From: Microbacterium sp. AK009
Lineage (GTDB): Bacteria; Actinomycetota; Actinomycetes; Actinomycetales; Microbacteriaceae
Length of the DNA stretch: 64,000 bases
Direction: 5' to 3'
Assembly: GCF_013410955.1 (NCBI RefSeq)
Contig: NZ_JACCCG010000003.1
Location: 453,750 to 517,749 of the forward strand
Below are positions 1 through 64,000 of this stretch, piece after piece (position 1 is the stretch's first letter; each line of letters opens with the position of its first letter). A program made the translations under genes and the position numbers. The notes beneath the pieces were generated by a model. It saw only the letters and a list, made by a program, of their open reading frames with translations. It searched no databases and was not told the DNA's origin.

Positions 1-245
1 CCGATCAGATGGTCGCTCTCGATCGGATGCCGCAGCGGCAGGTCTTCCACGCACTCGTAGCGATTGCGCCGGCCCGACTTCTCTCGCCGCAGGTAACCGG
101 CATCGACGAGGTCGCTGAGGATCCCCTGGGCCGTGCGCTCGGTGATGCCGACGGCGTCGGCGATGTCGCGCACCCGCGCGCCGGGATCGCGGGCGACGTA
201 GATCAGCACGTGAGCGTGATTGGTCATGAAGGTCCATCCGCTCAT
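1..245 (-). CDS. Winged-helix transcriptional regulator (MarR/ArsR-like), 3'-truncated by window edge
   Basis: The visible 81 residues form a winged helix-turn-helix: a helix near TNHAHVLIYVARD, a recognition region VRDIADAVGITERTAQGILSDL and a wing GYLRREKSGRRNRY. The start was chosen because the reverse-strand hexamer TAGGAT (252-257) lies six bases before ATG at 245, the leaderless pattern seen repeatedly in this window. It diverges from the dab operon across 89 bp, so it is the obvious candidate to control that operon (inference from position). The C-terminus is outside the window, so a fused sensor domain cannot be excluded. Confidence 0.75.
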   Translation of the reverse strand, partial: MSGWTFMTNHAHVLIYVARDPGARVRDIADAVGITERTAQGILSDLVDAGYLRREKSGRRNRYECVEDLPLRHPIESDHLI

Positions 246-334
246 GATCCGATCCTACCCGCGGGGCCCGGAAGGGCGGCGGTCTAAAACGGGTGCTTTG
301 ACACCGGTAATCAAATACAGGTATTGTGCGACGC
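246..334. promoter_or_regulatory. Divergent promoter region of the HTH regulator and dab operon
   Basis: On the plus strand TTGACA (298-303) is followed after 18 bases by TATTGT (322-327), and ATG follows seven bases later, giving a leaderless dabB mRNA. An inverted repeat AATAC-AG-GTATT (314-325) overlaps the -10 and could be an operator. On the minus strand TAGGAT (252-257) serves the regulator gene. Promoter calls are by eye. Confidence 0.6.
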
Positions 335-1711
335 ATGACTTGGCCGACCCTCCGCTCTCTCGCGCCGACTCTGGTGCTGGTCGTCACCCTCCTCGCCGGG
401 CTCGGCGTCGCCGTGGCCCGCGGTGACGTCGTCGGGGCCGTGCTCACTGTGCTGGTCGTCGGCCTCACGGGGGTGGTGCAGTCCTTCAGCAGGCGGCACC
501 TGCGCGGCGACCCGCGTGCCGGCCGGTTCCTGGCCTATTCCACGGCATTCGCCGGGGCGAGCGTCGTCGCCGTCACCGCATCGACGCTGGTCGTCCTGGC
601 CGCGGGGTGGAGCGCGGCGAGTGTCTTCATGGCGCTCCTGCTCGCGACGGGTGGAGCGCCGCAGACCGCGGTGGCCGTCCGTCGGGCCGGTGTCGCCTTC
701 GTCGTCGGCGACCTCGCCCTCTGGGGCGCCGTCGCCCTCACCGTGGCGTCGCTCGGCACCACGGGATTCGCCGACCTCGCCGACCTCGGCCCCGTCGCCG
801 CTGCTGCCGTCGGCGCACTGATCGCGGTCGCCGCGGTGGCCCGCGCCGCCTCGGTGCCCTTCCACGGCTGGCTGTCCGCGACGGTCGCGAGCACGACACC
901 GGTCTCCGCCCTCCTCCACGCCGGATTCGTCAACGCCGGAGCTCTGCTGCTGCTGCGCACCGACGCCGTCCCCTCGTTCGCCGGGCCCCTCGTCGTCGGC
1001 GTGTCCGGCGCCCTCACCGTCGTCATCGCCGGTGCGGCGATGCTCACCCGAAGCGACGTCAAGGGCAGACTCGTCCAGTCCACGGCGGCGCAGATGGGCT
1101 TCATGCTCGTCGCCTGCAGCCTCGGGGCCTTCGCCGTCGCCCTGGTGCATGTGGTCGGGCACGCGCTGTTCAAGGCGAGCCTCTTCCTCGGTGCCGGGTC
1201 GGCCATGGAGCGGGCGGTCTCCGGACGCGCCGCCCCGCGCACAGACCGGGACCCTCGGATGCCGCTGCTCGCCGCCCTCGCGGTGATCGCCGTCGCCGTC
1301 GCCGCGGTGATCGGCACGGCGGCGTGGACGAGCCCCTCGGCGGTGCTCCTGCTGTTCGTCGTCACCACCGCCGCGGTCGCCGCCGCGCAGCTCGCCGGGG
1401 GCGCGCTTTCCTCCGCAGCACGGCTGGCCGGTGTCGCACTCGTCGGGGGCGCCGTGGTGACCTACGTCTTCGCCGTGGGCGGCCTGGGCGGGCTCCTCGG
1501 CCTTCCGCCCGCCGCTGCGGCCATGCCGCCCGCGCTCGCCGTCGCGACCTTCGCCGCAGGCCTCGCCGTCGCGTTCCTCGCGCAGACGCGGGGAGCGCTC
1601 GCGGATCGCGCGTACGTCTTCGCCCTCGGCTGGGGGCGTCCGCCCCTGCCGGTCTCCTCGTCCGTTCCCGCCGGATCGTCCGGCCCTCGTGAATACCGGA
1701 GCGCGTCATGA
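335..1711 (+). CDS. dabB: DabB, NuoL/ND5-like proton-conducting membrane subunit of inorganic carbon transporter
   Basis: A 458-residue, highly hydrophobic protein of the NADH-dehydrogenase subunit 5 (NuoL/MrpA-like) family. Family signatures are visible in the central part (HGWLSATVASTTPVSALLHAG and the following VHVVGHALFKASLFLGAG), which hold the conserved proton-pathway His and Lys. It is shorter than true NuoL and has no nuo neighbours. Its partner is the DUF2309 protein encoded immediately downstream with a 4-bp ATGA overlap, the hallmark of the two-gene DAB bicarbonate-accumulating system. The ATG at 335 is preferred over an upstream in-frame GTG at 326 because the latter overlaps the -10 box. 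Likely role: coupling cation influx to DabA-driven CO2 hydration at the membrane. Confidence 0.88.
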   Translation: MTWPTLRSLAPTLVLVVTLLAGLGVAVARGDVVGAVLTVLVVGLTGVVQSFSRRHLRGDPRAGRFLAYSTAFAGASVVAVTASTLVVLAAGWSAASVFMALLLATGGAPQTAVAVRRAGVAFVVGDLALWGAVALTVASLGTTGFADLADLGPVAAAAVGALIAVAAVARAASVPFHGWLSATVASTTPVSALLHAGFVNAGALLLLRTDAVPSFAGPLVVGVSGALTVVIAGAAMLTRSDVKGRLVQSTAAQMGFMLVACSLGAFAVALVHVVGHALFKASLFLGAGSAMERAVSGRAAPRTDRDPRMPLLAALAVIAVAVAAVIGTAAWTSPSAVLLLFVVTTAAVAAAQLAGGALSSAARLAGVALVGGAVVTYVFAVGGLGGLLGLPPAAAAMPPALAVATFAAGLAVAFLAQTRGALADRAYVFALGWGRPPLPVSSSVPAGSSGPREYRSAS

Positions 1712-4299
1712 CCGTCCCCTCCCTGCACGACAGCGTCCTCGAGCAGCGCGCCACGATCCGCGGCATGGTCGCCGCCGCGGCGCGCGCGATCTCGCCGCAC
1801 TACCCGCTCGAGACCTTCATCGCGCGAAACCCCGTCGCCGACTACGAGCGCCTGCGCTTCGAAGACGCCATCCGGGCCGTCGCGGCCGATCACGATGCGG
1901 GCCTCACTCACCCCGAGCCCGTGTTCCGGCAGCTCTTCGACGCGGGAAGGATCACCGAAGACGACCTTCGCCACGCGATCGCGTTCCACGTCGCCGAGGC
2001 GCGGAGCCGTCGCATCCTCTGCTGCGGCGAGAAGGAGGTGACGGTCGGTGAGCTGCTCCTGCTCGACCTGTGCCACGCGCCCGAGGGCCCCTCACCGCAC
2101 CCGACGCTGCGGACGCCGGCGGCGCTGCGCTCGCCGAAGGTGCATGCGCGCATCGACGAACACGTCGGCCGTTGGCTCAGCGCCGCCTTCGCCGACGCCT
2201 CGTGGTCACGGCGAACGGAGGACGTCGGCCTGTGGGAGGCGTGGCGCCGGCTGGCCCCGCTCGACCTGCGTCTTCCGCGACGCGTGCGCTCCGGCATCCG
2301 CTGGTCGCCGACCCACCCCGAAGACGCCATCGCCGACGTGCTCGGGCAGTGGGAGTGGGACGACGCGACCGCGACGCAGTACCTGCGGGCGCACGTGCTC
2401 GCGCAGCCCGGGTGGACGGCGGCGGTGCGACACGCTGCGATGACGGGGAACGAGCGGATGTCGGTGACCGCCCTCATCGCCCTGAGGGTCACCCTCGAAT
2501 CCCTCCTCCTCGACGATCACGACATCACCCCCGAAGAGCTCGGGTACACCCGCCGGACGGCGGATCCGCCGGCGCCCGACGACGACAGGATCGACGTCGT
2601 CGGCCGGGCGGCGGGTGTGGATGTCACGGATCCCGCGGTGCGGCAGGGGCTGTCCCGCGTGCTGAGCCTCGTCGACCCGGCGAGTCGGCGGGCGATCTGG
2701 CAGGAGGCCTATGAGCGCGGGGTCGCCCGTCGGCTCGCCCCCGCGATCGCCCCGGTGCTCCGGCCCGTCGGTCCCTCCGCAGAGCGACCGATCGCCCAGG
2801 CGGTGTTCTGCATCGACCCGCGGTCCGAGGGCATCCGCCGCCACCTCGAGGCAGCCGGGCGTGTCGAGACGCTCGGCTTCGCCGGCTTCTTCGCCGTGCC
2901 GATCTGGTTCCGCAGCGCCGCGGGCGGGCCGGCCGTCGCATCCTGCCCGGTGCTCCTGACCCCGAGGCGCGCCGTGTCGGAGTCCTCCTCAGACCACGAG
3001 CCCCTCGCTCGCTGGCAGGGGCGACTCGCCTGCGGTCATGCCCTGCGCGGCACCTTCGGGCGGGTCAAGGACTCGACGATCGCGCCCTTCGCTCTGGCCG
3101 AGACCGCCGGGTGGCTCATGGGCCCCGCGATGGCTGCCCGGACCGTCAGCCCGACCGGGTGGCGGGCGCTCGTGGAGCAGGTCGGTCGGCTGCTGCCGGC
3201 GAAACCGGCGACCCGGCTCGACGCGGATGTCGCGATGAACCTCGACGAGCGGGTGCTCTACGCCGAGGCGGCCCTGCGCATGATGGGCCTCGTCGACGGC
3301 TTCGCGCGCCTCGTCGTGCTCGCCGGTCATGGCGCGGCGGTGACGAACAACCCCTACGCGTCGGCGCTGCAGTGCGGCGCCTGCGGCGGACACGAGGGCG
3401 CACCCAACGCCCGGGCGGCCGCCCTTGTCTTCAACGACCCGCCCACCCGTGCCCGGTTGGCAGAGCGCGGCATCGCTATTCCCGACGACACCCTCTTCGT
3501 CGCGGCCCAGCACGACACCGTCACCGACGCCGTGCGGCTGCTCGAACCGTGGGCGATCCCCGCCACCCACGCCGACGACGTCGAAGTGCTGGAGGCCGTG
3601 TTCGACCGCGCTCGCGCAGGGCACGCCGCGGAACGGCTGGCGGTGCTGCCCGGCGCCGCCGGCGCGGACCCGCTGCGGGAGACCGCACGTCGCGGGGCTG
3701 ACTGGGCGGAGGTGTACCCGGAGTGGGGCCTTGCGGGCAACGCCGCCTTCATCGTGGGGCCGCGCAGCATCACCGCCGGACACGACCTCGGCCGCCGAGC
3801 CTTCCTCCACAGCTATGACGCCGACGCCGACCCCGACGGCTCGGGACTGGAGACGATCCTCACCGCCCCGATGATCGTCGCGCAGTGGATCAACGCGCAG
3901 TACGCAGCATCCGCTCTCTCACCCGACCGATTCGGTGCCGGGCCGAAGCCCCTCCACAACGTCGTCGGGACCATCGGCGTGCTCTCGGGGTACGGCGGCG
4001 ACCTGCGGATCGGCCTGCCGTGGCAGTCGGTCGGGGTGGGCGGCGAACTCGCGCACGAGCCGGTGCGCCTGCAGGTGTTCGTGCAGGCGCCGTTCGCCCG
4101 CCTCAACCTCCTTCTGGAGTCGGCGGAGGTCGTCCGCGACCTCGTCGACAAGGAGTGGATCACGCTGCGCGCCCGCGAGCATGACACCGACCGTTGGCTC
4201 CGCTTCGGACCCTACGGCTGGGTGGCCGAACCCGACCTCAACGCCGTTCCCGCCGACACCCCCGCGTCCACCCTCGAGAACCTGGAGGCTTCACGATGA
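1708..4299 (+). CDS. dabA: DabA, DUF2309 zinc protein of the DAB inorganic carbon accumulation complex
   Basis: An 863-residue DUF2309 protein. In studied DabA proteins a beta-carbonic-anhydrase-like zinc site uses Cys, Asp, His, Cys. Here the equivalents read as C368 and D370 (FCIDPRSEG), H541 (VLAGHGAAV) and C556 (LQCGACGGH). The spacings of 173 and 15 residues match those I recall for Halothiobacillus DabA (C351, D353, H524, C539), so the site appears intact. It is translationally coupled to dabB upstream and to the PII-like gene downstream, both by ATGA overlaps. It is expected to hydrate CO2 to bicarbonate vectorially in complex with DabB. No carboxysome or Rubisco genes are in the window, so the purpose is probably anaplerotic bicarbonate supply (inference). 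Confidence 0.92.
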   Translation: MTVPSLHDSVLEQRATIRGMVAAAARAISPHYPLETFIARNPVADYERLRFEDAIRAVAADHDAGLTHPEPVFRQLFDAGRITEDDLRHAIAFHVAEARSRRILCCGEKEVTVGELLLLDLCHAPEGPSPHPTLRTPAALRSPKVHARIDEHVGRWLSAAFADASWSRRTEDVGLWEAWRRLAPLDLRLPRRVRSGIRWSPTHPEDAIADVLGQWEWDDATATQYLRAHVLAQPGWTAAVRHAAMTGNERMSVTALIALRVTLESLLLDDHDITPEELGYTRRTADPPAPDDDRIDVVGRAAGVDVTDPAVRQGLSRVLSLVDPASRRAIWQEAYERGVARRLAPAIAPVLRPVGPSAERPIAQAVFCIDPRSEGIRRHLEAAGRVETLGFAGFFAVPIWFRSAAGGPAVASCPVLLTPRRAVSESSSDHEPLARWQGRLACGHALRGTFGRVKDSTIAPFALAETAGWLMGPAMAARTVSPTGWRALVEQVGRLLPAKPATRLDADVAMNLDERVLYAEAALRMMGLVDGFARLVVLAGHGAAVTNNPYASALQCGACGGHEGAPNARAAALVFNDPPTRARLAERGIAIPDDTLFVAAQHDTVTDAVRLLEPWAIPATHADDVEVLEAVFDRARAGHAAERLAVLPGAAGADPLRETARRGADWAEVYPEWGLAGNAAFIVGPRSITAGHDLGRRAFLHSYDADADPDGSGLETILTAPMIVAQWINAQYAASALSPDRFGAGPKPLHNVVGTIGVLSGYGGDLRIGLPWQSVGVGGELAHEPVRLQVFVQAPFARLNLLLESAEVVRDLVDKEWITLRAREHDTDRWLRFGPYGWVAEPDLNAVPADTPASTLENLEASR

Positions 4300-4619
4300 G
4301 CACGACCGCCCTCACCCCGATGACCAAGATCGAGATCGTCGTGCCGGGAGACGACGCCGCCGACGTCGCCGAGCTCATCCGCTCCGTCGGCGCCCGCGGG
4401 TACACCTCGGTCTCGGGCGTCTCGGGCTTCGGCCACCACGGCGTCCGTGGTGGACGGATGCTCTTCAACGAACACGACGCGCTGACGCTCCTCATCACGG
4501 TGGTGCCGGATCATCGGGCGGATGCGATCGTCGCGGGCATCCGACCGATCCTCGACCGCACCTCGGGGGTGATGTTCGTCTCGCCGACCGCCGTGAGCCG
4601 CCCCGACTACTTCGCGTGA
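4296..4619 (+). CDS. PII-like signalling protein of the dab operon
   Basis: A 107-residue protein with a PII (GlnB/CPII-like) ferredoxin fold: a first strand MTKIEIVVPGDDAADVAELI, a glycine-rich T-loop region (SGVSGFGHHGVRGG) and a last strand GVMFVSPTAVSRPDYFA. It overlaps the dabA stop codon (ATGA), so it is co-translated. PII-like proteins next to inorganic carbon transporters are thought to sense adenine nucleotides or bicarbonate and tune transport. The conserved uridylylated Tyr of GlnB is not evident in the T-loop, so it is a divergent PII-like protein rather than a nitrogen regulator. Confidence 0.8.
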   Translation: MSTTALTPMTKIEIVVPGDDAADVAELIRSVGARGYTSVSGVSGFGHHGVRGGRMLFNEHDALTLLITVVPDHRADAIVAGIRPILDRTSGVMFVSPTAVSRPDYFA

Positions 4620-4656
4620 CCGGCGCGTGCGGGGGCGGTCAGCCCGCCGAGGGGCG

Positions 4657-4675
4657 CGTGTCGAGCACCGACACG
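4657..4675. terminator. Hairpin between convergent PII-like and sigma genes
   Basis: CGTGTCG (4657-4663) pairs with CGACACG (4669-4675) over a 5-base loop, followed by a second hairpin GGGGCCG/CGGCCCC (4683-4701) that overlaps the sigma-factor stop. There is no T-run; bidirectional termination is inferred from the convergent context. Confidence 0.45.
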
Positions 4676-4689
4676 GGACGCCGGGGCCG

Positions 4690-5919
4690 TCAGCCGGCCC
4701 CGCCGAGGAGGTGGGCGCGCACGCGCGGGTCGGTCGTAAGGCCCACCGCGCGGCGGGTCGCGTCCGCCGCCTCGGCGACCCGTCCGCGTGCCGCTTCGAC
4801 CCGCGCGAGGCAGACCCAGTACGGCTGATGGTCGGCGACCACGGATGACGGGAGCACGGCCAGTGCGCGAGCCGCAGCGTCGGCCTCGCCTACCTCGACG
4901 AGTGCCGCGGCGGAGCCGATCCTCGCGCCGGTCGACGGCGCGATCTGCAGGAGGCCGCGATACAGAGCGACCACCGCCCGCCAGTCGGTGGTGCCGGTCT
5001 CGGCGCGCGCCGAATGGACGGCACTGATGGCCGCCTCGAGCTGGAATCGCCCCAGGCGGCCCTGCGCCGCCGCGCGGCGGAGCTCGTCATCGCCGCGCGC
5101 ACGGAGCACCGCCGACCACAGCCGCGTGTCCTGAGCCCCGAGCGGGACGAACCAACCGTTGACGAAGCGCGCCGCGCGCCTGCTCTCGGTGTGGAGCAGG
5201 AGCGCGAAGAGTCCCCGCGCTTCTGGGTCGTCGGGGACAAGGGTCGTCATCATCTCGGCCAGGCGCAGTGCCTCGGTGCGCAGGGCCGGGCGATCGCCGC
5301 CGAGCTCGTCGATGAGCGCATCGGATGCCCCGTACGCCGCGTAGATCGCTCGCAGCACCGCTCCCACCCGCGTCGGAAGGTCTTCGGGTGACGGCACGCG
5401 GTAGCGGATTCCCGCGTCGCGGATCTTCGTCTTCACCCGACTGAGACGCTGGCCCATGGTGGACGGCGGCACGAGAAAAACCGCGGCGATCCGCGCCGCG
5501 TCGACCCCGAGCACGGCCTGCAGCATCAGCGGGGCGTGCATCCTCTCGTCGATCGCCGGGTGCGCGCACACGAAGAGCAGGGTGAGGACGTCGTCCTGGG
5601 TGGGGGCCGATTCGGTGAGCTCGTCATCGGTCACCGCCATGACGATCATCTCCTCGGGGGCGACGAGGACGTCCCGGGTGCGGCGGCGCGCTGCGCTGAT
5701 CGCGGCGTTACGCGCCGCGACCCGGAGCCAGGCCTCGGGAGACCGCGGCACCCCGCCCTCCCGCCAGGCGGTGATCGCCTGCGCGAATGCTGTCGCCACG
5801 GCATCCTCGGCAGCCTGCAGGTCGCCGTTGCGGCGGAAGAGCCAGCCGACGAGACGCCCGAAGAGCTCTCGGTGAGCGTCGGCGAGCGCCTCGTCGGGCT
5901 GCACGGGGAGGTGTGTCAT
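4690..5919 (-). CDS. ECF42-type RNA polymerase sigma factor with long C-terminal extension
   Basis: A 409-residue protein. The first half carries sigma-70 regions 2 (LFGRLVGWLFRRNGDLQAAEDAVATAF onwards) and 4 (GVDAARIAAVFLVPPSTMGQRLSRVKTKI). The rest is a roughly 200-residue helical, TPR-like extension (DUF6596), characteristic of ECF42 factors, where it is needed for activity. A good AGGAG precedes the ATG. It is the third gene of an operon with a YCII/DGPF protein and an SRPBCC protein; linkage to DGPF proteins is the defining context of ECF42. No anti-sigma factor is encoded nearby, as is usual for the group. Confidence 0.88.
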   Translation of the reverse strand: MTHLPVQPDEALADAHRELFGRLVGWLFRRNGDLQAAEDAVATAFAQAITAWREGGVPRSPEAWLRVAARNAAISAARRRTRDVLVAPEEMIVMAVTDDELTESAPTQDDVLTLLFVCAHPAIDERMHAPLMLQAVLGVDAARIAAVFLVPPSTMGQRLSRVKTKIRDAGIRYRVPSPEDLPTRVGAVLRAIYAAYGASDALIDELGGDRPALRTEALRLAEMMTTLVPDDPEARGLFALLLHTESRRAARFVNGWFVPLGAQDTRLWSAVLRARGDDELRRAAAQGRLGRFQLEAAISAVHSARAETGTTDWRAVVALYRGLLQIAPSTGARIGSAAALVEVGEADAAARALAVLPSSVVADHQPYWVCLARVEAARGRVAEAADATRRAVGLTTDPRVRAHLLGGAG

Positions 5920-5940
5920 CCGAACTCCTGGGCGCAGAGG

Positions 5941-6297
5941 TCAGGACATCGGCGGCAGTACAGGGCGGACCTCGACCGAGCCCCGCGCGGCGGCCGGGCA
6001 GCGCGCCGCCCATACCATCGCCTCATCGAGGTTGGGGACGTCGATGAGGAAGATCCCGCCCAGGTGCTCCTTGACTTCGGCGAAGGGCCCGTCCTGCACC
6101 TCGACGTCGCCGCCCCGCATCCGGAGGGTGGTCGCCGTTCCCGGCGGCTGCAGGCCCGCGGCCGCCGACAGGACCCCGCTCTGCTCCAGGGCCACGACGT
6201 ACCCGGCCCACGAGGCCCAGTAGGCATCTGCGGCGACCGGATCGGTGCGGTCTGCGTAATCGGCCTCGGCCTCCATGGCCAGGATCGCGAACTGCAT
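5941..6297 (-). CDS. YCII-related (DGPF domain) protein
   Basis: A 118-residue YCII-family protein with the signature DGPF in VQDGPFAEVKEHLGG and the usual FLIDVPNLDEAMVWAARCP strand-helix unit. Its biochemical role is unknown; the fold is a dimeric alpha/beta barrel related to muconolactone isomerases. It lies 21 bp upstream of the ECF42 sigma gene and 12 bp downstream of the SRPBCC gene on the same strand, so it is co-transcribed. DGPF genes are both neighbours and likely regulon members of ECF42 factors. Confidence 0.85.
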   Translation of the reverse strand: MQFAILAMEAEADYADRTDPVAADAYWASWAGYVVALEQSGVLSAAAGLQPPGTATTLRMRGGDVEVQDGPFAEVKEHLGGIFLIDVPNLDEAMVWAARCPAAARGSVEVRPVLPPMS

Positions 6298-6309
6298 GGG
6301 GTTTCCCTT

Positions 6310-6759
6310 CTAGGCGACGGGTGCCGGCACGAGCGACGCCGAGGTCTCGAGCAGGGTCTTCAGTCCGGACAGGATCAGCACCCAGCCGCGCTCGATGTCG
6401 TCGGCGGCGGGGCCGGCGGGCAGGTCCTCGTGGATGAGGGTGAGCTGGGTGAGTCCGGGTATCGCCATCGCGGTGTCGGTGAGGACGTAGGTCACGCGGC
6501 TTTCGGGCAGCTCGGCGACGCTCGGTGTCCACGCTCCACGGAACGTCATGCTCAGCCGCTCTCCCTCGACGAGATCGGTGACGGTGCCGGTGATGACCTC
6601 GCGACCGTTCGACACGTACGAGTATGGCGACCCGGCGCCCCGGGGGAAATGCGCTTCGAAGCCGTAATAGTAGGCAGGCGAGATCGCCGGGTCGGTGAGT
6701 GCTCGCCAGACCTCTGCGGGCGAAGCCTTGATGGCGAGCTGGATCTTCTGGGTCGACAT
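6310..6759 (-). CDS. SRPBCC (AHSA1-like) domain protein
   Basis: A 149-residue START/AHSA1-type protein (KIQLAIKASPAEVWRALTD at the N-terminus, ERGWVLILSGLKTLLE at the C-terminus), a hydrophobic-cavity fold that binds small ligands. The frame stays open much further upstream, but the start at 6759 is fixed by GAGAGG about seven bases before ATG and by the conserved N-terminal beta strand. First gene of the SRPBCC-YCII-ECF42 operon. Confidence 0.83.
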   Translation of the reverse strand: MSTQKIQLAIKASPAEVWRALTDPAISPAYYYGFEAHFPRGAGSPYSYVSNGREVITGTVTDLVEGERLSMTFRGAWTPSVAELPESRVTYVLTDTAMAIPGLTQLTLIHEDLPAGPAADDIERGWVLILSGLKTLLETSASLVPAPVA

Positions 6760-6882
6760 GATGTCCTCTCTGCGCGCCACGGTGGCGCTAACGGGAAGAC
6801 GTGCGGACCTTCTCCGTTTCGACAAAGGCCCGGGAAGAACCTCTTCGCGGGTAGTGTGTGCCGGGTTACGGAAAGGTGAGCG

Positions 6883-7608
6883 GTGAACGATCGAGCAGGA
6901 GACCAGCCCGAGCGCCGTGCGCTCATCGTGCGCGGAGGATGGGAGGGGCATCAGCCAGTCGCGGCGACCGACCTCTTCGTGCCCTTCCTGCGTGATCAGG
7001 GTTTCGCGGTGCGCATCGAAGACTCCAACGCCGTCTACGCCGATGCCGAGGCGATGGCCGAGACCGACCTCATCGTGCAGAGCGTCACGATGTCGGAGAT
7101 CTCCGCCGAGGCGCTCCGGGGACTCCGCGACGCCGTGGCGGCGGGTACCGGACTCGCCGGCTGGCACGGCGGGATCGCCGACTCGTACCGGGGCAGCTCG
7201 GACTACCTGCAGCTCATCGGGGGCCAGTTCGCGACGCACCCTGCAAAGGCCCCCGCCGAGCGCGCCGGCAACGAGAGCGACAACTTCCTGCCGCACACGA
7301 TCGAGATCACGCCGCTCGGGCGCGATCACGAGATCACCCGCGGCATCGGCGACATCGACCTCGTCACCGAGCAGTACTGGGTGCTCCACGACGACCTCAA
7401 CGACGTCCTGGCGACCACCACCCACCCGGTGCAGCCGCATCACCCGTGGCACCGGCCCATCACGTCGCCCGCGGTGTGGACGCGAGCGTGGGGGAGCGGC
7501 CGGGTGTTCGTGGCCACCCCCGGTCACAGCGTCGACGTGCTGCAGGACGAACGCGTGCGCACCATCGTCGAGCGCGGCATGACGTGGGCCGCGCGCGAGC
7601 GCGCCTGA
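6883..7608 (+). CDS. ThuA-domain (trehalose utilisation-like) protein
   Basis: A 241-residue ThuA-like protein of the class I glutamine-amidotransferase-like fold. Characteristic stretches are LIVRGGWEGHQP near the N-terminus, GTGLAGWHGGIADSYR around residue 95 and VWTRAWGSGRVFVATPGHS near the C-terminus. The GTG start has GGAAAGGTGAG upstream. ThuA proteins are found with sugar oxidation and uptake genes; the exact reaction is unknown. It diverges from the SRPBCC operon and abuts the BLUF gene tail to tail with no gap. Confidence 0.8.
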   Translation: MNDRAGDQPERRALIVRGGWEGHQPVAATDLFVPFLRDQGFAVRIEDSNAVYADAEAMAETDLIVQSVTMSEISAEALRGLRDAVAAGTGLAGWHGGIADSYRGSSDYLQLIGGQFATHPAKAPAERAGNESDNFLPHTIEITPLGRDHEITRGIGDIDLVTEQYWVLHDDLNDVLATTTHPVQPHHPWHRPITSPAVWTRAWGSGRVFVATPGHSVDVLQDERVRTIVERGMTWAARERA

Positions 7609-8088
7609 TCAGAAGGACGTCGCTTCGCGCGACCGCACCCGGAACCACAGGCTGAGCTCCCGCGCCGCGCGGACCGTCGGGGCGGCGCCCTGGGCGTCAT
7701 CCAGATCGTCGAACGTGCTGCGGAACCCGACGGGAACGGCCTCCTCATGATCGGCAACGCGCTCGAACCCCATCGTCCATTCGCCGAAGTGGCGCTCGTC
7801 GACGCGATCTTCGACGAGGGTGCGCACCGAGTGGTGACGCGGGTCGGCGACGATCCGGTCGTAGAGGGTGCGGACCACGGCGGCCGGGCCCTCGATCACC
7901 TGGAAGAAGCGCCCCGCCCGGTAGACCAGGAGCCCGGTGATGCCGGCAGCGGCGTTCTTCGCACGGCTCGTCGCGAGGAGCTCCGTGAGCTGACCGTCGT
8001 CCATCGGCTCACGGGATGTGCTGGTGTAGAGCACCGACAGAAGGTCGTCGGACGGGTCGTGCCCACGCGTGGCTGTGCTTTCCCTCAC
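7609..8088 (-). CDS. BLUF-domain blue-light photoreceptor
   Basis: A 159-residue protein with a BLUF (FAD-binding) domain at about residues 16-110 and a short C-terminal tail. All photocycle residues are present: Y21 (VLYTS), N45, Q63 (FFQVIEG), W104 and M106 (GEWTMGF). By coincidence these numbers equal those of Rhodobacter AppA. No output domain is fused, so it must signal through a partner. The GTG start has GAGGGAG upstream. A 77-codon gene of unknown function lies 10 bp upstream on the same strand and is a candidate partner (inference). Confidence 0.92.
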   Translation of the reverse strand: MRESTATRGHDPSDDLLSVLYTSTSREPMDDGQLTELLATSRAKNAAAGITGLLVYRAGRFFQVIEGPAAVVRTLYDRIVADPRHHSVRTLVEDRVDERHFGEWTMGFERVADHEEAVPVGFRSTFDDLDDAQGAAPTVRAARELSLWFRVRSREATSF

Positions 8089-8098
8089 CCGATCTCCC

Positions 8099-8332
8099 TC
8101 ATCTGCGGTCGTAGCCGATCCCGAGTGTCACCGCCGCCAGCCCGTGCATGGCCTCGGTCAGGTCGGGGTACTTCCCGACCGGCCGGGAGCGCATGTCGTA
8201 GGCGGTGAACCGGCGGTCGCGCTCCCGGATGATGTACCCGAGGAGTGCGCCGTTGCGGCTTCCGACATGGAATCCGTCTTCCACGCGCGACCAGATGACG
8301 CCGGCGCCAGGACTGGTGCCTCGATGATTCAC
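8099..8332 (-). CDS. Hypothetical 77-residue protein upstream of BLUF gene
   Basis: I do not recognise a family. The sequence is hydrophilic and mixed alpha/beta in appearance (VIWSRVEDGFHVGSRNG, IIRERDRRFTAYDMRSR), with no membrane segment, signal peptide or cysteine. It ends 10 bp before the BLUF start on the same strand, so the two are probably one transcript. The GTG start at 8332 lacks a convincing ribosome-binding site, so the true start could lie further in. Confidence 0.6.
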   Translation of the reverse strand: MNHRGTSPGAGVIWSRVEDGFHVGSRNGALLGYIIRERDRRFTAYDMRSRPVGKYPDLTEAMHGLAAVTLGIGYDRR

Positions 8333-8493
8333 GAGCCTGCCTACTCATCCTGTTGCGCGCCGGTGGATCCACGCGTGACCCTCAGCGTGTCACACCTGGA
8401 GCGCATCCGGTAGCCGTGCGGTGGCTGTGCCACGTGGGACCGGTGACATGGCAAGGTGGGGAGGGTTCGATCCACAGGCGAAGGGGCGCATCG

Positions 8494-9609
8494 ATGGCGA
8501 CCGGCAGCGACGCGGGCACTCCCGCTGGCCCCCACGGGATAGGGATCGTGGGCCTCGGGGTGATCTCGGGTCAGTACCTCACCACCTTCCGAGGGCGCGA
8601 TGATGTGGCCGTCGTGGCCGTCGCCGACCTCGACGTCGACCGGGCCGAGACCGTGGCCCGTGACATCCCGGGATGTCGGGCCGTCTCCGTTGCCGAATTG
8701 ATGAGCGACCCACGGGTCGACACGGTGCTGAACCTCACGATCCCCGCGGCGCACGCGGAGATCGCCCTGCAGGCGCTCGCCGCGGGGAAGAACATCTACG
8801 GCGAGAAACCGCTCGCAGCCACCCTGGTGGACGCGAAGACCGTCGTCGACGCCGTTCCGGCCGGTGCGTGGCTCGGCGGGGCACCCGACACGGTTCTGGG
8901 CACCGGCATTCAGACCGCGCGCGCCGCCGTGGACGCCGGCCTCATCGGCCGGCCGGTCGCGGCGATCGCGACGTGGACCTCGGGCGGACACGAGTCGTGG
9001 CATCCGCACCCCGACTTCTACTACCGCGAAGGGGGCGGGCCGCTGCTGGACATGGGCCCGTACTACCTCACCTCCCTCGTCCAGCTGCTCGGTCCGGTCG
9101 TGCGGGTGAGTGGGGCCTCATCGCGCTCGCGCGACATCCGACGCATCGCCACGGGCCCGCGAGCGGGTGAGGAGATCCCGGTCGAGGTCGACACGCACGT
9201 CACGGGCACCCTCGTTCACGAGGGCGGCGCGATCTCGACGGTGACCTTCAGCTTCGACGGGGGGCAGACCGCAGCGCCGCCGATCGAGGTCCACGGCGAG
9301 GCCGGAAGCCTGCAGGCTCCCGACCCGAATCACTTCGACGGGCAGGTGCGGATGCGACGCCACGGCGCGCAGGAGTGGGCCGACGTTCCCACGGGTGCCG
9401 GCTACGTCGGTGCGGGTCGCGGCGTAGGACTCATCGACTTCCTGCGGCCGGACGGTGGACGCGCGAGCGGCGCGATGGCGCTGCATGTGCTGGAGATCAT
9501 GACGTCGCTGCTCGAGGCTGCCGCCGAGCGGAGCTGGGTCGAGCTCGCGACGACCGTCGAACGACCCGCACCGGTGCCGCTGACGCGTTTCGGCGCGCTG
9601 CCGCGCTGA
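8494..9609 (+). CDS. Gfo/Idh/MocA-family NAD(P)-dependent oxidoreductase
   Basis: A 371-residue sugar or inositol dehydrogenase-type protein: Rossmann motif GIGIVGLGVISGQYL, the family EKP motif (NIYGEKPLA) whose Lys is near the catalytic site, and a C-terminal alpha/beta substrate domain starting around GTGIQTARAAVDAGLIG. The start at 8494 has AAGGGG about eight bases upstream. Substrate unknown. The next gene, an aldo/keto reductase, follows 43 bp later on the same strand, so the pair may work on one sugar derivative. Confidence 0.88.
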   Translation: MATGSDAGTPAGPHGIGIVGLGVISGQYLTTFRGRDDVAVVAVADLDVDRAETVARDIPGCRAVSVAELMSDPRVDTVLNLTIPAAHAEIALQALAAGKNIYGEKPLAATLVDAKTVVDAVPAGAWLGGAPDTVLGTGIQTARAAVDAGLIGRPVAAIATWTSGGHESWHPHPDFYYREGGGPLLDMGPYYLTSLVQLLGPVVRVSGASSRSRDIRRIATGPRAGEEIPVEVDTHVTGTLVHEGGAISTVTFSFDGGQTAAPPIEVHGEAGSLQAPDPNHFDGQVRMRRHGAQEWADVPTGAGYVGAGRGVGLIDFLRPDGGRASGAMALHVLEIMTSLLEAAAERSWVELATTVERPAPVPLTRFGALPR

Positions 9610-9652
9610 GCAGGCGATGTCACCCATCCCCTCGAGAGAAGGAGAAAGCCTC

Positions 9653-10546
9653 ATGAAGTACCGTTCACTCGCCGGTCGCACCGTCTCGGCGATCGGACTG
9701 GGGGCGATGCCCCTGTCGATGAACAACGACCGGGTGTTCCCGACACGCGAAGATGCGGTCGCCACCGTCCACGCCGCCCTCGACGCCGGGGTGACCCTCA
9801 TCGACACCGCCGACATCTACGCCCCGCAGTGGGACCAGATGGGTCACAACGAGGAGATCGTGGCCGAGGCGCTGCGCACCTGGGACGGCGACGCGTCGAC
9901 GGTCTTCGTCACCACCAAGGGCGGGATCACGCGGTCGGAGGGTGAGACGTGGGGTCGCGACGGTTCGCTCGCGTACCTGCGCGGCGCCGTGGAGCGGTCG
10001 CTGCGGATCCTGGGCGTCGACGCCATCGAGCTCTACCAGTACCACCGGCCCGACCGCTGGGTGGTCTACGGCGAGATCATGCAGAACCTGAAGGTCTTGC
10101 AGGAGGAGGGCCTGATCCGCCACATCGGCATCTCGAACGCGAGTGTGGAGGAGATCGACATTGCCGTGGAGGTGCTGGGCGAGGGCAACCTGGCGAGCGT
10201 CCAGAACGAGTTCTCGCCGAAGCATCCGGGTTCGATCGACGAGCTGCGTCACTGCGCGCGACAGGGAATCGCCTTCCTGCCCTGGAGTCCGCTGGGCGGC
10301 ACGGGCGGGGGAGCGCGCACCGTCGGCGACCGGTTCTCGGCCTTCGCCGAGGTCGCAGCGGCGCACGATGTGAGCCCGCAGCGCGTCGTCCTCGCGTGGG
10401 AGCTCGCGCTCGCCGACAACGTCATCCCGATCCCCGGTGCCCGTCGTGCGGCATCCATCGTGGACTCGGCGGCTGCGGCCGATCTCGAGCTCACCGCCGA
10501 CGAGGTCGAACGGCTGTCGTACTCGGTCGGCATCGACCCGGAGTGA
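9653..10546 (+). CDS. Aldo/keto reductase
   Basis: A 297-residue AKR barrel. Visible parts are GRTVSAIGLGAMPLS, the tetrad segments LIDTADIYAP (Asp and Tyr), VFVTTKGG (Lys) and LYQYHRPDRW (His), and the C-terminal NADPH-binding IPIPGARRAASIVD. The start at 9653 is set by AGAAGGAGAAAG upstream; an in-frame ATG at 9617 has no such site. Probably co-transcribed with the Gfo/Idh/MocA gene. Confidence 0.9.
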   Translation: MKYRSLAGRTVSAIGLGAMPLSMNNDRVFPTREDAVATVHAALDAGVTLIDTADIYAPQWDQMGHNEEIVAEALRTWDGDASTVFVTTKGGITRSEGETWGRDGSLAYLRGAVERSLRILGVDAIELYQYHRPDRWVVYGEIMQNLKVLQEEGLIRHIGISNASVEEIDIAVEVLGEGNLASVQNEFSPKHPGSIDELRHCARQGIAFLPWSPLGGTGGGARTVGDRFSAFAEVAAAHDVSPQRVVLAWELALADNVIPIPGARRAASIVDSAAAADLELTADEVERLSYSVGIDPE

Positions 10547-10553
10547 CGCGGTC

Positions 10554-10572
10554 GGAACGCAGCGGGCGTTCC
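10554..10572 (+). terminator. Hairpin after aldo/keto reductase
   Basis: GGAACGC (10554-10560) and GCGTTCC (10566-10572) form a perfect 7-bp stem with loop AGCGG eight bases after the stop. No T-run. It touches the left repeat of the HNH cassette. Confidence 0.45.
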
Positions 10573-10604
10573 GGTCGTTGAGCGGGCGGAACGAGACGAA
10601 ACGC
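10572..10604 (+). repeat. Left short repeat flanking the DUF222/HNH gene
   Basis: The 33-bp segment CGGTCGTTGAGC...ACGAGACGAAACGC recurs in inverted orientation at 12174-12213. Shared blocks are CGTTGAGC on one side and ACGAGACGAAACGC on the other; the middle differs in sequence and length (7 versus about 12 bases). Confidence 0.7.
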
Positions 10605-10667
10605 GAGCGGGGGTGGGCCGCGACGTCCGCTGAAGGCGATGTCGGAGGTGTCTCGTAGATTTGTTCT

Positions 10668-12266
10668 ATGACCGATGCAGACCTCGCCCCGGCCCAGCGG
10701 ATGCTGGATGCCGCGGCGCGGGTCGCCGGTCGCGTGGGCGTGACGGGGGCTGTGCCCGAGGTCGTCGGCGGGCTCGGCGACGAGGATCTGCTGGCCGTGT
10801 TGTCAGACGCGGCGGAGGTCCGAGCGGCGGTGGACGTGATCGTCGCGGCTGCCGCGGTCGAGGCGAACAGGCGGTCGGCGCGGGAGCTGGGGTATGACGG
10901 GTTGGCGCAGCGGAAGGGGCACCGCAACGGGGCGTCGCTGGTGCAGACGATCACGGGGCAGACGCGGGCGGATGTGAACCGGGCGGTCAAGACCGGTGAG
11001 GACCTGACTCCGAGTGTCCCGCCGCCGGCGGCCCCGGGCACGGATCTCGCGCCAGCGGTTCCGGCGACCCCGGAGTGGCTGCGGTTGCTACGAGAGGCGT
11101 TGACCGGCGGGATGGTGACGCAGGCGCAGTTCCGGGCGATCCGCGACGGCCTCGGCGACCCGCCGATCGAGCGGTACCCGGACCTGGACCCGGGGTTTCT
11201 TCCGGCGGCGTGGGCGACCGCGGTGGAGATGCTGCTGGAGGAGGCGGAGGTGTTCCCCGTCGAGGAGCTGCGGAACGCCGCCCGGATCGCCAGGGACCGG
11301 CTGGACCCGGTCGGGGTCACCATCCGGTTCGAGGAACGGTTCGCAGAGCGGTCGTTTCGGACGTGGACGGATGAGCGCGGGCAGCATCACGCGAAGATCG
11401 CGTTCGATGACGACGGGGCCGCGTGGGTGCAGTCGATCCTGTTCGCGGCTCTCCGCCCCCGCCGCGGCCCCCGGTTCGTAGAGTCCTCCGCGGCCGCGGG
11501 AGCTGAGTCTGCGCGGGATGACCGCTCGAACGAGCAGGTGCAGTACGACACGGTGCTGACAGTCCTGCGCACCGGTGCCGCCGCGGACCCTGCCCAGTCG
11601 TTCGGGGACCGGCAACCGGGGGTGCGGATCCTCGTCACCGCCGACACACTGACCGCCACGACCGACCCCGACGGCGTCACCCGGATCCGGGCCACCGGAG
11701 TCGGGCGCCTCGAAGACGGTGGCGCCGCCCTTCCCGGCGGAGTCGTCGAGTCGTACCTGTGCGACGCGGGAAGAATCCCGGTCATCCACGACGGCACCGG
11801 AAGGCCCCTCGATGTCGGGAGAGAACAGCGCCTCTTCACACGGAAACAACGTCTTGCGATCGCCTCCCGCCACGGCGGGTGCATCGGAGAGCACTGCACC
11901 GCCCCGATGAGCTGGACCGAGATCCATCACCTCACCCACTGGTCCCACGGTGGACGCACGGACGTCGATGACGGTGTGCCCCTGTGTCGTAACTGCCACC
12001 TGGGCCTTCATAACCGCGGCCAATGGATCACGCGTGAACGCGCCCCCGACGGCACCGACACGTACTGGCTGCACACACCGACCGACCCCCTCACCGGGAA
12101 GAAGCCGCCACCCGTGCAGCTGCGATCACGCAGCCCCCCTCCGCTTCACCGCAGCCCGACCAGGTGCCTCGGGGCGTTTCGTCTCGTCGCTGCGCTCCTC
12201 GCTCAACGAAACGACGGGCGGCTCGGCGGGCCACAGCACGTTCGAGGCGGGCGCGTCAACACGTGA
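10668..12266 (+). CDS. DUF222 / HNH endonuclease domain protein (13E12 repeat-family type)
   Basis: A 532-residue protein. Residues from about 60 to 330 are the DUF222 region (ELGYDGLAQRKGHRNG, TRADVNRAVKTG). An HNH nuclease module near residues 405-450 shows zinc-type pairs CIGEHC and CRNCH with WTEIHHLTHWSHGG and HLGLHN, so it looks catalytically complete. The ATG is leaderless: TAGATT (10656-10661) ends six bases before it. The last about 30 residues (from LGAFRLVA) are encoded by the right flanking repeat, suggesting read-through of a repeat rather than a selected C-terminus. Such genes occur in many copies in actinobacteria and behave like mobile or homing elements; function unproven. 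Confidence 0.88.
   Translation: MTDADLAPAQRMLDAAARVAGRVGVTGAVPEVVGGLGDEDLLAVLSDAAEVRAAVDVIVAAAAVEANRRSARELGYDGLAQRKGHRNGASLVQTITGQTRADVNRAVKTGEDLTPSVPPPAAPGTDLAPAVPATPEWLRLLREALTGGMVTQAQFRAIRDGLGDPPIERYPDLDPGFLPAAWATAVEMLLEEAEVFPVEELRNAARIARDRLDPVGVTIRFEERFAERSFRTWTDERGQHHAKIAFDDDGAAWVQSILFAALRPRRGPRFVESSAAAGAESARDDRSNEQVQYDTVLTVLRTGAAADPAQSFGDRQPGVRILVTADTLTATTDPDGVTRIRATGVGRLEDGGAALPGGVVESYLCDAGRIPVIHDGTGRPLDVGREQRLFTRKQRLAIASRHGGCIGEHCTAPMSWTEIHHLTHWSHGGRTDVDDGVPLCRNCHLGLHNRGQWITRERAPDGTDTYWLHTPTDPLTGKKPPPVQLRSRSPPPLHRSPTRCLGAFRLVAALLAQRNDGRLGGPQHVRGGRVNT
12174..12213 (-). repeat. Right short repeat, inverted relative to the left copy
   Basis: Reads GCGTTTCGTCTCGT...GCTCAACGAAACG. It matches the reverse complement of 10572-10604 over the first 14 bases and over GCTCAACGA, with a divergent centre. 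It lies inside the 3' end of the HNH reading frame. Confidence 0.7.
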
Positions 12267-12298
12267 CCGGCGCGAGACCGGAGGGATACCGTTTCGGC

Positions 12299-13108
12299 AT
12301 GAGCACGGCGAAGCAGGCGGCGCGGTCGGCGCACTCATCATCCGCGTTCCGCGCAGTGGCCCGCGTCGGGTACGCGGTCCTCGGACTCCTCCACATCATC
12401 ATCGGCAGCATCGCGATCACCATCGCCACCGGCGCCGGGGGCGCCTCCGCCGACCAGAGCGGCGCGATGTCGCAGATCCGAGAGACTCCGTTCGGCCTGG
12501 TCGTTCTCTGGATCATCGTCATCGGACTGGCCGCCCTCGCCCTGTTCGAGATCGCCCAGGCGTTCTTCGCCGCGGATTCCGACGGCGACAGCAAGAAGAA
12601 GTGGGGCAGGCGCGTGAAGCACCTCGGCACGGCCGCGGCCTACATCGCGATCGCCGTGACCGCCCTCATCTACGCGCTGGGCGGAAGCACCTCATCGTCG
12701 GGATCGACGCAGTCGCTCAGCGCTCAGCTGCTCGCCGCCCCCGGCGGAGTCTTCGTGCTCGTCCTCATCGGGCTGGTGGTCCTCGCGATCGGCGGCGCCT
12801 TCGTCTACAAGGGCGCCACGAAGAAGTTCGAAGAGAAGCTGGATCTGCCGAGCGCGAAGGTCCGGAAGGCGATCGTCGCTTTCGGCATCGCCGGGTACAT
12901 CGCCAAGGGCATCGCCGTCGGCGTCGCCGGCATCCTCTTCGTCGTCGCCGCTTTGACCCACGACCCCGAGGCCGCGGGCGGGCTCGACGGAGCGCTCCAG
13001 AGCCTCGCACAGCTGCCGTTCGGGCAGATCATCCTCTGGATCGTCGGCGCGGGACTGATCCTCTACGGCCTGTTCTGCTTCGCGCGCGCCCGCTACGCCC
13101 GCATGTGA
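12299..13108 (+). CDS. DUF1206 membrane protein
   Basis: A 269-residue integral membrane protein with six predicted segments in three repeated pairs, each beginning with a VARVGYAVLGLLHIIIG-like helix (residues about 17, 105 and 195). This threefold internal repeat is the DUF1206 signature. Function unknown. The start is supported by TACCGT (12287-12292) six bases before ATG. The tail FARARYARM is positively charged. Confidence 0.85.
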   Translation: MSTAKQAARSAHSSSAFRAVARVGYAVLGLLHIIIGSIAITIATGAGGASADQSGAMSQIRETPFGLVVLWIIVIGLAALALFEIAQAFFAADSDGDSKKKWGRRVKHLGTAAAYIAIAVTALIYALGGSTSSSGSTQSLSAQLLAAPGGVFVLVLIGLVVLAIGGAFVYKGATKKFEEKLDLPSAKVRKAIVAFGIAGYIAKGIAVGVAGILFVVAALTHDPEAAGGLDGALQSLAQLPFGQIILWIVGAGLILYGLFCFARARYARM

Positions 13109-13126
13109 CGCCGCCCTGACGCAGCG

Positions 13127-15256
13127 TCAATCCGCCGCGGTCACATCCACGACGATCGCCTGCTGCGGCTGCTGAACCATCGGCCGTAGTCCCACCACCG
13201 ACAGCTGCCGCCCGGTCAGCACCGTGTCCGATATCGCCCACTCCAGCGGCGACTGCCCCGCGCCCTGCCCGCCGGTGAGCGGAGACACCGCCACCCGGTA
13301 GAGGCGGTCGTCGTCGAGCCCCGGCATCCGCACGCGCCCGGGTGGCCACGCGGCATCCGTCACCGTCTGCACGATCGTGAACATGGCCCGCGAACGATCG
13401 GCGGCGACGACACCGCGCACGTCCACCCCCGGGTCAGCGCCGTCGACGTGCACCGTCCGTCCGGTGGCGATCATGTCCCGGAGCGATTTCGCATACGCCA
13501 CCCACCCCGCGATGCGCGCACGCGTCGGCGCGTCGGTGGCCGTGAGGTCCCACTCGATGCCGAAGTGCCCGATGAGTGCCACCGCGGCGCTCAGCTCGAG
13601 ATCGACGGTCCGGCCCGAAGTGTGCAGGTGCGGGGTCGTCAGGTGCGCGCCCATCATCTCCGGGGGCACCACGAGCCCCGTGTACCGCTGGTTGGGGAGG
13701 CGCTCGAGCGGGTCGAGGCTGTCGCTCGTCCAGATCCGGTCGGTGCGATCGAGGATCCCGAGATCGACCCGTGCCCCGCCCGACGCGCAGCTCTCGATCT
13801 CGAGCGCGGGATGCGCGGCCTTCAGCTCGTCGAGCAGCCGGTAGAGCGCGAGCGTGGTCGCGCGCACCCGTGCCGCCCCACCGGGGCCGGCGGCAGCGTC
13901 CACGAGATCACGGTTGTGGTCCCACTTCAGGTACGCGATCGGATACTCCTCGAGCAGGGTGTGCAGGCGCTCGGAGATGTAGCGATACGCGTCGGGGTGC
14001 GCGAGGTTCAGCACCTGCTGCTGCCGCGCCGACGGGGGCAGGTCGGCCCGGCCGCGGAGTATCCAGTCCGGATGCCGGCGGGCCAGCTCGCTGTCGGGAT
14101 TGACCATCTCAGGCTCGACCCAGAGGCCGAACTCCATCCCGAGGCCGCGCACGTGATCGACGAGCGGATGCAGCCCCCGGGGCCAGACGTCCGGATCGAC
14201 GATCCAGTCGCCGAGCCCCGCGGTGTCGTCGCGCCGCCCCAGGAACCAGCCGTCATCGAGCACGAAGCGCTCCACTCCCACCTCGGCGGCGGCGTCGGCG
14301 AGGGCGGTCAGCCGGGCGAGGTCGTGGTCGAAGTACACCGCCTCCCACGTGTTGAGGGTGATCGGACGAGGACGGGCCGGATGCTGCGGCCGCGCCCGCC
14401 ACTCGTCGTGGAAGCGGTGGGAGAGCTCGCTGAGACCCTCGCCCCACGACCCCATCACGGGGGGTGTCGTGACCTCCTCGCCCGGAGCGAGCACGACCTC
14501 CCCCGGGAGGAACAGCTCGCCGCCGGCGAGGAACGCGTCGCCGTTGCTCGTGCGCTCGGCGAGCACGCGGTGGTTGCCGCTCCACGCGACGTGGAGGCCG
14601 TGCACCTGACCGGTCTCGAATCCGAAGCCCGGCCGCCCGGCGGCAAGCAGCACGGTGGCGTCGGCACCCGGCCGGCCCCGCCGGCTCTCGCGCAGGTGAG
14701 TGCCGAGGGCGATCGGCCGGCGCTGCGGCGCGCGTTCGCGCAGATGGTGACCGGTGGTGTCGAGGATCTCGGTCGCATCCCAGGGCAGCGGGAAGGTCGC
14801 CTGCAGCCGATCGACGGTGAACGCCGTGTCGCCGGTGTTGCGCAGGGTCACCCGCTGGGTGAACACTCCCGCGCCGCCCAGGGTCAGTTCGACCCGCGCG
14901 GACAGGCCCGCTTCGGCGTCGACGAGCTCGAGCGTCGCCGAGTGATGGTCCGCGGTGACCTCGGCCAGAGTGAACAGGATGCTGCTGCCTGCGCCGCTCC
15001 GGTGACCCTCGATGGCGGGCGTGAACCCCCACCCCGCCGCTTCGGTGGGGACGACCGTGAGTCGCGGCGTGGCGTCGAGGCCGCCGGAGACGCGCTGCGG
15101 GCGGGCCGCGATCGCGAGCGAGGAGAGCGCCGCAGTGGCAAGCTCGCCGAGGTCGGCGCCCCAGTGCACGATCGCCGGGGCAGGGGCGGTCGACAGATCG
15201 AGGACGACGCTCGTGCCGCCGCGTCGGAGGTGAAGGACGTCAGCCGGGGGGTTCAT
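13127..15256 (-). CDS. Alpha-galactosidase, GH36
   Basis: A 709-residue GH36 enzyme: an N-terminal beta-sandwich, a central (beta/alpha)8 barrel beginning near ITLNTWEAVYFD and a C-terminal beta domain. The nucleophile is D446 in YLKWDHNRD and the acid/base is D512 in WTSDSLDPLE. It lacks a signal peptide, so it acts in the cytoplasm on imported alpha-galactosides such as melibiose or raffinose. It diverges from a ROK-family repressor gene, with a palindrome in between, so it is probably induced by a galactoside. No Shine-Dalgarno is seen; the transcript may be leaderless (TAGAAA seven bases before ATG on the minus strand). Confidence 0.93.
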   Translation of the reverse strand: MNPPADVLHLRRGGTSVVLDLSTAPAPAIVHWGADLGELATAALSSLAIAARPQRVSGGLDATPRLTVVPTEAAGWGFTPAIEGHRSGAGSSILFTLAEVTADHHSATLELVDAEAGLSARVELTLGGAGVFTQRVTLRNTGDTAFTVDRLQATFPLPWDATEILDTTGHHLRERAPQRRPIALGTHLRESRRGRPGADATVLLAAGRPGFGFETGQVHGLHVAWSGNHRVLAERTSNGDAFLAGGELFLPGEVVLAPGEEVTTPPVMGSWGEGLSELSHRFHDEWRARPQHPARPRPITLNTWEAVYFDHDLARLTALADAAAEVGVERFVLDDGWFLGRRDDTAGLGDWIVDPDVWPRGLHPLVDHVRGLGMEFGLWVEPEMVNPDSELARRHPDWILRGRADLPPSARQQQVLNLAHPDAYRYISERLHTLLEEYPIAYLKWDHNRDLVDAAAGPGGAARVRATTLALYRLLDELKAAHPALEIESCASGGARVDLGILDRTDRIWTSDSLDPLERLPNQRYTGLVVPPEMMGAHLTTPHLHTSGRTVDLELSAAVALIGHFGIEWDLTATDAPTRARIAGWVAYAKSLRDMIATGRTVHVDGADPGVDVRGVVAADRSRAMFTIVQTVTDAAWPPGRVRMPGLDDDRLYRVAVSPLTGGQGAGQSPLEWAISDTVLTGRQLSVVGLRPMVQQPQQAIVVDVTAAD

Positions 15257-15317
15257 GCCAATATTTCTATCAGGAAACTATTCCCTCACCGAGGTGAGGC
15301 CCGGTCGAGGAGGCACC
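15257..15317. promoter_or_regulatory. Divergent promoter/operator between GH36 and ROK genes
   Basis: An AT-richer patch holds GGAA-ACTA-TTCC (15273-15284), an imperfect palindrome resembling the GGAAA/TTTCC half sites known for ROK (NagC/XylR-type) repressors. It sits where it would block both promoters. Confidence 0.5.
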
Positions 15318-16463
15318 GTGCTGACCGCAAGCGAGTCCGCTCTGGCGCGCGCCGTCCTGGTGCACGGACCGATCGCCCGGAGCGCGCTGGCACAGCGCCT
15401 CGCTCTGTCGCCGGCGAGCCTGACCCGCCTGGTGAAGCCGTTCCTCGACCACGGTGTGTTCCTCGAACGAGCGCATACCGCCGACGGCCTCGTCGGCCGC
15501 CCCGTCACGCCCCTCGACGTCGCCCCCGAGTGGGGTCGGTTCGCGGGGGTGAAGCTGACGGGCGACCGAGCCTACGCCGTCGTCACCGATGCGCGTGCCG
15601 AGGTACTCGTCGGCGGAGAGCGACCCCTCGCCGCCACCGACGCCGAGGCGGTGTGCGCGCTCATCGCCGACCTCGTCGGCGGCCTCCTCGCCGACCTTCC
15701 CGGGGCCGACGTCGTGCACCTTCGCGCGGTCGGCGTGAGCCTCGGCGGCGTCGTGCGCGAGGGTCGCGCGGAATTCGCGCCGTTCCTGGACTGGGCAGAC
15801 GTCGATCTCGCTCCGCGGCTGGCCCCCCGCCTGGGCGTGCCGGTGACGGTCGAGAACGACGTCATCGCGCTCACCGAGGCCGAACACTGGTTCGGTCATG
15901 GCCGCGGCATCCCCGGGTTCTCGCTCCTCACCATCGGTGCGGGGATCGGGCATGGTCTGGTCGTCGGTGACCGCGTGGTGCGTTCCGCGGCCGGCGCCGA
16001 CCTCGTGGGACACGTACCGGTCGCGGCATCGGGCCCGGTCTGTCCGCTCGGGCATCGCGGCTGCGCGCAGATGCTGACCACTGCGTCGATCCTCGCCGTA
16101 TGCGCCCGCGCGCTCGGCCGCCCCGCAGCCTCCGACGAGCTCGCCGCCCTGGCGCTCGCCGGTGATGAGCGCATCGCCCCGATCGTCGACGCATGGGCCG
16201 ACGCGCTCGGGCGCCTCATCGCGCTCGTCGCGGGTCTTACCCAGCAGCGTGCGGTCGTGCTCGCCGGGGAGGGGGTCGGCCTCTTCGCCGCCGCCGAGGA
16301 GCACGTTCGGGCGGCGATCGCCGCGGCCCGGGATCCGCGGGCCGATCCCGTCGCGCTGCACATCGACGACAGCGGCTTTGCGGCGTGGGCGCGCGGAGCG
16401 GCCGCGGTCGCCATCCAGGCGGCGGTCGATCGGATCGATCTCGGCGGAGGTTCTGCCGTCTGA
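15318..16463 (+). CDS. ROK-family transcriptional repressor
   Basis: A 381-residue ROK repressor: an N-terminal winged helix (ARSALAQRLALSPASLTRLVKPF), then the ROK sugar-kinase-like domain with VGVSLGG and the zinc/ROK signature CPLGHRGCAQM near residue 240. A canonical kinase active Asp motif appears only as VENDVIALTEAEHWFG. The GTG at 15318 is chosen over an upstream in-frame ATG (15255) because GAGGAGG lies five bases before it and the ATG would overlap the divergent gene's start. Likely represses the divergent alpha-galactosidase gene. Confidence 0.87.
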   Translation: MLTASESALARAVLVHGPIARSALAQRLALSPASLTRLVKPFLDHGVFLERAHTADGLVGRPVTPLDVAPEWGRFAGVKLTGDRAYAVVTDARAEVLVGGERPLAATDAEAVCALIADLVGGLLADLPGADVVHLRAVGVSLGGVVREGRAEFAPFLDWADVDLAPRLAPRLGVPVTVENDVIALTEAEHWFGHGRGIPGFSLLTIGAGIGHGLVVGDRVVRSAAGADLVGHVPVAASGPVCPLGHRGCAQMLTTASILAVCARALGRPAASDELAALALAGDERIAPIVDAWADALGRLIALVAGLTQQRAVVLAGEGVGLFAAAEEHVRAAIAAARDPRADPVALHIDDSGFAAWARGAAAVAIQAAVDRIDLGGGSAV

Positions 16464-16466
16464 GCG

Positions 16467-17555
16467 CTACCAGCCGCTGCGGGTGGGCGTGTGGCCTTCT
16501 CGGGCACCATCCGGCATGGCCATCTCCGCCCGCATCCCGAGCAGCCGCACCGGCCGGTCGGGTTCGATCTTGACAAGAAGAGCGGATGCTTCGGCGATCA
16601 CCCTCTCGCGGTCGTGCGTCTCGGGGATCTTGCGGGTGAAGGTCTTGGTGACGAACGGGGCATAGCGCACCTTCAGCCCGAGGCCGACGACGGGGCGCCC
16701 CTCGGCGGCGACATCGTCGAGCACCTGCGCGAGCAGCTCGAGCGCGGCGGCCTCGACCTCCTCCCGCGCGACGAGGTTCTGCTGGTACGTCGTCTCGCGG
16801 CTGTGACCCCGTGCGACCCAGGGGGTGTCGTCGACGACGTCCGACCCGTCGCCGCGCCCGAGCTGGCGGTACCAGGGCCCCATCTTCGGTCCGAACTCCG
16901 CCGCGAGGGGCGCGGTCTCGGCGACCGCGAGGTCGCGCACCGTTCGGATGCCGAGCGCCTCGAGGCGCTGGGAGATCTTCTTCCCCACACCCCACAGGTC
17001 GATCGTGGGCCGGTCGCCCATCACCTCGAGCCAGTTGTCCGCCGTGAGGCGGAAGCGGCCGCGCGGCTTGCCGAACCCGGTGGCGTTCTTCGCGCGCACG
17101 AGGGTGTCGCCGATGCCCACGCTGCAGTGGAGCCGGGTGCGTTCGAGCACCGCCCGCTGCAGGTTCTCGGCGTACCGCTCGGGGTCGGCGGTGGTGATGC
17201 CCACGAAGGCCTCGTCCCATCCGAGCACCTGCACCACGGCGCCCGGCTGGGCGCGAAGCGTGGCCATCACGTCCGCCGAGGCGGCGGCGTACGCGTCGTG
17301 ATCGACCGGCAGGATCACCGCGTCGGGCACCTTCCGTGCGGCGATGCGCAGCGGCATCCCCGATCCGACGCCGAACGCACGCGCTTCGTACGACGCGGTC
17401 GAGACGACCGCGCGCTCGGTGGGGTCGCCCCGGCCGCCGACGATCACGGGCTTCCCTGCCAGCTCGGGGTGGCGGAGCACTTCGACGGCCGCGATGAACT
17501 GGTCGAGATCGACGTGCAGCACCCAGCGCCGCGTCCCCGCATCGCCCCCGGCCAT
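16467..17555 (-). CDS. dinB: DNA polymerase IV (Y-family translesion polymerase)
   Basis: A 362-residue DinB-type protein: catalytic segments VLHVDLDQFIAAVEV and VLGWDEAFVGI (acidic Asp, then Asp-Glu), helix-hairpin-helix IDLWGVGKKISQRLEALGI and a C-terminal little-finger domain. The usual SIDEAYLD is replaced by GWDEAFVGI, a variant seen in actinobacterial DinB2/3-like proteins. The tail ends in GREGHTPTRSGW-like basic sequence without a clear beta-clamp motif. The start at 17555 follows the stop of the upstream gene by 17 bp. Confidence 0.88.
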   Translation of the reverse strand: MAGGDAGTRRWVLHVDLDQFIAAVEVLRHPELAGKPVIVGGRGDPTERAVVSTASYEARAFGVGSGMPLRIAARKVPDAVILPVDHDAYAAASADVMATLRAQPGAVVQVLGWDEAFVGITTADPERYAENLQRAVLERTRLHCSVGIGDTLVRAKNATGFGKPRGRFRLTADNWLEVMGDRPTIDLWGVGKKISQRLEALGIRTVRDLAVAETAPLAAEFGPKMGPWYRQLGRGDGSDVVDDTPWVARGHSRETTYQQNLVAREEVEAAALELLAQVLDDVAAEGRPVVGLGLKVRYAPFVTKTFTRKIPETHDRERVIAEASALLVKIEPDRPVRLLGMRAEMAMPDGAREGHTPTRSGW

Positions 17556-17572
17556 CGGTGCGCCCCGACCGA

Positions 17573-18493
17573 TCAGACCTGGCTCACGGGCGGCGGAAAC
17601 CCGAGCCGTGCGTGGCGTTCGCGGGCGAAATCCTGCGCACGGGGCCCGGCGCCGAGGGCGCGGGTGGATGCCGCCAGCGCGAACCGCGCGAGCGTGATCA
17701 CCGGCAGCGGCAGCCGGCGGAGCCCCAGCAGCTTCCGGTACTCCCGGGGGAGGCTCGCCACGGCAGCGGCGAACAGCAGTCGATAGCTCACGCCCATCGA
17801 GCCGGGGAGCGGCACGCGCCGGAGGAACCGCACGACCTCGTCCACCCGCTCGTCCCGTCGCAGTTCGCCGGTGAACGCCGCGAGGCGCTCGCGCAGTGCG
17901 GCCTCGGTCTCGGGGGGATGAGCGACGCGCATCAGCCGGCCCGCCTGCGCCCACTCCCGCACGTAGGCGTCGCTGCCGCCGGGGATGGGGCCGCCCCAGA
18001 TCTTGTGCGCGCCGAGGAAGGCCTCGGTGAAGGCCAGATGCACCCACTCGACGAGATCGGCGTCGGCGGCGGTGTAGGTGCGCTCACCCTCGGCGGCGTC
18101 GTAGGTGCCCCGCACCCGCTGGTGGAGGCGTCCGACCCGCGCCGTCTCGCGCCTCGCCTGCTCGGTCGAGCCGTAGGTCACGCACAGGATCCACCGCACG
18201 GTGCCCGACAGGCGTCCCATGGGATCGTCGCGATACCGCGAGTGGTCGTGGACGCCCGCGAGTGCACCCGGGTGGAGCGCCTGGATGAGCAGCGCACGGA
18301 TCCCCGCGATGAGCGTGCTCGTGCCGGCGTGCACGGTCCATACGGCTCCGCCGTCGGCGAAGTACCCGGCGTCCTCGCCATCGGCGAGCGCCCGCACCCA
18401 GGGAGGGGTGCCGTTGGGGTCGCCCGAGAGGGCGGTGAGCAGGCGAGATCGCAGCGTCGACGAACGCGGGGGAGCGAGCGATCCGGTGCCCAT
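17573..18493 (-). CDS. MpaB/latex-clearing-protein-like oxygenase (DUF2236)
   Basis: A 306-residue DUF2236 protein. The conserved His-containing helix ALLIQALHPGALAGVHDHS and the later VHLAFTEAFLGAHKIWGG contain the likely haem-contact histidines. No signal peptide. Relatives include the fungal MpaB oxygenase and rubber-cleaving Lcp; substrate here unknown. It shares a strand with pol IV (17 bp) and the alditol oxidase (27 bp) and may be in one transcript. Confidence 0.82.
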   Translation of the reverse strand: MGTGSLAPPRSSTLRSRLLTALSGDPNGTPPWVRALADGEDAGYFADGGAVWTVHAGTSTLIAGIRALLIQALHPGALAGVHDHSRYRDDPMGRLSGTVRWILCVTYGSTEQARRETARVGRLHQRVRGTYDAAEGERTYTAADADLVEWVHLAFTEAFLGAHKIWGGPIPGGSDAYVREWAQAGRLMRVAHPPETEAALRERLAAFTGELRRDERVDEVVRFLRRVPLPGSMGVSYRLLFAAAVASLPREYRKLLGLRRLPLPVITLARFALAASTRALGAGPRAQDFARERHARLGFPPPVSQV

Positions 18494-18520
18494 GCTTCCA
18501 GCGTGCCACGCCTCCGGAGG

Positions 18521-19777
18521 CTAGAGACCCAGTCGCGCGAGGTAGTCGCCGACGAACCGGCGGTCGGGGTCCAGCTGCGCCCGCAGCGCCGCGAAGTCGT
18601 CGAACCGCGGATAGCGGCGACGGACCTCGTCGCCGGGCATGGTGAAGACCTTTCCCCAGTGCGGACGGGCAGAGGCCGGGAGGGCGGCCTCGAGCGAGGG
18701 GAGGAGGGCGCGCACGGCTGCTTCATCACGCTGCCAGGTGAAATGGATGCCGACGGTCGGACGCCCGTACGCGGGAGACAGCCACAGATCGTCAGCGGCC
18801 ATCGTGCGCACCTCGCAGGTGAGCAGGAGCGGCGATATGCGGTCGGCGAGATGCCGCACGGCCTGGATCGCCGCCACGGCGTCAGCCCGGGCGACGAGGT
18901 ACTCCGACTGCAGCTCTTCACCCGCCGAGGGGGTGAACGCCAGCCGGAAGTGGGGGAGGCGGTCGTACCAGGGCCCGGGGACACCCTCCTGCGCCGTGCA
19001 CGGGGTCGGGTCGATGCCGGGGATCGGGTGACGGGGACCGTCGGCAGCTCGGGCGCCGAACGCCGACAGGTCGTCGGGAGTCGATGTGGTCCGGGCCTTC
19101 ACCCACACCTGGTCGATGACGTCGGAATCGGTCCACCGGGTGAACAGGCTCACGCTGTCGCCCGCACCGGTGAGCTCGTCGAAACGGCTCAGCGCGTCAT
19201 CCCACCGCACGCCCTCGAAGACCGTCTGCGCGACGGTGTAGTGCGGTTCGACGTCGAGGTGCAGGTGGGTGACGATGCCGAGCGCGCCGAGCCCGACGAC
19301 GGCGCCGTCGAAGCCGTCCTCGCCCCGGGTCAGCGTGATCCGCTTTCCGGCGGCGGTGAGGAGTTCGACGGCGGCGACCTGGGTGCCGAGGGCTCCGACA
19401 CGATCACCCGATCCGTGCGTGCCGGTCTGCACGGCGCCGGCGACGGAGATGTGCGGGAGGGAGGCGAGGTTCGCGAGGGCCAGACCTTCGCCCTCGAGGA
19501 CGGGCACCAGGTCGCCGTAGCGGATGCCTGCGGGGATCCGCACGGTCTCGCGGTCGGGCGCGACCCGCACCGGATCTGCCGCGGCGAGACCGGCGAGGGA
19601 GATGATCACCCCGTCGGTGTCGGCGACGTCGTTGAAGGAGTGCCGGCTGCCCAGCACCCGGACGGTGGTGCCGTCGTTCCCCGCCCGGTCGAGGAGGGCG
19701 ATCAGTTCGGCCTCATCGGCGGGTTCGACGATGTGCGCGGCGCGGTACGTGAGGTTTCCTGCCCAGTTGGTCGTCAC
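18521..19777 (-). CDS. aldO: Alditol oxidase (VAO-type flavoprotein)
   Basis: A 418-residue protein, the same length I recall for Streptomyces AldO. H46 (GSRHSFND) matches the residue that covalently binds FAD, and S106, E322, R324, H345, T347 and K376 lie at or within two positions of the AldO active-site residues. It should oxidise xylitol, sorbitol or similar at C1, releasing hydrogen peroxide. GTG start. Alternatives in the same superfamily (gulonolactone oxidase) are less likely given the match. Confidence 0.88.
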   Translation of the reverse strand: MTTNWAGNLTYRAAHIVEPADEAELIALLDRAGNDGTTVRVLGSRHSFNDVADTDGVIISLAGLAAADPVRVAPDRETVRIPAGIRYGDLVPVLEGEGLALANLASLPHISVAGAVQTGTHGSGDRVGALGTQVAAVELLTAAGKRITLTRGEDGFDGAVVGLGALGIVTHLHLDVEPHYTVAQTVFEGVRWDDALSRFDELTGAGDSVSLFTRWTDSDVIDQVWVKARTTSTPDDLSAFGARAADGPRHPIPGIDPTPCTAQEGVPGPWYDRLPHFRLAFTPSAGEELQSEYLVARADAVAAIQAVRHLADRISPLLLTCEVRTMAADDLWLSPAYGRPTVGIHFTWQRDEAAVRALLPSLEAALPASARPHWGKVFTMPGDEVRRRYPRFDDFAALRAQLDPDRRFVGDYLARLGL

Positions 19778-19786
19778 CCCACAGGT

Positions 19787-20764
19787 CTACCCCAGATCGG
19801 CGACCGTCCGGGCCAGCGTCACCGCATCGGCGGCCAGGGCGGCCGACGTGTCGGCGTCCCGCATCCATAGGGGAACCGCTCGGGCGACGATCCCCGCCGA
19901 CTCGACACCCGGCACCGCCGGTGCGTCCTCCTCGCCCACCAGCCAGCCGTCCAGCACGCCACCCGCGCCGCGCGCGCCGTAGTGCCGGGCGACGGCGCCC
20001 GCGTCGGCATCGACGCCGATCACGGCCAGGCACGCCTCGGCCATTCCCCTCACCGCGGCGCCGCCGATGATCGGCGAGACGCCGACGATCGGCGCCGAGG
20101 CGGCGGCCAGCGCGTCGCGGAACCCGGGGATCTGCAGCACAGGTCCGATCGACACCACGGGGTTCGAGGGCGCGATGAGGATGACATCGGCGGCGGCGAT
20201 CGCGGCCAGCGCAGCCGCGGCGGGGCGCGCCTCGTCGATGCCCTGCTGCTCGAATCGCGCGACGGGAAGACGGGCGCGATGCCGGGTCCACCATTCCTGA
20301 AAATGCAGGCGCTCGCCGTCCGGCGTCACGATGTGGGTGTCGATCTCGTCGTCAGTCGCGGGGTGCAGGGTCACGCCGAGGTCCCATCGGGCGCCGAGGC
20401 GCCCGGCCACCTCCGTCGGGGTCTTCCCGGCGCGAAGCCAGGCCGTGCGGGCGATGTGCGTCCCCAGGTCGAGGTCGCCGAGGGTGAACCACTCGGGGGT
20501 GACGCCCCAGGTGCGAAGCTCGGCCGACACGCGCTCGCTCTCGCCGCGCCGACCCCACCCGCGCTCCTCGTCGTTCTGCCCGGCGAGGGTGTAGAGGATG
20601 CTGTCGTGGTCGGGCCAGATGCGAAGACCAGCCAGCCACCAGTCATCCCCGGTGTTCACGACCACCTCCACGGTGTGGTCCTCGGCGCTGCGGCGAATGT
20701 GCTCGCGGACGCCGCGCACGAATCGGGCGCCGCCGACGCCCCCTGCGATGACGGTGATCCTCAC
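19787..20764 (-). CDS. cofD: 2-phospho-L-lactate (phosphoenolpyruvate) transferase CofD/FbiA, F420 biosynthesis
   Basis: A 325-residue CofD/FbiA protein: N-terminal ITVIAGGVGGARFVRG, VVNTGDDWWLAGLRIWPDHD and IAPSNPVVSIGPVLQIPG. It joins the lactyl/PEP-guanosine diphosphate to the deazaflavin Fo to form F420-0. The GTG start is leaderless (TAACGT six bases upstream). The partner genes fbiB/cofE, cofC and fbiC are not in the window. A luciferase-like oxidoreductase that may use F420 lies at 46.1 kb. Confidence 0.92.
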   Translation of the reverse strand: MRITVIAGGVGGARFVRGVREHIRRSAEDHTVEVVVNTGDDWWLAGLRIWPDHDSILYTLAGQNDEERGWGRRGESERVSAELRTWGVTPEWFTLGDLDLGTHIARTAWLRAGKTPTEVAGRLGARWDLGVTLHPATDDEIDTHIVTPDGERLHFQEWWTRHRARLPVARFEQQGIDEARPAAAALAAIAAADVILIAPSNPVVSIGPVLQIPGFRDALAAASAPIVGVSPIIGGAAVRGMAEACLAVIGVDADAGAVARHYGARGAGGVLDGWLVGEEDAPAVPGVESAGIVARAVPLWMRDADTSAALAADAVTLARTVADLG

Positions 20765-20858
20765 CCGTCAACGTTACCCGCGCGGTCCGCCGTCAACCCC
20801 CTCGGCGTCGATGCGGATGCGGGAGAGCATGGGCTGACATCCGAGAGAGGAGATCGAC

Positions 20859-20981
20859 ATGTCCGATCCCAACAAGCCGAGCCAGGCCGAAGGCGAAGAT
20901 CCCGACCGCCCCGCCGACGGAGAGGTGCTGCCTCAGGAGGGTCACCCGTCGCAGGCCGAAGGTGAGGACCCGGAAGCGTAG
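20859..20981 (+). CDS. 40-residue acidic repeat peptide
   Basis: A very small reading frame with a strong GAGAGGAG ten bases before ATG. The product is hydrophilic and acidic, without hydrophobic core, and contains the nonapeptide PSQAEGEDP twice (residues 7-15 and 30-38) around a Pro/Gly-rich middle. Likely disordered. Its ribosome-binding site and internal repeat argue that it is real; I do not recognise a function. Confidence 0.6.
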   Translation: MSDPNKPSQAEGEDPDRPADGEVLPQEGHPSQAEGEDPEA

Positions 20982-21019
20982 AGCATGACGCGTGGTGGCC
21001 CTCGCCGCTCTCGACGGAC

Positions 21020-21514
21020 TCAGAGCTCGACGAGGGTCACCGCACGGACGGCACGGTCATCGACCATCGCGGTCATGAGGGTGTGGTGCGGCTGCCGCCG
21101 ACGGTCGGTGGGTGAGCCGGGATTGAGCAGGCGCAGCCCCGAGTCGGTGGTGCTGTCCCACGGGATGTGGCTGTGCCCGAACACGAGCACGTCGAGTTCG
21201 GGGTAGCGCAGCGACATCCGCTTCTCGCGGCCCTTCGCGTCACCGGTCTCATGCACGACACCGAAGCGCACCCCCTCGATCGTCCGTGCCGCGAACTCGG
21301 GGAGGAGCGCGCGCAGGTCATCACCGTCGTTGTTGCCGTGCACGCCCAGAACCTCACCGTGGCCCCGGAGGTCGTCGAGCACGCCGACGGACACCCAGTC
21401 ACCGGCGTGGATGATCAGATCGGCGGCGTCGGCCTCGCCCCGCACGGCGTCGGGCAGGCTACGCGCCCGGCCGGGGATGTGGGTGTCGGAGATCAGCAGC
21501 AGGCGCGTCGGCAT
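21020..21514 (-). CDS. YfcE/MJ0936-type metallophosphoesterase
   Basis: A 164-residue calcineurin-like phosphodiesterase with all metal motifs: D10-x-H12 (ISDTH), D39 (HAGDW), N61 (HGNND), a His in VVHE and GHSH near residue 115. Small single-domain enzymes of this type cleave bis-p-nitrophenyl phosphate or cyclic nucleotides in vitro. Divergent from the BFN-domain gene. Confidence 0.88.
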   Translation of the reverse strand: MPTRLLLISDTHIPGRARSLPDAVRGEADAADLIIHAGDWVSVGVLDDLRGHGEVLGVHGNNDGDDLRALLPEFAARTIEGVRFGVVHETGDAKGREKRMSLRYPELDVLVFGHSHIPWDSTTDSGLRLLNPGSPTDRRRQPHHTLMTAMVDDRAVRAVTLVEL

Positions 21515-21599
21515 GCGTCGATTCTGACCGACCGTCGCCGGAGGGGGCGGCTGTGCCTACGATGGGCTCATCCTCGCCGTCGACATCGAGGAGGTCGGC

Positions 21600-22106
21600 A
21601 TGGTCCAGGTTCGTGTGATCGGGGTGGCGCTCGACGCGGCGCGCCAGTACGTGATCCTGCTGCGGCCGATCACCGAAGGGGCGGACGGCCCCCGGATGCT
21701 CCCCATCTGGATCGGCGCCCAGGAGGCGACCTCGATCGCGATCGCGGTCGAGGGCGCCGAACCTCCGCGCCCGCTCGCGCACGACCTAATGAAGACGCTG
21801 CTCGAGACGGTGTCGGCGGAGGTCGAACGGGTGGAGATCACCCGCATCGACGACGGGACCTTCTACGCCGAGATCACCCTGCGGCTTCCGAGCGGGAAGC
21901 GCGTCCTCGACGCTCGTCCCTCCGACGCCATTGCGCTGGCTTCCCGCGTCGGCGCACCCATCTGGGTGGCCGACGAGGTGCTCGCCGACGCCGGCATCCC
22001 TGTGTCGGCGATGGAGTTCGACGACGACGCCGGTCTCGAGGAGGAGAAGCTCGAGGAGTTCAAGCGCTTCCTCGACGAGGTCGATCCGGAGGATTTCCAG
22101 GGCTGA
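21600..22106 (+). CDS. BFN-domain (bifunctional nuclease) family protein
   Basis: A 168-residue DUF151/BFN protein: VRVIGVALDAARQYVILLRP, LPIWIGAQEATSIAIAVEG, RPLAHDLM and the conserved ARPSDAIALASRVGAPIWV. The start at 21600 has GAGGAGG at 21588-21594. In actinobacteria this gene is usually near MerR/glycine-cleavage genes, which are absent here. The acidic C-terminus (EFDDDAGLEEEKLEEF) is typical. Confidence 0.88.
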   Translation: MVQVRVIGVALDAARQYVILLRPITEGADGPRMLPIWIGAQEATSIAIAVEGAEPPRPLAHDLMKTLLETVSAEVERVEITRIDDGTFYAEITLRLPSGKRVLDARPSDAIALASRVGAPIWVADEVLADAGIPVSAMEFDDDAGLEEEKLEEFKRFLDEVDPEDFQG

Positions 22107-22120
22107 CGCGCGCGACCGCC

Positions 22121-23578
22121 TCAGGGGGCCAGGTTGGGCAGGATGCGGGTGCCGAACTCGTGGCGCAGGGCGCTGCGGGCCGCCAGCCATCCGGCCATCC
22201 CGTGCACCCCTGGCCCCGGACTCGTCGACGCGCCGCAGAGGTACACCCCCGGCATCGCGGTGCGCCAGGGCTCGGGCGACAGCGTCGGGCGGCCCAGGAG
22301 CTGGCGCACATCCGGCAGGCCCGCCGCGATGTCGCCGCCGGGGTAGTTCGGATTGTGCCGCTCCATGTCGACGGCCGTGAGCGTGGAGGTGGCGACGATG
22401 ACGTCGCGGAAGCCGGGGGCGAATCGCTCGATCTGGGAGATGACGGCCTCGGTGGCGTCCACGGTCGATCCCGCCGGCACGTGCGTGTACGTCCAGAGCG
22501 TGTGCATGCCCTCCGGCGCGCGGCTGTCATCGAAGGTGCTGGGCTGGGCCACCAGCACGTAGGGCCGCTCGGGCACCCCGCCGCGCGCCACGGTGTTCTC
22601 GGCCGCCGCCACCTCCGCCCGGGTGCCGCCGACGTGCACCGTCCCGGCGCGACGGACGGCCCCGTTCGTCCACGGCACCGGGCCCGAAAGGGCGAAGTCC
22701 ACCTTGAGGACGCCGTTGCCGTACCGGAACCGCTCCAGCGCACGGCGGTACGCCGCGGGCATCCGCCCGCCGGCGAGCCGGATGAGCGCGGCCGGAGTGA
22801 CATCGAGCAGGATGGCGCGGGCAGGCGGGAGCTCGTCGAGGCTCGTGACCTCGGTGTCGGTGAGAATCTCGCCGCCGTGGGCGAGGAGATCGTCGGCGAG
22901 GGCGTCGGCGATCGCCTGGCTGCCGCCGATCGGGATCGGCCAGCCGCGCGCGTGCGCATGGGTCGTGAGGGCGAGTCCCGCCGCCGCCGACGCCAGGCTC
23001 GGCAGGGGGAGGATGGTGTGGGCCGACACGCCGGTGATCATGGACGGCGCGAGGTCTTCGGCGAAGGGGGCGTTCCACCAGCCACCGGCTTGCGACAGCG
23101 CGGCGAGACCGAACGCCACAGGCGCGGTCACGTGCGGGGGGACACGTACGAGCGGGTGGGTGGTGAAGTCGGCGATCTGATCCGACGCGGCGACGAGGGG
23201 TCCGAGGAGGGCGCGATACGCCGCGCCGTCGCGACCGAGGTCCTCGACCGTCCGGTCGAGGTCGCGGTAGGCGACGCCCGCGCGGCCGCCGTCCAGGGGA
23301 TGGGCGAAGGAGATCTCGGGCACCTCGAACCGGATGCGGTCGCCGAGCCCGAACTCGCGGAAGAACGGTGACGCGAGAGCCAGGGGGTGAACCGCTGAGC
23401 AGACGTCGTGGCGGAACCCCGGGAGGGTGAGTTCGGATGTCGCGGTGCCGCCGCCGACGGCCCCTGATCGCTCGTAGACACGGACCCCGAGTCCCGCCCG
23501 GGCGAGCGTGACGGCGGCCGCCAGGCCGTTGGGTCCGGCGCCGACGACGATGGCGTCGAGGTCGCCCGCCCGCCTCAT
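22121..23578 (-). CDS. CrtI/PYROXD2-like FAD-dependent oxidoreductase
   Basis: A 485-residue flavoprotein: dinucleotide-binding DAIVVGAGPNGLAAAVTLARAG and the C-terminal FAD signature GVYLCGASTSPGPGVHGMAG. It belongs to the phytoene desaturase-like clan, but no carotenoid genes are nearby and the C-terminal motif fits PYROXD2-like proteins better. It overlaps the upstream SRPBCC gene by 4 bp (ATGA), so the two are translationally coupled. Confidence 0.85.
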   Translation of the reverse strand: MRRAGDLDAIVVGAGPNGLAAAVTLARAGLGVRVYERSGAVGGGTATSELTLPGFRHDVCSAVHPLALASPFFREFGLGDRIRFEVPEISFAHPLDGGRAGVAYRDLDRTVEDLGRDGAAYRALLGPLVAASDQIADFTTHPLVRVPPHVTAPVAFGLAALSQAGGWWNAPFAEDLAPSMITGVSAHTILPLPSLASAAAGLALTTHAHARGWPIPIGGSQAIADALADDLLAHGGEILTDTEVTSLDELPPARAILLDVTPAALIRLAGGRMPAAYRRALERFRYGNGVLKVDFALSGPVPWTNGAVRRAGTVHVGGTRAEVAAAENTVARGGVPERPYVLVAQPSTFDDSRAPEGMHTLWTYTHVPAGSTVDATEAVISQIERFAPGFRDVIVATSTLTAVDMERHNPNYPGGDIAAGLPDVRQLLGRPTLSPEPWRTAMPGVYLCGASTSPGPGVHGMAGWLAARSALRHEFGTRILPNLAP

Positions 23579-24141
23579 CCGCGCGCCGCTTCCGCCGCGT
23601 CGGCCGCCTCGGCGGCCTGCTCGGCTTCATGATCATCGGCGACGTCGGGGGAGGAGGGGCGCCCCGCCTCGTCGTTCTCCTCCTCGGCGGTGGTCTCGCG
23701 CGTGCGGGCATGGCGTCCCTCCGCCAGATACGCCAGGCGGTGCAGTGTCTCGGCATTGCGCCGATGCAGCAGCAGATCGAGCAGAAGATCGGGAAGGTAG
23801 CGGGGAGGACCTGCGATGGCCTCCTCCTGCAGGCGGACGACACAGCCCTCGCCGCGCGGCTTGACGTCGATGGAGATGCGGGCCTCGCCGATCGGCCAGC
23901 CGGTCGCGACCATCACCGCGCGCCGAGGCGGGCTCCATTCGGTCGACACCGTCTCGTCGTTGATCAGGACGGGCCAGGCGCCGAAGGAGTGGTGAAGACG
24001 CGAACCCACCGCGGGCCAATCGGCGTCGACGTCCCGCATGCGGGACGCGCCGACCACCCACGTCGGGAAGAGCCATCCCTCGGCCAGCACTTCGAAGACG
24101 CTCTCGGGCGCGCACGTCATCTCCCGCACGTTGCGTGACAT
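23575..24141 (-). CDS. SRPBCC-family protein coupled to CrtI-like oxidoreductase
   Basis: A 188-residue protein: a START-like domain in the first 145 residues (CAPESVFEVLAEGWLFPTWVVGASR) and an acidic, Ala/Glu-rich tail. AAGGAGG precedes the ATG at 24141, fixing the start in a frame that stays open upstream. The 4-bp overlap with the oxidoreductase implies a shared role, perhaps delivering a lipid or polyketide substrate (inference). Confidence 0.82.
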   Translation of the reverse strand: MSRNVREMTCAPESVFEVLAEGWLFPTWVVGASRMRDVDADWPAVGSRLHHSFGAWPVLINDETVSTEWSPPRRAVMVATGWPIGEARISIDVKPRGEGCVVRLQEEAIAGPPRYLPDLLLDLLLHRRNAETLHRLAYLAEGRHARTRETTAEEENDEAGRPSSPDVADDHEAEQAAEAADAAEAARG

Positions 24142-24221
24142 CTCGGCCTCCTTCGGGCGGTCTCCTCCCGGATGCTTCGACCGTAGGGGCATCCGGGCGG
24201 GCCGCGCACCCGGTTGACAGG

Positions 24222-24782
24222 TCATCGCCTCGGTCTGCGCCACCACGGTCGCGCGGGTGGGACCTCGTCGGGGGCGGGCATCCGCGCCCGACGGCGCGCC
24301 GCCCACTCCGCGACTTCGGCGTCGACGTCGCGGAGTGCGGTGACGACGGGCGGTCCGCCGAGCAGCTGCATCCGCGCGAGTTTCACCCGTCGGTTGAAGT
24401 CCTCCACGGCCTCCCGCACATCCTCCTCCCGCGAGAGGGCGTCCAGCCTCCCCGTCAGCTCGGCGTCCTCGACCCGCAGAGTCAGCGCCGGTGGTCCGAG
24501 CCCGGTCAGCTGCTCGCGTTCGATCTTGCGACGGATCCACCAGTTCGGGTCGTGGGCACGTCCGAGATCGGGGAGGGGCTTGCCGGCGCCGGGGAGGTCG
24601 TCGAAATCCCCGCGCCGGATCGCCTGCTCGATGGCGACGTCGACGTAGGCGGCACGGGCTCGGGCGTGGGCCGTGGGTGTGGCTGGAGGCTCCTCGACAG
24701 CCTCGGGTGCCGCATCCGCGGACTCCTCCTGCTGCAGCCGCTCGACGCGATACCGTGCCGCGCGAAGTCGGGGATCCTCCAT
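24222..24782 (-). CDS. DUF1992 (DnaJC28-like) protein
   Basis: A 186-residue DUF1992 protein; the core is YVDVAIEQAIRRGDFDDLPGAGKPLPDLGRAHDPNWWIRRK-type sequence at about residues 46-88, split here into its conserved parts RGDFDDLPGAGKPLP and WWIRRKIERE. A perfect AGGAGG ends five bases before ATG 24782; the in-frame GTG at 24788 overlaps it and is rejected as start. Function unknown. Confidence 0.85.
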   Translation of the reverse strand: MEDPRLRAARYRVERLQQEESADAAPEAVEEPPATPTAHARARAAYVDVAIEQAIRRGDFDDLPGAGKPLPDLGRAHDPNWWIRRKIEREQLTGLGPPALTLRVEDAELTGRLDALSREEDVREAVEDFNRRVKLARMQLLGGPPVVTALRDVDAEVAEWAARRRARMPAPDEVPPARPWWRRPRR

Positions 24783-24814
24783 CCGCACCTCCTGTTTCCA
24801 CGGTACGCACCCGC

Positions 24815-24842
24815 GGTGAGACCGGCTCGATCCGGTCTCACC
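24815..24842 (-). terminator. Hairpin terminator of the sugar ABC operon
   Basis: GGTGAGACCGG (24815-24825) and CCGGTCTCACC (24832-24842) form a perfect 11-bp stem with a 6-base loop, 13 bp after the binding-protein stop. No T-run follows. Confidence 0.65.
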
Positions 24843-24855
24843 ATGGGTGCTGCTC

Positions 24856-26217
24856 TCAGCCCCCCGTGACGTTGTCGTAGGCGCGCATCGCCGCTGCCTG
24901 CGCGTCGGCGAGTGCTTCCTCCGCGTTCTTGTCGCCCAGGAGCGCCGCGGTCACGGCGTTGTTCAACTCGTTCTGGATCTCCTGACCGACGGGGGAGGAG
25001 CCGAACGATTGGCCGTAGTCGAGGACGTCGTAGTAGGTGGCGATGACCTGGTCGAAGTCGTCGTTGCCCGACGGCACGACGTACTGATCACGGATGGCTT
25101 GATCTGGACCCGGGGCTCCGGTGAACAGGCCGGTGTTGATGCCGCCGTCGGCCTCGCGGGTCGCCGCTCGCGCCTCGGCCGCGGCCATCCACGCGTTCTC
25201 GCTCGTCACCTCGACGAGCCACTCGCACGCCGCAGCGGCGTTCGCGGCTCCCGCGGGGATGACGAAGGCCTGACCACCGGTGACCGAGAACGGGTTCCCT
25301 TCGCTGTCGAGGAACGGCACGGCCTGGATGGCGATGTCGTCGATGTAGGGCGAGAGGACGTTCGGGTACCACTGCGCGTTCACCTGTGCGCCGACCTGGT
25401 CGGCGACGAACTGATTCTGGTCTCCGAAGGTGTCGAAGGAGTCGGTGAAGCTCTTCACCTCCGCGAAGCCGCCCTGCGCGTCACTGATCTGCTGGAGCAT
25501 CTCGATGCCCGCGATGTTGGACGGGTCGTCGAGGGTCGGCACGCCGTCCGCGTCGGTCAGCTGACCGCCCATGCCGAGGATCCACAGCGGCGCCTGGCCG
25601 GTGGCCACCGGGTCGAAGCCGAGGCGCGTGGGCACGCCGCCGGACTCCTGGTAGACCTTCGCGATCGCCTCGAGCAGGACGTCCGGCTGCGAGGTGTCGA
25701 TCTCCTCGTTCGCCACGCCCGCCTCATCCAGCACCGCGCGGTTCACGATGATCGCCGGCGGCTGGTAGAACTGCGGCACGCCCCAGACCTGGTCCTCGTA
25801 GCGAACGTCGTCGACGACGAACGGGTACCAGTAGTCATCGGGGGTGACGTCCTGTTCGGCGAAGCAGTCGTCCATCGGCAGCACGAGGCCCTGGGCTGCG
25901 TAGGTGGTGACGAAGCGCCGGTCCATCTGCACGACGTCCGGCACATCGCCGCTCGCGATACGCGTCGTGAATTTCTGGGCGTCGAAAGCGGTGGCGTCGA
26001 GGTCGACCTCGACGTCCGAGACCTCGCCGGCGGCGTAGTCCAAACGCGCCTGTCCGACGTCGTCGGCGTTCTCGAACCCCCACACACTGAGAGTGCCCGC
26101 GGCGTCGGCGCCGAAGTCGACGTCTTCGGCCGTCGCGCCGCCTCCGCCGCCGCAACCGGTGATCATGAGGAGGGATGCCGCGCCGAGAACGGCGATGCCT
26201 GTGCGCTGTCGAGACAT
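24856..26217 (-). CDS. Extracellular sugar-binding lipoprotein of ABC transporter
   Basis: A 453-residue family-1 solute-binding protein. The N-terminus is a lipoprotein signal with lipobox ITGC (Cys22) followed by a glycine run. The mature part has typical features (GTLSVWGFENADD, VYQESGGVPTRLGFDP). AAGGAA lies before ATG 26217. Last gene of an operon with two permeases. Ligand cannot be named from sequence; oligosaccharides are usual for the family. Confidence 0.88.
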   Translation of the reverse strand: MSRQRTGIAVLGAASLLMITGCGGGGGATAEDVDFGADAAGTLSVWGFENADDVGQARLDYAAGEVSDVEVDLDATAFDAQKFTTRIASGDVPDVVQMDRRFVTTYAAQGLVLPMDDCFAEQDVTPDDYWYPFVVDDVRYEDQVWGVPQFYQPPAIIVNRAVLDEAGVANEEIDTSQPDVLLEAIAKVYQESGGVPTRLGFDPVATGQAPLWILGMGGQLTDADGVPTLDDPSNIAGIEMLQQISDAQGGFAEVKSFTDSFDTFGDQNQFVADQVGAQVNAQWYPNVLSPYIDDIAIQAVPFLDSEGNPFSVTGGQAFVIPAGAANAAAACEWLVEVTSENAWMAAAEARAATREADGGINTGLFTGAPGPDQAIRDQYVVPSGNDDFDQVIATYYDVLDYGQSFGSSPVGQEIQNELNNAVTAALLGDKNAEEALADAQAAAMRAYDNVTGG

Positions 26218-26273
26218 GAGATTCCTTTCCCTTGGTGGTACACGTGGTGCATCCGGCGAGGATCGCTCCGACG

Positions 26274-27227
26274 TCATCCCTTCCGCCCCTGGGTGGCGAC
26301 GCCCTCGATGAAGTAGCGCTGCCCGAAGGCGAAGAGGATCAGCATCGGAAGTGTGACGAGGAGGGAGGCCACCATCACGTACTGGTAGTCGCCCTGGCCT
26401 CCCGCGGTGGGGCTGTACTTCGTCATGGCGTAGGCGATGCCGAGCGGCGCCGTGAAGTCCTCCACCCCGCCGGCGTTGAGATAGATCAGCGCGGCCTGGA
26501 GGTTGTTCCAGCTCGCCTGGAACTCGAAGAGGAACACGATGATGAAGGACGGGATCGACAGTGGCATCGCGATGCGCCAGAACAGGCCCCAGTTGTTGAC
26601 GCCGTCGAGCTTGGCCGCCTCGAACAGCTCACGCGGAAGCCCGAGGTAGAACTGACGCTGCAGGAAGATGTAGAACGCCGACCCGAACAGGTTCATCCCC
26701 CACAGCGGCACCCAGGTGCCGAGGAACCCGGTCTCTTTCCAGATCAGGTAGATCGGGATCATCGTCACCGCGCCGGGAAGCATCATCGTCGCGAGGACCA
26801 GCCCGAACAGCACCCCCCGGCCGGGGAAGCGGAAGTACGCGAACCCGAACGCCACGATCGAGCTCGAGATCGCCACGGCGGTCGCCGCAAGAAGCGCAAT
26901 GGCGATGCTGTTCCACATCCAGCTGAGGAGCGGCAGCTGATTCCACACCTCGACGTAGTTCTCGGGCACGAAGGTGCGCGGGATGAGCGCGTTGTCGAAG
27001 ACCTCGCCGCGAGGCTTCAGGCTTGCGGCGACGAGCCAGACGAACGGATACAGGAACAGCAGTGAGAAGAGGATCAGCGCGACGGCGAGGACGACTCTGC
27101 CCGCCAGCGTCTTCGGCTGCGACACCGCGCGGCGCCACCGAGAGCGGGGGGCGGGTGCACCTTCTGCTGCCGCCGCGAGTTCCGGCGTGGGACGAGCGAC
27201 GCCGGGCGTCTGAAGTGTCGCCGACAT
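26274..27227 (-). CDS. Sugar ABC transporter permease, MalG type
   Basis: A 317-residue permease with six membrane segments and the EAA loop EAAKLDGVNNWGLFWRIAMP that contacts the ATPase. The start at 27227 overlaps the stop of the upstream permease by one base (TGATG). The N-terminal 40 residues are a hydrophilic Pro/Ala-rich extension. Confidence 0.9.
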   Translation of the reverse strand: MSATLQTPGVARPTPELAAAAEGAPAPRSRWRRAVSQPKTLAGRVVLAVALILFSLLFLYPFVWLVAASLKPRGEVFDNALIPRTFVPENYVEVWNQLPLLSWMWNSIAIALLAATAVAISSSIVAFGFAYFRFPGRGVLFGLVLATMMLPGAVTMIPIYLIWKETGFLGTWVPLWGMNLFGSAFYIFLQRQFYLGLPRELFEAAKLDGVNNWGLFWRIAMPLSIPSFIIVFLFEFQASWNNLQAALIYLNAGGVEDFTAPLGIAYAMTKYSPTAGGQGDYQYVMVASLLVTLPMLILFAFGQRYFIEGVATQGRKG

Positions 27228-28159
27228 CAGCGGTCCCCCTCGTAGTAGACGAATCGGTTGCCGAACTTCACCTGGATGAGCGTGATGACCATGATGATGA
27301 CGAACAGCAGCCATGCCATCGCCGCGGCGAAGCCGAAGTTGAACTGTCGGAACGCCTGTTGGAACAGGTAGATGGCGTAGAAGAGCGAGGCCTCCGGTGA
27401 GGAATTGCTCTGGTCGCGCCAGAACAGCAGGTACGCCTGGTCGAAGATCTGGAATGCCGCGATCGACAGGACGATGACGTTGAAGAACATCGCGCCCGAG
27501 ATCATCGGCAGGGTGATGGAGAAGAACTTCCGCACGGGTCCCGCGCCGTCGAGGGAGGCGACCTCGTACAGCTCGACGGGGACGTTCTTCAGAGCCGCGA
27601 GGAAGATCACCATCGTCCCCGCGACCGTCCACAGCGTCATCAGGACGATGCTCGGCTTGACCCAGGCCGGGTCGACCAGCCACTGAGGCCCCTGGATGCC
27701 GAAGATGCGCAGAAACTGGTTGATCGCGCCGGAGTTGCCGTTCAGCAGGAGGAAGAACACCGCTGCCGTCGCTACGGCGGGGGTCATCTTCGGCAGGTAG
27801 TAGAGCGTCCGGAAGATCCCTGCGCCGCGGCTCGCGCGTGCGAGCAGCATCGCCAGGAAGAGGGCGAAGATGATCTCCAGCGGCACCGCCATCACCACGT
27901 AGAAGAGCGTGTTGGCGAGCGAAACGCCGACCCTGGGGTCTTCGAACAGGTTGGCGTAGTTGTCGAAACCGACCGGCCGGGCGCTGTTCGTGGCGAGGTT
28001 GTAATTGCTGAAGGAGATGTAAAGGCTGTACGCCATCGCCCCAGCCGTGAAGATCAGGAATCCGATGATCCACGGGGAGATGAACAGGTAGCCCGCGATC
28101 GCCTCGCGCCGGTTGTACCGGTCGCGTGCTGCGGGCGCGCGCCGCGTGATGACGCTCAT
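27227..28159 (-). CDS. Sugar ABC transporter permease, MalF type
   Basis: A 310-residue permease with six membrane segments and EAA loop EVASLDGAGPVRKFFSITLP. No ATPase gene is in the operon, as in other actinobacteria that share one MsiK-type ATPase among sugar importers. Its own ATG lacks a clear ribosome-binding site, but it overlaps the stop of an 11-codon upstream frame with a perfect AGGAGG (see 28156-28191). Confidence 0.88.
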   Translation of the reverse strand: MSVITRRAPAARDRYNRREAIAGYLFISPWIIGFLIFTAGAMAYSLYISFSNYNLATNSARPVGFDNYANLFEDPRVGVSLANTLFYVVMAVPLEIIFALFLAMLLARASRGAGIFRTLYYLPKMTPAVATAAVFFLLLNGNSGAINQFLRIFGIQGPQWLVDPAWVKPSIVLMTLWTVAGTMVIFLAALKNVPVELYEVASLDGAGPVRKFFSITLPMISGAMFFNVIVLSIAAFQIFDQAYLLFWRDQSNSSPEASLFYAIYLFQQAFRQFNFGFAAAMAWLLFVIIMVITLIQVKFGNRFVYYEGDR

Positions 28160-28191
28160 GGCCGCACCCGCGGCATCCGTCGATGATGCAT
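28156..28191 (-). CDS. Candidate 11-residue leader ORF coupled to the permease start
   Basis: On the minus strand AGAGGAGG sits four bases before ATG; the frame reads MHHRRMPRVRP and stops at TGA, which shares ATGA with the permease start. This is the only good ribosome-binding site ahead of the operon. It could be a regulatory leader peptide or a device for translational coupling. It is too short to judge from coding statistics. Confidence 0.45.
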   Translation of the reverse strand: MHHRRMPRVRP

Positions 28192-28215
28192 CGGTCCTCC
28201 TCTGAGATCCTTCGG

Positions 28216-28255
28216 ACCGTAGGCGCCCGGAGAGTCCGTCGGCAATGTGCTTGCC
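28216..28255 (-). promoter_or_regulatory. Promoter and operator-like palindrome of the sugar ABC operon
   Basis: Minus-strand TTGCCG (28245-28240) and TACGGT (28221-28216) are 18 bases apart. GGCAA-TGTGC-TTGCC (28241-28255), a perfect 5-bp inverted repeat, overlaps the -35, the position of a repressor site. No dedicated regulator gene is adjacent. Confidence 0.5.
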
Positions 28256-28273
28256 AACGAGGAGAAGTTGTGT

Positions 28274-29512
28274 CTAGTTGCCGAACCGTACTTGCCGTCG
28301 GGGGCTCATCAGTGCATCGACGACGCCCGCCAGCAGCACGACCGTCGCGGCGAGGAACGGCAGCGTCAGCGCGGCATCCGTCCCCACGTATTCCGCAACG
28401 ATCCCGGCGACGGCGGTCGAGGCTGATTGGCCGACCACGATGCCGGAGCCGAGCATCGTCATCACCGTCGACGAGCGCCCGAGAGGGCTGCGACGGGCGG
28501 CGAGGCTGTATTGCGTGACGAGGGTCGGGCCGATCCCTACACCGATGACGAGGAGGGTGAGGGTCATGGCCATCACGCTCGTCACGAACGGCAGCGCCAG
28601 GGTGCCGGCGACGAGGATGGCGGCGAAGACGATCCAGCGCGCACCGAGGCTGAACCGAGCGGGGAAGGCCGCGACACCCAGGGCCAGCGCCGCCGAGCCG
28701 AGACCCATGGCGCCGTAGACGACACCCGCCTGCTCAGCGATGCCGCGGTCGGCCATGAACGAGGTCAGCGAGGTGAGCATCGTGCCGAAGAACAGGCCCA
28801 TTCCGAGAGCGCCCACGACGGGTGCGGCGACCCGGGTGAGCTCGCGCACGGGAGCCGGCGCAGGAGTGCCGCCACGCACACCGGCCTCGACACGGGCGGA
28901 CGGATGCAGCGCGAAGGCAGATACGAAGATCACCGCCAGGCCGGCAGCGCCGAGGACCGGTGCGACGGGATCGAGCGTAGCGGCGAGGACGCCGACGATC
29001 ACGGGGCCGAACACGAAGACGATCTCGTCCGCGGCGGACTCGTAGGCCATGGTACCGCTGACCACGGCGTCACGGCGGGCCGGGTCGATGGCCCGGGCGA
29101 TGATCCCCACGAGGCGGCTCCTCGACAGCGGGGCGACCTGGGGCGTGGACGCGCCGATCAGGAAGCCGGCGGCCAGCACTGCCACATCGGGGACCGGCGC
29201 GAACGCCAGCCACGCGATCGCGACGAGAAGCAGGCTGTTGACGAGCCCCGCGCACAGGAGCACCCGTCGCTGGCCGAACCGGTCGGCGGCGGCCCCGAGG
29301 AGCGGGCCGAACATCGCGGTGCCGAGGCCGGTCACCGCGGCGGTCACGCCCCCGAGGGCGAGCGATTCGCGGGCCGAGACGACGAGAGTCAGAAGCCCGA
29401 CGACCACCATCGCGAACGGCAGACGCGCCACGAGCGCGATCGGGAAGTACGACAGGCCCGCGGCCCGGATCAGTGTCATCGGGCGGCGCGCGGCAGAAGA
29501 AGTCATGTGCAT
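28274..29512 (-). CDS. MFS transporter
   Basis: A 412-residue protein with about twelve membrane segments and an MFS loop motif ADRFGQRRVLL between helices 2 and 3. It is related to drug-efflux-type MFS proteins; substrate unknown. The first two Met codons (29512, 29506) are both possible starts. It lies upstream of the sugar ABC operon on the same strand, 114 bp away, but that operon has its own promoter. Confidence 0.8.
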   Translation of the reverse strand: MHMTSSAARRPMTLIRAAGLSYFPIALVARLPFAMVVVGLLTLVVSARESLALGGVTAAVTGLGTAMFGPLLGAAADRFGQRRVLLCAGLVNSLLLVAIAWLAFAPVPDVAVLAAGFLIGASTPQVAPLSRSRLVGIIARAIDPARRDAVVSGTMAYESAADEIVFVFGPVIVGVLAATLDPVAPVLGAAGLAVIFVSAFALHPSARVEAGVRGGTPAPAPVRELTRVAAPVVGALGMGLFFGTMLTSLTSFMADRGIAEQAGVVYGAMGLGSAALALGVAAFPARFSLGARWIVFAAILVAGTLALPFVTSVMAMTLTLLVIGVGIGPTLVTQYSLAARRSPLGRSSTVMTMLGSGIVVGQSASTAVAGIVAEYVGTDAALTLPFLAATVVLLAGVVDALMSPRRQVRFGN

Positions 29513-29797
29513 CAGGTCGATTCGGTCGGCCGCCGGATCGTCCGGCGGCGTTTCGTGCCGCCTTTGCGCGAAGCGCGAGGTGATGCACAGAGCACCTCGA
29601 GTCTACCAAGGGCGCCCGCGACGCAGCATCCGCGGCGGTCAGGGAACTCCCAGGATGCCGCGGCAACCGCGGAATCACGCGCGTTCGTCGCGTCGTCGGA
29701 CCGCGCACGCAAGCCAGGGCGCCATCCGATCGAAGGGACTCTCCGGATCACCCCACGTGCGGCGGAAGTCGCACACGACAGATGGAAGGAAATGAGA
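29513..29797. other. Divergent intergenic region, 285 bp
   Basis: Holds an inverted repeat GCCGCCGGA-TCG-TCCGGCGGC close to the MFS start and CCGCGG-CAA-CCGCGG further on. No promoter with good matches to both hexamers could be picked by eye. Confidence 0.4.
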
Positions 29798-30355
29798 ATG
29801 CGTAAGAACATCACTCGCGCCGGAGTCCTCACCGCAGGCCTCGGCATCGCCGCTCTGACCGTGACCGGCTTGGCGCTTCCGGCCAACGCCGACACCGTGT
29901 CGAGTGCCGACGAGACGCAGACCACCGTGTCGGCTCTGACGACCCTCGAGGCCTTCCAGGACATCCTGAACGACGCGCTGCAGGCCAGCGGCAATGCGAC
30001 CGAGACCGGCGACCTCAGCATCGACGGTGTCGACGGCGGACTGATCAACGGCCCGATCGTGAGCGGCTCGGTGATCGATGACGTGGCCAACGGCCCCATC
30101 CTGTCGGGCAACGACACCCCGGTCGTCTCGGGCAACGAGGTGCAGGCTCCGGTCGCTTCGGGCAACGAGACCTCGGTCGACGCTCCGGTCGCCTCGGGCA
30201 ACGAGGTCGCCTCGGGCAATGACACCGACACGTCGGTCGGCGACGTGGGTGCGTCGGTGGGCGGTGTCGTGGGTGACGTGGGGGCCTCGGTCGGCGACGT
30301 CGTCGGCGATGTCTCCGGTGAGGTCGACGGCCTCGTCAGCGGCCTGCTCGACTGA
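29798..30355 (+). CDS. Secreted low-complexity protein with SGN repeats
   Basis: A 185-residue precursor. Signal peptide: basic MRKNITR, hydrophobic core, cleavage after ALPANA. The mature chain has no Cys and a negatively charged, low-complexity body: six [ALV]SGN[ADE] tetrads, several spaced by APVASGNE-type units, then two VGDVGASVG repeats and a VSGEVDGLVSGLLD end. GGAAGGA precedes ATG 29798 by seven bases. No anchor (LPXTG or lipobox) is seen, so it is released or held non-covalently. I do not recognise a family; a surface or matrix protein is a guess. Confidence 0.75.
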   Translation: MRKNITRAGVLTAGLGIAALTVTGLALPANADTVSSADETQTTVSALTTLEAFQDILNDALQASGNATETGDLSIDGVDGGLINGPIVSGSVIDDVANGPILSGNDTPVVSGNEVQAPVASGNETSVDAPVASGNEVASGNDTDTSVGDVGASVGGVVGDVGASVGDVVGDVSGEVDGLVSGLLD

Positions 30356-30390
30356 ACCCCCTGAACGGACGCTCCTCCTGGGCGTCATGA

Positions 30391-30422
30391 CGAAGCGGCG
30401 CCGGCGATCCGGCGCCGCTTCG
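30391..30422. terminator. Strong bidirectional hairpin
   Basis: A perfect 14-bp stem CGAAGCGGCGCCGG / CCGGCGCCGCTTCG with loop CGAT lies between the stop codons of convergent genes (30355 and 30446). Confidence 0.8.
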
Positions 30423-30445
30423 GCGTGTTGTGACGGCGGACCGCG

Positions 30446-31294
30446 TCAGGAGACCTCGTCCCGCCACGAGTGGCGAGGCTCGTAGCCGAGCATCCGACGC
30501 GCCCTGTCGATCGACAGCAGAGTGTCGTTCACACCGACCTCGCCGCGCACCTCGACGTCGGGGAACACCTCCGCGAGCAGCTCGGCGTTCGGGCGGCTCA
30601 TCACAGTGTCGGCCGCGGCGATGATGAACGCCTCGAAACCGGGTTCGGCCACACGAAGGGCCCGTTCGATCGCCTGGGCGCCGTCGCGCGCGTCGATGTA
30701 CCCCCAGAGGTTCCACTTCCGGAGCCGGGCGTCGGCGTCGAACGAGGGGAACTCGGCGTAGTCCTCGGGAACCATGACGTTCGAGAACCGCAGCGCGGTG
30801 ATGGACAGCTCGGGGTGCCAGCGCACGAGCTCCCGCGCCATCCGCTCCTCGAGGGTCTTCACCAGCGAGTAGATGCTCTCGGGGCGCGGCTCGTACTCCT
30901 CGTCGACCGGGGCGTACGGCGGCGGCACGTCGAAGGGGAGGCCGAGCACGGTCTCGCTCGATGCCGCGACGATCCGGCGCACGCCCACGCGGATGGCGGC
31001 GTGGAAGACGTTGAAGGTGGCCGTCATGTTGTTGTGGAAGGTCGCCACGTCGCTGCGAAGTCCCGGTGCGGGGATCGCGCCGAGGTGCACCACGGCGTCG
31101 ACGCCGTCGTGCTGGTCGTTCACCGAGCCGAGGGCGTCGACGACCTGGCCGTAGTCGGTGAGGTCGACCTGGACGAACCCGGGGCCGCGGACGCCCGCGA
31201 CGTCGAGGCCGATGACCTCGATATCGCCGGCGCGCAGCTCACGGGCGACGACCGTGCCGAGCTTGCCGGAGGAACCAGTGAGTGCGATGCGCAT
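30446..31294 (-). CDS. NAD-dependent epimerase/dehydratase (extended SDR)
   Basis: A 282-residue extended SDR: ALTGSSGKLGTVVAREL nucleotide-binding turn, VVHLGAI, active-site SSETV and YSLVK (Tyr, Lys). Similar to uronate dehydrogenase or nucleoside-diphosphate-sugar epimerases of short length; substrate unknown. AAGGTG lies upstream of ATG 31294. Divergent from the arabinose LacI gene. Confidence 0.85.
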   Translation of the reverse strand: MRIALTGSSGKLGTVVARELRAGDIEVIGLDVAGVRGPGFVQVDLTDYGQVVDALGSVNDQHDGVDAVVHLGAIPAPGLRSDVATFHNNMTATFNVFHAAIRVGVRRIVAASSETVLGLPFDVPPPYAPVDEEYEPRPESIYSLVKTLEERMARELVRWHPELSITALRFSNVMVPEDYAEFPSFDADARLRKWNLWGYIDARDGAQAIERALRVAEPGFEAFIIAAADTVMSRPNAELLAEVFPDVEVRGEVGVNDTLLSIDRARRMLGYEPRHSWRDEVS

Positions 31295-31352
31295 CTGATC
31301 ACCTTGCCACGGCCGGCGATGGCGACGGCACCCGACGACGCGCGACCCGCCC

Positions 31353-31368
31353 GGTAACCTCGGTTGCC
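31353..31368 (+). promoter_or_regulatory. Operator-like palindrome over the LacI promoter
   Basis: GGTAACC-TC-GGTTGCC is palindromic at six of seven positions per arm. It contains the -10 TAACCT and ends at the ATG of the LacI gene, so it suits autorepression of a leaderless mRNA. It resembles half of the araD operator. Confidence 0.5.
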
Positions 31369-32379
31369 ATGACCGCTCCCGACGACCAGCGCGCTCGCCT
31401 CGGCATGCGCGAGGTCGCAGCCGAAGCCGGCGTCTCTCCGCAGACGGTGTCGCGGGTGCTCAGCGGTCACCCCCATATCCGCCCCGAGACGCGCGCGCGG
31501 GTGCTCGAGACCGTGAGCCGCCTCGGCTACCGGGTGAACAACGCCGCCCGCGCGCTCGGCACGCGATCCACCCGAACGCTCGGTGTGCTCGCCTCCGACG
31601 CCGCCCTCTACGGACCCGCGGTCGGCATCGCCGCGCTCGACGCCGCCGCCCGCGAGCGAAGCCGCTGGATCGCGACCGCGTATGCGGACGCCGACAGCGA
31701 GGCATCCGTGATCGCCGCCGCCGACCGCCTTCTGACGCAGGGGGTCGACGGAATCATCGTGCTGGCTCCGCATCTGACGACCTCGGCGGCGTTGCGGGAC
31801 GCTCATCCCGACGTACGCGTGGCCGCCCTCCACGAGGGGCCGGGCGCGAAGCGACAGGCCGAGGGTGCGGCCGCGGCCGTCCGCCACCTCGTCGGCCTCG
31901 GCCATCGCCGGATCGCACGGCTCGCCGGTCCTGCGGCGTGGAGCGAAGCGGTCAGCCGCGAGGCGGGCGCGGTCGCTGCCCTCGACGAGGCTGGTCTGGA
32001 CACGACGGTGCGCTGGGAGGGGGATTGGACCGCTGCCACGGGGGCGGCACTCGGTGAGGTGATCGCGGCCGCGGCGCAGAAGCCCGACGGGCCGACGGCG
32101 ATCGTGGCCGCCAACGACCAGATGGCGCTGGGCCTGATCTCGGGGCTCCGCGCGGCGGGTGTGGAGGTTCCCGGCAACGTGAGCGTGACCGGGTTCGACG
32201 ACAATCCCGATGCGGCGTTCTATCTTCCCGCCCTCACCACCGTGCGTCTGGACGTCGCGGGCGAGGCGCGGCGTGCTGTCGCGGAGGTCCTGGGAGGGGT
32301 CGACGCGCCGGCACATCCGGCTGCTCCCACCCTCGTACCGCGGGCGTCGACCACCCAGCCCCCGGCGCCGACGCCGTAA
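31369..32379 (+). CDS. LacI-family regulator of the arabinose operon
   Basis: A 336-residue LacI/GalR protein: HTH MREVAAEAGVSPQTVSRVLSGH, hinge YRVNNAARALG and a periplasmic-binding-like core (VAANDQMALGLISGLRAAG, SVTGFDDNPDAAFYLPALTT). It precedes araD on the same strand with a perfect 14-bp palindrome between them, so arabinose-type control is inferred. Functionally analogous to AraR but not named here for lack of direct proof. Confidence 0.87.
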   Translation: MTAPDDQRARLGMREVAAEAGVSPQTVSRVLSGHPHIRPETRARVLETVSRLGYRVNNAARALGTRSTRTLGVLASDAALYGPAVGIAALDAAARERSRWIATAYADADSEASVIAAADRLLTQGVDGIIVLAPHLTTSAALRDAHPDVRVAALHEGPGAKRQAEGAAAAVRHLVGLGHRRIARLAGPAAWSEAVSREAGAVAALDEAGLDTTVRWEGDWTAATGAALGEVIAAAAQKPDGPTAIVAANDQMALGLISGLRAAGVEVPGNVSVTGFDDNPDAAFYLPALTTVRLDVAGEARRAVAEVLGGVDAPAHPAAPTLVPRASTTQPPAPTP

Positions 32380-32414
32380 GCGGATCAGGGTCGCGGGCTC
32401 TGTACCCGCACGAG

Positions 32415-32428
32415 TGTTACCGGTAACA
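32415..32428 (+). promoter_or_regulatory. LacI-type operator upstream of araD
   Basis: TGTTACCGGTAACA is a perfect 14-bp palindrome with the central CG typical of LacI operators, overlapping a likely -10 (TAACAT). Confidence 0.7.
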
Positions 32429-32472
32429 TGGCATGCCTGCGCTCTCGCGCATCCGCCACCGAGGGAGGAATC

Positions 32473-33216
32473 GTGCCCCGCACCGATGCTGCGACACCGT
32501 CTTTCGACCCAGACGTCCACGACGCCATCGAAACCGTCCGTGCTGACGTCGCCCGCCTCCACGGCGAACTCGTCCGGTACGGGCTCGTCGTCTGGACGGG
32601 TGGGAACGTCTCCGGCCGGGTGCCGGGCGCCGATCTCTTCGTCATCAAGCCGTCCGGTGTCTCGTACGACGACCTCGACGCGCAGAACATGATCCTGTGC
32701 GATCTCGAGGGCAACGTCGTGCCGGGGTCGTCGGGGAGCGAGCGAAGCCCGTCGAGCGACACCGCCGCGCACGCGTACGTGTATCGGAACATGCCGGAGG
32801 TCGGCGGTGTGGTCCACACCCACTCGACCTACGCCGTCGCGTGGGCCGCGCGCGGGGAGGAGATCCCGTGCGTCATCACCGGCATGGCCGACGAGTTCGG
32901 AGGTCCGATACCGGTCGGCCCGTTCGCCATCATCGGCGACGACTCGATCGGCCGCGGGATCGTCGAGACGCTTCGCGGGCATCGCTCCCGAGCGGTCCTG
33001 ATGCGCAACCACGGCCCCTTCACCATCGGCGTCTCCGCCAAGGACGCGGTGAAGGCCGCCGTCATGGTCGAGGACGCCGCGCGGACGATCCACATCGCAC
33101 GACAGGGTGGTCCCGTCATCCCGATCCCGCAGGACTCGATCGACCGGCTCTACGACCGATATCAGAACGTCTACGGCCAGAGCACCGACGAGCGCCGTGA
33201 CGAGGATGCCCGATGA
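32473..33216 (+). CDS. araD: L-ribulose-5-phosphate 4-epimerase
   Basis: A 247-residue class II aldolase-family epimerase: TGGNVSGRV, IKPSGVSYDDL, zinc ligands HTH in VVHTHSTYAVAWAARG and the third His in RNHGPFTIG. GGGAGGA lies before the GTG at 32473; an upstream in-frame ATG (32428) falls inside the operator. First gene of the araD-kinase-araA-epimerase operon; it converts L-ribulose-5-P to D-xylulose-5-P. Confidence 0.92.
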   Translation: MPRTDAATPSFDPDVHDAIETVRADVARLHGELVRYGLVVWTGGNVSGRVPGADLFVIKPSGVSYDDLDAQNMILCDLEGNVVPGSSGSERSPSSDTAAHAYVYRNMPEVGGVVHTHSTYAVAWAARGEEIPCVITGMADEFGGPIPVGPFAIIGDDSIGRGIVETLRGHRSRAVLMRNHGPFTIGVSAKDAVKAAVMVEDAARTIHIARQGGPVIPIPQDSIDRLYDRYQNVYGQSTDERRDEDAR

Positions 33217-34799
33217 GCGCGGATGCCGTCACCGCCGGTCGGACGGCGCTCGGCATCGAGCTCGGCTCGACCCGGATCAAGGCGTGCCTCGTCGACGCCG
33301 ACGATCCGACGCGGGTGCTCGCGGTCGGCTCGCACGCCTGGGTGAACCGCTTCGAGGGGCGCATCTGGACATACGCGCTCGACGACGTCTGGGAGGGCGT
33401 GCGCGGCGCCTACGCCGACCTGGCGGCGGATGTCGAGAGGCGGCACGGCGTCGCCCTCGAGACGGTGGGCGCCATCGGCATCTCAGCCATGATGCACGGC
33501 TACCTCGCCTTCGATGGCGAAGGCGAGCTGCTGACTCCGTTCCGCACGTGGCGCAACACCACGACCGGACCCGCCGCCGAAGCGCTCTCCGCGGCGTTCG
33601 GGCAGAACATCCCGCTCCGGTGGTCGGTCGCCCACCTCTACCAGGCGGTTCTGGACGGTGAACCCCACGTCCCCGAGATCCGCTCCCTCACGACCCTCGC
33701 GGGATACGTCCACGGGCAGCTGACGGGTGAGCGGGTGCTGGGCGTGGGAGACGCGTCCGGGATGTTCCCCATCGACCCCGCGACCCGCGACTACGACCTC
33801 GGACTCATCGCGATTTTCGACGAGATGGTCGCCGAGACGGCCCCGGGCCTTCGCATCGCCGAGCTCCTCCCGCGGGTCCTGAGAGCGGGTGAGCGCGCCG
33901 GCGCACTCACCGACGCCGGGGCGGCCCGGCTCGATCCCACCGGGCGGCTGCGTCCTGGCATCCCGTTCTGTCCTCCCGAAGGCGATGCCGGAACCGGGAT
34001 GGTGGCGACGAACGCCGTCGCGCCGCGCACCGGGAATGTGAGCGCCGGCACGAGCATCTTCGCCATGGTCGTGCTCGAGGGCGCGCTCGCGGCCGCGCAC
34101 CACGAGATCGACATCGTCACCACGCCCGCCGGCGACCCGGTGGCGATGGTGCACTGCAACAACGGCGCGAGCGAGCTCGCGGCGTGGGCGGGGATGTTCG
34201 GCGACTTCGCCGAGCGCGCCGGGACGCCGCTCTCCTCCGATGAGGTCTTCGAGAGCCTCCTCCGCGAGGCGGAGACCGGCGATCCCGACGCCGGCGGCCT
34301 GATCGCCTTCAACCACCTCTCCGGTGAGCCGATCGTCGGTCTCGACGAGGGGCGGCCGCTGTTCGTGCGGACGCCCGACAGCAGGTTCACGCTCGCGAAC
34401 GCGATCCGCGCGCAGCTCTACGGCATGTTCGGCACGCTCGCTCTCGGAATGCGCGTGCTCTCGGACGAGGGTGTCGCGATCGACCGCATGTTCGCCCACG
34501 GCGGGGTGTTCCGCACCGCCGGAGTCGCCCAGCGGTTCCTCGCCGCCGCGATCGACACCCCCGTCGCCGTCGGCGAGACCGCGAGCGAAGGGGGCCCGTG
34601 GGGGATGGCGGTGCTCGCCGCCCAGCTCCTGCGCGCCGACGGAGCGACTCTCTCCGACTACCTCGGCAGGCACGTCTTCGCCGACGCGGAGACGGTGACC
34701 GTCGATCCCCGACCCGAGGATGTCGCCGGGTTCGCCCGATACCTCGGCCGATACGAGGCGGCGCTCGCCGTCGAGCGCGCCGCTGTCGCCGCCCTCTGA
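33213..34799 (+). CDS. araB: FGGY-family carbohydrate kinase, putative L-ribulokinase
   Basis: A 528-residue FGGY kinase: N-terminal phosphate-binding ALGIELGSTRIKACLVDAD, catalytic-domain HGGVFRTAGVAQRFLAAAI in the C-terminal lobe. It overlaps araD by 4 bp (ATGA) and precedes araA by 24 bp, so ribulokinase activity is inferred from context. The sequence is not a close match to E. coli AraB in pattern (it lacks FGTxSxR-type N-terminus), so it is likely the non-orthologous actinobacterial type. Confidence 0.82.
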   Translation: MSADAVTAGRTALGIELGSTRIKACLVDADDPTRVLAVGSHAWVNRFEGRIWTYALDDVWEGVRGAYADLAADVERRHGVALETVGAIGISAMMHGYLAFDGEGELLTPFRTWRNTTTGPAAEALSAAFGQNIPLRWSVAHLYQAVLDGEPHVPEIRSLTTLAGYVHGQLTGERVLGVGDASGMFPIDPATRDYDLGLIAIFDEMVAETAPGLRIAELLPRVLRAGERAGALTDAGAARLDPTGRLRPGIPFCPPEGDAGTGMVATNAVAPRTGNVSAGTSIFAMVVLEGALAAAHHEIDIVTTPAGDPVAMVHCNNGASELAAWAGMFGDFAERAGTPLSSDEVFESLLREAETGDPDAGGLIAFNHLSGEPIVGLDEGRPLFVRTPDSRFTLANAIRAQLYGMFGTLALGMRVLSDEGVAIDRMFAHGGVFRTAGVAQRFLAAAIDTPVAVGETASEGGPWGMAVLAAQLLRADGATLSDYLGRHVFADAETVTVDPRPEDVAGFARYLGRYEAALAVERAAVAAL

Positions 34800-34823
34800 C
34801 CACCCACCCGAAGGAACACCGTC

Positions 34824-36329
34824 ATGCCGTCACTGTCCACCTCTCTCGACGCCTACGAAGTGTGGTTCGTCACCGGAAGTCAGACGCTTTACGGCGAGGA
34901 GACGCTCCGCCAGGTCGCCGAACAGTCGCAGGCGGTCGCCGGGGGGCTGGACGGCCTCCCCGTCCGTGTCGTCTGGAAGCCCGTGCTGAAAGACGCCGAC
35001 GCGATCCGCCGGCTTGCGCTCGAGGTGAACGCGCGGGACGAGGTCGTCGGCATCATCGCCTGGATGCACACGTTCAGCCCGGCGAAGATGTGGATCGCGG
35101 GGCTCGACGCCCTGCAGAAGCCGCTGCTGCACCTGCACACCCAGGCGAACGTCGAGCTGCCCTGGGCGAACATCGACTTCGACTTCATGAACCTGAACCA
35201 GGCCGCCCACGGCGACCGCGAGTTCGGCTACATCCAGACCCGACTCGGCGTTGCACGCAAGACCGTCGTCGGGCACGTGTCGAACCCGGCCGTCCGTCAG
35301 CAGGTCGAGGACTGGCAGCGGGCCGCGGCGGGCTGGGCGGCCGTCCGCTCGCTGAAACTCGCGCGCTTCGGCGACAACATGCGCTACGTCGCCGTCACCG
35401 AAGGCGACAAGACCGAAGCCGAGGTGCGCTTCGGCGTGCAGGTCAACACGTGGGGCGTCAACGAGCTCGCCGAAGCTGTTGCCGACGCCTCGGCGGCCGA
35501 CATCGACGCGCTCGTCGACGAGTACATGGCTGCCTACGATGTCGCCGCCGACCTGCTCCCGGGCGGCGACCGCCATCAGAGCCTCCGTGATGGCGCCGCG
35601 ATCGAGGTCGGTCTCCGCTCCTTCCTCGAGGCGGGTGGCTTCGGCGCGTTCACCACCTCCTTCGAAGACCTGGGCGCGCTCACGCAGCTCCCCGGCCTCG
35701 CCGTGCAGCGGCTCATGGCCGAGGGCTACGGCTTCGGGGCAGAGGGAGATTGGAAGACCGCCATCCTCGTCCGGCTGGCGAATGTCATGGGCGCCGGACG
35801 GCCCGGTGGCGCGAGCCTGATGGAGGACTACACCTACGACCTCGTCCCGGGGTCCGAACGCATCCTCGGTGCGCACATGCTCGAGGTCGCACCGTCGCTG
35901 ACCACACAGAGGCCGCGCCTTGAGGTGCATCCCCTGGGGATCGGCGGCAAGGCCGATCCCGTCCGGCTCGTGTTCACCGCCGACCCGGGACCAGCCCTTG
36001 TCGTCGCGATGAGCGACATGCGGGATCGGTTCCGCCTGGTTGCCAACGTCGTGGAGAACGTCGGTGCCCCAGACCTTCCGCGGCTGCCCGTCGGCCGCGC
36101 GGTGTGGAAGCCGGCTCCCGACTTCGCCACCTCGGCGGCCTGCTGGCTTGCGGCGGGCGCCGCGCACCATACTGTGATGACGACGGCTGTGGGCGTGGAG
36201 GTCTTCCGCGACTTCGCTGAGATCGCCCGCACCGAGCTCGTCGTGATCGACGAGCACACCACCGTCCGCGACTTCCAGCGGGAGCTCCGGTGGAACCAGG
36301 CCTACTACCGACTCGCGCAGGGAATCTGA
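34824..36329 (+). CDS. araA: L-arabinose isomerase
   Basis: A 501-residue AraA, full length for the family. Metal ligands correspond to E307 (GAEGDWK), E334 (LMEDYTY), H351 (GAHMLE) and H448/H449 (AAHHTV), near E. coli 306, 333, 350 and 450. N-terminal [22 protein letters not shown] is characteristic. Converts L-arabinose to L-ribulose in the cytoplasm. AAGGA upstream. Confidence 0.96.
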
Positions 36330-36334
36330 CTTCT

Positions 36335-37279
36335 ATGGCATCGCACCCCGTTTCCGGCACGCAGCACTCCCTTCGCGCGGGCGATTACGAGGCGTGCATC
36401 GCCAGCGTCGGCGCGACCCTGCGGTGCCTGACCTTCCAGGGCCGCGACCTCGTCGTCCCCTTCGGCGCCGACGAGGTGCGTCCCTCCTACCGCGGGGCGA
36501 CGCTCGCACCCTGGCCGAACCGCGTCGTCGACGGCATCTTCACCTTCCGTGGCGTCGAGCGCCGGGTCGCGCTGACCGAGCCCGCGCGAGGGCACGCCCT
36601 GCACGGCCTGGCGTCGTGGCTCGACTTCGAGGCGATCGACAAGGGGCCGAGCCACGTCACCCTGGCGGCGACCGTTGTCGCGCAGACCGGCTACCCGTGG
36701 GAGCTGGGGATGGAGACGACCTTCCAGCTCTCCGCCGACGGTCTCACCCAGACCGTTCGCGTGCACAACCACAGTGACGAGCCGGCGCCGTGGGGCACGG
36801 GCCCCCACCCCTACCTCGTCGCCGGCCCGGGCCTCGTCGACGAGTGGACCCTCGAGCTCCCCGCCGACGAGGTCCTCACTGTCACCCACGACCGGCTGAT
36901 CCCGATCTCGCTCGAACCGGTCGAGACCGCCGACGGCGAGCGGTTCGACTTCCGTCGTGCGCGGCGGATCGGCCAGATCGAGATCGATCACGCCTACACC
37001 GGCTTCGCCCGCGACGACGACGGCTTCGCCACGGTCCGGGTGACCTCGGCCGACGGCACCGGGGTTGCGATGACGTGGGACACCGCCTGTCCGTGGGCGC
37101 AGATCCACACCGCCGACAAGCCCGACAGGGCGGTCTCGCGCCTGGGGCTCGCCGTCGAACCGATGACGTGCGCCCCCGACGCGTTCAACGCCGACCGCTA
37201 CGACTTCGACGCCGGTCTCATCGAGCTGGCGCCGGGGGCGTCATCCGAAGCATCCTGGCGGATCTTCGCGCTCGCCTGA
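36335..37279 (+). CDS. Aldose 1-epimerase family protein
   Basis: A 314-residue galactose-mutarotase-like beta protein: ARGHALHGLASW (substrate His), GTGPHPYLVAG (second His) and a C-terminal AVEPMTCAPDAFN with the catalytic acid. It follows araA by 5 bp and closes the operon, where it would speed interconversion of arabinose anomers. Confidence 0.88.
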   Translation: MASHPVSGTQHSLRAGDYEACIASVGATLRCLTFQGRDLVVPFGADEVRPSYRGATLAPWPNRVVDGIFTFRGVERRVALTEPARGHALHGLASWLDFEAIDKGPSHVTLAATVVAQTGYPWELGMETTFQLSADGLTQTVRVHNHSDEPAPWGTGPHPYLVAGPGLVDEWTLELPADEVLTVTHDRLIPISLEPVETADGERFDFRRARRIGQIEIDHAYTGFARDDDGFATVRVTSADGTGVAMTWDTACPWAQIHTADKPDRAVSRLGLAVEPMTCAPDAFNADRYDFDAGLIELAPGASSEASWRIFALA

Positions 37280-37300
37280 GCGCGCGTCGGCCGCGAGCCA

Positions 37301-37834
37301 TCAATGACCGTGGCCCCTAGGGGCGGGCACGGTGACGGTTCCGCCGGAGTCTGCGCTGATCCTTGCGACCTCTGACGCAGCGAGCGCCGGTGTGGTGATC
37401 CCCGCGACGAGCACCGCCGCGACGATGATGCCGAGGATTCCGGCGTTGCGTCGCGGCCGAGAGGGCCGGCGTGCGGCGATCGAGGTCCACACGGCGACAG
37501 CCGTCAGAAGAAGTGCCGTCGCTGCGACGGACAGCACGCTGTTGCCCACGGGATCGAGGATGAATGCCGCAGTGAGGGCGCCCAGTGCCGTCAGGGCAGC
37601 GGCGCCCACACCCCGCTGCATGATCAGCCGACCTCGCACGAGCGAGATCCCGCCCCAGGCGAGGGCGCCCAAGCCGGCAACGGCCAACGCCAACCCCAGC
37701 GCGCGGCTGCCGACGTCTCCCGTGTCTGCGGTCAGGGCGCCGGCGCCGAGTGCGATCAGCAGCAGCCCGGCTCCCCAGGCTGCGATCGCAGGCCCCGCCG
37801 GAATGAGCGCTCCGACGGAGCCCGTCGTCGTCAC
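37301..37834 (-). CDS. Small multi-pass membrane protein
   Basis: A 177-residue hydrophobic protein with about five membrane segments (for example PAIAAWGAGLLLIALGAGAL and GILGIIVAAVLVAGITTPAL) and a C-terminal hydrophilic tail ending RGHGH. The GTG start at 37834 begins two bases after the stop of the DUF4383 gene, so the two are coupled. No family recognised. Confidence 0.68.
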   Translation of the reverse strand: MTTTGSVGALIPAGPAIAAWGAGLLLIALGAGALTADTGDVGSRALGLALAVAGLGALAWGGISLVRGRLIMQRGVGAAALTALGALTAAFILDPVGNSVLSVAATALLLTAVAVWTSIAARRPSRPRRNAGILGIIVAAVLVAGITTPALAASEVARISADSGGTVTVPAPRGHGH

Positions 37835-37836
37835 GC

Positions 37837-38298
37837 TCAGACGGTGCGGCCGGCGGTCGTGGCCCGGACGCTCCGGTCGGCGGCGAGGCCCACGCCCAGC
37901 AGGATGATCGCGCTGGCCAGGTGCAGGAAGTGGTCGGGGGTGTTCAGCGCAAGGATGTTGGCCGGCGTGTCGACCAGGAAGAACCCGACGATTCCGAGGA
38001 GCAGATACGCCGCGCCCACGACGATGTTGACGGCCTTGGCGGCGCGCACCGAGGCCAGGCCGCCGATGAGCAGGGCTGCGCCGATCAGCAGGTGCGCGAC
38101 GTTGTGCAGAGGGTTGACCTCGAAGATGCCGAGTAGCAGGTTGCCGTCGGTGGCGAGGAAGTCCACGCCTCCGGTGACGAAGAACCCGAGCAGGCCGACG
38201 AGGAGGTAGACGATACCGAAGATCGTCGCGACGAGGCGGTTGGGTGACGACGCGAGACGGTGAGAAGTGGCGGTGCGGTGGTCGGGTGAGGAAGTCAT
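37837..38298 (-). CDS. DUF4383 membrane protein
   Basis: A 153-residue DUF4383 protein with four membrane segments: ATIFGIVYLLVGLLGFFVTGG, NPLHNVAHLLIGAALLIGG, VVGAAYLLLGIVGFFLVD and TPDHFLHLASAIILLGVGL. The conserved NxxHNxxH and HxxH histidines are present. AGGAGA lies before ATG. Function unknown. Confidence 0.86.
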   Translation of the reverse strand: MTSSPDHRTATSHRLASSPNRLVATIFGIVYLLVGLLGFFVTGGVDFLATDGNLLLGIFEVNPLHNVAHLLIGAALLIGGLASVRAAKAVNIVVGAAYLLLGIVGFFLVDTPANILALNTPDHFLHLASAIILLGVGLAADRSVRATTAGRTV

Positions 38299-38472
38299 CG
38301 GGTCTCCTGGCTGTGGATGAACGGTTCGGTGGTGATGTCGAGCGCCCGACGCTAGCGGCGGTTGCGGCGCTCGCGGAGGGGCCTTGCAAGGGTGATCCGC
38401 CCTTTGCTATGCATCTCGGCCCGCCCACGAGCGCGGCCATCCGACCGGTAGCCTGGAGCGAGGGGGGTGACG

Positions 38473-39033
38473 ATGGGTAAGACCGCCGAAGCCATCGGCG
38501 AGGGGGTCTCGATCGCCGCCGCTGCCGCCCGCCTCACCGTACGCAATCGCATCCTCGTCGAGACGATCGCCAACGGCGAGACGTTCCACTACGAACCGTT
38601 CGAGCGGTTCGCCCGGACGACGCTGCTCGCCCTGGCCGACGAACAGGCCGCCGCAGCCGATCTCGCCCGGCGCCAGCGCAAGAAGGCCTGGGGGAAGTTC
38701 TCTGACCCCGACGGCACACACGATTACCGCGACCGTGACACCCGCAACCTCCGCCGACGCCGTCGGCAGTACGAGGGGGTGGCGAAGCGTCTGCGCGAGA
38801 TGGCGAATGATGCGGAGGCGGTGCGCGATCTCGTCGAGAATGCGCGGGATGCCGCGTGGGGCGACGTCGAATCGAACCTGCAGCGCCGGTTGCGGGTCGA
38901 GGCGATGCGTCCCGACCTCGACCCCGATTACGCGACGATGCGGGGAGCGCGGATGCAGGCGCTGCGTCTGGTCGACCTCCCACGCCTGTCGGCGCATCGG
39001 CGGGCGCGCGAGCGGAAGGACGACCCGTCGTGA
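38473..39033 (+). CDS. Hypothetical charged helical protein
   Basis: A 186-residue, strongly charged protein with no membrane segment. A basic run RNLRRRRRQYEGVAKRLREM at residues 95-115 and surrounding heptad-like pattern suggest a coiled coil. GGGGGG lies close before ATG 38473. It precedes the tRNA-Arg gene by 85 bp. No family recognised. Confidence 0.65.
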   Translation: MGKTAEAIGEGVSIAAAAARLTVRNRILVETIANGETFHYEPFERFARTTLLALADEQAAAADLARRQRKKAWGKFSDPDGTHDYRDRDTRNLRRRRRQYEGVAKRLREMANDAEAVRDLVENARDAAWGDVESNLQRRLRVEAMRPDLDPDYATMRGARMQALRLVDLPRLSAHRRARERKDDPS

Positions 39034-39118
39034 TCCGGCCGTCGCTCGATTCGCGGCGCCGCCCCCGGTGGGGTATTCTCATGTGGTGCTCGCGCGCCGG
39101 ATCCGGCTGTGAGCGCGG

Positions 39119-39191
39119 GCGCCCGTAGCTCAATGGATAGAGCATCTGACTACGGATCAGAAGGTTAGGGGTTCGAGTCCCTTCGGGCGCG
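39119..39191 (+). tRNA. tRNA-Arg (anticodon ACG)
   Basis: Full cloverleaf: acceptor GCGCCCG (39119-39125) pairs with CGGGCGC (39184-39190), discriminator G. The anticodon stem TCTGA/TCAGA encloses loop CTACGGA (anticodon ACG, read as ICG). The T arm is AGGGG-TTCGAGT-CCCTT with one G-T pair. The 3' CCA is not encoded. Confidence 0.97.
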
Positions 39192-39212
39192 CACTGTGTT
39201 GAGACAGTAAGG

Positions 39213-39238
39213 AAAAGGTCCCCATCGGGGGCCTTTTT
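39213..39238 (+). terminator. Rho-independent terminator of tRNA-Arg
   Basis: AAAAGG-T-CCCC, loop ATC, GGGG-G-CCTTTTT: a stem with a single mismatch followed by a run of five T. Confidence 0.88.
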
Positions 39239-39267
39239 CTGTTCCGTGCTCGCGGGCCGGGGGCGGG

Positions 39268-39765
39268 TCAGTGCTGGGCGGAGGCAGCCGTCCGCCCCTC
39301 AGCGAAACGAGCGCGCGCCCGATCGTGGCGGCCCGCGACCGGTACAGGAGAGGTGGCGGCGGCCAGTCCCATCGGTCTCGTCGAGACGTACATGCTCTCT
39401 GCGCGTTCGACGAGGAACGTCTCGTGCCAGATGCCGACGGCCTCCGGCGCTTTCCGGGCGCGCTGGTTGAAGGCCGTCCACGCAGGCCGGTGCAGGTGGT
39501 CCATCGATGATGCATAGGCGTAGAGCTTCTCGATCGACGACCAGTACTGCACGACGTACGGCCCTCCTGCCCCGATGAGCAGCTGCGAGCCGAGCATGCC
39601 CGACTCCTCCTCGGCCATCTGCTCTCGGAGCATCCGCGGCATGGCGAAGAACACCGGCAGCCACTGGTCGAACCGCCACCAGCGGTTGATCTGCATCCCG
39701 ATGTGGAAGACCACGAGCTCTCCCTCGTGGTGATGCGTCATCCGTCCTGCGACGACTCTGCTCAT
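39268..39765 (-). CDS. DUF4188 protein (dimeric barrel fold)
   Basis: A 165-residue DUF4188 protein: FHIGMQINRWWRFDQWLPVF at the N-terminus, GPYVVQYWSSIEKLYAYA, HRPAWTAFNQRARK and GIWHETFLV. The fold is that of ABM-type monooxygenases; function unknown. It diverges from a MerR regulator across a long palindrome, so it is probably that regulator's target. Confidence 0.85.
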   Translation of the reverse strand: MSRVVAGRMTHHHEGELVVFHIGMQINRWWRFDQWLPVFFAMPRMLREQMAEEESGMLGSQLLIGAGGPYVVQYWSSIEKLYAYASSMDHLHRPAWTAFNQRARKAPEAVGIWHETFLVERAESMYVSTRPMGLAAATSPVPVAGRHDRARARFAEGRTAASAQH

Positions 39766-39779
39766 GGTGCGATCCTCTC

Positions 39780-39816
39780 GATAGTGACGCTATCCAGTAT
39801 GGATAGTCGTACTATC
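39780..39816. promoter_or_regulatory. 37-bp palindromic operator, MerR type
   Basis: GATAGT..CTATCC (39780-39795), centre AGTAT, then GGATAG..ACTATC (39801-39816). The inner six-base arms are perfect and the outer six-base arms are perfect; only four central bases per arm differ. Placed between divergent MerR and DUF4188 genes. Confidence 0.75.
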
Positions 39817-39832
39817 TAATGCAAGGGGGGAT

Positions 39833-40444
39833 ATGCGCATCTCTGAGCTCGCGGCCACGACGGATGTCGCTGTGCCGACCATCAAGTACTACCTGCGTGA
39901 GGGGCTGCTCCCCGAGGGGGTCCGGACGGCGGCCACGCAGGCGGAGTACGGTCCTCGGCACATCGAACGACTGCGCGTGATCCGCGCTCTGGTCGCCGCC
40001 GGAGTGAGCGTCGCCGAGATCCGCAAAGTGGTCACGGCCCTCGACGCGCCCCCGGCGGGTGCCTACGACCTGCTCGGCGTCGCCCACGCAGCGGTCACGC
40101 CCGCCGCACCCGACGACATCGACACCGGCTCCGCCGAGGCGCTGTACGAGCGGCTCGGCGGGAGACCCGGCACCTGTGAGCCCCGACTCCTCGGTGGTCT
40201 CGCCGTGGCGCTGGCGACCGTCGAGCAAGCCGGCTTCACCGTGCCATCCGATGTCATGGACGAGTACGTCGCGTCAGCGCGTCGGATCGCCGAGGCGGAG
40301 ATCGCGGGAATCCCTGGCGATTCGCTCGAGAGCGCGGTTCGTTACGTCGTCCTCGGTACCGTCCTCACCGAACCCCTGCAGCTTGCTCTCCGCCGCGCCG
40401 CGCAGCAGATCGTGTCGTCGGACCGGTTCTCCGGCGGCGTCTGA
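39833..40444 (+). CDS. MerR-family transcriptional regulator
   Basis: A 203-residue MerR protein: MRISELAATTDVAVPTIKYY winged HTH, GLLPEG and the dimerisation helix start HIERLRVIRALVAAGVSVAEI. The C-terminal half is all-helical and resembles TetR-like ligand domains. AAGGGGGG upstream. Probably represses itself and DUF4188 through the 37-bp palindrome; effector unknown. Confidence 0.88.
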   Translation: MRISELAATTDVAVPTIKYYLREGLLPEGVRTAATQAEYGPRHIERLRVIRALVAAGVSVAEIRKVVTALDAPPAGAYDLLGVAHAAVTPAAPDDIDTGSAEALYERLGGRPGTCEPRLLGGLAVALATVEQAGFTVPSDVMDEYVASARRIAEAEIAGIPGDSLESAVRYVVLGTVLTEPLQLALRRAAQQIVSSDRFSGGV

Positions 40445-40457
40445 GTCTCGCGGCTGC

Positions 40458-41501
40458 TCAGGCGATGTCGGAGTCGGGGAACCCGGTCGACTCGCGGCGC
40501 ACCACCCGGAAATCGGGCTTATAGGTCTCGGGGGGCCGCCGCTCGATCTTCTCCGTGATGCGCTCGATGAGCCGGTCCACCGCGATCACGGCGATCTCTT
40601 CCCGACCCGTGTCGATGGTCGACATCGACGGGATGGAGTACTGGCTCTCGTCGATGTTGTCGAAGCCGATGACCGCGATGTCGTCGGGTACGCGCAGCCC
40701 CTGTTCGCCGAGCGCCCGCAGGACGCCGAGCCCGAGGGTGTCGGTGAGGGCGAAGACGGCGTCGAAGTCCACCCCGTCCGCAAGGAGGCGGTGCGTGGCT
40801 GCGGCGCCGCCCGCCCGATTCCAGTCCGACATCACGGCCGGCCGCACGAGGGCGGGATCGAAGGGAATACCCGCCTGCTCGAGGGCGCGCTGATACCCGC
40901 GCAGCCGCAGATTCGCTGAATTGGCCTCATCGTCCCGATAGCGCGGGTCGGCACCGATGAGCGCGATCCGACGTCTGCCGATCTCGATGAGATGATCGGT
41001 GGCCGCCTGGGCGGATGACATGTTGTGCATGGTCACGTGGTCGGTCGGTCCACCGAAGATCCGTTCCCCGAGAAGCACGAGGGGGCCGTCCACCGCGAGG
41101 AGCTCGGCGTCCTCCTGGCCGAGGCTGACGGGGCTGAAGAGCAGTCCATCGAGGAAACGCGGACGACGGCGCGAGACGGCGCCTATCTCGGCATCCCGCC
41201 GCCCGCCGGTCTGCTCGACCATGACTCCGAGCCCGCGCTTCTCGGCGGCGCGGATCACCGCGTCGGCCAGCTCGGCGAAGTAGCTCTCCCGCAGCGACGG
41301 GACGGCGAGCCCGATGACCCCGGTGCGTCCGGACCGCAGCCCACGGGCCGAGAGGTTGGGGCGGTAGTCGAGCTGCGTGATCGCATCATTGACCCGGTCG
41401 CGTGTTCCGGGCCGCACGTGCGGGTGGTCGTTGATGACGTTGGACACCGTCTTGATCGACACGCCGGCGACGCGGGCGACGTCGTGCAATGTGGGACTCA
41501 C
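40458..41501 (-). CDS. LacI-family regulator divergent from arabinofuranosidase
   Basis: A 347-residue LacI protein: TLHDVARVAGVSIKTVSNVINDH, hinge YRPNLSARGLRSGRTGVIGLAVP, core with FALTDTLGLGVLRALGEQG and AVIGFDNIDESQYSIPSMSTI. GGGAGG lies before the GTG start. It diverges from the GH51 gene over 106 bp with a perfect 12-bp palindrome, so control of arabinan use is inferred. Confidence 0.88.
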   Translation of the reverse strand: MSPTLHDVARVAGVSIKTVSNVINDHPHVRPGTRDRVNDAITQLDYRPNLSARGLRSGRTGVIGLAVPSLRESYFAELADAVIRAAEKRGLGVMVEQTGGRRDAEIGAVSRRRPRFLDGLLFSPVSLGQEDAELLAVDGPLVLLGERIFGGPTDHVTMHNMSSAQAATDHLIEIGRRRIALIGADPRYRDDEANSANLRLRGYQRALEQAGIPFDPALVRPAVMSDWNRAGGAAATHRLLADGVDFDAVFALTDTLGLGVLRALGEQGLRVPDDIAVIGFDNIDESQYSIPSMSTIDTGREEIAVIAVDRLIERITEKIERRPPETYKPDFRVVRRESTGFPDSDIA

Positions 41502-41539
41502 CGGATCAGCCTCCCGTCATCCCCGTCTTCCCCGTCATC

Positions 41540-41594
41540 TTGACATGCCGAGCGCGGTCGATCATCGTATGAGCGAAGGCATTACAACGTTGTA
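41540..41594 (+). promoter_or_regulatory. Promoter and LacI operator of the GH51 gene
   Basis: A perfect -35 TTGACA (41540-41545) is followed by weak -10 candidates at 41563-41570. TACAACGTTGTA (41583-41594), a perfect palindrome with central CG, lies just downstream of the expected start site as a road-block operator. Confidence 0.6.
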
Positions 41595-41607
41595 CACCAG
41601 GAGAAGA

Positions 41608-43122
41608 ATGCCCCGCGCACATCTCACCATCGACCCGCACTTCACCGTCGGGCCCATCGACCGGCGTCTGTTCGGGTCCTTCGTCGAGCACCTCGGACGG
41701 TGCGTCTACGACGGCATCTACGAGCCGGGTCACCCCTCGGCTGACGACGAGGGTTTCCGCGCCGATGTCATCGACCTGGTGCGAGAACTCGGGGTGTCCA
41801 CGATCCGCTATCCCGGCGGCAACTTCGTCTCGGGCTACCGGTGGGAGGACGGTGTGGGACCGCGGGAGGAGCGGCCGCGCCGTCTGGACCTGGCGTGGCA
41901 CTCGACCGAGACGAACGAGATCGGCCTCGACGAGTTCGCGTCATGTATGAAGAAGGTCGACGGTGAGCTGATGTACGCGGTGAATCTCGGCACACGCGGG
42001 GTGCTCGAGGCTCTCGACGTTCTCGAGTACGCCAACATCCGCTCCGGTACCCGGCTCTCGGATCAGCGCGCCGCCAACGGGCATCCTGAACCCCACGACA
42101 TCCGCATGTGGTGCCTGGGGAACGAGATGGACGGGCCGTGGCAGCTCGGCTACAGCACCGCGGAGAACTACGCGCGGCTCGCCGCGACGACCGCGCGCGC
42201 GATGCGTCAGATCGACCCCGATCTCGAGCTCGTCGTCTGCGGCAGCTCGGGTGCAGGGATGCCGACGTTCGGCGAGTGGGAGCGAGTGGTCCTCGAGCAC
42301 ACGTACGACAACGTCGACTACATCTCCTGCCACGCGTACTACGAACCCGAGGGAGACGACCTCGCGAGCTTCCTCGCGTCGGGCGTCGACATGGACCGCT
42401 TCATCGACGCGGTCGTGGCCACCGCCGACCACGTCAAAGCGATCCGGCGCAGCGAGAAGACGATCAACATCTCCTTCGATGAGTGGAACGTCTGGTATCA
42501 GTCCCGCTACAACGAGGTCGACAAGATCACGGATGTCGCGGACTGGCCGGTCGCACCGAGGCTGCTCGAAGATCGATACACCGTGCTCGACGCGGTCGTC
42601 TTCGGGAGCCTCATGATCTCGCTCATCCGGCACGCCGACCGAGTGACCTCGGCCAGCCTCGCGCAGCTGGTGAATGTCATCGCACCGATCATGACCGAGC
42701 CCGGCGGTCCGGCTTGGCGGCAGACGACGTTCTATCCCTTCTCGCTCACCGCGCAGCTCGCCCGCGGCGTGGCCCTGGAGCTCAAGCTCGACAGCCCCAC
42801 CTACACGACGGTGAAGTTCGGCGAGGTCCCGGTCGTCGACGCCGTCGCGACGATCGACCCTGACAGCGGCGCCGTCACGGTCTTCGCCGTCAACCGCAGC
42901 CTCACGGACGACGTCACCCTCGACATCGACTCCGCCGCGCTCGCAGGTTCCGTGTCGTCCGCGACGGCGACGTCGATCTTCGACGACGACATCCATGCAG
43001 CGAACACGCTCGAGCAGCCCGACCGGGTGAGGCCGAAGACCAACGATTCGGTGACGCTCGGCGATGGGGCGATCGCCGTCACCCTGCCGCCCTGCTCGTG
43101 GACGGTCCTCACCACCGAGTGA
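41608..43122 (+). CDS. abfA: Alpha-L-arabinofuranosidase, GH51
   Basis: A 504-residue GH51 enzyme: TIRYPGGNFVSGYRWEDGVG, acid/base E173 in CLGNEMDGPWQ, nucleophile E292 in SFDEWNVWY; their separation of 119 residues equals that in Geobacillus AbfA. No signal peptide, so it works on imported arabino-oligosaccharides, feeding L-arabinose to the araA pathway at 32-37 kb. CAGGAGAAGA lies before ATG 41608. Confidence 0.95.
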   Translation: MPRAHLTIDPHFTVGPIDRRLFGSFVEHLGRCVYDGIYEPGHPSADDEGFRADVIDLVRELGVSTIRYPGGNFVSGYRWEDGVGPREERPRRLDLAWHSTETNEIGLDEFASCMKKVDGELMYAVNLGTRGVLEALDVLEYANIRSGTRLSDQRAANGHPEPHDIRMWCLGNEMDGPWQLGYSTAENYARLAATTARAMRQIDPDLELVVCGSSGAGMPTFGEWERVVLEHTYDNVDYISCHAYYEPEGDDLASFLASGVDMDRFIDAVVATADHVKAIRRSEKTINISFDEWNVWYQSRYNEVDKITDVADWPVAPRLLEDRYTVLDAVVFGSLMISLIRHADRVTSASLAQLVNVIAPIMTEPGGPAWRQTTFYPFSLTAQLARGVALELKLDSPTYTTVKFGEVPVVDAVATIDPDSGAVTVFAVNRSLTDDVTLDIDSAALAGSVSSATATSIFDDDIHAANTLEQPDRVRPKTNDSVTLGDGAIAVTLPPCSWTVLTTE

Positions 43123-43163
43123 GACGGTCGCGCATCGTTCGCTCACGGCGAACACTCCGCTCC

Positions 43164-43190
43164 TTAGCACTCGGCACCCGAGAGTGCTAA
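43164..43190 (+). promoter_or_regulatory. CIRCE element (HrcA operator)
   Basis: TTAGCACTC-N9-GAGTGCTAA is an exact CIRCE match. It covers the likely promoter (TTAGCA 43164-43169, TAATCT 43188-43193, spacing 18). Confidence 0.95.
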
Positions 43191-43200
43191 TCTGGACGTA

Positions 43201-43221
43201 CTTGAGTCAAGGAGGCTCAAG
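43201..43221 (+). promoter_or_regulatory. HAIR-like element (HspR operator)
   Basis: CTTGAGT-N7-GCTCAAG matches the HAIR consensus CTTGAGT-N7-ACTCAAG at 13 of 14 positions. It begins at about the expected transcription start. Confidence 0.85.
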
Positions 43222-43254
43222 TTACGGATTTTCGTTCAGTGAAGGAGACCGAAC

Positions 43255-43728
43255 ATGGCAACGTATGACCCGTTCCGTGACCTCGACCGTCTCGCGACGA
43301 GCTTCTTCGACGCCCGTCGCGGCCCGCGCCGTATGCCGATGGACCTCTACCGCGACGGCGACCACTACGTGCTGACCGCTGACCTGCCCGGTATCGACCC
43401 CGGTTCGGTCGACATCGACGTGGACGGCCAGCTGCTGACCATCCGAGCTGAGCGGACGCTCAGTGCCGGTGACGGCGTGAAGTGGATCACCCGCGAACGC
43501 GAGGCCGCCAGCTTCGTGCGGCAGCTGAACCTCGGCCAGGGCATCGACACCGACCGCATCTCGGCGAGCTACAGCAACGGCGTGCTCAGCGTCACCATCC
43601 CGGTGAGCGAGAAGGCCAAGCCGCGCAAGATCGAGGTCGCCACCGAGAGCGGTGCGCAGGTCCTGCAGGCGCACGAAAGCGGTTCCGCTTCGAGCGCGGC
43701 GGATCACCCGCAGCCGGTCGAGCAGTAA
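43255..43728 (+). CDS. hsp20: Hsp20 small heat-shock protein
   Basis: A 157-residue alpha-crystallin-domain chaperone. The domain spans about residues 28-130 (MDLYRDGDHYVLTADLPGIDP, ISASYSNGVLSVTIPV with the GVL motif; C-terminal anchoring I-x-I is not distinct). The N-terminus MATYDPFRDLDRL is typical of actinobacterial Hsp18/20. GAAGGAG lies before ATG. A 5' leader of about 55 bases carries the HAIR site; CIRCE overlaps the promoter, so both HrcA and HspR should repress it. Confidence 0.94.
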   Translation: MATYDPFRDLDRLATSFFDARRGPRRMPMDLYRDGDHYVLTADLPGIDPGSVDIDVDGQLLTIRAERTLSAGDGVKWITREREAASFVRQLNLGQGIDTDRISASYSNGVLSVTIPVSEKAKPRKIEVATESGAQVLQAHESGSASSAADHPQPVEQ

Positions 43729-43759
43729 CGCGCTCCCGCAGAGAGAACACCTCGCGATG

Positions 43760-43787
43760 CCCCCGTCGGGTCCTCACCCGGCGGGGG
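43760..43787. terminator. Hairpin between hsp20 and MarR genes
   Basis: CCCCCGTCGGG (43760-43770) and CCCGGCGGGGG (43777-43787) pair with one central mismatch over a 6-base loop; it overlaps the MarR stop codon and can serve both strands. Confidence 0.55.
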
Positions 43788-44217
43788 TGTCGTGCGTGCG
43801 GAGCTTGGTGGTCAGCTCCCGAAGCTGAGCGAGCTCGGCCTCACTCAGCGCGGACATCCGCTCCGCGATGTGAGCGGCATGCACGCGTGCCACGTCGCGG
43901 AAGGCGCGGGCGCCGGCGTCCGTCGCGCGGACGAGCGATCCTCGTCCGTCGTCGGGGTCGGGGCACTTCGTGACGAACCCGCGCGCGACCATCCGATCGA
44001 CCAGGCGCGACACCGAGGGCTGACTGACCAGCATCAAGCGGGTGATGTCACGCAGTCGCGCCGTCATGTCGGGCGCCCGCGTCACCGTCAGAAGCACATC
44101 GTACTCGCCCTGTTGCAGCGGCGCGTCGGTGAAGTCGCGGCCGAGGTCGGCGAACAGCTCGTGCTGCGCACGAAAGAGGCTCTCCCACGCCTCGACGGCA
44201 AGGCGACGATCGTTCAC
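43774..44217 (-). CDS. MarR-family transcriptional regulator
   Basis: A 147-residue MarR protein: QQGEYDVLLTVTRAP, recognition helix region LMLVSQPSVSRLVDRMVARG, wing KCPDPDDGRGSLVRAT. The GTG at 44217 is leaderless (TACCCT six bases upstream); the frame stays open upstream but without start signals. It diverges from the DUF2207 gene by only 48 bp and may regulate it. Confidence 0.87.
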   Translation of the reverse strand: MNDRRLAVEAWESLFRAQHELFADLGRDFTDAPLQQGEYDVLLTVTRAPDMTARLRDITRLMLVSQPSVSRLVDRMVARGFVTKCPDPDDGRGSLVRATDAGARAFRDVARVHAAHIAERMSALSEAELAQLRELTTKLRTHDTPAG

Positions 44218-44265
44218 GGCAACAGGGTATCCGGTGGCGGCGCCGCCGCCATCTAGGCTGAGCGC

Positions 44266-46056
44266 ATGCCGCGAACGCGTCGGATCACCGCCTCGGTGCT
44301 GACGGTCCTCCTGGGGGTCGCCGGTCTCGTCGGTCTGGCGGTATCCGCACACCCCGCCTCCGCCTCGGGCAACGTCGACGACTTCGTCTTCGAGCGGATG
44401 GACGCCGAGTACACCCTTGGTCGCGAAGAGGACGGCACGAGCACCCTGCGCGTCGTGGAGAGCTTCGTCGCGGTATTCCCCGAGAACCAGAACCGGGGTC
44501 TCCGCCGCGAGATCCCCGCTGACTACAACGGCCAGCCCACTTTCCCCGAAGTCGTCTCGGTCACCGACGAGGCCGGAGACCCTCGGCCGAGCGAGGTGGA
44601 GACCGACGGCGGATGGATGACGATCACCTCCCGCGCCGACGACTACCTCTCGGGGCGTCAGACCTTCGTCTTCACCTACACGCTGCGAAACGTCACCGAC
44701 TCCTTCGCCGACACCAGCGACGAGTTCTACTGGGACGTCAACGGCAACGGGTGGCGTCAGCCGTTCGGCGAGGTGACGGCGACCCTGATCATCCCGCCCG
44801 ACGTGGCCGACGCGCTCACCGGCCGGCAGGCCTGCTACGTCGGCGGCTTCGGAGACGCCACCACCTGCCCGATCGAGGTGACCGCCGAGGGCGACGGCGC
44901 CGTCGTGTCAGCGGGCGCCCGCAACCTCGCACCGACCGAGACGCTCACGATCGCGGTGGGTTTCGACACGGGCACCTTCGCCCGATTCGATGACTCGTAT
45001 CTCGCGTCGGGGTGGGGGTGGGCGCAGGGAGCGGCCGGTGTCGCGGGCCTCGGCGTCCTCGTCGGCGCCGTCGTGGTCAACCGCCGGTTCCTGCGGAACG
45101 ACCCCGGGCGACCGACGATCATCGCCGAGTACACCCCGCCTCCCGGCATCGACGCCCTGGAGAGCGCGCTGCTGCTGGGCAAGACGGCGAAGGCGATCCC
45201 GGCCGAGGTCCTCGAGCAGGCGGTGGTCGGCAGCATCCGGATCCTCGAGGGCGAGAAGCGGTGGTTCGGCAGCGCCAGACTGCAGGCGGAGCTGGTCGAC
45301 GCCAGCCGCGCCGACCGCGATGGACGGATGCTCCTGGAGGGCCTCTTCGACGAGGACCTGCGCCCGGGCGAGATCTACGAGTTCGGCGGCAACGACACCC
45401 ATTTCTCCCGCACGGCACAGAAGATCCTCGCCGCGGGGCGCAAGGAGCTCAAGACCCGGGGGCTGTACCGCACCGTTCCGGCGCGGGTGAGGGCGTGGCC
45501 GATCGCCGTCGCCATCCTGATCGGCGTGATGATCGTCCTCTTCGGCGCCTTCGCCCTGGCCGGATCGGTCGATCCCCTTCTTCCGATCCTCGTCATCGTC
45601 CTCGGTGCGGGTCTCACGATCGTGACGGTCGCCGTCCTCTCGACGCGTCCACTGAGCGCGGCGGGCGCCGAAGTGCGCGACCACCTCCAGGGCCTGAAGA
45701 TCTTCATCGAGTGGGCCGAGGCCGATCGGATCCGAATGCTGCAGACGCCGACCGGGGCTGAACGACGCCCGATTCACACCGACGACCCCCGCGAGATGCT
45801 CCACCTCTACGAGCGCCTGCTTCCGTACGCGGTGGTCTTCGGCCAGGAGAAGCAGTGGGCCGAACACCTCGCCATCTACTACGGCGACGACACCCCGGGC
45901 TGGTACATCGGTACAACCGGGTTCAACGCTGCGGCGTTCTCGGCAGGCATCAGCAGCCTCTCCGCCACGGCGGCGGCCTCGTCGAGCTCCGGCGGCTCGA
46001 GCGGGGGCGGCTCCGCCGGCGGCGGTGGCGGCGGAGGGGGAGGCGGCGGCGTCTGA
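44266..46056 (+). CDS. DUF2207 membrane protein with glycine-rich tail
   Basis: A 596-residue DUF2207 protein: signal peptide (cleavage near ASASG), extracellular beta-rich domain to about residue 235, a membrane helix at about 245-268, a cytoplasmic segment, two more helices (IAVAILIGVMIVLFGAFALAG; ILVIVLGAGLTIVTVAVL) and a C-terminal domain ending in a Ser run and a GGGSAGGGGGGG tail. Leaderless start: TAGGCT six bases before ATG. Function unknown; the Gly-rich end is typical of the family. Confidence 0.87.
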   Translation: MPRTRRITASVLTVLLGVAGLVGLAVSAHPASASGNVDDFVFERMDAEYTLGREEDGTSTLRVVESFVAVFPENQNRGLRREIPADYNGQPTFPEVVSVTDEAGDPRPSEVETDGGWMTITSRADDYLSGRQTFVFTYTLRNVTDSFADTSDEFYWDVNGNGWRQPFGEVTATLIIPPDVADALTGRQACYVGGFGDATTCPIEVTAEGDGAVVSAGARNLAPTETLTIAVGFDTGTFARFDDSYLASGWGWAQGAAGVAGLGVLVGAVVVNRRFLRNDPGRPTIIAEYTPPPGIDALESALLLGKTAKAIPAEVLEQAVVGSIRILEGEKRWFGSARLQAELVDASRADRDGRMLLEGLFDEDLRPGEIYEFGGNDTHFSRTAQKILAAGRKELKTRGLYRTVPARVRAWPIAVAILIGVMIVLFGAFALAGSVDPLLPILVIVLGAGLTIVTVAVLSTRPLSAAGAEVRDHLQGLKIFIEWAEADRIRMLQTPTGAERRPIHTDDPREMLHLYERLLPYAVVFGQEKQWAEHLAIYYGDDTPGWYIGTTGFNAAAFSAGISSLSATAAASSSSGGSSGGGSAGGGGGGGGGGGV

Positions 46057-46139
46057 TCCGCGCCGGCGCGGGGCCTACCCGATCGTGTGGCAAAGCGGAA
46101 CCCCTCTCGCTTCTCATCCGGGGCGGGCACGGTGGAGTC

Positions 46140-47105
46140 ATGGTCGTCATCGGATTCCACGCCTCGCACGAACAGATTCCGCCGAGCGCGCTGCTGCGCG
46201 CTGTCCAGGGCGCCGAAGCCGCGGGCTTCGACGCCGCCATGTGCTCCGACCACCTGTCGCCGTGGGGCGTCCGGCAAGGCGAGTCGGGATATGCCTGGTC
46301 GTGGCTGGCTGCAGCTCTCGCGACCACGCGGCTGTCGTTCGGCGTGGTGACCGCACCCGGACAGCGGTACCACCCGGTGGTGCACGCGCAGGCGATCGCG
46401 ACGCTCGGCGAGATGTTCCCGGGCCGATTCTGGGCGGCGCTCGGGAGCGGCGAGGCGATGAACGAGCACGTCACCGGCGACGAATGGCCCCACAAGGACA
46501 TCCGCAACGCCCGTCTGCTCGAAAGCGCCACCGTGATGCGGCGCCTGCTCGCCGGTGAGGAGGTGAGCCACGACGGGCTCATCCGCGTCGACCGTGCGCG
46601 GGTGTGGTCGAGGCCTGAGGTTCCACCGCCCTTCTTCGCGGCGGCGGTGAGCACGCAGACTGCCCGGTGGGCGGGGTCGTGGGCCGACGGCTTCGCGACG
46701 GTCGCGCAGGCCCCCGACGTTCTGCGCGACGTGATCGACGCCTACCGCGAGGGCGGCGGGGCAGGACCGCTCGTCCTGCAGGTGCACGTCAGCTTCGCCG
46801 AGACCGACGCGGAGGCGATCGCCCTGGCGAAGGACCAGTGGCCGAACGGGCTGGTGTCGCCGCCCGAGGCGTGGGATCTCGAGCAGCCGGAGGACTTCGA
46901 CCGGGCCGTCGGTGAACCCGACGAGGCGGAACTGCGAAAGGCGGTGCTGGTCGATCATGATCCCGCGGCGCTCGCCGAGCGCATCGCCGAGCTGGTCGAC
47001 ATCGGGTTCGACCGGGTCTACCTCCATCACGTCGGGCGCGACCAGGCCGACTTCCTCGCGGCGTCCGAGCGCAGCATCCTTCCCCGCCTCCGGGAGCTCG
47101 TATGA
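46140..47105 (+). CDS. LLM-class (luciferase-like) flavin/F420 oxidoreductase
   Basis: A 321-residue bacterial-luciferase-like barrel: IGFHASHEQIPPSALLRAVQ, CSDHLSPWGVRQGESGYAW, GVVTAPGQRYHP and GRFWAALGSGEAMNEHVTG. It fits the group I recall as TIGR03885, related to F420-dependent glucose-6-phosphate dehydrogenase but thought to have reverted to FMN in many species. GGTGGAG precedes ATG 46140. It overlaps the GH13 gene by 4 bp (ATGA), so the two products probably act together. Confidence 0.86.
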   Translation: MVVIGFHASHEQIPPSALLRAVQGAEAAGFDAAMCSDHLSPWGVRQGESGYAWSWLAAALATTRLSFGVVTAPGQRYHPVVHAQAIATLGEMFPGRFWAALGSGEAMNEHVTGDEWPHKDIRNARLLESATVMRRLLAGEEVSHDGLIRVDRARVWSRPEVPPPFFAAAVSTQTARWAGSWADGFATVAQAPDVLRDVIDAYREGGGAGPLVLQVHVSFAETDAEAIALAKDQWPNGLVSPPEAWDLEQPEDFDRAVGEPDEAELRKAVLVDHDPAALAERIAELVDIGFDRVYLHHVGRDQADFLAASERSILPRLRELV

Positions 47106-48757
47106 GGATCACCGACACCAGCGATCTGTGGTGGAAGAGCGCGGTCATCTACTGCCTCGACGTGGAGACCTACTTCGACTCCGACGGCGACGGCATCGGC
47201 GATCTGCAGGGACTCGCCGCACGCATCGACTATCTCGCGCAACTCGGCGTGACCTGCCTGTGGCTGATGCCCATCTACCCGACTCCCGACCTCGACGACG
47301 GCTACGACGTCGCCGACTTCTACGGGATCGATCCGCGGCTCGGGTCGTTCGGCGACTTCGTCGAGGTCGTCCGCACGGCACGCGACCGCGGGATGCGGGT
47401 CATCATCGATCTGGTCATCAACCACACCTCGGATCGCCATCCCTGGTTCCTCGCCGCGAAGCGGAGCAAGAGCTCGCCGTTCCGAGACTTCTACATCTGG
47501 CGGAGCGACCCACCGCCGAAGGATCAGAAGAACCCCGTCTTCCCCGGCGAGGCCGACGGCATCTGGAACTACGAGGAGAAGACCGAGGAGTGGTATCTCC
47601 ACAGCTTCTACCCGCACCAGCCCGACCTGAACATCGCAAACCCGAAGGTGCGCGACGAGATCGCGAAGACCGTCGGGTTCTGGCTGCAACTGGGCGTGTC
47701 GGGGTTCCGGGTCGACGCCGTGCCGTCGCTGCTCGAGATCCCCGAGATGGCGGACCCCCATCAGTACCTCCGGAATGTTCGCCAGTTCCTGCAGCGGCGT
47801 TCGAGCGAGGCCGTGCTCCTGGGCGAAGTGAACCTGCCCTACGACGAGCAGGTCGTGTACTTCGGCGGAGAGGACGGCGACGAGCTCACGATGCAGTTCG
47901 ACTTCGTCGCGATGCAGCGGCTCTACCTCTCGCTGGTGCGCCACGATCCTGCCCCCCTCATCGAGGCCCTGCAATCGCGGCCCGACCTGCCGGTCGAGGC
48001 GCAGTTCGCGAACTTCGTGCGGAACCATGACGAGCTGACCCTCGATCAGCTGAGCGAGGATGAGCGCCAGGAGGTTTTCGAGGCGCTCGCACCCGACGAG
48101 AGTCAGCGGATCTACGGACGGGGGATCGTGCGGCGGCTGCCGACGATGCTCGGCGGTGATCCCCGTCGCATCCGCATGGCCTACAGCCTGCTGTTCACCC
48201 TCCCCGGCACCCCGGTGCTCTTCTACGGGGAGGAGATCGGCATGGGCGAGAATGCGGAGGACAAGAGTCGCGAGGCCGTGCGGACTCCGATGCAGTGGTC
48301 GGGGGAGCGGAACGGGGGATTCTCGGATGCTGCGCCCTCGCGTCTTCCCGCGGCGGTGCCGGGCGACGGCTATGCGCCGACGCACGTGAATGTCGCCGAT
48401 CAGATCGAGGATCGCGATTCGCTACTGCACTTCGTGCGCGACCTCATCGCGCGCTACCGCATCTCGCCGGAACTCGGCTGGGGCTCGCTCGAGGTGATCG
48501 ACCACGGCGTGGCGGCGGTGATGGTGCACAAGCTCGCCGCCGATGTCGGGGCGATGGTGGCCGTGCACAACTTCGCCGATGTGCCGGCGTCGATCTCGTT
48601 CGCCCTACCGGACGAGCCGGAGGGAACCCAGCTGGTCGACCTCCTGGCGGCCGACCGGATGCCGCTGGATGAGAAGGGTCGCATCGAGATGGAGATCGCG
48701 CCGTACGGGTTCCGCTGGCTGCGCGTCTCGCGGCCGGGCGACGGACGGGTCTCCTGA
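47102..48757 (+). CDS. GH13 alpha-amylase-family enzyme (trehalose synthase-like)
   Basis: A 551-residue GH13 protein with all four conserved regions: DLVINHTS, nucleophile Asp in GFRVDAVP, acid Glu in LLGEVN and FVRNHDE; a C-terminal beta domain follows. The pattern SAVIYCLDVETYFDSDGDG and GIWNYEEKTEEWYLHSFYP resembles trehalose synthase/maltosyl enzymes, but the standard trehalose-synthase start differs, so specificity is uncertain. No signal peptide. Confidence 0.88.
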   Translation: MRITDTSDLWWKSAVIYCLDVETYFDSDGDGIGDLQGLAARIDYLAQLGVTCLWLMPIYPTPDLDDGYDVADFYGIDPRLGSFGDFVEVVRTARDRGMRVIIDLVINHTSDRHPWFLAAKRSKSSPFRDFYIWRSDPPPKDQKNPVFPGEADGIWNYEEKTEEWYLHSFYPHQPDLNIANPKVRDEIAKTVGFWLQLGVSGFRVDAVPSLLEIPEMADPHQYLRNVRQFLQRRSSEAVLLGEVNLPYDEQVVYFGGEDGDELTMQFDFVAMQRLYLSLVRHDPAPLIEALQSRPDLPVEAQFANFVRNHDELTLDQLSEDERQEVFEALAPDESQRIYGRGIVRRLPTMLGGDPRRIRMAYSLLFTLPGTPVLFYGEEIGMGENAEDKSREAVRTPMQWSGERNGGFSDAAPSRLPAAVPGDGYAPTHVNVADQIEDRDSLLHFVRDLIARYRISPELGWGSLEVIDHGVAAVMVHKLAADVGAMVAVHNFADVPASISFALPDEPEGTQLVDLLAADRMPLDEKGRIEMEIAPYGFRWLRVSRPGDGRVS

Positions 48758-48819
48758 GGAGATCCCGGGAACCCGGCGGCGCGATCGAGATCGGCGGGTT
48801 GCGCGGTTAGCGTGGCGTG

Positions 48820-49776
48820 GTGAGAACCGCACGCCGGCGCCGGTCGCGACTGATCTGGACGGTGGCCGCCCTCCCCATCGCCGGGCTCGCGGTGGTGCTG
48901 CCGCACGTCGACATGCTCGCCGGAGGGCTCATCCCGGTCGCCCAGGCACTCGTCCCCGTGGGCGCTGTCGCTCTTGTCGTCCTCGCCGCGGTCTCGCTGT
49001 TCTTCCGGGCCTGGGCGGCGGCGGCCATCCTCGTGATCGGCGGTGTGCTGGCGGGGCTCCCCGCCCTGACTCCGCTGCGCGCCGGGTCGGAGTGCGCGCC
49101 GGAGGCGACGGCCACGGTCGTCGCCTTCAACGCGAAGTTCGCGGGTGCCGACCCCGCCCTGCTCGCGGAGCGCATCGCCGAGGCCGACGCTGACATCGTC
49201 GCCCTGGTCGAGACGGACGAGGCGCACATCGCCGCTGTTCTGGGCGAGCGCGGGCTGGCAGCCGCTCTGCCGCATCGCACGCGAGAGACCACGGAAGGCG
49301 GCGTGAGAGGCAGCGTCATCCTTTCCGCTTTCCCGTTGCAGGACGAACAGGACATCGACGGGAGCGTCTTCGACCAGGTCTCCGCGGTCGCGACGCTCCC
49401 CGGAGGTGACGAGGTCCGGGTGGCGGCAGTGCACCCGCCGCCACCGGTGGGGCAGCCGGTCGACTGGCGGACGGCGCTCGGCGAGCTCGATCGATGGATT
49501 CGTCAGACACCCGATGAGCGGCTCATCGTCGCAGGTGATCTGAACGCATCGTATGCGCATCCGGGATTCCGGCAGCTGGCTACACCGCTGCGGAGCGCGG
49601 CCGAGGCGGCCGGACCGATTCCGTGGCCGACCTGGCCGCAGGAGCGGCCGGTGCCGGCGTTCACGGCGATCGATCACGTCCTCGCGCGCGGCGCGGTGCC
49701 GACCGGGTGGGACAGCTTCTCCATCCCGGGGAGCGACCATCGCGGGGTGATCGGAAGCTGGGCGTTCTGCACGTGA
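48820..49776 (+). CDS. Membrane-anchored endonuclease/exonuclease/phosphatase-family protein
   Basis: A 318-residue protein: three N-terminal membrane helices (to about residue 85), then an EEP domain outside the membrane with VVAFNAKF, VALVETDE (catalytic Glu), IVAGDLNASYAHPGF (Asp-x-Asn) and GSDHRGVIG (final Asp-His). Leaderless GTG at 48820, six bases after TAGCGT (48808-48813). Substrate may be nucleic acid or a phospholipid headgroup. Confidence 0.85.
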   Translation: MRTARRRRSRLIWTVAALPIAGLAVVLPHVDMLAGGLIPVAQALVPVGAVALVVLAAVSLFFRAWAAAAILVIGGVLAGLPALTPLRAGSECAPEATATVVAFNAKFAGADPALLAERIAEADADIVALVETDEAHIAAVLGERGLAAALPHRTRETTEGGVRGSVILSAFPLQDEQDIDGSVFDQVSAVATLPGGDEVRVAAVHPPPPVGQPVDWRTALGELDRWIRQTPDERLIVAGDLNASYAHPGFRQLATPLRSAAEAAGPIPWPTWPQERPVPAFTAIDHVLARGAVPTGWDSFSIPGSDHRGVIGSWAFCT

Positions 49777-49790
49777 GAAGCCACGCAAGA

Positions 49791-49893
49791 AAGGGCCGGT
49801 CGGAGAGGCTCCCGACCGGCCCTTGTCCCTTGCACCAAGAGTGTCCTGCAATCACATGTCGGTAGCTGCCACAGCAAAACAACTACCGTGCGA
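49791..49893 (-). ncRNA. Candidate small RNA from repeat unit 1
   Basis: Read on the minus strand the unit has the order: inverted repeat (49940-49911), -10-like TTATAG (49904-49899), a stem-loop region, and a GC-rich 13-bp hairpin followed by CTTTCTT as terminator. A start near 49892 is implied. No -35 match; the strand is inferred from this order only. Confidence 0.4.
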
Positions 49894-49950
49894 GCACTCT
49901 ATAACGACGAGGTAACGAAAGGGAAGGGCTCGGCGTTACCTTTTCGTGAT
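49791..49950. repeat. Tandem structured repeat, unit 1 (160 bp)
   Basis: 97.5% identical (4 substitutions) to 49992-50151. Contains a 13-bp stem (49791-49803 with 49812-49824), an inner stem CGGTAG/CTACCG (49860-49865 with 49883-49888), an outer pairing GAGTG/CACTC (49839-49843 with 49895-49899) and GGTAACG/CGTTACC (49911-49917 with 49934-49940) followed by TTTT. All four substitutions fall outside these stems. The first stem also ends the EEP transcript. Confidence 0.92.
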
Positions 49951-49991
49951 TGTCAGGCGATGCTTAACCGCTGACGCGCGGGGGACAGAGT
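49951..49991. other. 41-bp spacer between the tandem repeats
   Basis: Unique sequence with no recognised signal; it differs entirely from the sequence after unit 2. Confidence 0.5.
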
Positions 49992-50094
49992 AAGGGCCGG
50001 TCGGTGAGGCTCCCGACCGGCCCTTGTCCCTTGCACCAAGAGTGTCCTGCAATCACATGTCGGTAGCTGCCACAGCAAAACAACTACCGTGCGA
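49992..50094 (-). ncRNA. Candidate small RNA from repeat unit 2
   Basis: Same layout as unit 1: -10-like TTATAG (50105-50100), stems preserved, 13-bp terminal hairpin at 49992-50025; here the hairpin is followed by ACTCTG rather than a T-rich run, so termination may be weaker. Confidence 0.38.
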
Positions 50095-50151
50095 GCACTC
50101 TATAACGGCGAGGTAACGAAAGGGAAGGGCTTGCCGTTACCTTTTCGTGAT
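49992..50151. repeat. Tandem structured repeat, unit 2 (160 bp)
   Basis: Copy of unit 1 shifted by 201 bp. Substitutions relative to unit 1 are at 50005 (loop of the first hairpin), 50108 (linker), 50132 and 50134 (loop of the GGTAACG/CGTTACC hairpin). It ends 16 bp before the stop of the convergent ABC permease gene. Confidence 0.92.
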
Positions 50152-50167
50152 CGCTTCGCCCACGGCT

Positions 50168-51031
50168 TCAGGACAGCACGTCCTTCGTCGCGAACCGCGC
50201 CACCGCGGAGGCCCCGAACACCGCCACATATCCCGCCTGCAGAAGGGCGTTGGCCGCGAACGAGTCCCAGATGATCGGTGCCCGCAACAGGTCGCCGAAG
50301 TCGAGCCATCGATCGGTGAAGAGCCAGGGATGCAGGGCGTCGAGCTGAGGGATCGCGCCGACGATCTGCGCGGCGACAGCGAGGATCGCCGTCGCGGCCA
50401 TCGCGCCGATCGGCACCGTGGTCAACGTGGAGAGGAAGAGTCCGATCGCCGACAGGCCGATGAGGGAAATGGAGGCGTACGCGGCGATCGCAAGAAGTCG
50501 CAGCAGCCCCTCGGCCAGGGATACCTGGGCCCCCGAGAGCAGTGTGACCGGACCGATCGGGAACAGGACCGCGCCGACGATCGATCCGACGATCACCACG
50601 GTGAGGGTGGCAGCGACGCAGAAGACGACGGCGCTGAGGTACTTCACCAGCAGCAGTCGGATGCGGCCTGCCGGCGCGATCAAGAGATAGCGCAGCGTCC
50701 CATGGCTCGCCTCGCCGGCGATCGCGTCCCCCGCCGTGACGCTGACGGTCAGCGGGAGGAAGAGCGGGATGGCCACGGTGAGCGCGGCGAGCCCGACGAA
50801 GAGCCCGTTGCCGGTGATCTGATCCAGGAATGCCGGGCCGCGGCCGGGGTCCGAGCCGCCGAAGAACCGGATGGCGACGCCGAGCAGGAGGGGGATGAGA
50901 GCCAGCGCTCCGAGCATCGCCCATGTCCGCCACCGTCGGAACTGGATCGACAATTCGTTGCCGAGCAATCGCATCGTGCCCCACCCGCCGGGCGTCGACG
51001 AACGTTCGCCCACCGCCTCAGGCGACGACAT
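50168..51031 (-). CDS. ABC transporter permease (ABC-2 type)
   Basis: A 287-residue protein with six membrane segments, of the ABC-2 export type (GDAIAGEASHGTLRYLLIAPAGRIRLLLVKYLS is the conserved coupling region). It overlaps the ATPase gene by 14 bp. Last gene of a LolA-like/ATPase/permease operon; substrate unknown, export or lipid handling likely. Confidence 0.86.
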   Translation of the reverse strand: MSSPEAVGERSSTPGGWGTMRLLGNELSIQFRRWRTWAMLGALALIPLLLGVAIRFFGGSDPGRGPAFLDQITGNGLFVGLAALTVAIPLFLPLTVSVTAGDAIAGEASHGTLRYLLIAPAGRIRLLLVKYLSAVVFCVAATLTVVIVGSIVGAVLFPIGPVTLLSGAQVSLAEGLLRLLAIAAYASISLIGLSAIGLFLSTLTTVPIGAMAATAILAVAAQIVGAIPQLDALHPWLFTDRWLDFGDLLRAPIIWDSFAANALLQAGYVAVFGASAVARFATKDVLS

Positions 51032-51995
51032 CGAAGCCCTCGCCGGTGAGCTCCACGAAGCGCTGCTCGAGACTCTCGGTCACAACGGCGAATCCGCGCA
51101 CCCGCACACCGGCTCCGACGAGAGCCGCCACGATCGCTTCGGGTGAGGCGCCTTCGGGCGGAAAGCCTGTCACAGTGTCACGGTCAGCCGTGGCATCCCG
51201 AGCATCCATCTCCACGCCCAGCGAGGCGAGCACGTTCCGCGCGGACTCGACGTCGGGGGTGCGCACCTGCACCCGGGGCCGCGCACCCGAGCGGCGGAAG
51301 TCGTCGAGCGTTCCCTGCGCCACGAGGCGACCACCGCTCATCACTCCGACGTGGGTGCACAGCTGCTCCACTTCGGCGAGCAGGTGGCTGGACACGAACA
51401 CGGTCGTCCCGTCGGCGGCGAACGAGCGGATGAGCGCCCGCACTTCGCGGGTTCCCTGCGGGTCGAGACCGTTGGTCGGTTCGTCCAGCACGAGCAGGTC
51501 ACGGGGCATGAGGAGAGCGCTCGCGAGTCCCAGGCGCTGCTTCATGCCGAGCGAGTACGCGTGGGCCTTCTTCTTGGCCGCGTGGCTGAGGCCGACGCGG
51601 TCGAGCGCGGTGGCGACCCGCTGCCGGCGGGTGCGACCGGACGAGTGCCGGTCGGCGGCATCGAAGCGGAGGAGGTTCTGCTCGCCGGTCAGGAAGGGTG
51701 AGAACGCGGGGCCCTCGACGAGAGCGCCTACCCGGGGGAGGACGGTGTCGAGTGAGCGCGGCATCGCCTCACCGAGCACTGTGGCCTGACCACCGCTCGG
51801 GCGGATGAGCCCGAGCAGCATCCGGATGGTCGTCGTCTTCCCCGATCCGTTCGGCCCGAGGAACCCGAAGACCGAGCCGCGCGGAACCGTCACGTCGATG
51901 CCGTCGACCGCGGTCTGGGCGCCGAATCGCTTGGTGAGACCGCGGGTCTGGATCGCCGGCTCTGTGGCGTGATCGCCGTCAGGGTGAGTCGTCAC
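51018..51995 (-). CDS. ABC transporter ATP-binding protein
   Basis: A 325-residue ATPase: Walker A GPNGSGKTTT, Q-loop region, signature YSLGMKQRLGLASAL, Walker B LLVLDEPTNGLDPQ, switch His in VSSHLL. The C-terminal about 80 residues are an accessory domain common in drug or bacteriocin-type exporters. Ten bp after the LolA-like gene. Confidence 0.92.
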   Translation of the reverse strand: MTTHPDGDHATEPAIQTRGLTKRFGAQTAVDGIDVTVPRGSVFGFLGPNGSGKTTTIRMLLGLIRPSGGQATVLGEAMPRSLDTVLPRVGALVEGPAFSPFLTGEQNLLRFDAADRHSSGRTRRQRVATALDRVGLSHAAKKKAHAYSLGMKQRLGLASALLMPRDLLVLDEPTNGLDPQGTREVRALIRSFAADGTTVFVSSHLLAEVEQLCTHVGVMSGGRLVAQGTLDDFRRSGARPRVQVRTPDVESARNVLASLGVEMDARDATADRDTVTGFPPEGASPEAIVAALVGAGVRVRGFAVVTESLEQRFVELTGEGFDVVA

Positions 51996-52004
51996 CGGCG
52001 GGCG

Positions 52005-53132
52005 TCAGCGTCCGGCGACGTCGACCAGGCGCTGCGTCGGTACGGCGCCGGCGAGGATCCGTCCGTCGTCGGTGACCATCACGCTCACCAGCGAGGTCTG
52101 CAGCACGCGGCCGCCGTCCACGGCGGTGGTGACGCCGTCGAGCATCGCCTGCTGTTCGGCATCCAGTTCCGGTTTCGGGAGTTCGATGACGGCGGACCAG
52201 CCTTCACCGATGACGGTCGGAGCCGCGGCCTCCCGCGTCGAGGGACCGACCCGCTCGTCTTTCGACGGGAGGGGCACGTCCTTCTCGGTCACCGCGACGT
52301 CGGCGCCGGGCTCGAAGGAGAAGACGCTCGCGTCGGGAGCCGAGAAGTCGACCTGCGTGAACGCGATCTGGAAGGCGGGCTCGGTGGCGCCGCGCGCGGT
52401 CACCGAGGCCGCGAGGGCGACTCCGGTCTCGCCGTCGACGGCGAACCGCACGTCGCCGACCAGGGTGTCGTCGGTGCGGGGAGACAGGATGAGCTCGTAC
52501 GCCTCGCGTCCGGCGATCCGCGCGTCGGTCCCCACGGTCACCTCCGTGCTCTCGTCGAGACGCGCGAGGGCCTGATCGAGCATCTCGTCAGGGGTCGGCA
52601 GCGCGTCGTCGGGTTCGGCCGGTGCGACATCCTCCCCGTAGGCGTCGCGGAGGTCGTCTTCGTCCGGCAGAACCAGCTTGGTCGCCGACTGGCTCTCGCT
52701 GTCGACGTACCACACCTCGCCGGTGGCGCCGTCGACATAGACGTTGCGCTCACCGAGCTGATCGAGCACCTGCAGGCGTGCGCTGTCGCCGTCGAGATAC
52801 ACCTTCGCGGTGTGCGAGCCGGTGACCAGCGAGATCAGATCATCGAGCTGTGCCGATGAGACGCCGTCTGCGCTGTCGCCGTCGGGGGAACCGGTGAGGG
52901 CGCCGAGGTCGGGGAGGCCGAGTTCCGACCTCTGCTCGATCGTGCCGCTGAGCGCGTCGATCTCGCTCGCGCCCGCGAACTCGATCAGCTCCTCCGGGGA
53001 CTTGTCCGGAAGGTCGACGGCGCCGCTGGCGGCCATCGGCACGGCGACCGCCGCGCCCGCGAGCAGGGGCACCACCACGACCGAGGTCCAGAGCAGAGGA
53101 CGACGAACGCGTGAGCCAGGGCCGGGCTTCAT
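52005..53132 (-). CDS. LolA-like secreted/membrane-anchored protein (DUF2092-type)
   Basis: A 375-residue protein: N-terminal helix LLWTSVVVVPLLAGAAVAVPM anchors or exports it; the rest is a beta-rich LolA/LppX-like fold (HTAKVYLDGDSARLQVLDQLGERN, REAYELILSPR). A leaderless start fits TAGCCT six bases before ATG. In Gram-positives such proteins beside ABC exporters may bind lipids or sense envelope state; here it leads the operon. Confidence 0.82.
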   Translation of the reverse strand: MKPGPGSRVRRPLLWTSVVVVPLLAGAAVAVPMAASGAVDLPDKSPEELIEFAGASEIDALSGTIEQRSELGLPDLGALTGSPDGDSADGVSSAQLDDLISLVTGSHTAKVYLDGDSARLQVLDQLGERNVYVDGATGEVWYVDSESQSATKLVLPDEDDLRDAYGEDVAPAEPDDALPTPDEMLDQALARLDESTEVTVGTDARIAGREAYELILSPRTDDTLVGDVRFAVDGETGVALAASVTARGATEPAFQIAFTQVDFSAPDASVFSFEPGADVAVTEKDVPLPSKDERVGPSTREAAAPTVIGEGWSAVIELPKPELDAEQQAMLDGVTTAVDGGRVLQTSLVSVMVTDDGRILAGAVPTQRLVDVAGR

Positions 53133-53170
53133 GGGACCAGGCTACGCCGGTCGCGGGATTCCGACCCGGG

Positions 53171-54439
53171 TCACGGCGAACCCTCAGGATGTCGGGCGTC
53201 GCGGAGCGGCGAGACCACGACGACGAGCGCGGCGGCGGCGAAGATGACGGCGGCCACGCCGATGGTGGCCTGGTATCCGAGCAAGGTCATCAGGACTCCG
53301 GCCACGAGCGCTCCGATGAAGAAGACCACGCGGTTCATCGTGCGGATCGTGGAGTTCATGCGCCCCTGGATGCTGTCGGGGGCGACGGCCTGGCGGTAGG
53401 AGATGTCGTTGGTGTCTTCGAGTCCCATGCCGAAACCGTAGAGAAGCTGAACCAGGCCGACCACGACGAGGAGGAGACCGGTGCCGCTGGCGGAGGTGAG
53501 CGGTGCCAGCGCGAGGATCAGCCACGGGATGGCGACGAGGGTGCGCCCGAGGAAGATGGTGCGTCCGGCGCCCAGGCGGGCACCGATGCGCGGTGCGATC
53601 AGGGCGCCGGCGAAGCCGCCGATCCCACCCGCCGCGAGGGCGACGCCGAACGCCCACGAGGGGAGTTCGAGCTCGCGCAGGACGTAGACCGCGAGCACCG
53701 TGGTGACGATGCTGTTGGCCAGGAACCACACGTGAATCGAGATCGCGAGGGGGCGCAGCGTGCGATGCCGGTAGGTGTAGCGCATGCCGTCGACGATCTC
53801 GTGGCCGACGTGCCGTCCCGGCGGGCGCAGGGTGCTTCTCGGCTCGGTGATCGCGATGCGGGATTGCAGCAGCGCGGCGACGGCGTTGATGACCGCTTCG
53901 ATGACGAACAGGATCGTCGGCCCCACGAGGTTCAGCAGGAAGCCGCCGAGGGCAGGTCCTGCCGTTCCTGCGACGGTCTCGCTCTGCCCGAGGCGGGCAT
54001 TGGCGTGAACGAGAGAGCGGCGGGGGACGATGCGGGGGAGGAGCGGCTGGGCGGCGGAGTCGGCGAACAGGGTCAGCACCCCGAGGGCAAGGGTGACCGC
54101 GGCAAGGGACCAGAAGTCCAGCGCATCGGTGGCGAGCAGAACGGCGACGACGGCGAACGCGAAGACCCGTCCGATGCTGGTCAGGACGAGGGTGCGCTGT
54201 CTCCGCCACCGATCCATGAGCGCACCGACGATCAGCCCGAGGAAGAGGTACGGCACGACGCTGAGGGCGCTGAGGATGCTGATCTGTGCCGGCGTCGCCT
54301 CGAGAACGGTGACGATGATGACCTGGAAGGCGACCGTCGCCATCGCGCCGCCGACTGCCCGAAGAGTGGACGCGCTCCAGAAGTAGGCGAAGGGCCGCAG
54401 CCGCAGGATCTCGCGGTCCCGACCGGCTCCGTCGCGCAT
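53171..54439 (-). CDS. MFS transporter (EntS/MFS_3-type)
   Basis: A 422-residue protein with about twelve membrane segments; MDRWRRQRTLVLTSIGR is the loop 2-3 motif, DSAAQPLLPRIVPR and MNSTIRTMNRVVFFIGALVAG are typical of the MFS_3/EntS group of exporters. The ATG at 54439 is six bases after TAGTCT, making it leaderless; an in-frame GTG two codons upstream is rejected. Confidence 0.86.
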   Translation of the reverse strand: MRDGAGRDREILRLRPFAYFWSASTLRAVGGAMATVAFQVIIVTVLEATPAQISILSALSVVPYLFLGLIVGALMDRWRRQRTLVLTSIGRVFAFAVVAVLLATDALDFWSLAAVTLALGVLTLFADSAAQPLLPRIVPRRSLVHANARLGQSETVAGTAGPALGGFLLNLVGPTILFVIEAVINAVAALLQSRIAITEPRSTLRPPGRHVGHEIVDGMRYTYRHRTLRPLAISIHVWFLANSIVTTVLAVYVLRELELPSWAFGVALAAGGIGGFAGALIAPRIGARLGAGRTIFLGRTLVAIPWLILALAPLTSASGTGLLLVVVGLVQLLYGFGMGLEDTNDISYRQAVAPDSIQGRMNSTIRTMNRVVFFIGALVAGVLMTLLGYQATIGVAAVIFAAAALVVVVSPLRDARHPEGSP

Positions 54440-54519
54440 CTCCACAGACTAGGCGGTGCCCCGAATGTCATCCTTTCGGGGGACGCGAAGCGTCGGCGCC
54501 CTCTTCTAGCCTGGTTCGC

Positions 54520-54804
54520 ATGACTGACGTCCTGGGCTGGGGAACCGTCGTGCTCGTGCTGGGCATTCCCGTCGTCTTCGTCGCCGTGGGCGTCGCCTCC
54601 CTCCGGCATCGAGATCAGGCGGACGGCTCGACGCCGTCATCCGGGGGTCTTCTCGGTTTCGATGAGCTGTTCCACCCGGCGGCGCACGACGCGCGGCTCG
54701 CGTGGGAGACCGAGCAGCAGATCCCCGTTCCGGCTCCGACGCCCGACCGAGGCCCGGGAGTCATCGCTGACGGGACGTCGATCGTGATCGAAATCCGAAA
54801 CTGA
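54520..54804 (+). CDS. Small single-pass membrane protein
   Basis: A 94-residue protein with one membrane helix (residues 7-27, TVVLVLGIPVVFVAVGVASL) and a cytoplasmic Pro/Asp-rich tail. The start is leaderless: TAGCCT then seven bases then ATG. Widespread as an unnamed actinobacterial gene; function unknown. Confidence 0.72.
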   Translation: MTDVLGWGTVVLVLGIPVVFVAVGVASLRHRDQADGSTPSSGGLLGFDELFHPAAHDARLAWETEQQIPVPAPTPDRGPGVIADGTSIVIEIRN

Positions 54805-54846
54805 ACCCTCTTCCGGATGTCCGAACCGGGGATTAGCGTGCCACGC

Positions 54847-55830
54847 ATGGCGATCGATGAGCGCACGCTGGCCTGGATGCTCGACACCGACCCCGCCCTG
54901 CGGTGGCAGGTGGAGAGGGATGTCGCCCACGCGCCGCCCGAGATCTGGGAGGCGACGCGGGCGCGCGTCGCTCACGAGGGCTGGGCGGCGCTGCTGCTCT
55001 CGAAGCAGGACGCCGACGGGCAGTGGGCGGGTGGGGCGTATTTTCCTGCGGGGTACTTCGACAGTGAGGAGGCGCAGCAGCCGGGTCAGCCCTGGAATGC
55101 GACGACCTGGACGCTGAAAGACCTGCGCGAGTTCGGAGTGCCCGCTGAGGCCCTCGGCGACACCGCCGACAAGCTCGCGCGCAACAGCCGCTGGGAGTAC
55201 GACGACCTGCCCTACTGGGGCGGGGAGGTGGATGTGTGCATCAACTCCTTCACGCTCGCGAACGGCGCGTGGCTCGGTGTCGACATGTCGGGCCTCGCCG
55301 AGTGGTTCCGCGAGCACCGCCTCGCGGACGGCGGGTGGAACTGCGAGGCTGAGGAGGGAGACTCGGTGCGCTCGTCGTTCCACTCGACGCTCAATGCCCT
55401 GCGCGGACTCCTGGCATACCAGCGGCTGACCGGTGACCGGACGCTCACCGAGGTGCGCCGAACCGGAGAGGAGTATCTGCTGACGCGGCGGCTGCTGTAT
55501 CGCGCCTCGACCGGTGAGCTCGTCGCCCCCTTCGCCACGCATTTCCTCTACCCGAATCGGCACGTCTACAGCGCGCTCGCCGCGCTCGACTACTTCCGGG
55601 ATGCGTCGGAGTTCGACTCCCGCCCGCCCGATCAGCGTCTCGCCGAGGCCATCGAGGTCGTCCGCGACCAGCGTCAGCCCGATGGCACCTGGGTTCAGTC
55701 ACTTCGGCTGCCCGGCCGCGTCTGGTTCCATATGGATGTGCCCGAAGGAGAGCCCTCGCCCTGGCTCACGCTCATCGGCACCCGCGTGCTGGAGTGGTGG
55801 GATGCCGCGCACGACGCTGCGGTCGCGTGA
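54847..55830 (+). CDS. Squalene-cyclase-like alpha/alpha-barrel protein
   Basis: A 327-residue protein with repeated QW-like helices (DADGQWAGGAYFPAGYF, LADGGWNCEAEEGDSVRSS, QPDGTWVQ), similar to prenyltransferase/squalene cyclase repeat proteins, but without the cyclase DxDD motif. Leaderless: TAGCGT (54834-54839) then seven bases then ATG 54847; an ATG at 54817 is also in frame. Function unknown. Confidence 0.75.
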   Translation: MAIDERTLAWMLDTDPALRWQVERDVAHAPPEIWEATRARVAHEGWAALLLSKQDADGQWAGGAYFPAGYFDSEEAQQPGQPWNATTWTLKDLREFGVPAEALGDTADKLARNSRWEYDDLPYWGGEVDVCINSFTLANGAWLGVDMSGLAEWFREHRLADGGWNCEAEEGDSVRSSFHSTLNALRGLLAYQRLTGDRTLTEVRRTGEEYLLTRRLLYRASTGELVAPFATHFLYPNRHVYSALAALDYFRDASEFDSRPPDQRLAEAIEVVRDQRQPDGTWVQSLRLPGRVWFHMDVPEGEPSPWLTLIGTRVLEWWDAAHDAAVA

Positions 55831-55834
55831 GCCG

Positions 55835-56467
55835 TCAGGTCTTCGAACCCGTGAGGGCGAGCGTTCCGCCGAGGCCGATCATCATGACGCCGCCCGTACC
55901 CGACAGTGTCGCCATCCGGCGGGGTGAGGTTGCGAACCACGCCCGCGCCGTCCCGGCCGCAAGCGCCCATGCGCCGTCGCAGATGAGGGCGAGGGTCTGG
56001 AACAGCAGGCCGAGCACGAGCAGCTGCGCCCAGACGGCCCCCGCGGCGGGGTCGACGAACTGCGGGAGGACCGCCACAAAGAAGGCGATCGTCTTCGGGT
56101 TCGTCAGGCCCACGATGAAGCCCTGCCGAAGCAGACGCGCTGTGCCGCCGCTCGGCGACGAGGTCTGATCGCCGCCGTCGCTGCGGTGCCGGATCGCCTG
56201 CACGCCCAGATAGATCAGGTACAGGGCTCCGGCGATCTTCAGAACGGTGAAGGCGACGACCGATGACGCCACGATCGCACCGACACCGAATGCGACAGCG
56301 AGGACGGCCGGCACCGTGCCGAGCGCATTGCCGACGACGCTGAGCACTCCTGCCCGGCGCCCCAGGGCGATCGACCGGCCGATGACGAACAGCACACTCG
56401 GCCCCGGAATGAGGATGAGGACGATCGAGGCGACGACGAAGGCCGCGACGTTCTCCCAGGGCATCAT
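55835..56467 (-). CDS. LysE/RhtB-family amino-acid exporter
   Basis: A 210-residue LysE-type translocator with six membrane segments; LILIPGPSVLFVIGRSIALGRRAG is the N-terminal family signature and GLTNPKTIAFFVAVLPQFVD the second. Leaderless: TAGGGT six bases before ATG 56467. Exported amino acid unknown. Confidence 0.88.
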   Translation of the reverse strand: MMPWENVAAFVVASIVLILIPGPSVLFVIGRSIALGRRAGVLSVVGNALGTVPAVLAVAFGVGAIVASSVVAFTVLKIAGALYLIYLGVQAIRHRSDGGDQTSSPSGGTARLLRQGFIVGLTNPKTIAFFVAVLPQFVDPAAGAVWAQLLVLGLLFQTLALICDGAWALAAGTARAWFATSPRRMATLSGTGGVMMIGLGGTLALTGSKT

Positions 56468-56490
56468 GGGCACACCCTAGCGGCCCGGTG

Positions 56491-56793
56491 TCAGGCATGC
56501 AGCGGCGAGCCCACCACGTCGAACCCGAAGCCGCCGAATTCGCCCGAGAGCAGCGGTCGTGCCTCGGCGATCTGCGCCTGCACCTCCGGCAGGGCCAGCG
56601 AAGCACGGTGCGCCTCGGCACTCTTCCACAGCTCCATCACGAAGACCGTATCGGGTTGGCTGTCATCGATCCCCACGTCGTAGGCGAGACACCCGACGTC
56701 CCCGAGGACAGCGGTCGGTCGGGTCAGCAGAGCCACGAGCTCGTCGCGCTTTCCGGGCCGTGCGCCCAGCGTTCCCACGTTCACGAAGGTCAT
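56491..56793 (-). CDS. Antibiotic biosynthesis monooxygenase (ABM) domain protein
   Basis: A 100-residue ABM-type dimeric barrel: VGTLGARPGKRDELVALLTRP, LAYDVGIDDSQPDTVFVMELWKSAEAHRA. A single-domain quinol-like monooxygenase. The ATG at 56793 is leaderless (TATCGT seven bases upstream). Confidence 0.82.
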   Translation of the reverse strand: MTFVNVGTLGARPGKRDELVALLTRPTAVLGDVGCLAYDVGIDDSQPDTVFVMELWKSAEAHRASLALPEVQAQIAEARPLLSGEFGGFGFDVVGSPLHA

Positions 56794-56826
56794 GGCGGGG
56801 ACGATACCCGCGACCACCCCCACGGG

Positions 56827-57564
56827 TCAGGCTGGTGCGCGAAAGGTCTCGAGCGCCACGTCGATGAACGCCAGATCGTCTCGGGGCAGCACCACCGTGC
56901 ACACCACCTGCGGGCCGACACGGAACCCCGTTCCGACGACGAAAGGATCGGTGTCCACCCGGATCCCGCTGACCTCGCGTCCATCCACGCGCAGCGTGTC
57001 GGGGACGACGGCCGAGGGTCGTGCCTGCCACGACCGATCCCGGGTCGGGCCGGCGGGGAGACCCAGCTCCTCGCGGAACCCGTTGCGCAGCACATGATTC
57101 ACGTGATCCAGAAGCTGCGCCTCGAGCTGCGCGTGGGGCGCACTCGGGTCAGCGTGCCATGTCGTCCAAACGGCCTCCTGCAGCATCGGGTAGTGGAAGA
57201 GCTGTGCCTGTTCGCGCAACCAGGACGGGCGCCCCCAGGGAGGTTCCTCGTCGATCGCGCGACGCGTCGCGTCATCCATCTCCACCTCGTTGCGGGGATC
57301 GGAGCGATCGTCGGGATACCTCCAGAGCGTGTACGAGAACGACACCGTCCGATGAGCAAGCCCGCCCGTTCCGGTCGACTCGGCGAAGCCGGTGATCGGC
57401 ATGCGCGTCAGGGCGGGCTGAGGGACGAGCTGCAGGACGGGGAACCCGATGCTCCGCAACCGCTCCTCCGAGGCGATGCTCGGGTCGGGTGCGTCGGTGG
57501 GGATGACCCCGTCGAACTCCATCCACCCATGGTCGCCGACGGTGCGGCGACACGCCAGAGCCAT
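56827..57564 (-). CDS. Hypothetical 245-residue protein
   Basis: No family recognised. It is soluble, Trp/Pro-rich in the middle (EEPPWGRPSWLREQAQLFHYP) and reads as alpha/beta. The start could also be ATG 57522 (MEFDGVIPT); the first 14 residues look unconserved in character. Same strand as the ABM and LysE genes but with its own 34-bp gap. Confidence 0.68.
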   Translation of the reverse strand: MALACRRTVGDHGWMEFDGVIPTDAPDPSIASEERLRSIGFPVLQLVPQPALTRMPITGFAESTGTGGLAHRTVSFSYTLWRYPDDRSDPRNEVEMDDATRRAIDEEPPWGRPSWLREQAQLFHYPMLQEAVWTTWHADPSAPHAQLEAQLLDHVNHVLRNGFREELGLPAGPTRDRSWQARPSAVVPDTLRVDGREVSGIRVDTDPFVVGTGFRVGPQVVCTVVLPRDDLAFIDVALETFRAPA

Positions 57565-57661
57565 ACTCGCCAGCCTCGCGTGTCGGGGTTTCGCAGGTTG
57601 TACGGCCGCTGCAGCGGACGAACCCCGACACGGGTCCGGATCCGGCGGTGAGACCTTCCCC

Positions 57662-58120
57662 TCAGCTCCCGGCCGCGACCGCCCGGCGGATCAGCCCGCG
57701 GATCTTCTTCTCCGCCGCCTCGGTCATCTCCAGCAGGGCGAAGGACACGGCCCACATCTCGCCGTCGTCGATCACGGCGTCCTCGGCGAAGTTCACGGTG
57801 CCGTAGCGGGTGTCGAACTTCGACGCCGGCTGGTAGAAGAGGATGTTCTTCCCGTCCTTGGCGTAGGTCGGGAAGCCGTACCAGGTCTTCGGGTCGAGGT
57901 CGGGCGCCTCCTCGCTCACCATGACGTGCAGGCGTTCCGCGATGACACGGTCGCCCTCGGGCAGCTCGGCGATGGCGGCGAGGCACGCCTCGAGCTCCTT
58001 CGCCTTCTTCGCGGCGCCCTTCACGCCCTTCATCGATCGCAGCTCCTCGGCGCGCTGCTGCATCGCCGCGCGCTCGGTGTCGCTGAAGCCGGACTTCGTG
58101 GTGGAATCCTGCGGTGCCAT
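57662..58120 (-). CDS. DUF1801 domain protein
   Basis: A 152-residue YdhG/DUF1801-type protein: WYGFPTYAKDGKNILFYQPASKF is the core. Its start adjoins the stop of the VOC gene, so it forms an operon AraC-VOC-DUF1801. Proposed roles in the family (iron chaperone-like) are not established. Confidence 0.82.
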   Translation of the reverse strand: MAPQDSTTKSGFSDTERAAMQQRAEELRSMKGVKGAAKKAKELEACLAAIAELPEGDRVIAERLHVMVSEEAPDLDPKTWYGFPTYAKDGKNILFYQPASKFDTRYGTVNFAEDAVIDDGEMWAVSFALLEMTEAAEKKIRGLIRRAVAAGS

Positions 58121-58121
58121 C

Positions 58122-58538
58122 TCAGGCGTCTCCCTTCTGCTGCAGGCGGATCAGATTGCCCGCCGGGTCACGGAACGCCGCATCGCGGACGCCGTAATCC
58201 TGCTCGATCGGTTCTTGGACGATGTCGGCGCCGGCCGCCTCGATGCGCTCGAAGGCCGCGTCGAGGTCATCCGTGGCCAGATTGATGCCGAAATAGCTCC
58301 CCTTCGCGATGAGGCCCAGCAGCACGCCGCGCTCGTCGTCGGACACGTCGTTTCCGACGGCCGGCGGGTGCAGCACGATCGCGGTATCGGGCTGGCCCGC
58401 CGGTCCGACCGTGATCCAGCGCATGTCCTCGTAGCCGACGTCGAGCCGGACTTCGAAGCCGAGCACATCGCGGTAGAAGGTCAGGGATGCCTCGGGGTCG
58501 GTGTGCGGCAGGAAACTCGAGTGAATCGTGATGTCCAT
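58122..58538 (-). CDS. VOC-family (glyoxalase/bleomycin-resistance-like) protein
   Basis: A 138-residue single-subunit VOC protein with two beta-alpha-beta-beta-beta units: ITIHSSFLPHTDPEASLTFYRDVLGF and YFGINLATDDLDAAFERIEAAG; metal-site residues include His in the first strand and Glu near the end. Leaderless: TAGCGT six bases before ATG. Co-directional with an AraC regulator. Confidence 0.87.
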   Translation of the reverse strand: MDITIHSSFLPHTDPEASLTFYRDVLGFEVRLDVGYEDMRWITVGPAGQPDTAIVLHPPAVGNDVSDDERGVLLGLIAKGSYFGINLATDDLDAAFERIEAAGADIVQEPIEQDYGVRDAAFRDPAGNLIRLQQKGDA

Positions 58539-58559
58539 GACTTCACGCTAGGGCCCGCG

Positions 58560-58979
58560 TCATCGCGGCGCTTCTCGATTCCTGATCGGTCTGGTCACCT
58601 GCCGGGCGACGCAGGGTGGCATCCCGGGTCGGAACGGCGCGCCGCGCTCGCGGTAGACGCTCGGCGGCACACCGACCAGCTCGGTGAAGCGGGTGCTGAA
58701 GGTGCCGAGCGACTGGCATCCGACCTCGAAGCAGACCTCGGTCACGGTGAGATCGCCGCGACGCAGGAGGGCCATCGCCCGTTCGATGCGCCGCGTCATC
58801 AGGTAGGCGTAGGGCGTCTCGCCGAAGGCGAGCACGAACTGGCGGCTGAGATGCCCCGCTGACATGTGCACGCCGCGCGCGAGGGAGGCGAGATCGAGCG
58901 GCTGTGCGTATTCGCGGTCCATCCGGTCGCGCACCTGCCGCATCAGCACGAGCGTCTCGAGATCGGGTCGCTTCCCCAC
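58560..58979 (-). CDS. AraC-family HTH regulator (DNA-binding domain only)
   Basis: A 139-residue protein consisting essentially of the double HTH of AraC/XylS proteins: LDLASLARGVHMSAGHLSRQF and TVTEVCFEVGCQSLGTFSTRF. No ligand domain. GTG start at 58979. It is followed by VOC and DUF1801 genes, a common trio; it diverges from the acyl-CoA ligase gene. Confidence 0.86.
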   Translation of the reverse strand: MGKRPDLETLVLMRQVRDRMDREYAQPLDLASLARGVHMSAGHLSRQFVLAFGETPYAYLMTRRIERAMALLRRGDLTVTEVCFEVGCQSLGTFSTRFTELVGVPPSVYRERGAPFRPGMPPCVARQVTRPIRNREAPR

Positions 58980-59049
58980 GCCCCGATCATGCCATCGCGC
59001 GTCTTTGTCGCGCCTACGCTGGCGGAGGACCCGATGAAGGAGGCGCTGT

Positions 59050-60765
59050 ATGAGCGCGAATCCCACCCCGAGCCGCTCGCCCCTCGATGACCGCCCCTGG
59101 CTGAGCGCGTACGCCGAGGGCGTTCCCGCCGAGATCGAACCGGTCTCCGAGACGCTCGTCGACCTCCTCGACGGCGCGGTGTCGCAGTACGGGAAGAGGG
59201 TGGCGCTGGAGTTCTTCGGGGCTGAGACCCGGTACGACGAACTCGGGGAGCAGGTCTCGCGGGCGGCGAACGCCCTCCGCAAGCTCGGTGTGCGCGCGGG
59301 CGACCGGGTCGCGCTCGTGCTTCCCAACTGCCCCCAGCATGTCGTGGCGTTCTACGCCGTCCTCCGGCTCGGGGCCATCGTGGTCGAGCACAACCCGCTC
59401 TACACGGCGCGGGAACTTCGTCATCAGTTCGAGGTGCACGAGGCGGTCGTCGCGGTCGTGTGGGACAAGGTCGCCGATGTGGTCGCCGACTTCCCGCGCG
59501 ACATCGCGCCTGCGGCGATCGTCGCCGTTCGCATGCCCGACGCGCTGCCGTTCGGCAAACGGGTCGCGCTCCGCATGCCGGTGCCGGCGGCGCGCGCGTC
59601 GCGGGACGCGATGACCTCGACGCCGAAGGCGAAGGGCATCCTGTCGTGGTCACAGCTGGTGAAGACCCGTCGACTGTCGAGATCGCACCCGCGCCCTTCT
59701 CTGGATGACATCGCGCTGCTGCAGCTGACGAGCGGCACGACCGGCACCCCGAAGGCGGCGATCCTCTCGCATCGCAACCTCCGGTCCAACGCCGCTCAGG
59801 GGCGCGCCTGGGTGCCGGGGCTCGCCGAGGGGGCCGAGACCTTCTACGCCGTGCTGCCGATGTTCCACGCGTACGGGCTCACCCTCTGCCTCACCTTCGC
59901 GGTCTCGATCGGCGCGCGCGTCGTGCTGTTCCCGAAGTTCGACGTCGATCTCGTCGTCGCCGCGGCCAAGACCTCGCCGCCCACCTTCCTCCCCGGTGTG
60001 CCGCCGATCTACGACGCCCTCGCACGCGCGACCTCGCGCAAGAACGTCGATCTCACCAGCATCCGCTTCGCCATCTCGGGAGCGATGAGCCTGCCGGTTC
60101 CGACCGTGACGCGATGGGAGGAGGCGACCGGGGGCCTTCTCGTCGAGGGCTACGGCATGACCGAGACGTCGCCCGTCGCGCTCGGGAACCCGATCGGCCC
60201 CTCGCGTCGCCCGGGCACGGTCGGGGTCCCCTTCCCGAGCACCGAGATCCGCGTCGTCGATCCGGACGACCCGGCCGTCGACCGCCCGATCGGCGAGGCG
60301 GGGGAGTTGCTGGTGCGCGGGCCGCAGGTGTTCCAGGGCTACTGGCACCGGCCCGACGAGACCGCGGCGGTGCTGCTCGAGGGTGGGTGGCTGCGCACCG
60401 GCGACATCGTGACCGTCTCGCCCGACGGGTTCGTCACCGTGATCGATCGGGTGAAGGAACTCATCATCACGGGTGGCTTCAATGTGAGCCCGAGCGAGAT
60501 CGAGGGGGTGCTGATGATGCATCCGGATGTCGCCGGCGCCGCCGTCGTCGGCATGCCGCGCGCCTCCGGCGGCGAAGACGTGGTCGCCGCGGTCGTGGTG
60601 AAGGACGGCGCGGTCTTCGAGGCCGGAGTGCTTCGGGACTTCTGCCGGTCGCACGTCACCGCGTACAAGGTTCCCCGGCGGATCGTCGAGGTCGACGACC
60701 TGCCCCGTTCGCAGATCGGCAAGGTGCTGCGCCGTGCGGTGCGCGAGGAGCTGCTTGCCCGCTGA
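59050..60765 (+). CDS. fadD: Long-chain acyl-CoA ligase (AMP-binding)
   Basis: A 571-residue ANL-superfamily ligase: P-loop LTSGTTGTPKAAILSHRN, GYGMTETSP, DRVKELIITGGFNVSPSEIE with catalytic Lys near the end in SQIGKVLRR. GAAGGAG precedes ATG 59050. Activates fatty or aryl acids through an acyl-adenylate; chain length not determinable. No carrier-protein domain. Confidence 0.9.
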   Translation: MSANPTPSRSPLDDRPWLSAYAEGVPAEIEPVSETLVDLLDGAVSQYGKRVALEFFGAETRYDELGEQVSRAANALRKLGVRAGDRVALVLPNCPQHVVAFYAVLRLGAIVVEHNPLYTARELRHQFEVHEAVVAVVWDKVADVVADFPRDIAPAAIVAVRMPDALPFGKRVALRMPVPAARASRDAMTSTPKAKGILSWSQLVKTRRLSRSHPRPSLDDIALLQLTSGTTGTPKAAILSHRNLRSNAAQGRAWVPGLAEGAETFYAVLPMFHAYGLTLCLTFAVSIGARVVLFPKFDVDLVVAAAKTSPPTFLPGVPPIYDALARATSRKNVDLTSIRFAISGAMSLPVPTVTRWEEATGGLLVEGYGMTETSPVALGNPIGPSRRPGTVGVPFPSTEIRVVDPDDPAVDRPIGEAGELLVRGPQVFQGYWHRPDETAAVLLEGGWLRTGDIVTVSPDGFVTVIDRVKELIITGGFNVSPSEIEGVLMMHPDVAGAAVVGMPRASGGEDVVAAVVVKDGAVFEAGVLRDFCRSHVTAYKVPRRIVEVDDLPRSQIGKVLRRAVREELLAR

Positions 60766-60783
60766 GCGATCCGGCGCCGCTGG

Positions 60784-61713
60784 TCAGCGCGGGACGTGGA
60801 TGCCGACGAGCCGCTCGGATTCGTCCCACAGGCGGCGGGCGTCATCGAGGCTCCGCAGCGGTTCCCACAGCTCGGTCTTCGTCGGTGCCCCGCCGATCAG
60901 GCGCTTCGGTCCGAAGAACTCGTCGCCCTGGGATTCGCGGCCGGTTGCGGCGAGAAGCGCCGGGAGCGCTGCGCTCTCGGGTGTCCCGGTCACGCCGACC
61001 CGGGCGAGAAGACCGATCACCCGGCGTTCGGGCGTCACGCGTGCCCGGCCCATCCCGGGCTGGGCGGCGAGCAGGTTGGTCGGCGAGACGCCGGGGTGCG
61101 AGAGGTTGCTGCTGATCCCCCACCCGCCGGCACGGCTGCGCGCATCCAGCTCGCGGGCGAAGAGGCCGACGGCGATCTTCGACGCGACGTAGGCGCGCAT
61201 CGCGTCGTAGTCGTGCTCGGAGTTCAGGTCGCTCCACACGATGTCACCGCTGCGCGCGGCGATGCTCGTCTGGTGGGTGACGCGGGCTGCACCGGCTCGC
61301 AGCAGGGGGAGGAGTCCGAGGGTGAGGGCGAAGTGCCCGAGGTGGTTCGTGCCCCATTGCAGCTCGAAACCGTCAGCGGTCACCTGACGGGTCGGCGGCC
61401 GCATCACACCGGCGTTGTTGATGAGGAGGTGGATCGGACGGCCCTCGTCGCTGAGCTGCGCGGCGAGGGCGGAGACCGACGCCAGAGAGGACAGGTCGAG
61501 TGTGCGCGTGCTCACGGTCGCGCTCGCGACTGCCGAGCGGATGCGGCTGACCGCCGCGTCTCCCTTTCCGGCCGAACGAACCGGCAGGATGACCTCGGCG
61601 CCGGCGTCGGCGAGACGGCGGGCGATGATGACGCCGATGCCGTCGCTGGCTCCGGTGACGACGGCGAGCTTTCCGGTGAGGTCGGGGATCGACAGATTGT
61701 GCGTGCGTGTCAT
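60784..61713 (-). CDS. Short-chain dehydrogenase/reductase
   Basis: A 309-residue [36 protein letters not shown] (Tyr, Lys) and [17 protein letters not shown] lies before ATG 61713. Resembles retinol-dehydrogenase-like SDRs used on lipophilic substrates. An HTH regulator diverges... its gene lies next to it on the same strand upstream. Confidence 0.85.
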
Positions 61714-61836
61714 GTCTTCGGTCCTTCGTTCCGTGGCCCCGTTCGAGGCCGTGGACTCATGCTCGATAGGACGTGGCGCGACATCCAGGACCCGGCGATC
61801 AGCGGCTGAGCGGTCCACCCCGCCGGTTCCCGGGCC

Positions 61837-62676
61837 TCAGGTGGCGAACGCGTCGGTGCCCAGGACGGCCAGCAGTTGCAGCTTCTCGTGGGATTCGGTG
61901 CCGGGCTCGGCGGTGTAGACGAGCAGACGGTGGGATTGATCGGGATCCAGCAGCGTTTGGCATGCCAACTCGAGCTGTCCCACCGAGGGGTGGTGGAAGC
62001 GTTTGACCTCGGTCGGACGGGGGCCGACCTCGTGCGTGTCCCAGACCTCCCGGAAGAGGTGGTTGTCCTGCAGCAGCGAGACCATCGCTGCGGCGCGTGA
62101 CTGCGGGCCTCGGCGAGCGACCAGTTCACGCAGCCCCGAGGCGTACACCCGCGACAGCTGGTGCTGCTCGTCGGCGGAGTAGGCGGCCCGCACGGCCGGC
62201 TCGGTGAACCACCGATAGCCGAGGCTGCGTGCGGGGCCGGTGCGTAGCGAGGCGTCGCCGAGAACGGCGACGCCGAGGGGAGTCTGCCGCAGGGTCTCGC
62301 CGAGCTCGGTGACGATCTCTGCCGGAGTGTCGGTCAGGCGGTCGAGGATCCGCAGAAGCCCGGGACTGATGTGCTCGCTCGTCGTGTCGCGCAGCGGCGG
62401 CTGGTGACCGGCGAGCCGGAAGAGGTGATCCCGCTCGTCGAGCGTGAGATGCAGGCCCTGCGCGATCGCGGCGATCATCTGCTCGGACGGGTGGGGGCCG
62501 GTCGCGCGTTCGAGCCGCGCGTAGTAATCGGTCGACATGTGGCAGAGCACAGCGACCTCTTCGCGCCGCAGGCCTTCCGTGCGCCGACGGGGTCCGCGCG
62601 TGAGCCCGACGTCCTCGGGTTGCAGCGCCACGCGTCGTCGCCGAAGGAACTCCGCCAGCCCGTCCCGATCGATCAC
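61837..62676 (-). CDS. HTH regulator of the XRE/MmyB type
   Basis: A 279-residue protein: an N-terminal XRE HTH (GLRREEVAVLCHMSTDYYARLERATG) and a C-terminal PAS-like MmyB domain (LGYRWFTEPAVRAAYSADEQHQ, RFHHPSVGQLELACQTLLDPD). In actinobacteria such proteins usually control a neighbouring SDR gene, here 124 bp downstream on the same strand. AAGGGGG lies before the GTG start. Confidence 0.9.
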   Translation of the reverse strand: MIDRDGLAEFLRRRRVALQPEDVGLTRGPRRRTEGLRREEVAVLCHMSTDYYARLERATGPHPSEQMIAAIAQGLHLTLDERDHLFRLAGHQPPLRDTTSEHISPGLLRILDRLTDTPAEIVTELGETLRQTPLGVAVLGDASLRTGPARSLGYRWFTEPAVRAAYSADEQHQLSRVYASGLRELVARRGPQSRAAAMVSLLQDNHLFREVWDTHEVGPRPTEVKRFHHPSVGQLELACQTLLDPDQSHRLLVYTAEPGTESHEKLQLLAVLGTDAFAT

Positions 62677-62734
62677 CCATCCCCCTTCCGACCGACCCTT
62701 TCTACGCGAGACTCCGCGTCGTAGCCAGGGCCTG

Positions 62735-63514
62735 TCAGTCCGCCCCTCTCTCGCTCCGCGGCAGCGACATCCACAGCGCGGCCCACTGCGGCGCCGTCAG
62801 ATCGCGAGGAAGCGCGCGTTGCTCCACGCTCGCGTGCGCGAGCGCGTTCTGCGCGACCCGACGGTCGATCCGGGCGGCGCCTGCCAAGATCTGGTCGAGG
62901 CTGCGACCCTTGCCCGAGAACACCGCGGCGACGAACCGCTCGTAGTTCCGACGCGCCCGGGCAGGGAGCAGGGGGTCGTCGCGACGTGTGATCGTGAGGA
63001 TTCCGCCGTCCACGCTCGGGGAGGGGGTGAATCCCGACCGCGGGATCCTGCCGTGAAGTGCGAACTCGAACCACGGGACACTCTGCGCGGTCATCATCGT
63101 CTGCCCGCCGACACCCGCCCGCTTTCGCGCCACCTCCCACTGCGTCACGAGCACGGCGTCCGTCCACCGCGGCTCGCTGAGCAGGCGGCGGAGGATCGGG
63201 GTGGTGAGGTGGAAGGGGATGTTGCCGACGATCACTGGTTCCCGAAGCGGATGACGCAGGGCGTCGGCCTGGCGAATCGTCGCTCCCGGTAGCGATTGTG
63301 CGAGACGGAGAGTCCGGTACTCGTCGATGTCGATGGCGATCAGTCGACGCCCTGTCGCCGCGAGTCGACGTGTGAGGGCGCCGTCGCCGGCGCCGATCTC
63401 GAGGATCGACCCTCGCGTACTGCGGACGAGGGCGTCGATCCGGTCGATCGACGGCGTGTGGGTGAGGAAGTTCTGGCCGAGCTCGTGTCGGCCGCCGTGA
63501 GAGGAACGAGGCAT
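62735..63514 (-). CDS. erm: 23S rRNA (adenine-N6)-methyltransferase, Erm family
   Basis: A 259-residue Erm protein: SAM motif I ILEIGAGDGALTRRL, NIPFHLTTPILRRLL (catalytic NIPF), WFEFALHGRIPRSGFTPSPS. It dimethylates A2058 of 23S rRNA, giving macrolide-lincosamide-streptogramin B resistance. SD GGAG (63525-63522) is buried in a hairpin and a 16-residue leader lies upstream, so induction by translation attenuation is likely. The exact Erm class cannot be assigned by eye. Confidence 0.92.
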   Translation of the reverse strand: MPRSSHGGRHELGQNFLTHTPSIDRIDALVRSTRGSILEIGAGDGALTRRLAATGRRLIAIDIDEYRTLRLAQSLPGATIRQADALRHPLREPVIVGNIPFHLTTPILRRLLSEPRWTDAVLVTQWEVARKRAGVGGQTMMTAQSVPWFEFALHGRIPRSGFTPSPSVDGGILTITRRDDPLLPARARRNYERFVAAVFSGKGRSLDQILAGAARIDRRVAQNALAHASVEQRALPRDLTAPQWAALWMSLPRSERGAD

Positions 63515-63641
63515 GGGTGTGCTCCGATGAAGAGGGGAGCACCCGGTGCGGGACGTGGAGAGGCGGGATACGCCGAAGGCCCGTCCGAGTGCAGAAGGAC
63601 TCGGAGGAGACGGCGCGATGCGACGAAGTGGTCGCGCCGTC
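63515..63641 (-). promoter_or_regulatory. Erm attenuator region
   Basis: Three hairpins lie between leader and erm: GACGGCGCGA/TCGCGCCGTC (63609-63618 with 63632-63641; overlaps the leader stop), TCCGAGT/ACTCGGA (63584-63590 with 63599-63605) and GGGT..GCTCC/GGAGC..ACCC (63515-63525 with 63536-63544), the last hiding the erm ribosome-binding site. This is the classical layout of macrolide-induced attenuation. Confidence 0.75.
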
Positions 63642-63690
63642 AGGCGCGGCGGTCGCGGACCAGAGCGGTGAGCGCCATCACGGGCGCCAT
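63640..63690 (-). CDS. Erm leader peptide
   Basis: Reads MAPVMALTALVRDRRA (16 residues). It ends with the arginine-rich R-x-R context (VRDRR) like the arrest motif of RLR-type leaders, at which macrolide-bound ribosomes stall. Its stop overlaps the first hairpin. The ATG is not preceded by a strong ribosome-binding site (GGGAAC, nine bases upstream). Confidence 0.72.
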   Translation of the reverse strand: MAPVMALTALVRDRRA

Positions 63691-63711
63691 GTTTATCGTT
63701 CCCACGCCTCG

Positions 63712-63741
63712 ACGGTAGCAGGCTCGTTTCCCTCTCGTCAC
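63712..63741 (-). promoter_or_regulatory. Promoter of the erm unit
   Basis: Minus-strand GTGACG (63741-63736) and TACCGT (63717-63712) are 18 bases apart, giving a start a few bases before the leader ATG. Confidence 0.55.
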
Positions 63742-63787
63742 TTGCCTGCCCGGCGCTGCCTGCCGCAGCGGCGGCGCATGTTCGCCG

Positions 63788-63905
63788 TCAGAAGGGTGCG
63801 GGTTCGTGGGGATCGTCGACCGGTTCGTCCGTAAGCCGGAATTCGGTGCCGGGGTTGGTCCATGTCGCCCAGAGGTCGTCGGGGAGGTCTTCTTCGGGGG
63901 TGAAG
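63788..63905 (-). pseudogene. Possible 3' remnant of a gene cut by the IS
   Basis: A minus-strand frame from the presumed IS edge reads a proline- and acid-rich tail (TPEEDLPDDLWATWTNPG) to a TGA at 63788. It may be the end of a gene disrupted by the insertion; no family recognised. No target-site duplication can be checked because the other end is outside. Confidence 0.3.
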
Positions 63906-64000
63906 TGAACCGTCCTGGGTTCCGTGGAGGCTCTGATCCCATCTAGGAGGATGAGGGTTATGCCGGCGAAGTATGACAAGGAGACGATCGAGCGGGTGGT
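63906..64000 (+). mobile_element. Left end of an IS3-type insertion sequence
   Basis: Begins with TGAACCGTCCTGGG, which resembles the TGAAC(C)GxCC terminal repeats of actinobacterial IS3 elements, and is followed by a transposase start. Truncated by the window edge. Confidence 0.55.
63960..64000 (+). CDS. IS3-family transposase OrfA (start only)
   Basis: MPAKYDKETIERVV is the typical IS3 OrfA N-terminus (MPxKYxxET). GGAGGATGAGGG lies upstream. Only 13 codons are in the window. Confidence 0.6.
   Translation, partial: MPAKYDKETIERV

Follow-up and report, generated by a model that had tools for sequence, protein, structure and literature searches.

Tandem copies of a conserved Microbacteriaceae element predicted to specify a small RNA roughly 100 nt long in Microbacterium sp. 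AK009

Introduction

Two nearly identical units of DNA stand one after the other between convergent genes in Microbacterium sp. AK009. They lie within the window, as we call the whole stretch of 64,000 nt that was analysed, and the question that they raise is what, if anything, such a pair encodes. The original prediction, made from the letters of the window, was that a gene for an undescribed small RNA stands here in duplicate, together with a regulatory site. This was supported by covariation, by homologues in most sampled genera of the family, by a strand bias and by the lack of an Rfam match.

Results

The two units, copies A and B, are direct repeats of 163 nt each (49788-49950 and 49989-50151) with a start-to-start distance of 201, as had been described. 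They are flanked by an Exo_endo_phos gene on the plus strand, which ends at 49776, and by an ABC-2 permease gene on the minus strand, whose stop is at 50168, confirming a location between convergent genes. Read along the minus strand, copy B comes first and copy A follows. The genome (3.46 Mb) holds only these two copies of the unit, and tandem copies 201 bp apart were also found in two other genomes of the genus, G086 and G051. Elsewhere in the window, a 375-aa open frame (52005-53132, minus strand) adjoins ABC transporter genes; neither Pfam nor NCBIfam gave it a family at E<=0.001.

The order of parts first read on the minus strand, GGTAACG-N16-CGTTACC, TTATAG, a stem-loop and a GC-rich hairpin with 13-bp arms, was found again in each unit. 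All features of copy A lie on the minus strand: operator box 1 (ATCACGAAAAGGTAAC, one mismatch) at 49935..49950, operator box 2 (reverse complement ATAACGACGAGGTAAC, exact) at 49901..49916, and a -10 hexamer TAGAGT, of the form TANNNT, at 49896..49901. The predicted small RNA of about 99 nt occupies 49791..49889, with its start placed 6-7 nt past the -10 hexamer and its end placed at the hairpin. It consists of stem 1 with the conserved loop UUUUGCUGUGG (49860..49888), which was defined by alignment and covariation, a near-invariant single-stranded linker (49825..49859), defined by alignment conservation, and the 3' GC-rich hairpin, whose loop carries a conserved GCCUC (49791..49824). The corresponding minus-strand features of copy B lie 201 bp further on, with box 1 at 50136..50151, box 2 at 50102..50117, TAGAGT at 50097..50102, the predicted small RNA (about 99 nt, its ends likewise predicted) at 49992..50090 and its 3' GC-rich hairpin at 49992..50025.

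The copies differ at five positions, none of them in the hairpin arms or in stem 1. The four differences listed originally are all present, and a fifth was added at 49790/49991 (A/T), one base outside the range first considered. Only 49804/50005 (A/T, in the loop of the 3' hairpin) falls inside the predicted RNA; 49907/50108 (A/G) is in the spacer of box 2, and 49931/50132 (C/T) and 49933/50134 (G/C) are between the boxes. The four had been offered as evidence of a preserved structure, but because three of them sit in the promoter and operator, they are almost uninformative on RNA structure.

We rest the structure on an alignment of 47 distinct rows. Of these, 40 are strong matches, each from a different genus, and 7 come from the same genus as the window, a choice in which weak matches are under-represented. 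The alignment contains two helices of 10 and 13 pairs, in which 95.7% of cells are paired compared with 82.9% after shuffling. Changes on both sides were found in 19 of the 23 base pairs against 10.8 in shuffled alignments, and none of 500 shuffles was equally high; double-changed cells numbered 131 against 30.7. The covariation score was 0.411, compared with 0.169 for shuffled alignments and 0.048-0.123 for slid ones, and when the partner was slid by one column only 35-42% of cells still paired. Distant copies are thus rich in the compensatory changes that had been named as the support to look for, and these collapse on a one-column slide.

The same alignment contains 64 G-U cells and 11 A-C cells. 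Because G-U cells outnumber A-C cells, and the other strand would reverse this bias, the RNA is assigned to the minus strand, as originally proposed. Folding of single sequences agrees with the structure (z -4.2 and -4.7), but the plus strand folds about equally well (z -4.4), so that folding energy alone cannot settle the strand.

The unpaired parts are more constant than the paired ones: mean majority conservation is 99.4% in loop 1 and 98.1% in the linker, against 78-86% in the helix arms. Twenty-five of the 35 linker columns are invariant, codon third positions included, and the core reads UUUGCUGUGG ... AAUGUGAUUGCAGGACACUCUUGGUGCAAGGGA. GCCUC in the loop of the 3' hairpin is kept by at least 90% of the rows, and folding predicts the linker to be mostly open. 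A small protein or leader peptide was considered and ruled out: frames are disrupted by length changes of 1-3 bases within the unit, and the fixed linker columns include third positions, showing that the unit is non-coding. A long pairing of AGAGTG with CACTCT, also proposed originally, is not conserved, because one of its arms uses the -10 box, which varies between genera (TATATT, TACATT and others) while CACTC stays. Downstream of the 3' hairpin we counted 2-6 U per 10 nt, with three or fewer at 20 of 40 loci. Because so few U follow, the hairpin is a putative terminator and the 3' end placed there is a guess.

Homologues well beyond a simple duplication were found. A DNA search with a 164-nt unit detected it in 192 of 198 genomes of the same genus (weakest best E 1.1e-17), and the unit is therefore not a chance repetition. 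We built two covariance models, R1 from 40 same-genus rows and R2 from the 47 rows, which represent 41 genera. Each gave matches in 241 of the 299 Microbacteriaceae genomes in the sample, R1 at E<=0.01 in 71 of 85 genera and R2 at E<=1e-4 in 70 of 85. In the genus sample, R2 matched 57 of 59 genomes, 42 of them once, 14 twice and one three times. Six genera (g6, g11, g14, g15, g65 and g74) had no matching genome in the sample; these genera include genomes of 1.4-1.7 Mb as well as some of 3-4 Mb, and the RNA may have been lost or may have diverged in them. In several same-genus genomes the main copy is accompanied, at a distance of about 0.85-1 kb, by a diverged second form (L019:2374-2485, L022:662-774, L026:2351-2463 and L035:572-685). 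In this form the end of the linker is shortened, and hairpin pairing is kept through an exchange of A-U for G-C in two rows.

Elsewhere in the order, neither model matched convincingly (order-wide samples of 297 genomes for R1 and 198 for R2). In the order-wide sample R1 matched 24 of 297 genomes, 22 in Microbacteriaceae and two marginally (E ~0.005). R2 matched 28 of 198 order genomes at E<=0.1; the 13 strong matches were all in Microbacteriaceae, and the remaining 15 genomes had E values of 0.002-0.07; in 11 the match was confined to the 3' hairpin part, and in four it covered the whole model. Stray second matches inside Microbacteriaceae reach the same level (E 0.0008-0.04), and we judged the 15 genomes to be chance matches, though the four whole-model matches may include a very distant relative. 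Named genomes contain the core 19-mer in at least 119 stretches. Eighty of these were listed by name; 77 carry the name of a Microbacteriaceae genus or of the family itself, and three belong to unplaced Actinomycetota or Actinomycetales bins. No viral contig matched the 19-mer.

At gathering scores, Rfam 15 matched only a tRNA in the 64-kb window (39119-39191), in agreement with the proposal that the RNA is undescribed. A relaxed search of 49700-50200 gave 13 matches, all below the gathering score. Among known RNAs, PtaRNA1 (RF01811) showed a weak match on the GC-rich hairpin of 23.5 bits, which is far under its gathering score of 47 and is a hairpin resemblance at the level of chance. 6C RNA, an actinobacterial small RNA, is short and intergenic, with its own promoter, stem-loops and conserved single-stranded regions. 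The element resembles it in being short and intergenic, in having stem-loops with conserved single-stranded regions and in its predicted promoter, but it lacks a run of six C, has no Rfam match and was found here in one family only. Among the matches listed from the open literature on small RNAs of Microbacteriaceae (including Microbacterium, Clavibacter and Leifsonia) and on the core letters, no title describes the element, nor is it described in the available part of PMC11218159. We class it as a predicted new family of bacterial small RNA.

We analyzed the promoter in 192 distinct sequences. They were selected by requiring the core to match exactly, so that the core is conserved in this set by construction, but the counts of boxes and -10 hexamers are not. 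TANNNT is present in all 192. Box 2 ends on the first T of this hexamer; the A and the final T are independent of the box. The -10 hexamer, originally placed at TTATAG, is thus better placed 2 nt downstream, at TAGAGT (49901-49896). The predicted promoter is intergenic in the window, and no clear -35 was seen in Microbacterium.

The inverted repeat upstream had been taken for an RNA hairpin stem formed by GGTAACG and CGTTACC. It belongs to two head-to-head boxes of the GlnR/MtrA type, ATAACG-N4-GGTAAC, each a direct repeat of 5-bp half-sites with a pitch of 11 bp, and judged by its sequence a protein-binding DNA site fits better than a stem. Each copy carries its own operator, rather than the two sharing one regulatory site. 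Box 2 (GTTACC-N4-CGTTAT) is found within two mismatches in 192/192 promoters and box 1 within three mismatches in 142, the other 50 having four or more; the chance expectation for such a box 1 in the scanned stretch is about 1%. Leaving out the 50 without box 1, the gap between the boxes is 8-10 bp in 77 promoters and 16-18 bp in 65. We split the gaps by genus using the 80 records listed by name out of at least 119 stretches. Among these records, 17 of the 27 Microbacterium promoters have both boxes, always with a gap of 16-18 bp, and 10 lack box 1. Of the 47 promoters from other named genera, 29 have both boxes, always with a gap of 8-9 bp, and 18 lack box 1; seven unplaced promoters have mixed gaps. 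Box 1 is missing in, among others, named Clavibacter and Curtobacterium records. The two gap classes differ by about one helical turn, a difference that a protein-protein contact could tolerate.

These boxes are rare away from the RNA promoter. Of the 40 one-per-genus loci (6.2 kb), 39 have a box with at most one mismatch at the RNA promoter, 31 of them have both, and such a box was found only once elsewhere. The window's own genome has six sites with at most one mismatch, four of them at the two copies; the reversed pattern has three. The two further single-box sites (L241 and L244) are no more than this reversed control gives, and were set aside. No exact GTAACG-N14-17-CGTTACC occurs elsewhere in this genome.

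According to the part of PMC10704036 available, GlnR boxes have the forms GTnAC-n6-GTnAC and t/gTAAC-n6-Gc/aAAC, and GlnR winged-helix domains bind them head-to-tail. The boxes described here share with GlnR-regulated promoters the two 5-bp half-sites and the 6-bp spacer given in that part (PMC10704036). They differ in that two boxes face each other around a predicted small-RNA promoter, with only two other sites in the genome at one mismatch or less. For MtrA, the accessible text of PMC12323332 gives the consensus GTAACC-N5-GTAACC, which has the same TAAC direct repeat and 11-bp pitch; compared by sequence alone, the first half-site of the element differs in being followed by G, not C.

A candidate for the protein that reads these boxes lies upstream. 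A gene for a winged-helix regulator was found in 289 of the 299 Microbacteriaceae genomes. We listed 150 places of the RNA and 150 of the regulator; 115 genomes were in both lists, 109 of them with both on one contig. Among these listed matches, the regulator lies upstream of the RNA on the same strand in 107/109 genomes, within 300 bp in 27 of them, within 5 kb in 66 and within 40 kb in all 107; in the remaining two it is on the opposite strand. In a Clavibacter michiganensis record (L138) the regulator frame stops 145 nt before the core. In the window's genome the regulator gene is on another contig (C5, 401633-402319, plus strand), with 16 kb between it and the end of that contig. The RNA lies on the strand opposite to that of the regulator, and 14 kb separate it from the end of C3. 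If the ends of C3 and C5 adjoin, the distance would be about 30 kb, like that in the relative G051.

Pfam gives this protein only Trans_reg_C at E<=0.001, without an N-terminal response-regulator receiver domain, and among the matches listed no NCBIfam model was above its cut-off (examples of homologues are L076:2094-2864 and L138:6255-7034). Among solved structures, its DNA-binding domain is nearest to those of GlnR by sequence and by fold (48-49% identity), and the stretch RT(I/V)DVHVRRLRAKLG is common to both. The N-terminal part is conserved across the family and has no Pfam receiver domain; in the predicted model the winged-helix domain is confident, residues 61-100 score 78-90 and most other N-terminal residues are below 70. 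The protein is GlnR-like in DNA binding only and is not filed as GlnR. From its position and domain, this receiver-less GlnR-like protein is likely the regulator of the RNA promoter. No box with at most one mismatch was found at the regulator's own start in the 40 one-per-genus loci. The regulator is kept where the RNA model finds no match (for example in G202, G207 and G211). Its presence in 289 genomes, compared with 241 for the RNA, indicates that the regulator has other work or that the link is wrong.

The RNA could be real and yet be controlled by something else. ECF sigma factors read promoters of the form GGTAAC-N18-CGTT, and in many genera GGTAAC stands 18 bp ahead of CGTTAT. In the window's genus, however, this spacing is 10 bp longer, and the absence of box 1 from 50 of the 192 promoters, all of which keep TANNNT, also speaks against an ECF promoter. 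Alternatively, the boxes may belong to MtrA, whose consensus shows the same direct repeat in the part of PMC12323332 available, or to a true GlnR; the neighbour protein is favoured over these only by its position and its GlnR-like domain. We consider a promoter read by an ECF factor, or boxes read by MtrA or GlnR, unlikely but a serious competitor.

Discussion

Conservation, covarying helices, the strand, an invariant -10 hexamer and repeated operator boxes are observed features of the element. The reading that we favour, and hold to be probable with real room for doubt, is that the window carries tandem copies of a conserved Microbacteriaceae element whose predicted, specifically regulated minus-strand small RNA of about 100 nt likely pairs in trans with mRNAs. 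Transcription from TANNNT would make a minus-strand small RNA that ends at the GC-rich hairpin, and the near-invariant linker and loop would act by base-pairing with target mRNAs in trans. A head-to-tail pair of winged-helix domains of the OmpR/GlnR type would bind each 16-bp box, with half-sites 11 bp apart. Because box 2 abuts the -10 hexamer, a protein that occupies it would be more likely to close the promoter than to open it; the sequence does not decide between repression and activation, and it is the position of box 2 that favours repression. Tandem or near copies in some Microbacterium genomes would raise the dose of the RNA.

Neighbouring genes gave no target. In the one-per-genus loci, with genes called by a simple open-frame script, the genes that recur upstream are those for the winged-helix regulator and upp, and those that recur downstream are MarR and photolyase genes. 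We compared the linker with the starts of these four families (MarR, 21; winged-helix, 16; photolyase, 15; upp, 11) and found no unusual pairing: median complementarity ranks of 0.415-0.65 lie mid-way among all windows, and a cis target among the neighbour genes was therefore ruled out.

The same result would be expected of a small RNA that binds or sequesters a protein, as 6S and CsrB-type RNAs do, with the fixed loop and linker contacted by protein and not by mRNAs; the sequence traces left by such an RNA would be largely the same. Such a partner would also enforce a loop and linker that are near-invariant across 41 genera. Against this, the element matches no Rfam family, 6S included, no repeated protein motif was seen, and the linker is predicted to be mostly open, as in pairing RNAs; we regard a protein-binding RNA as rather improbable. 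A further alternative is a leader or attenuator acting in cis on a downstream gene. By the script-made gene calls, a codirectional gene, often MarR, is next in 31 of the 40 one-per-genus loci, but in nine the gene that follows has the opposite orientation, the distance to the next gene ranges from tens to more than 2000 nt, the downstream gene in the window is convergent, and the linker does not pair with MarR starts. The constant codirectional downstream gene of a leader or riboswitch was thus not found, and a cis-acting role is very improbable. A DNA-level element without a functional RNA (a repeat, a MITE-like unit or a bidirectional terminator) would suit a palindromic hairpin between convergent genes and the tandem and near duplications, but it is the least credible reading of all, given a single copy in 42 of the 57 positive genus genomes and two in the window's own genome, not the many dispersed copies of REP or MITE families, covariation with a G-U bias toward one strand, and unpaired letters better conserved than stems.

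With a trans-acting small RNA as the preferred reading, we tentatively suggest, as an idea with perhaps a modest chance of being right, that the receiver-less GlnR-like protein and the RNA form a two-part regulatory module that goes back to the ancestor of most Microbacteriaceae, with the RNA promoter as the main or only strong target of the protein. If this is true, the RNA would be a global output arm, through which one transcription factor acts on one RNA and that RNA on many mRNAs, and the tandem copies would tune the dose in Microbacterium. Because a testable operator and a candidate regulator come along with the RNA, the complete circuit could become accessible in one go, in Microbacterium strains that are harmless in the laboratory, and the models and alignments would allow the gene to be annotated across Microbacteriaceae. 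An RNA whose core varies less than its stems, and which selection has kept across most of a large soil, plant and environmental family, probably matters to these bacteria.
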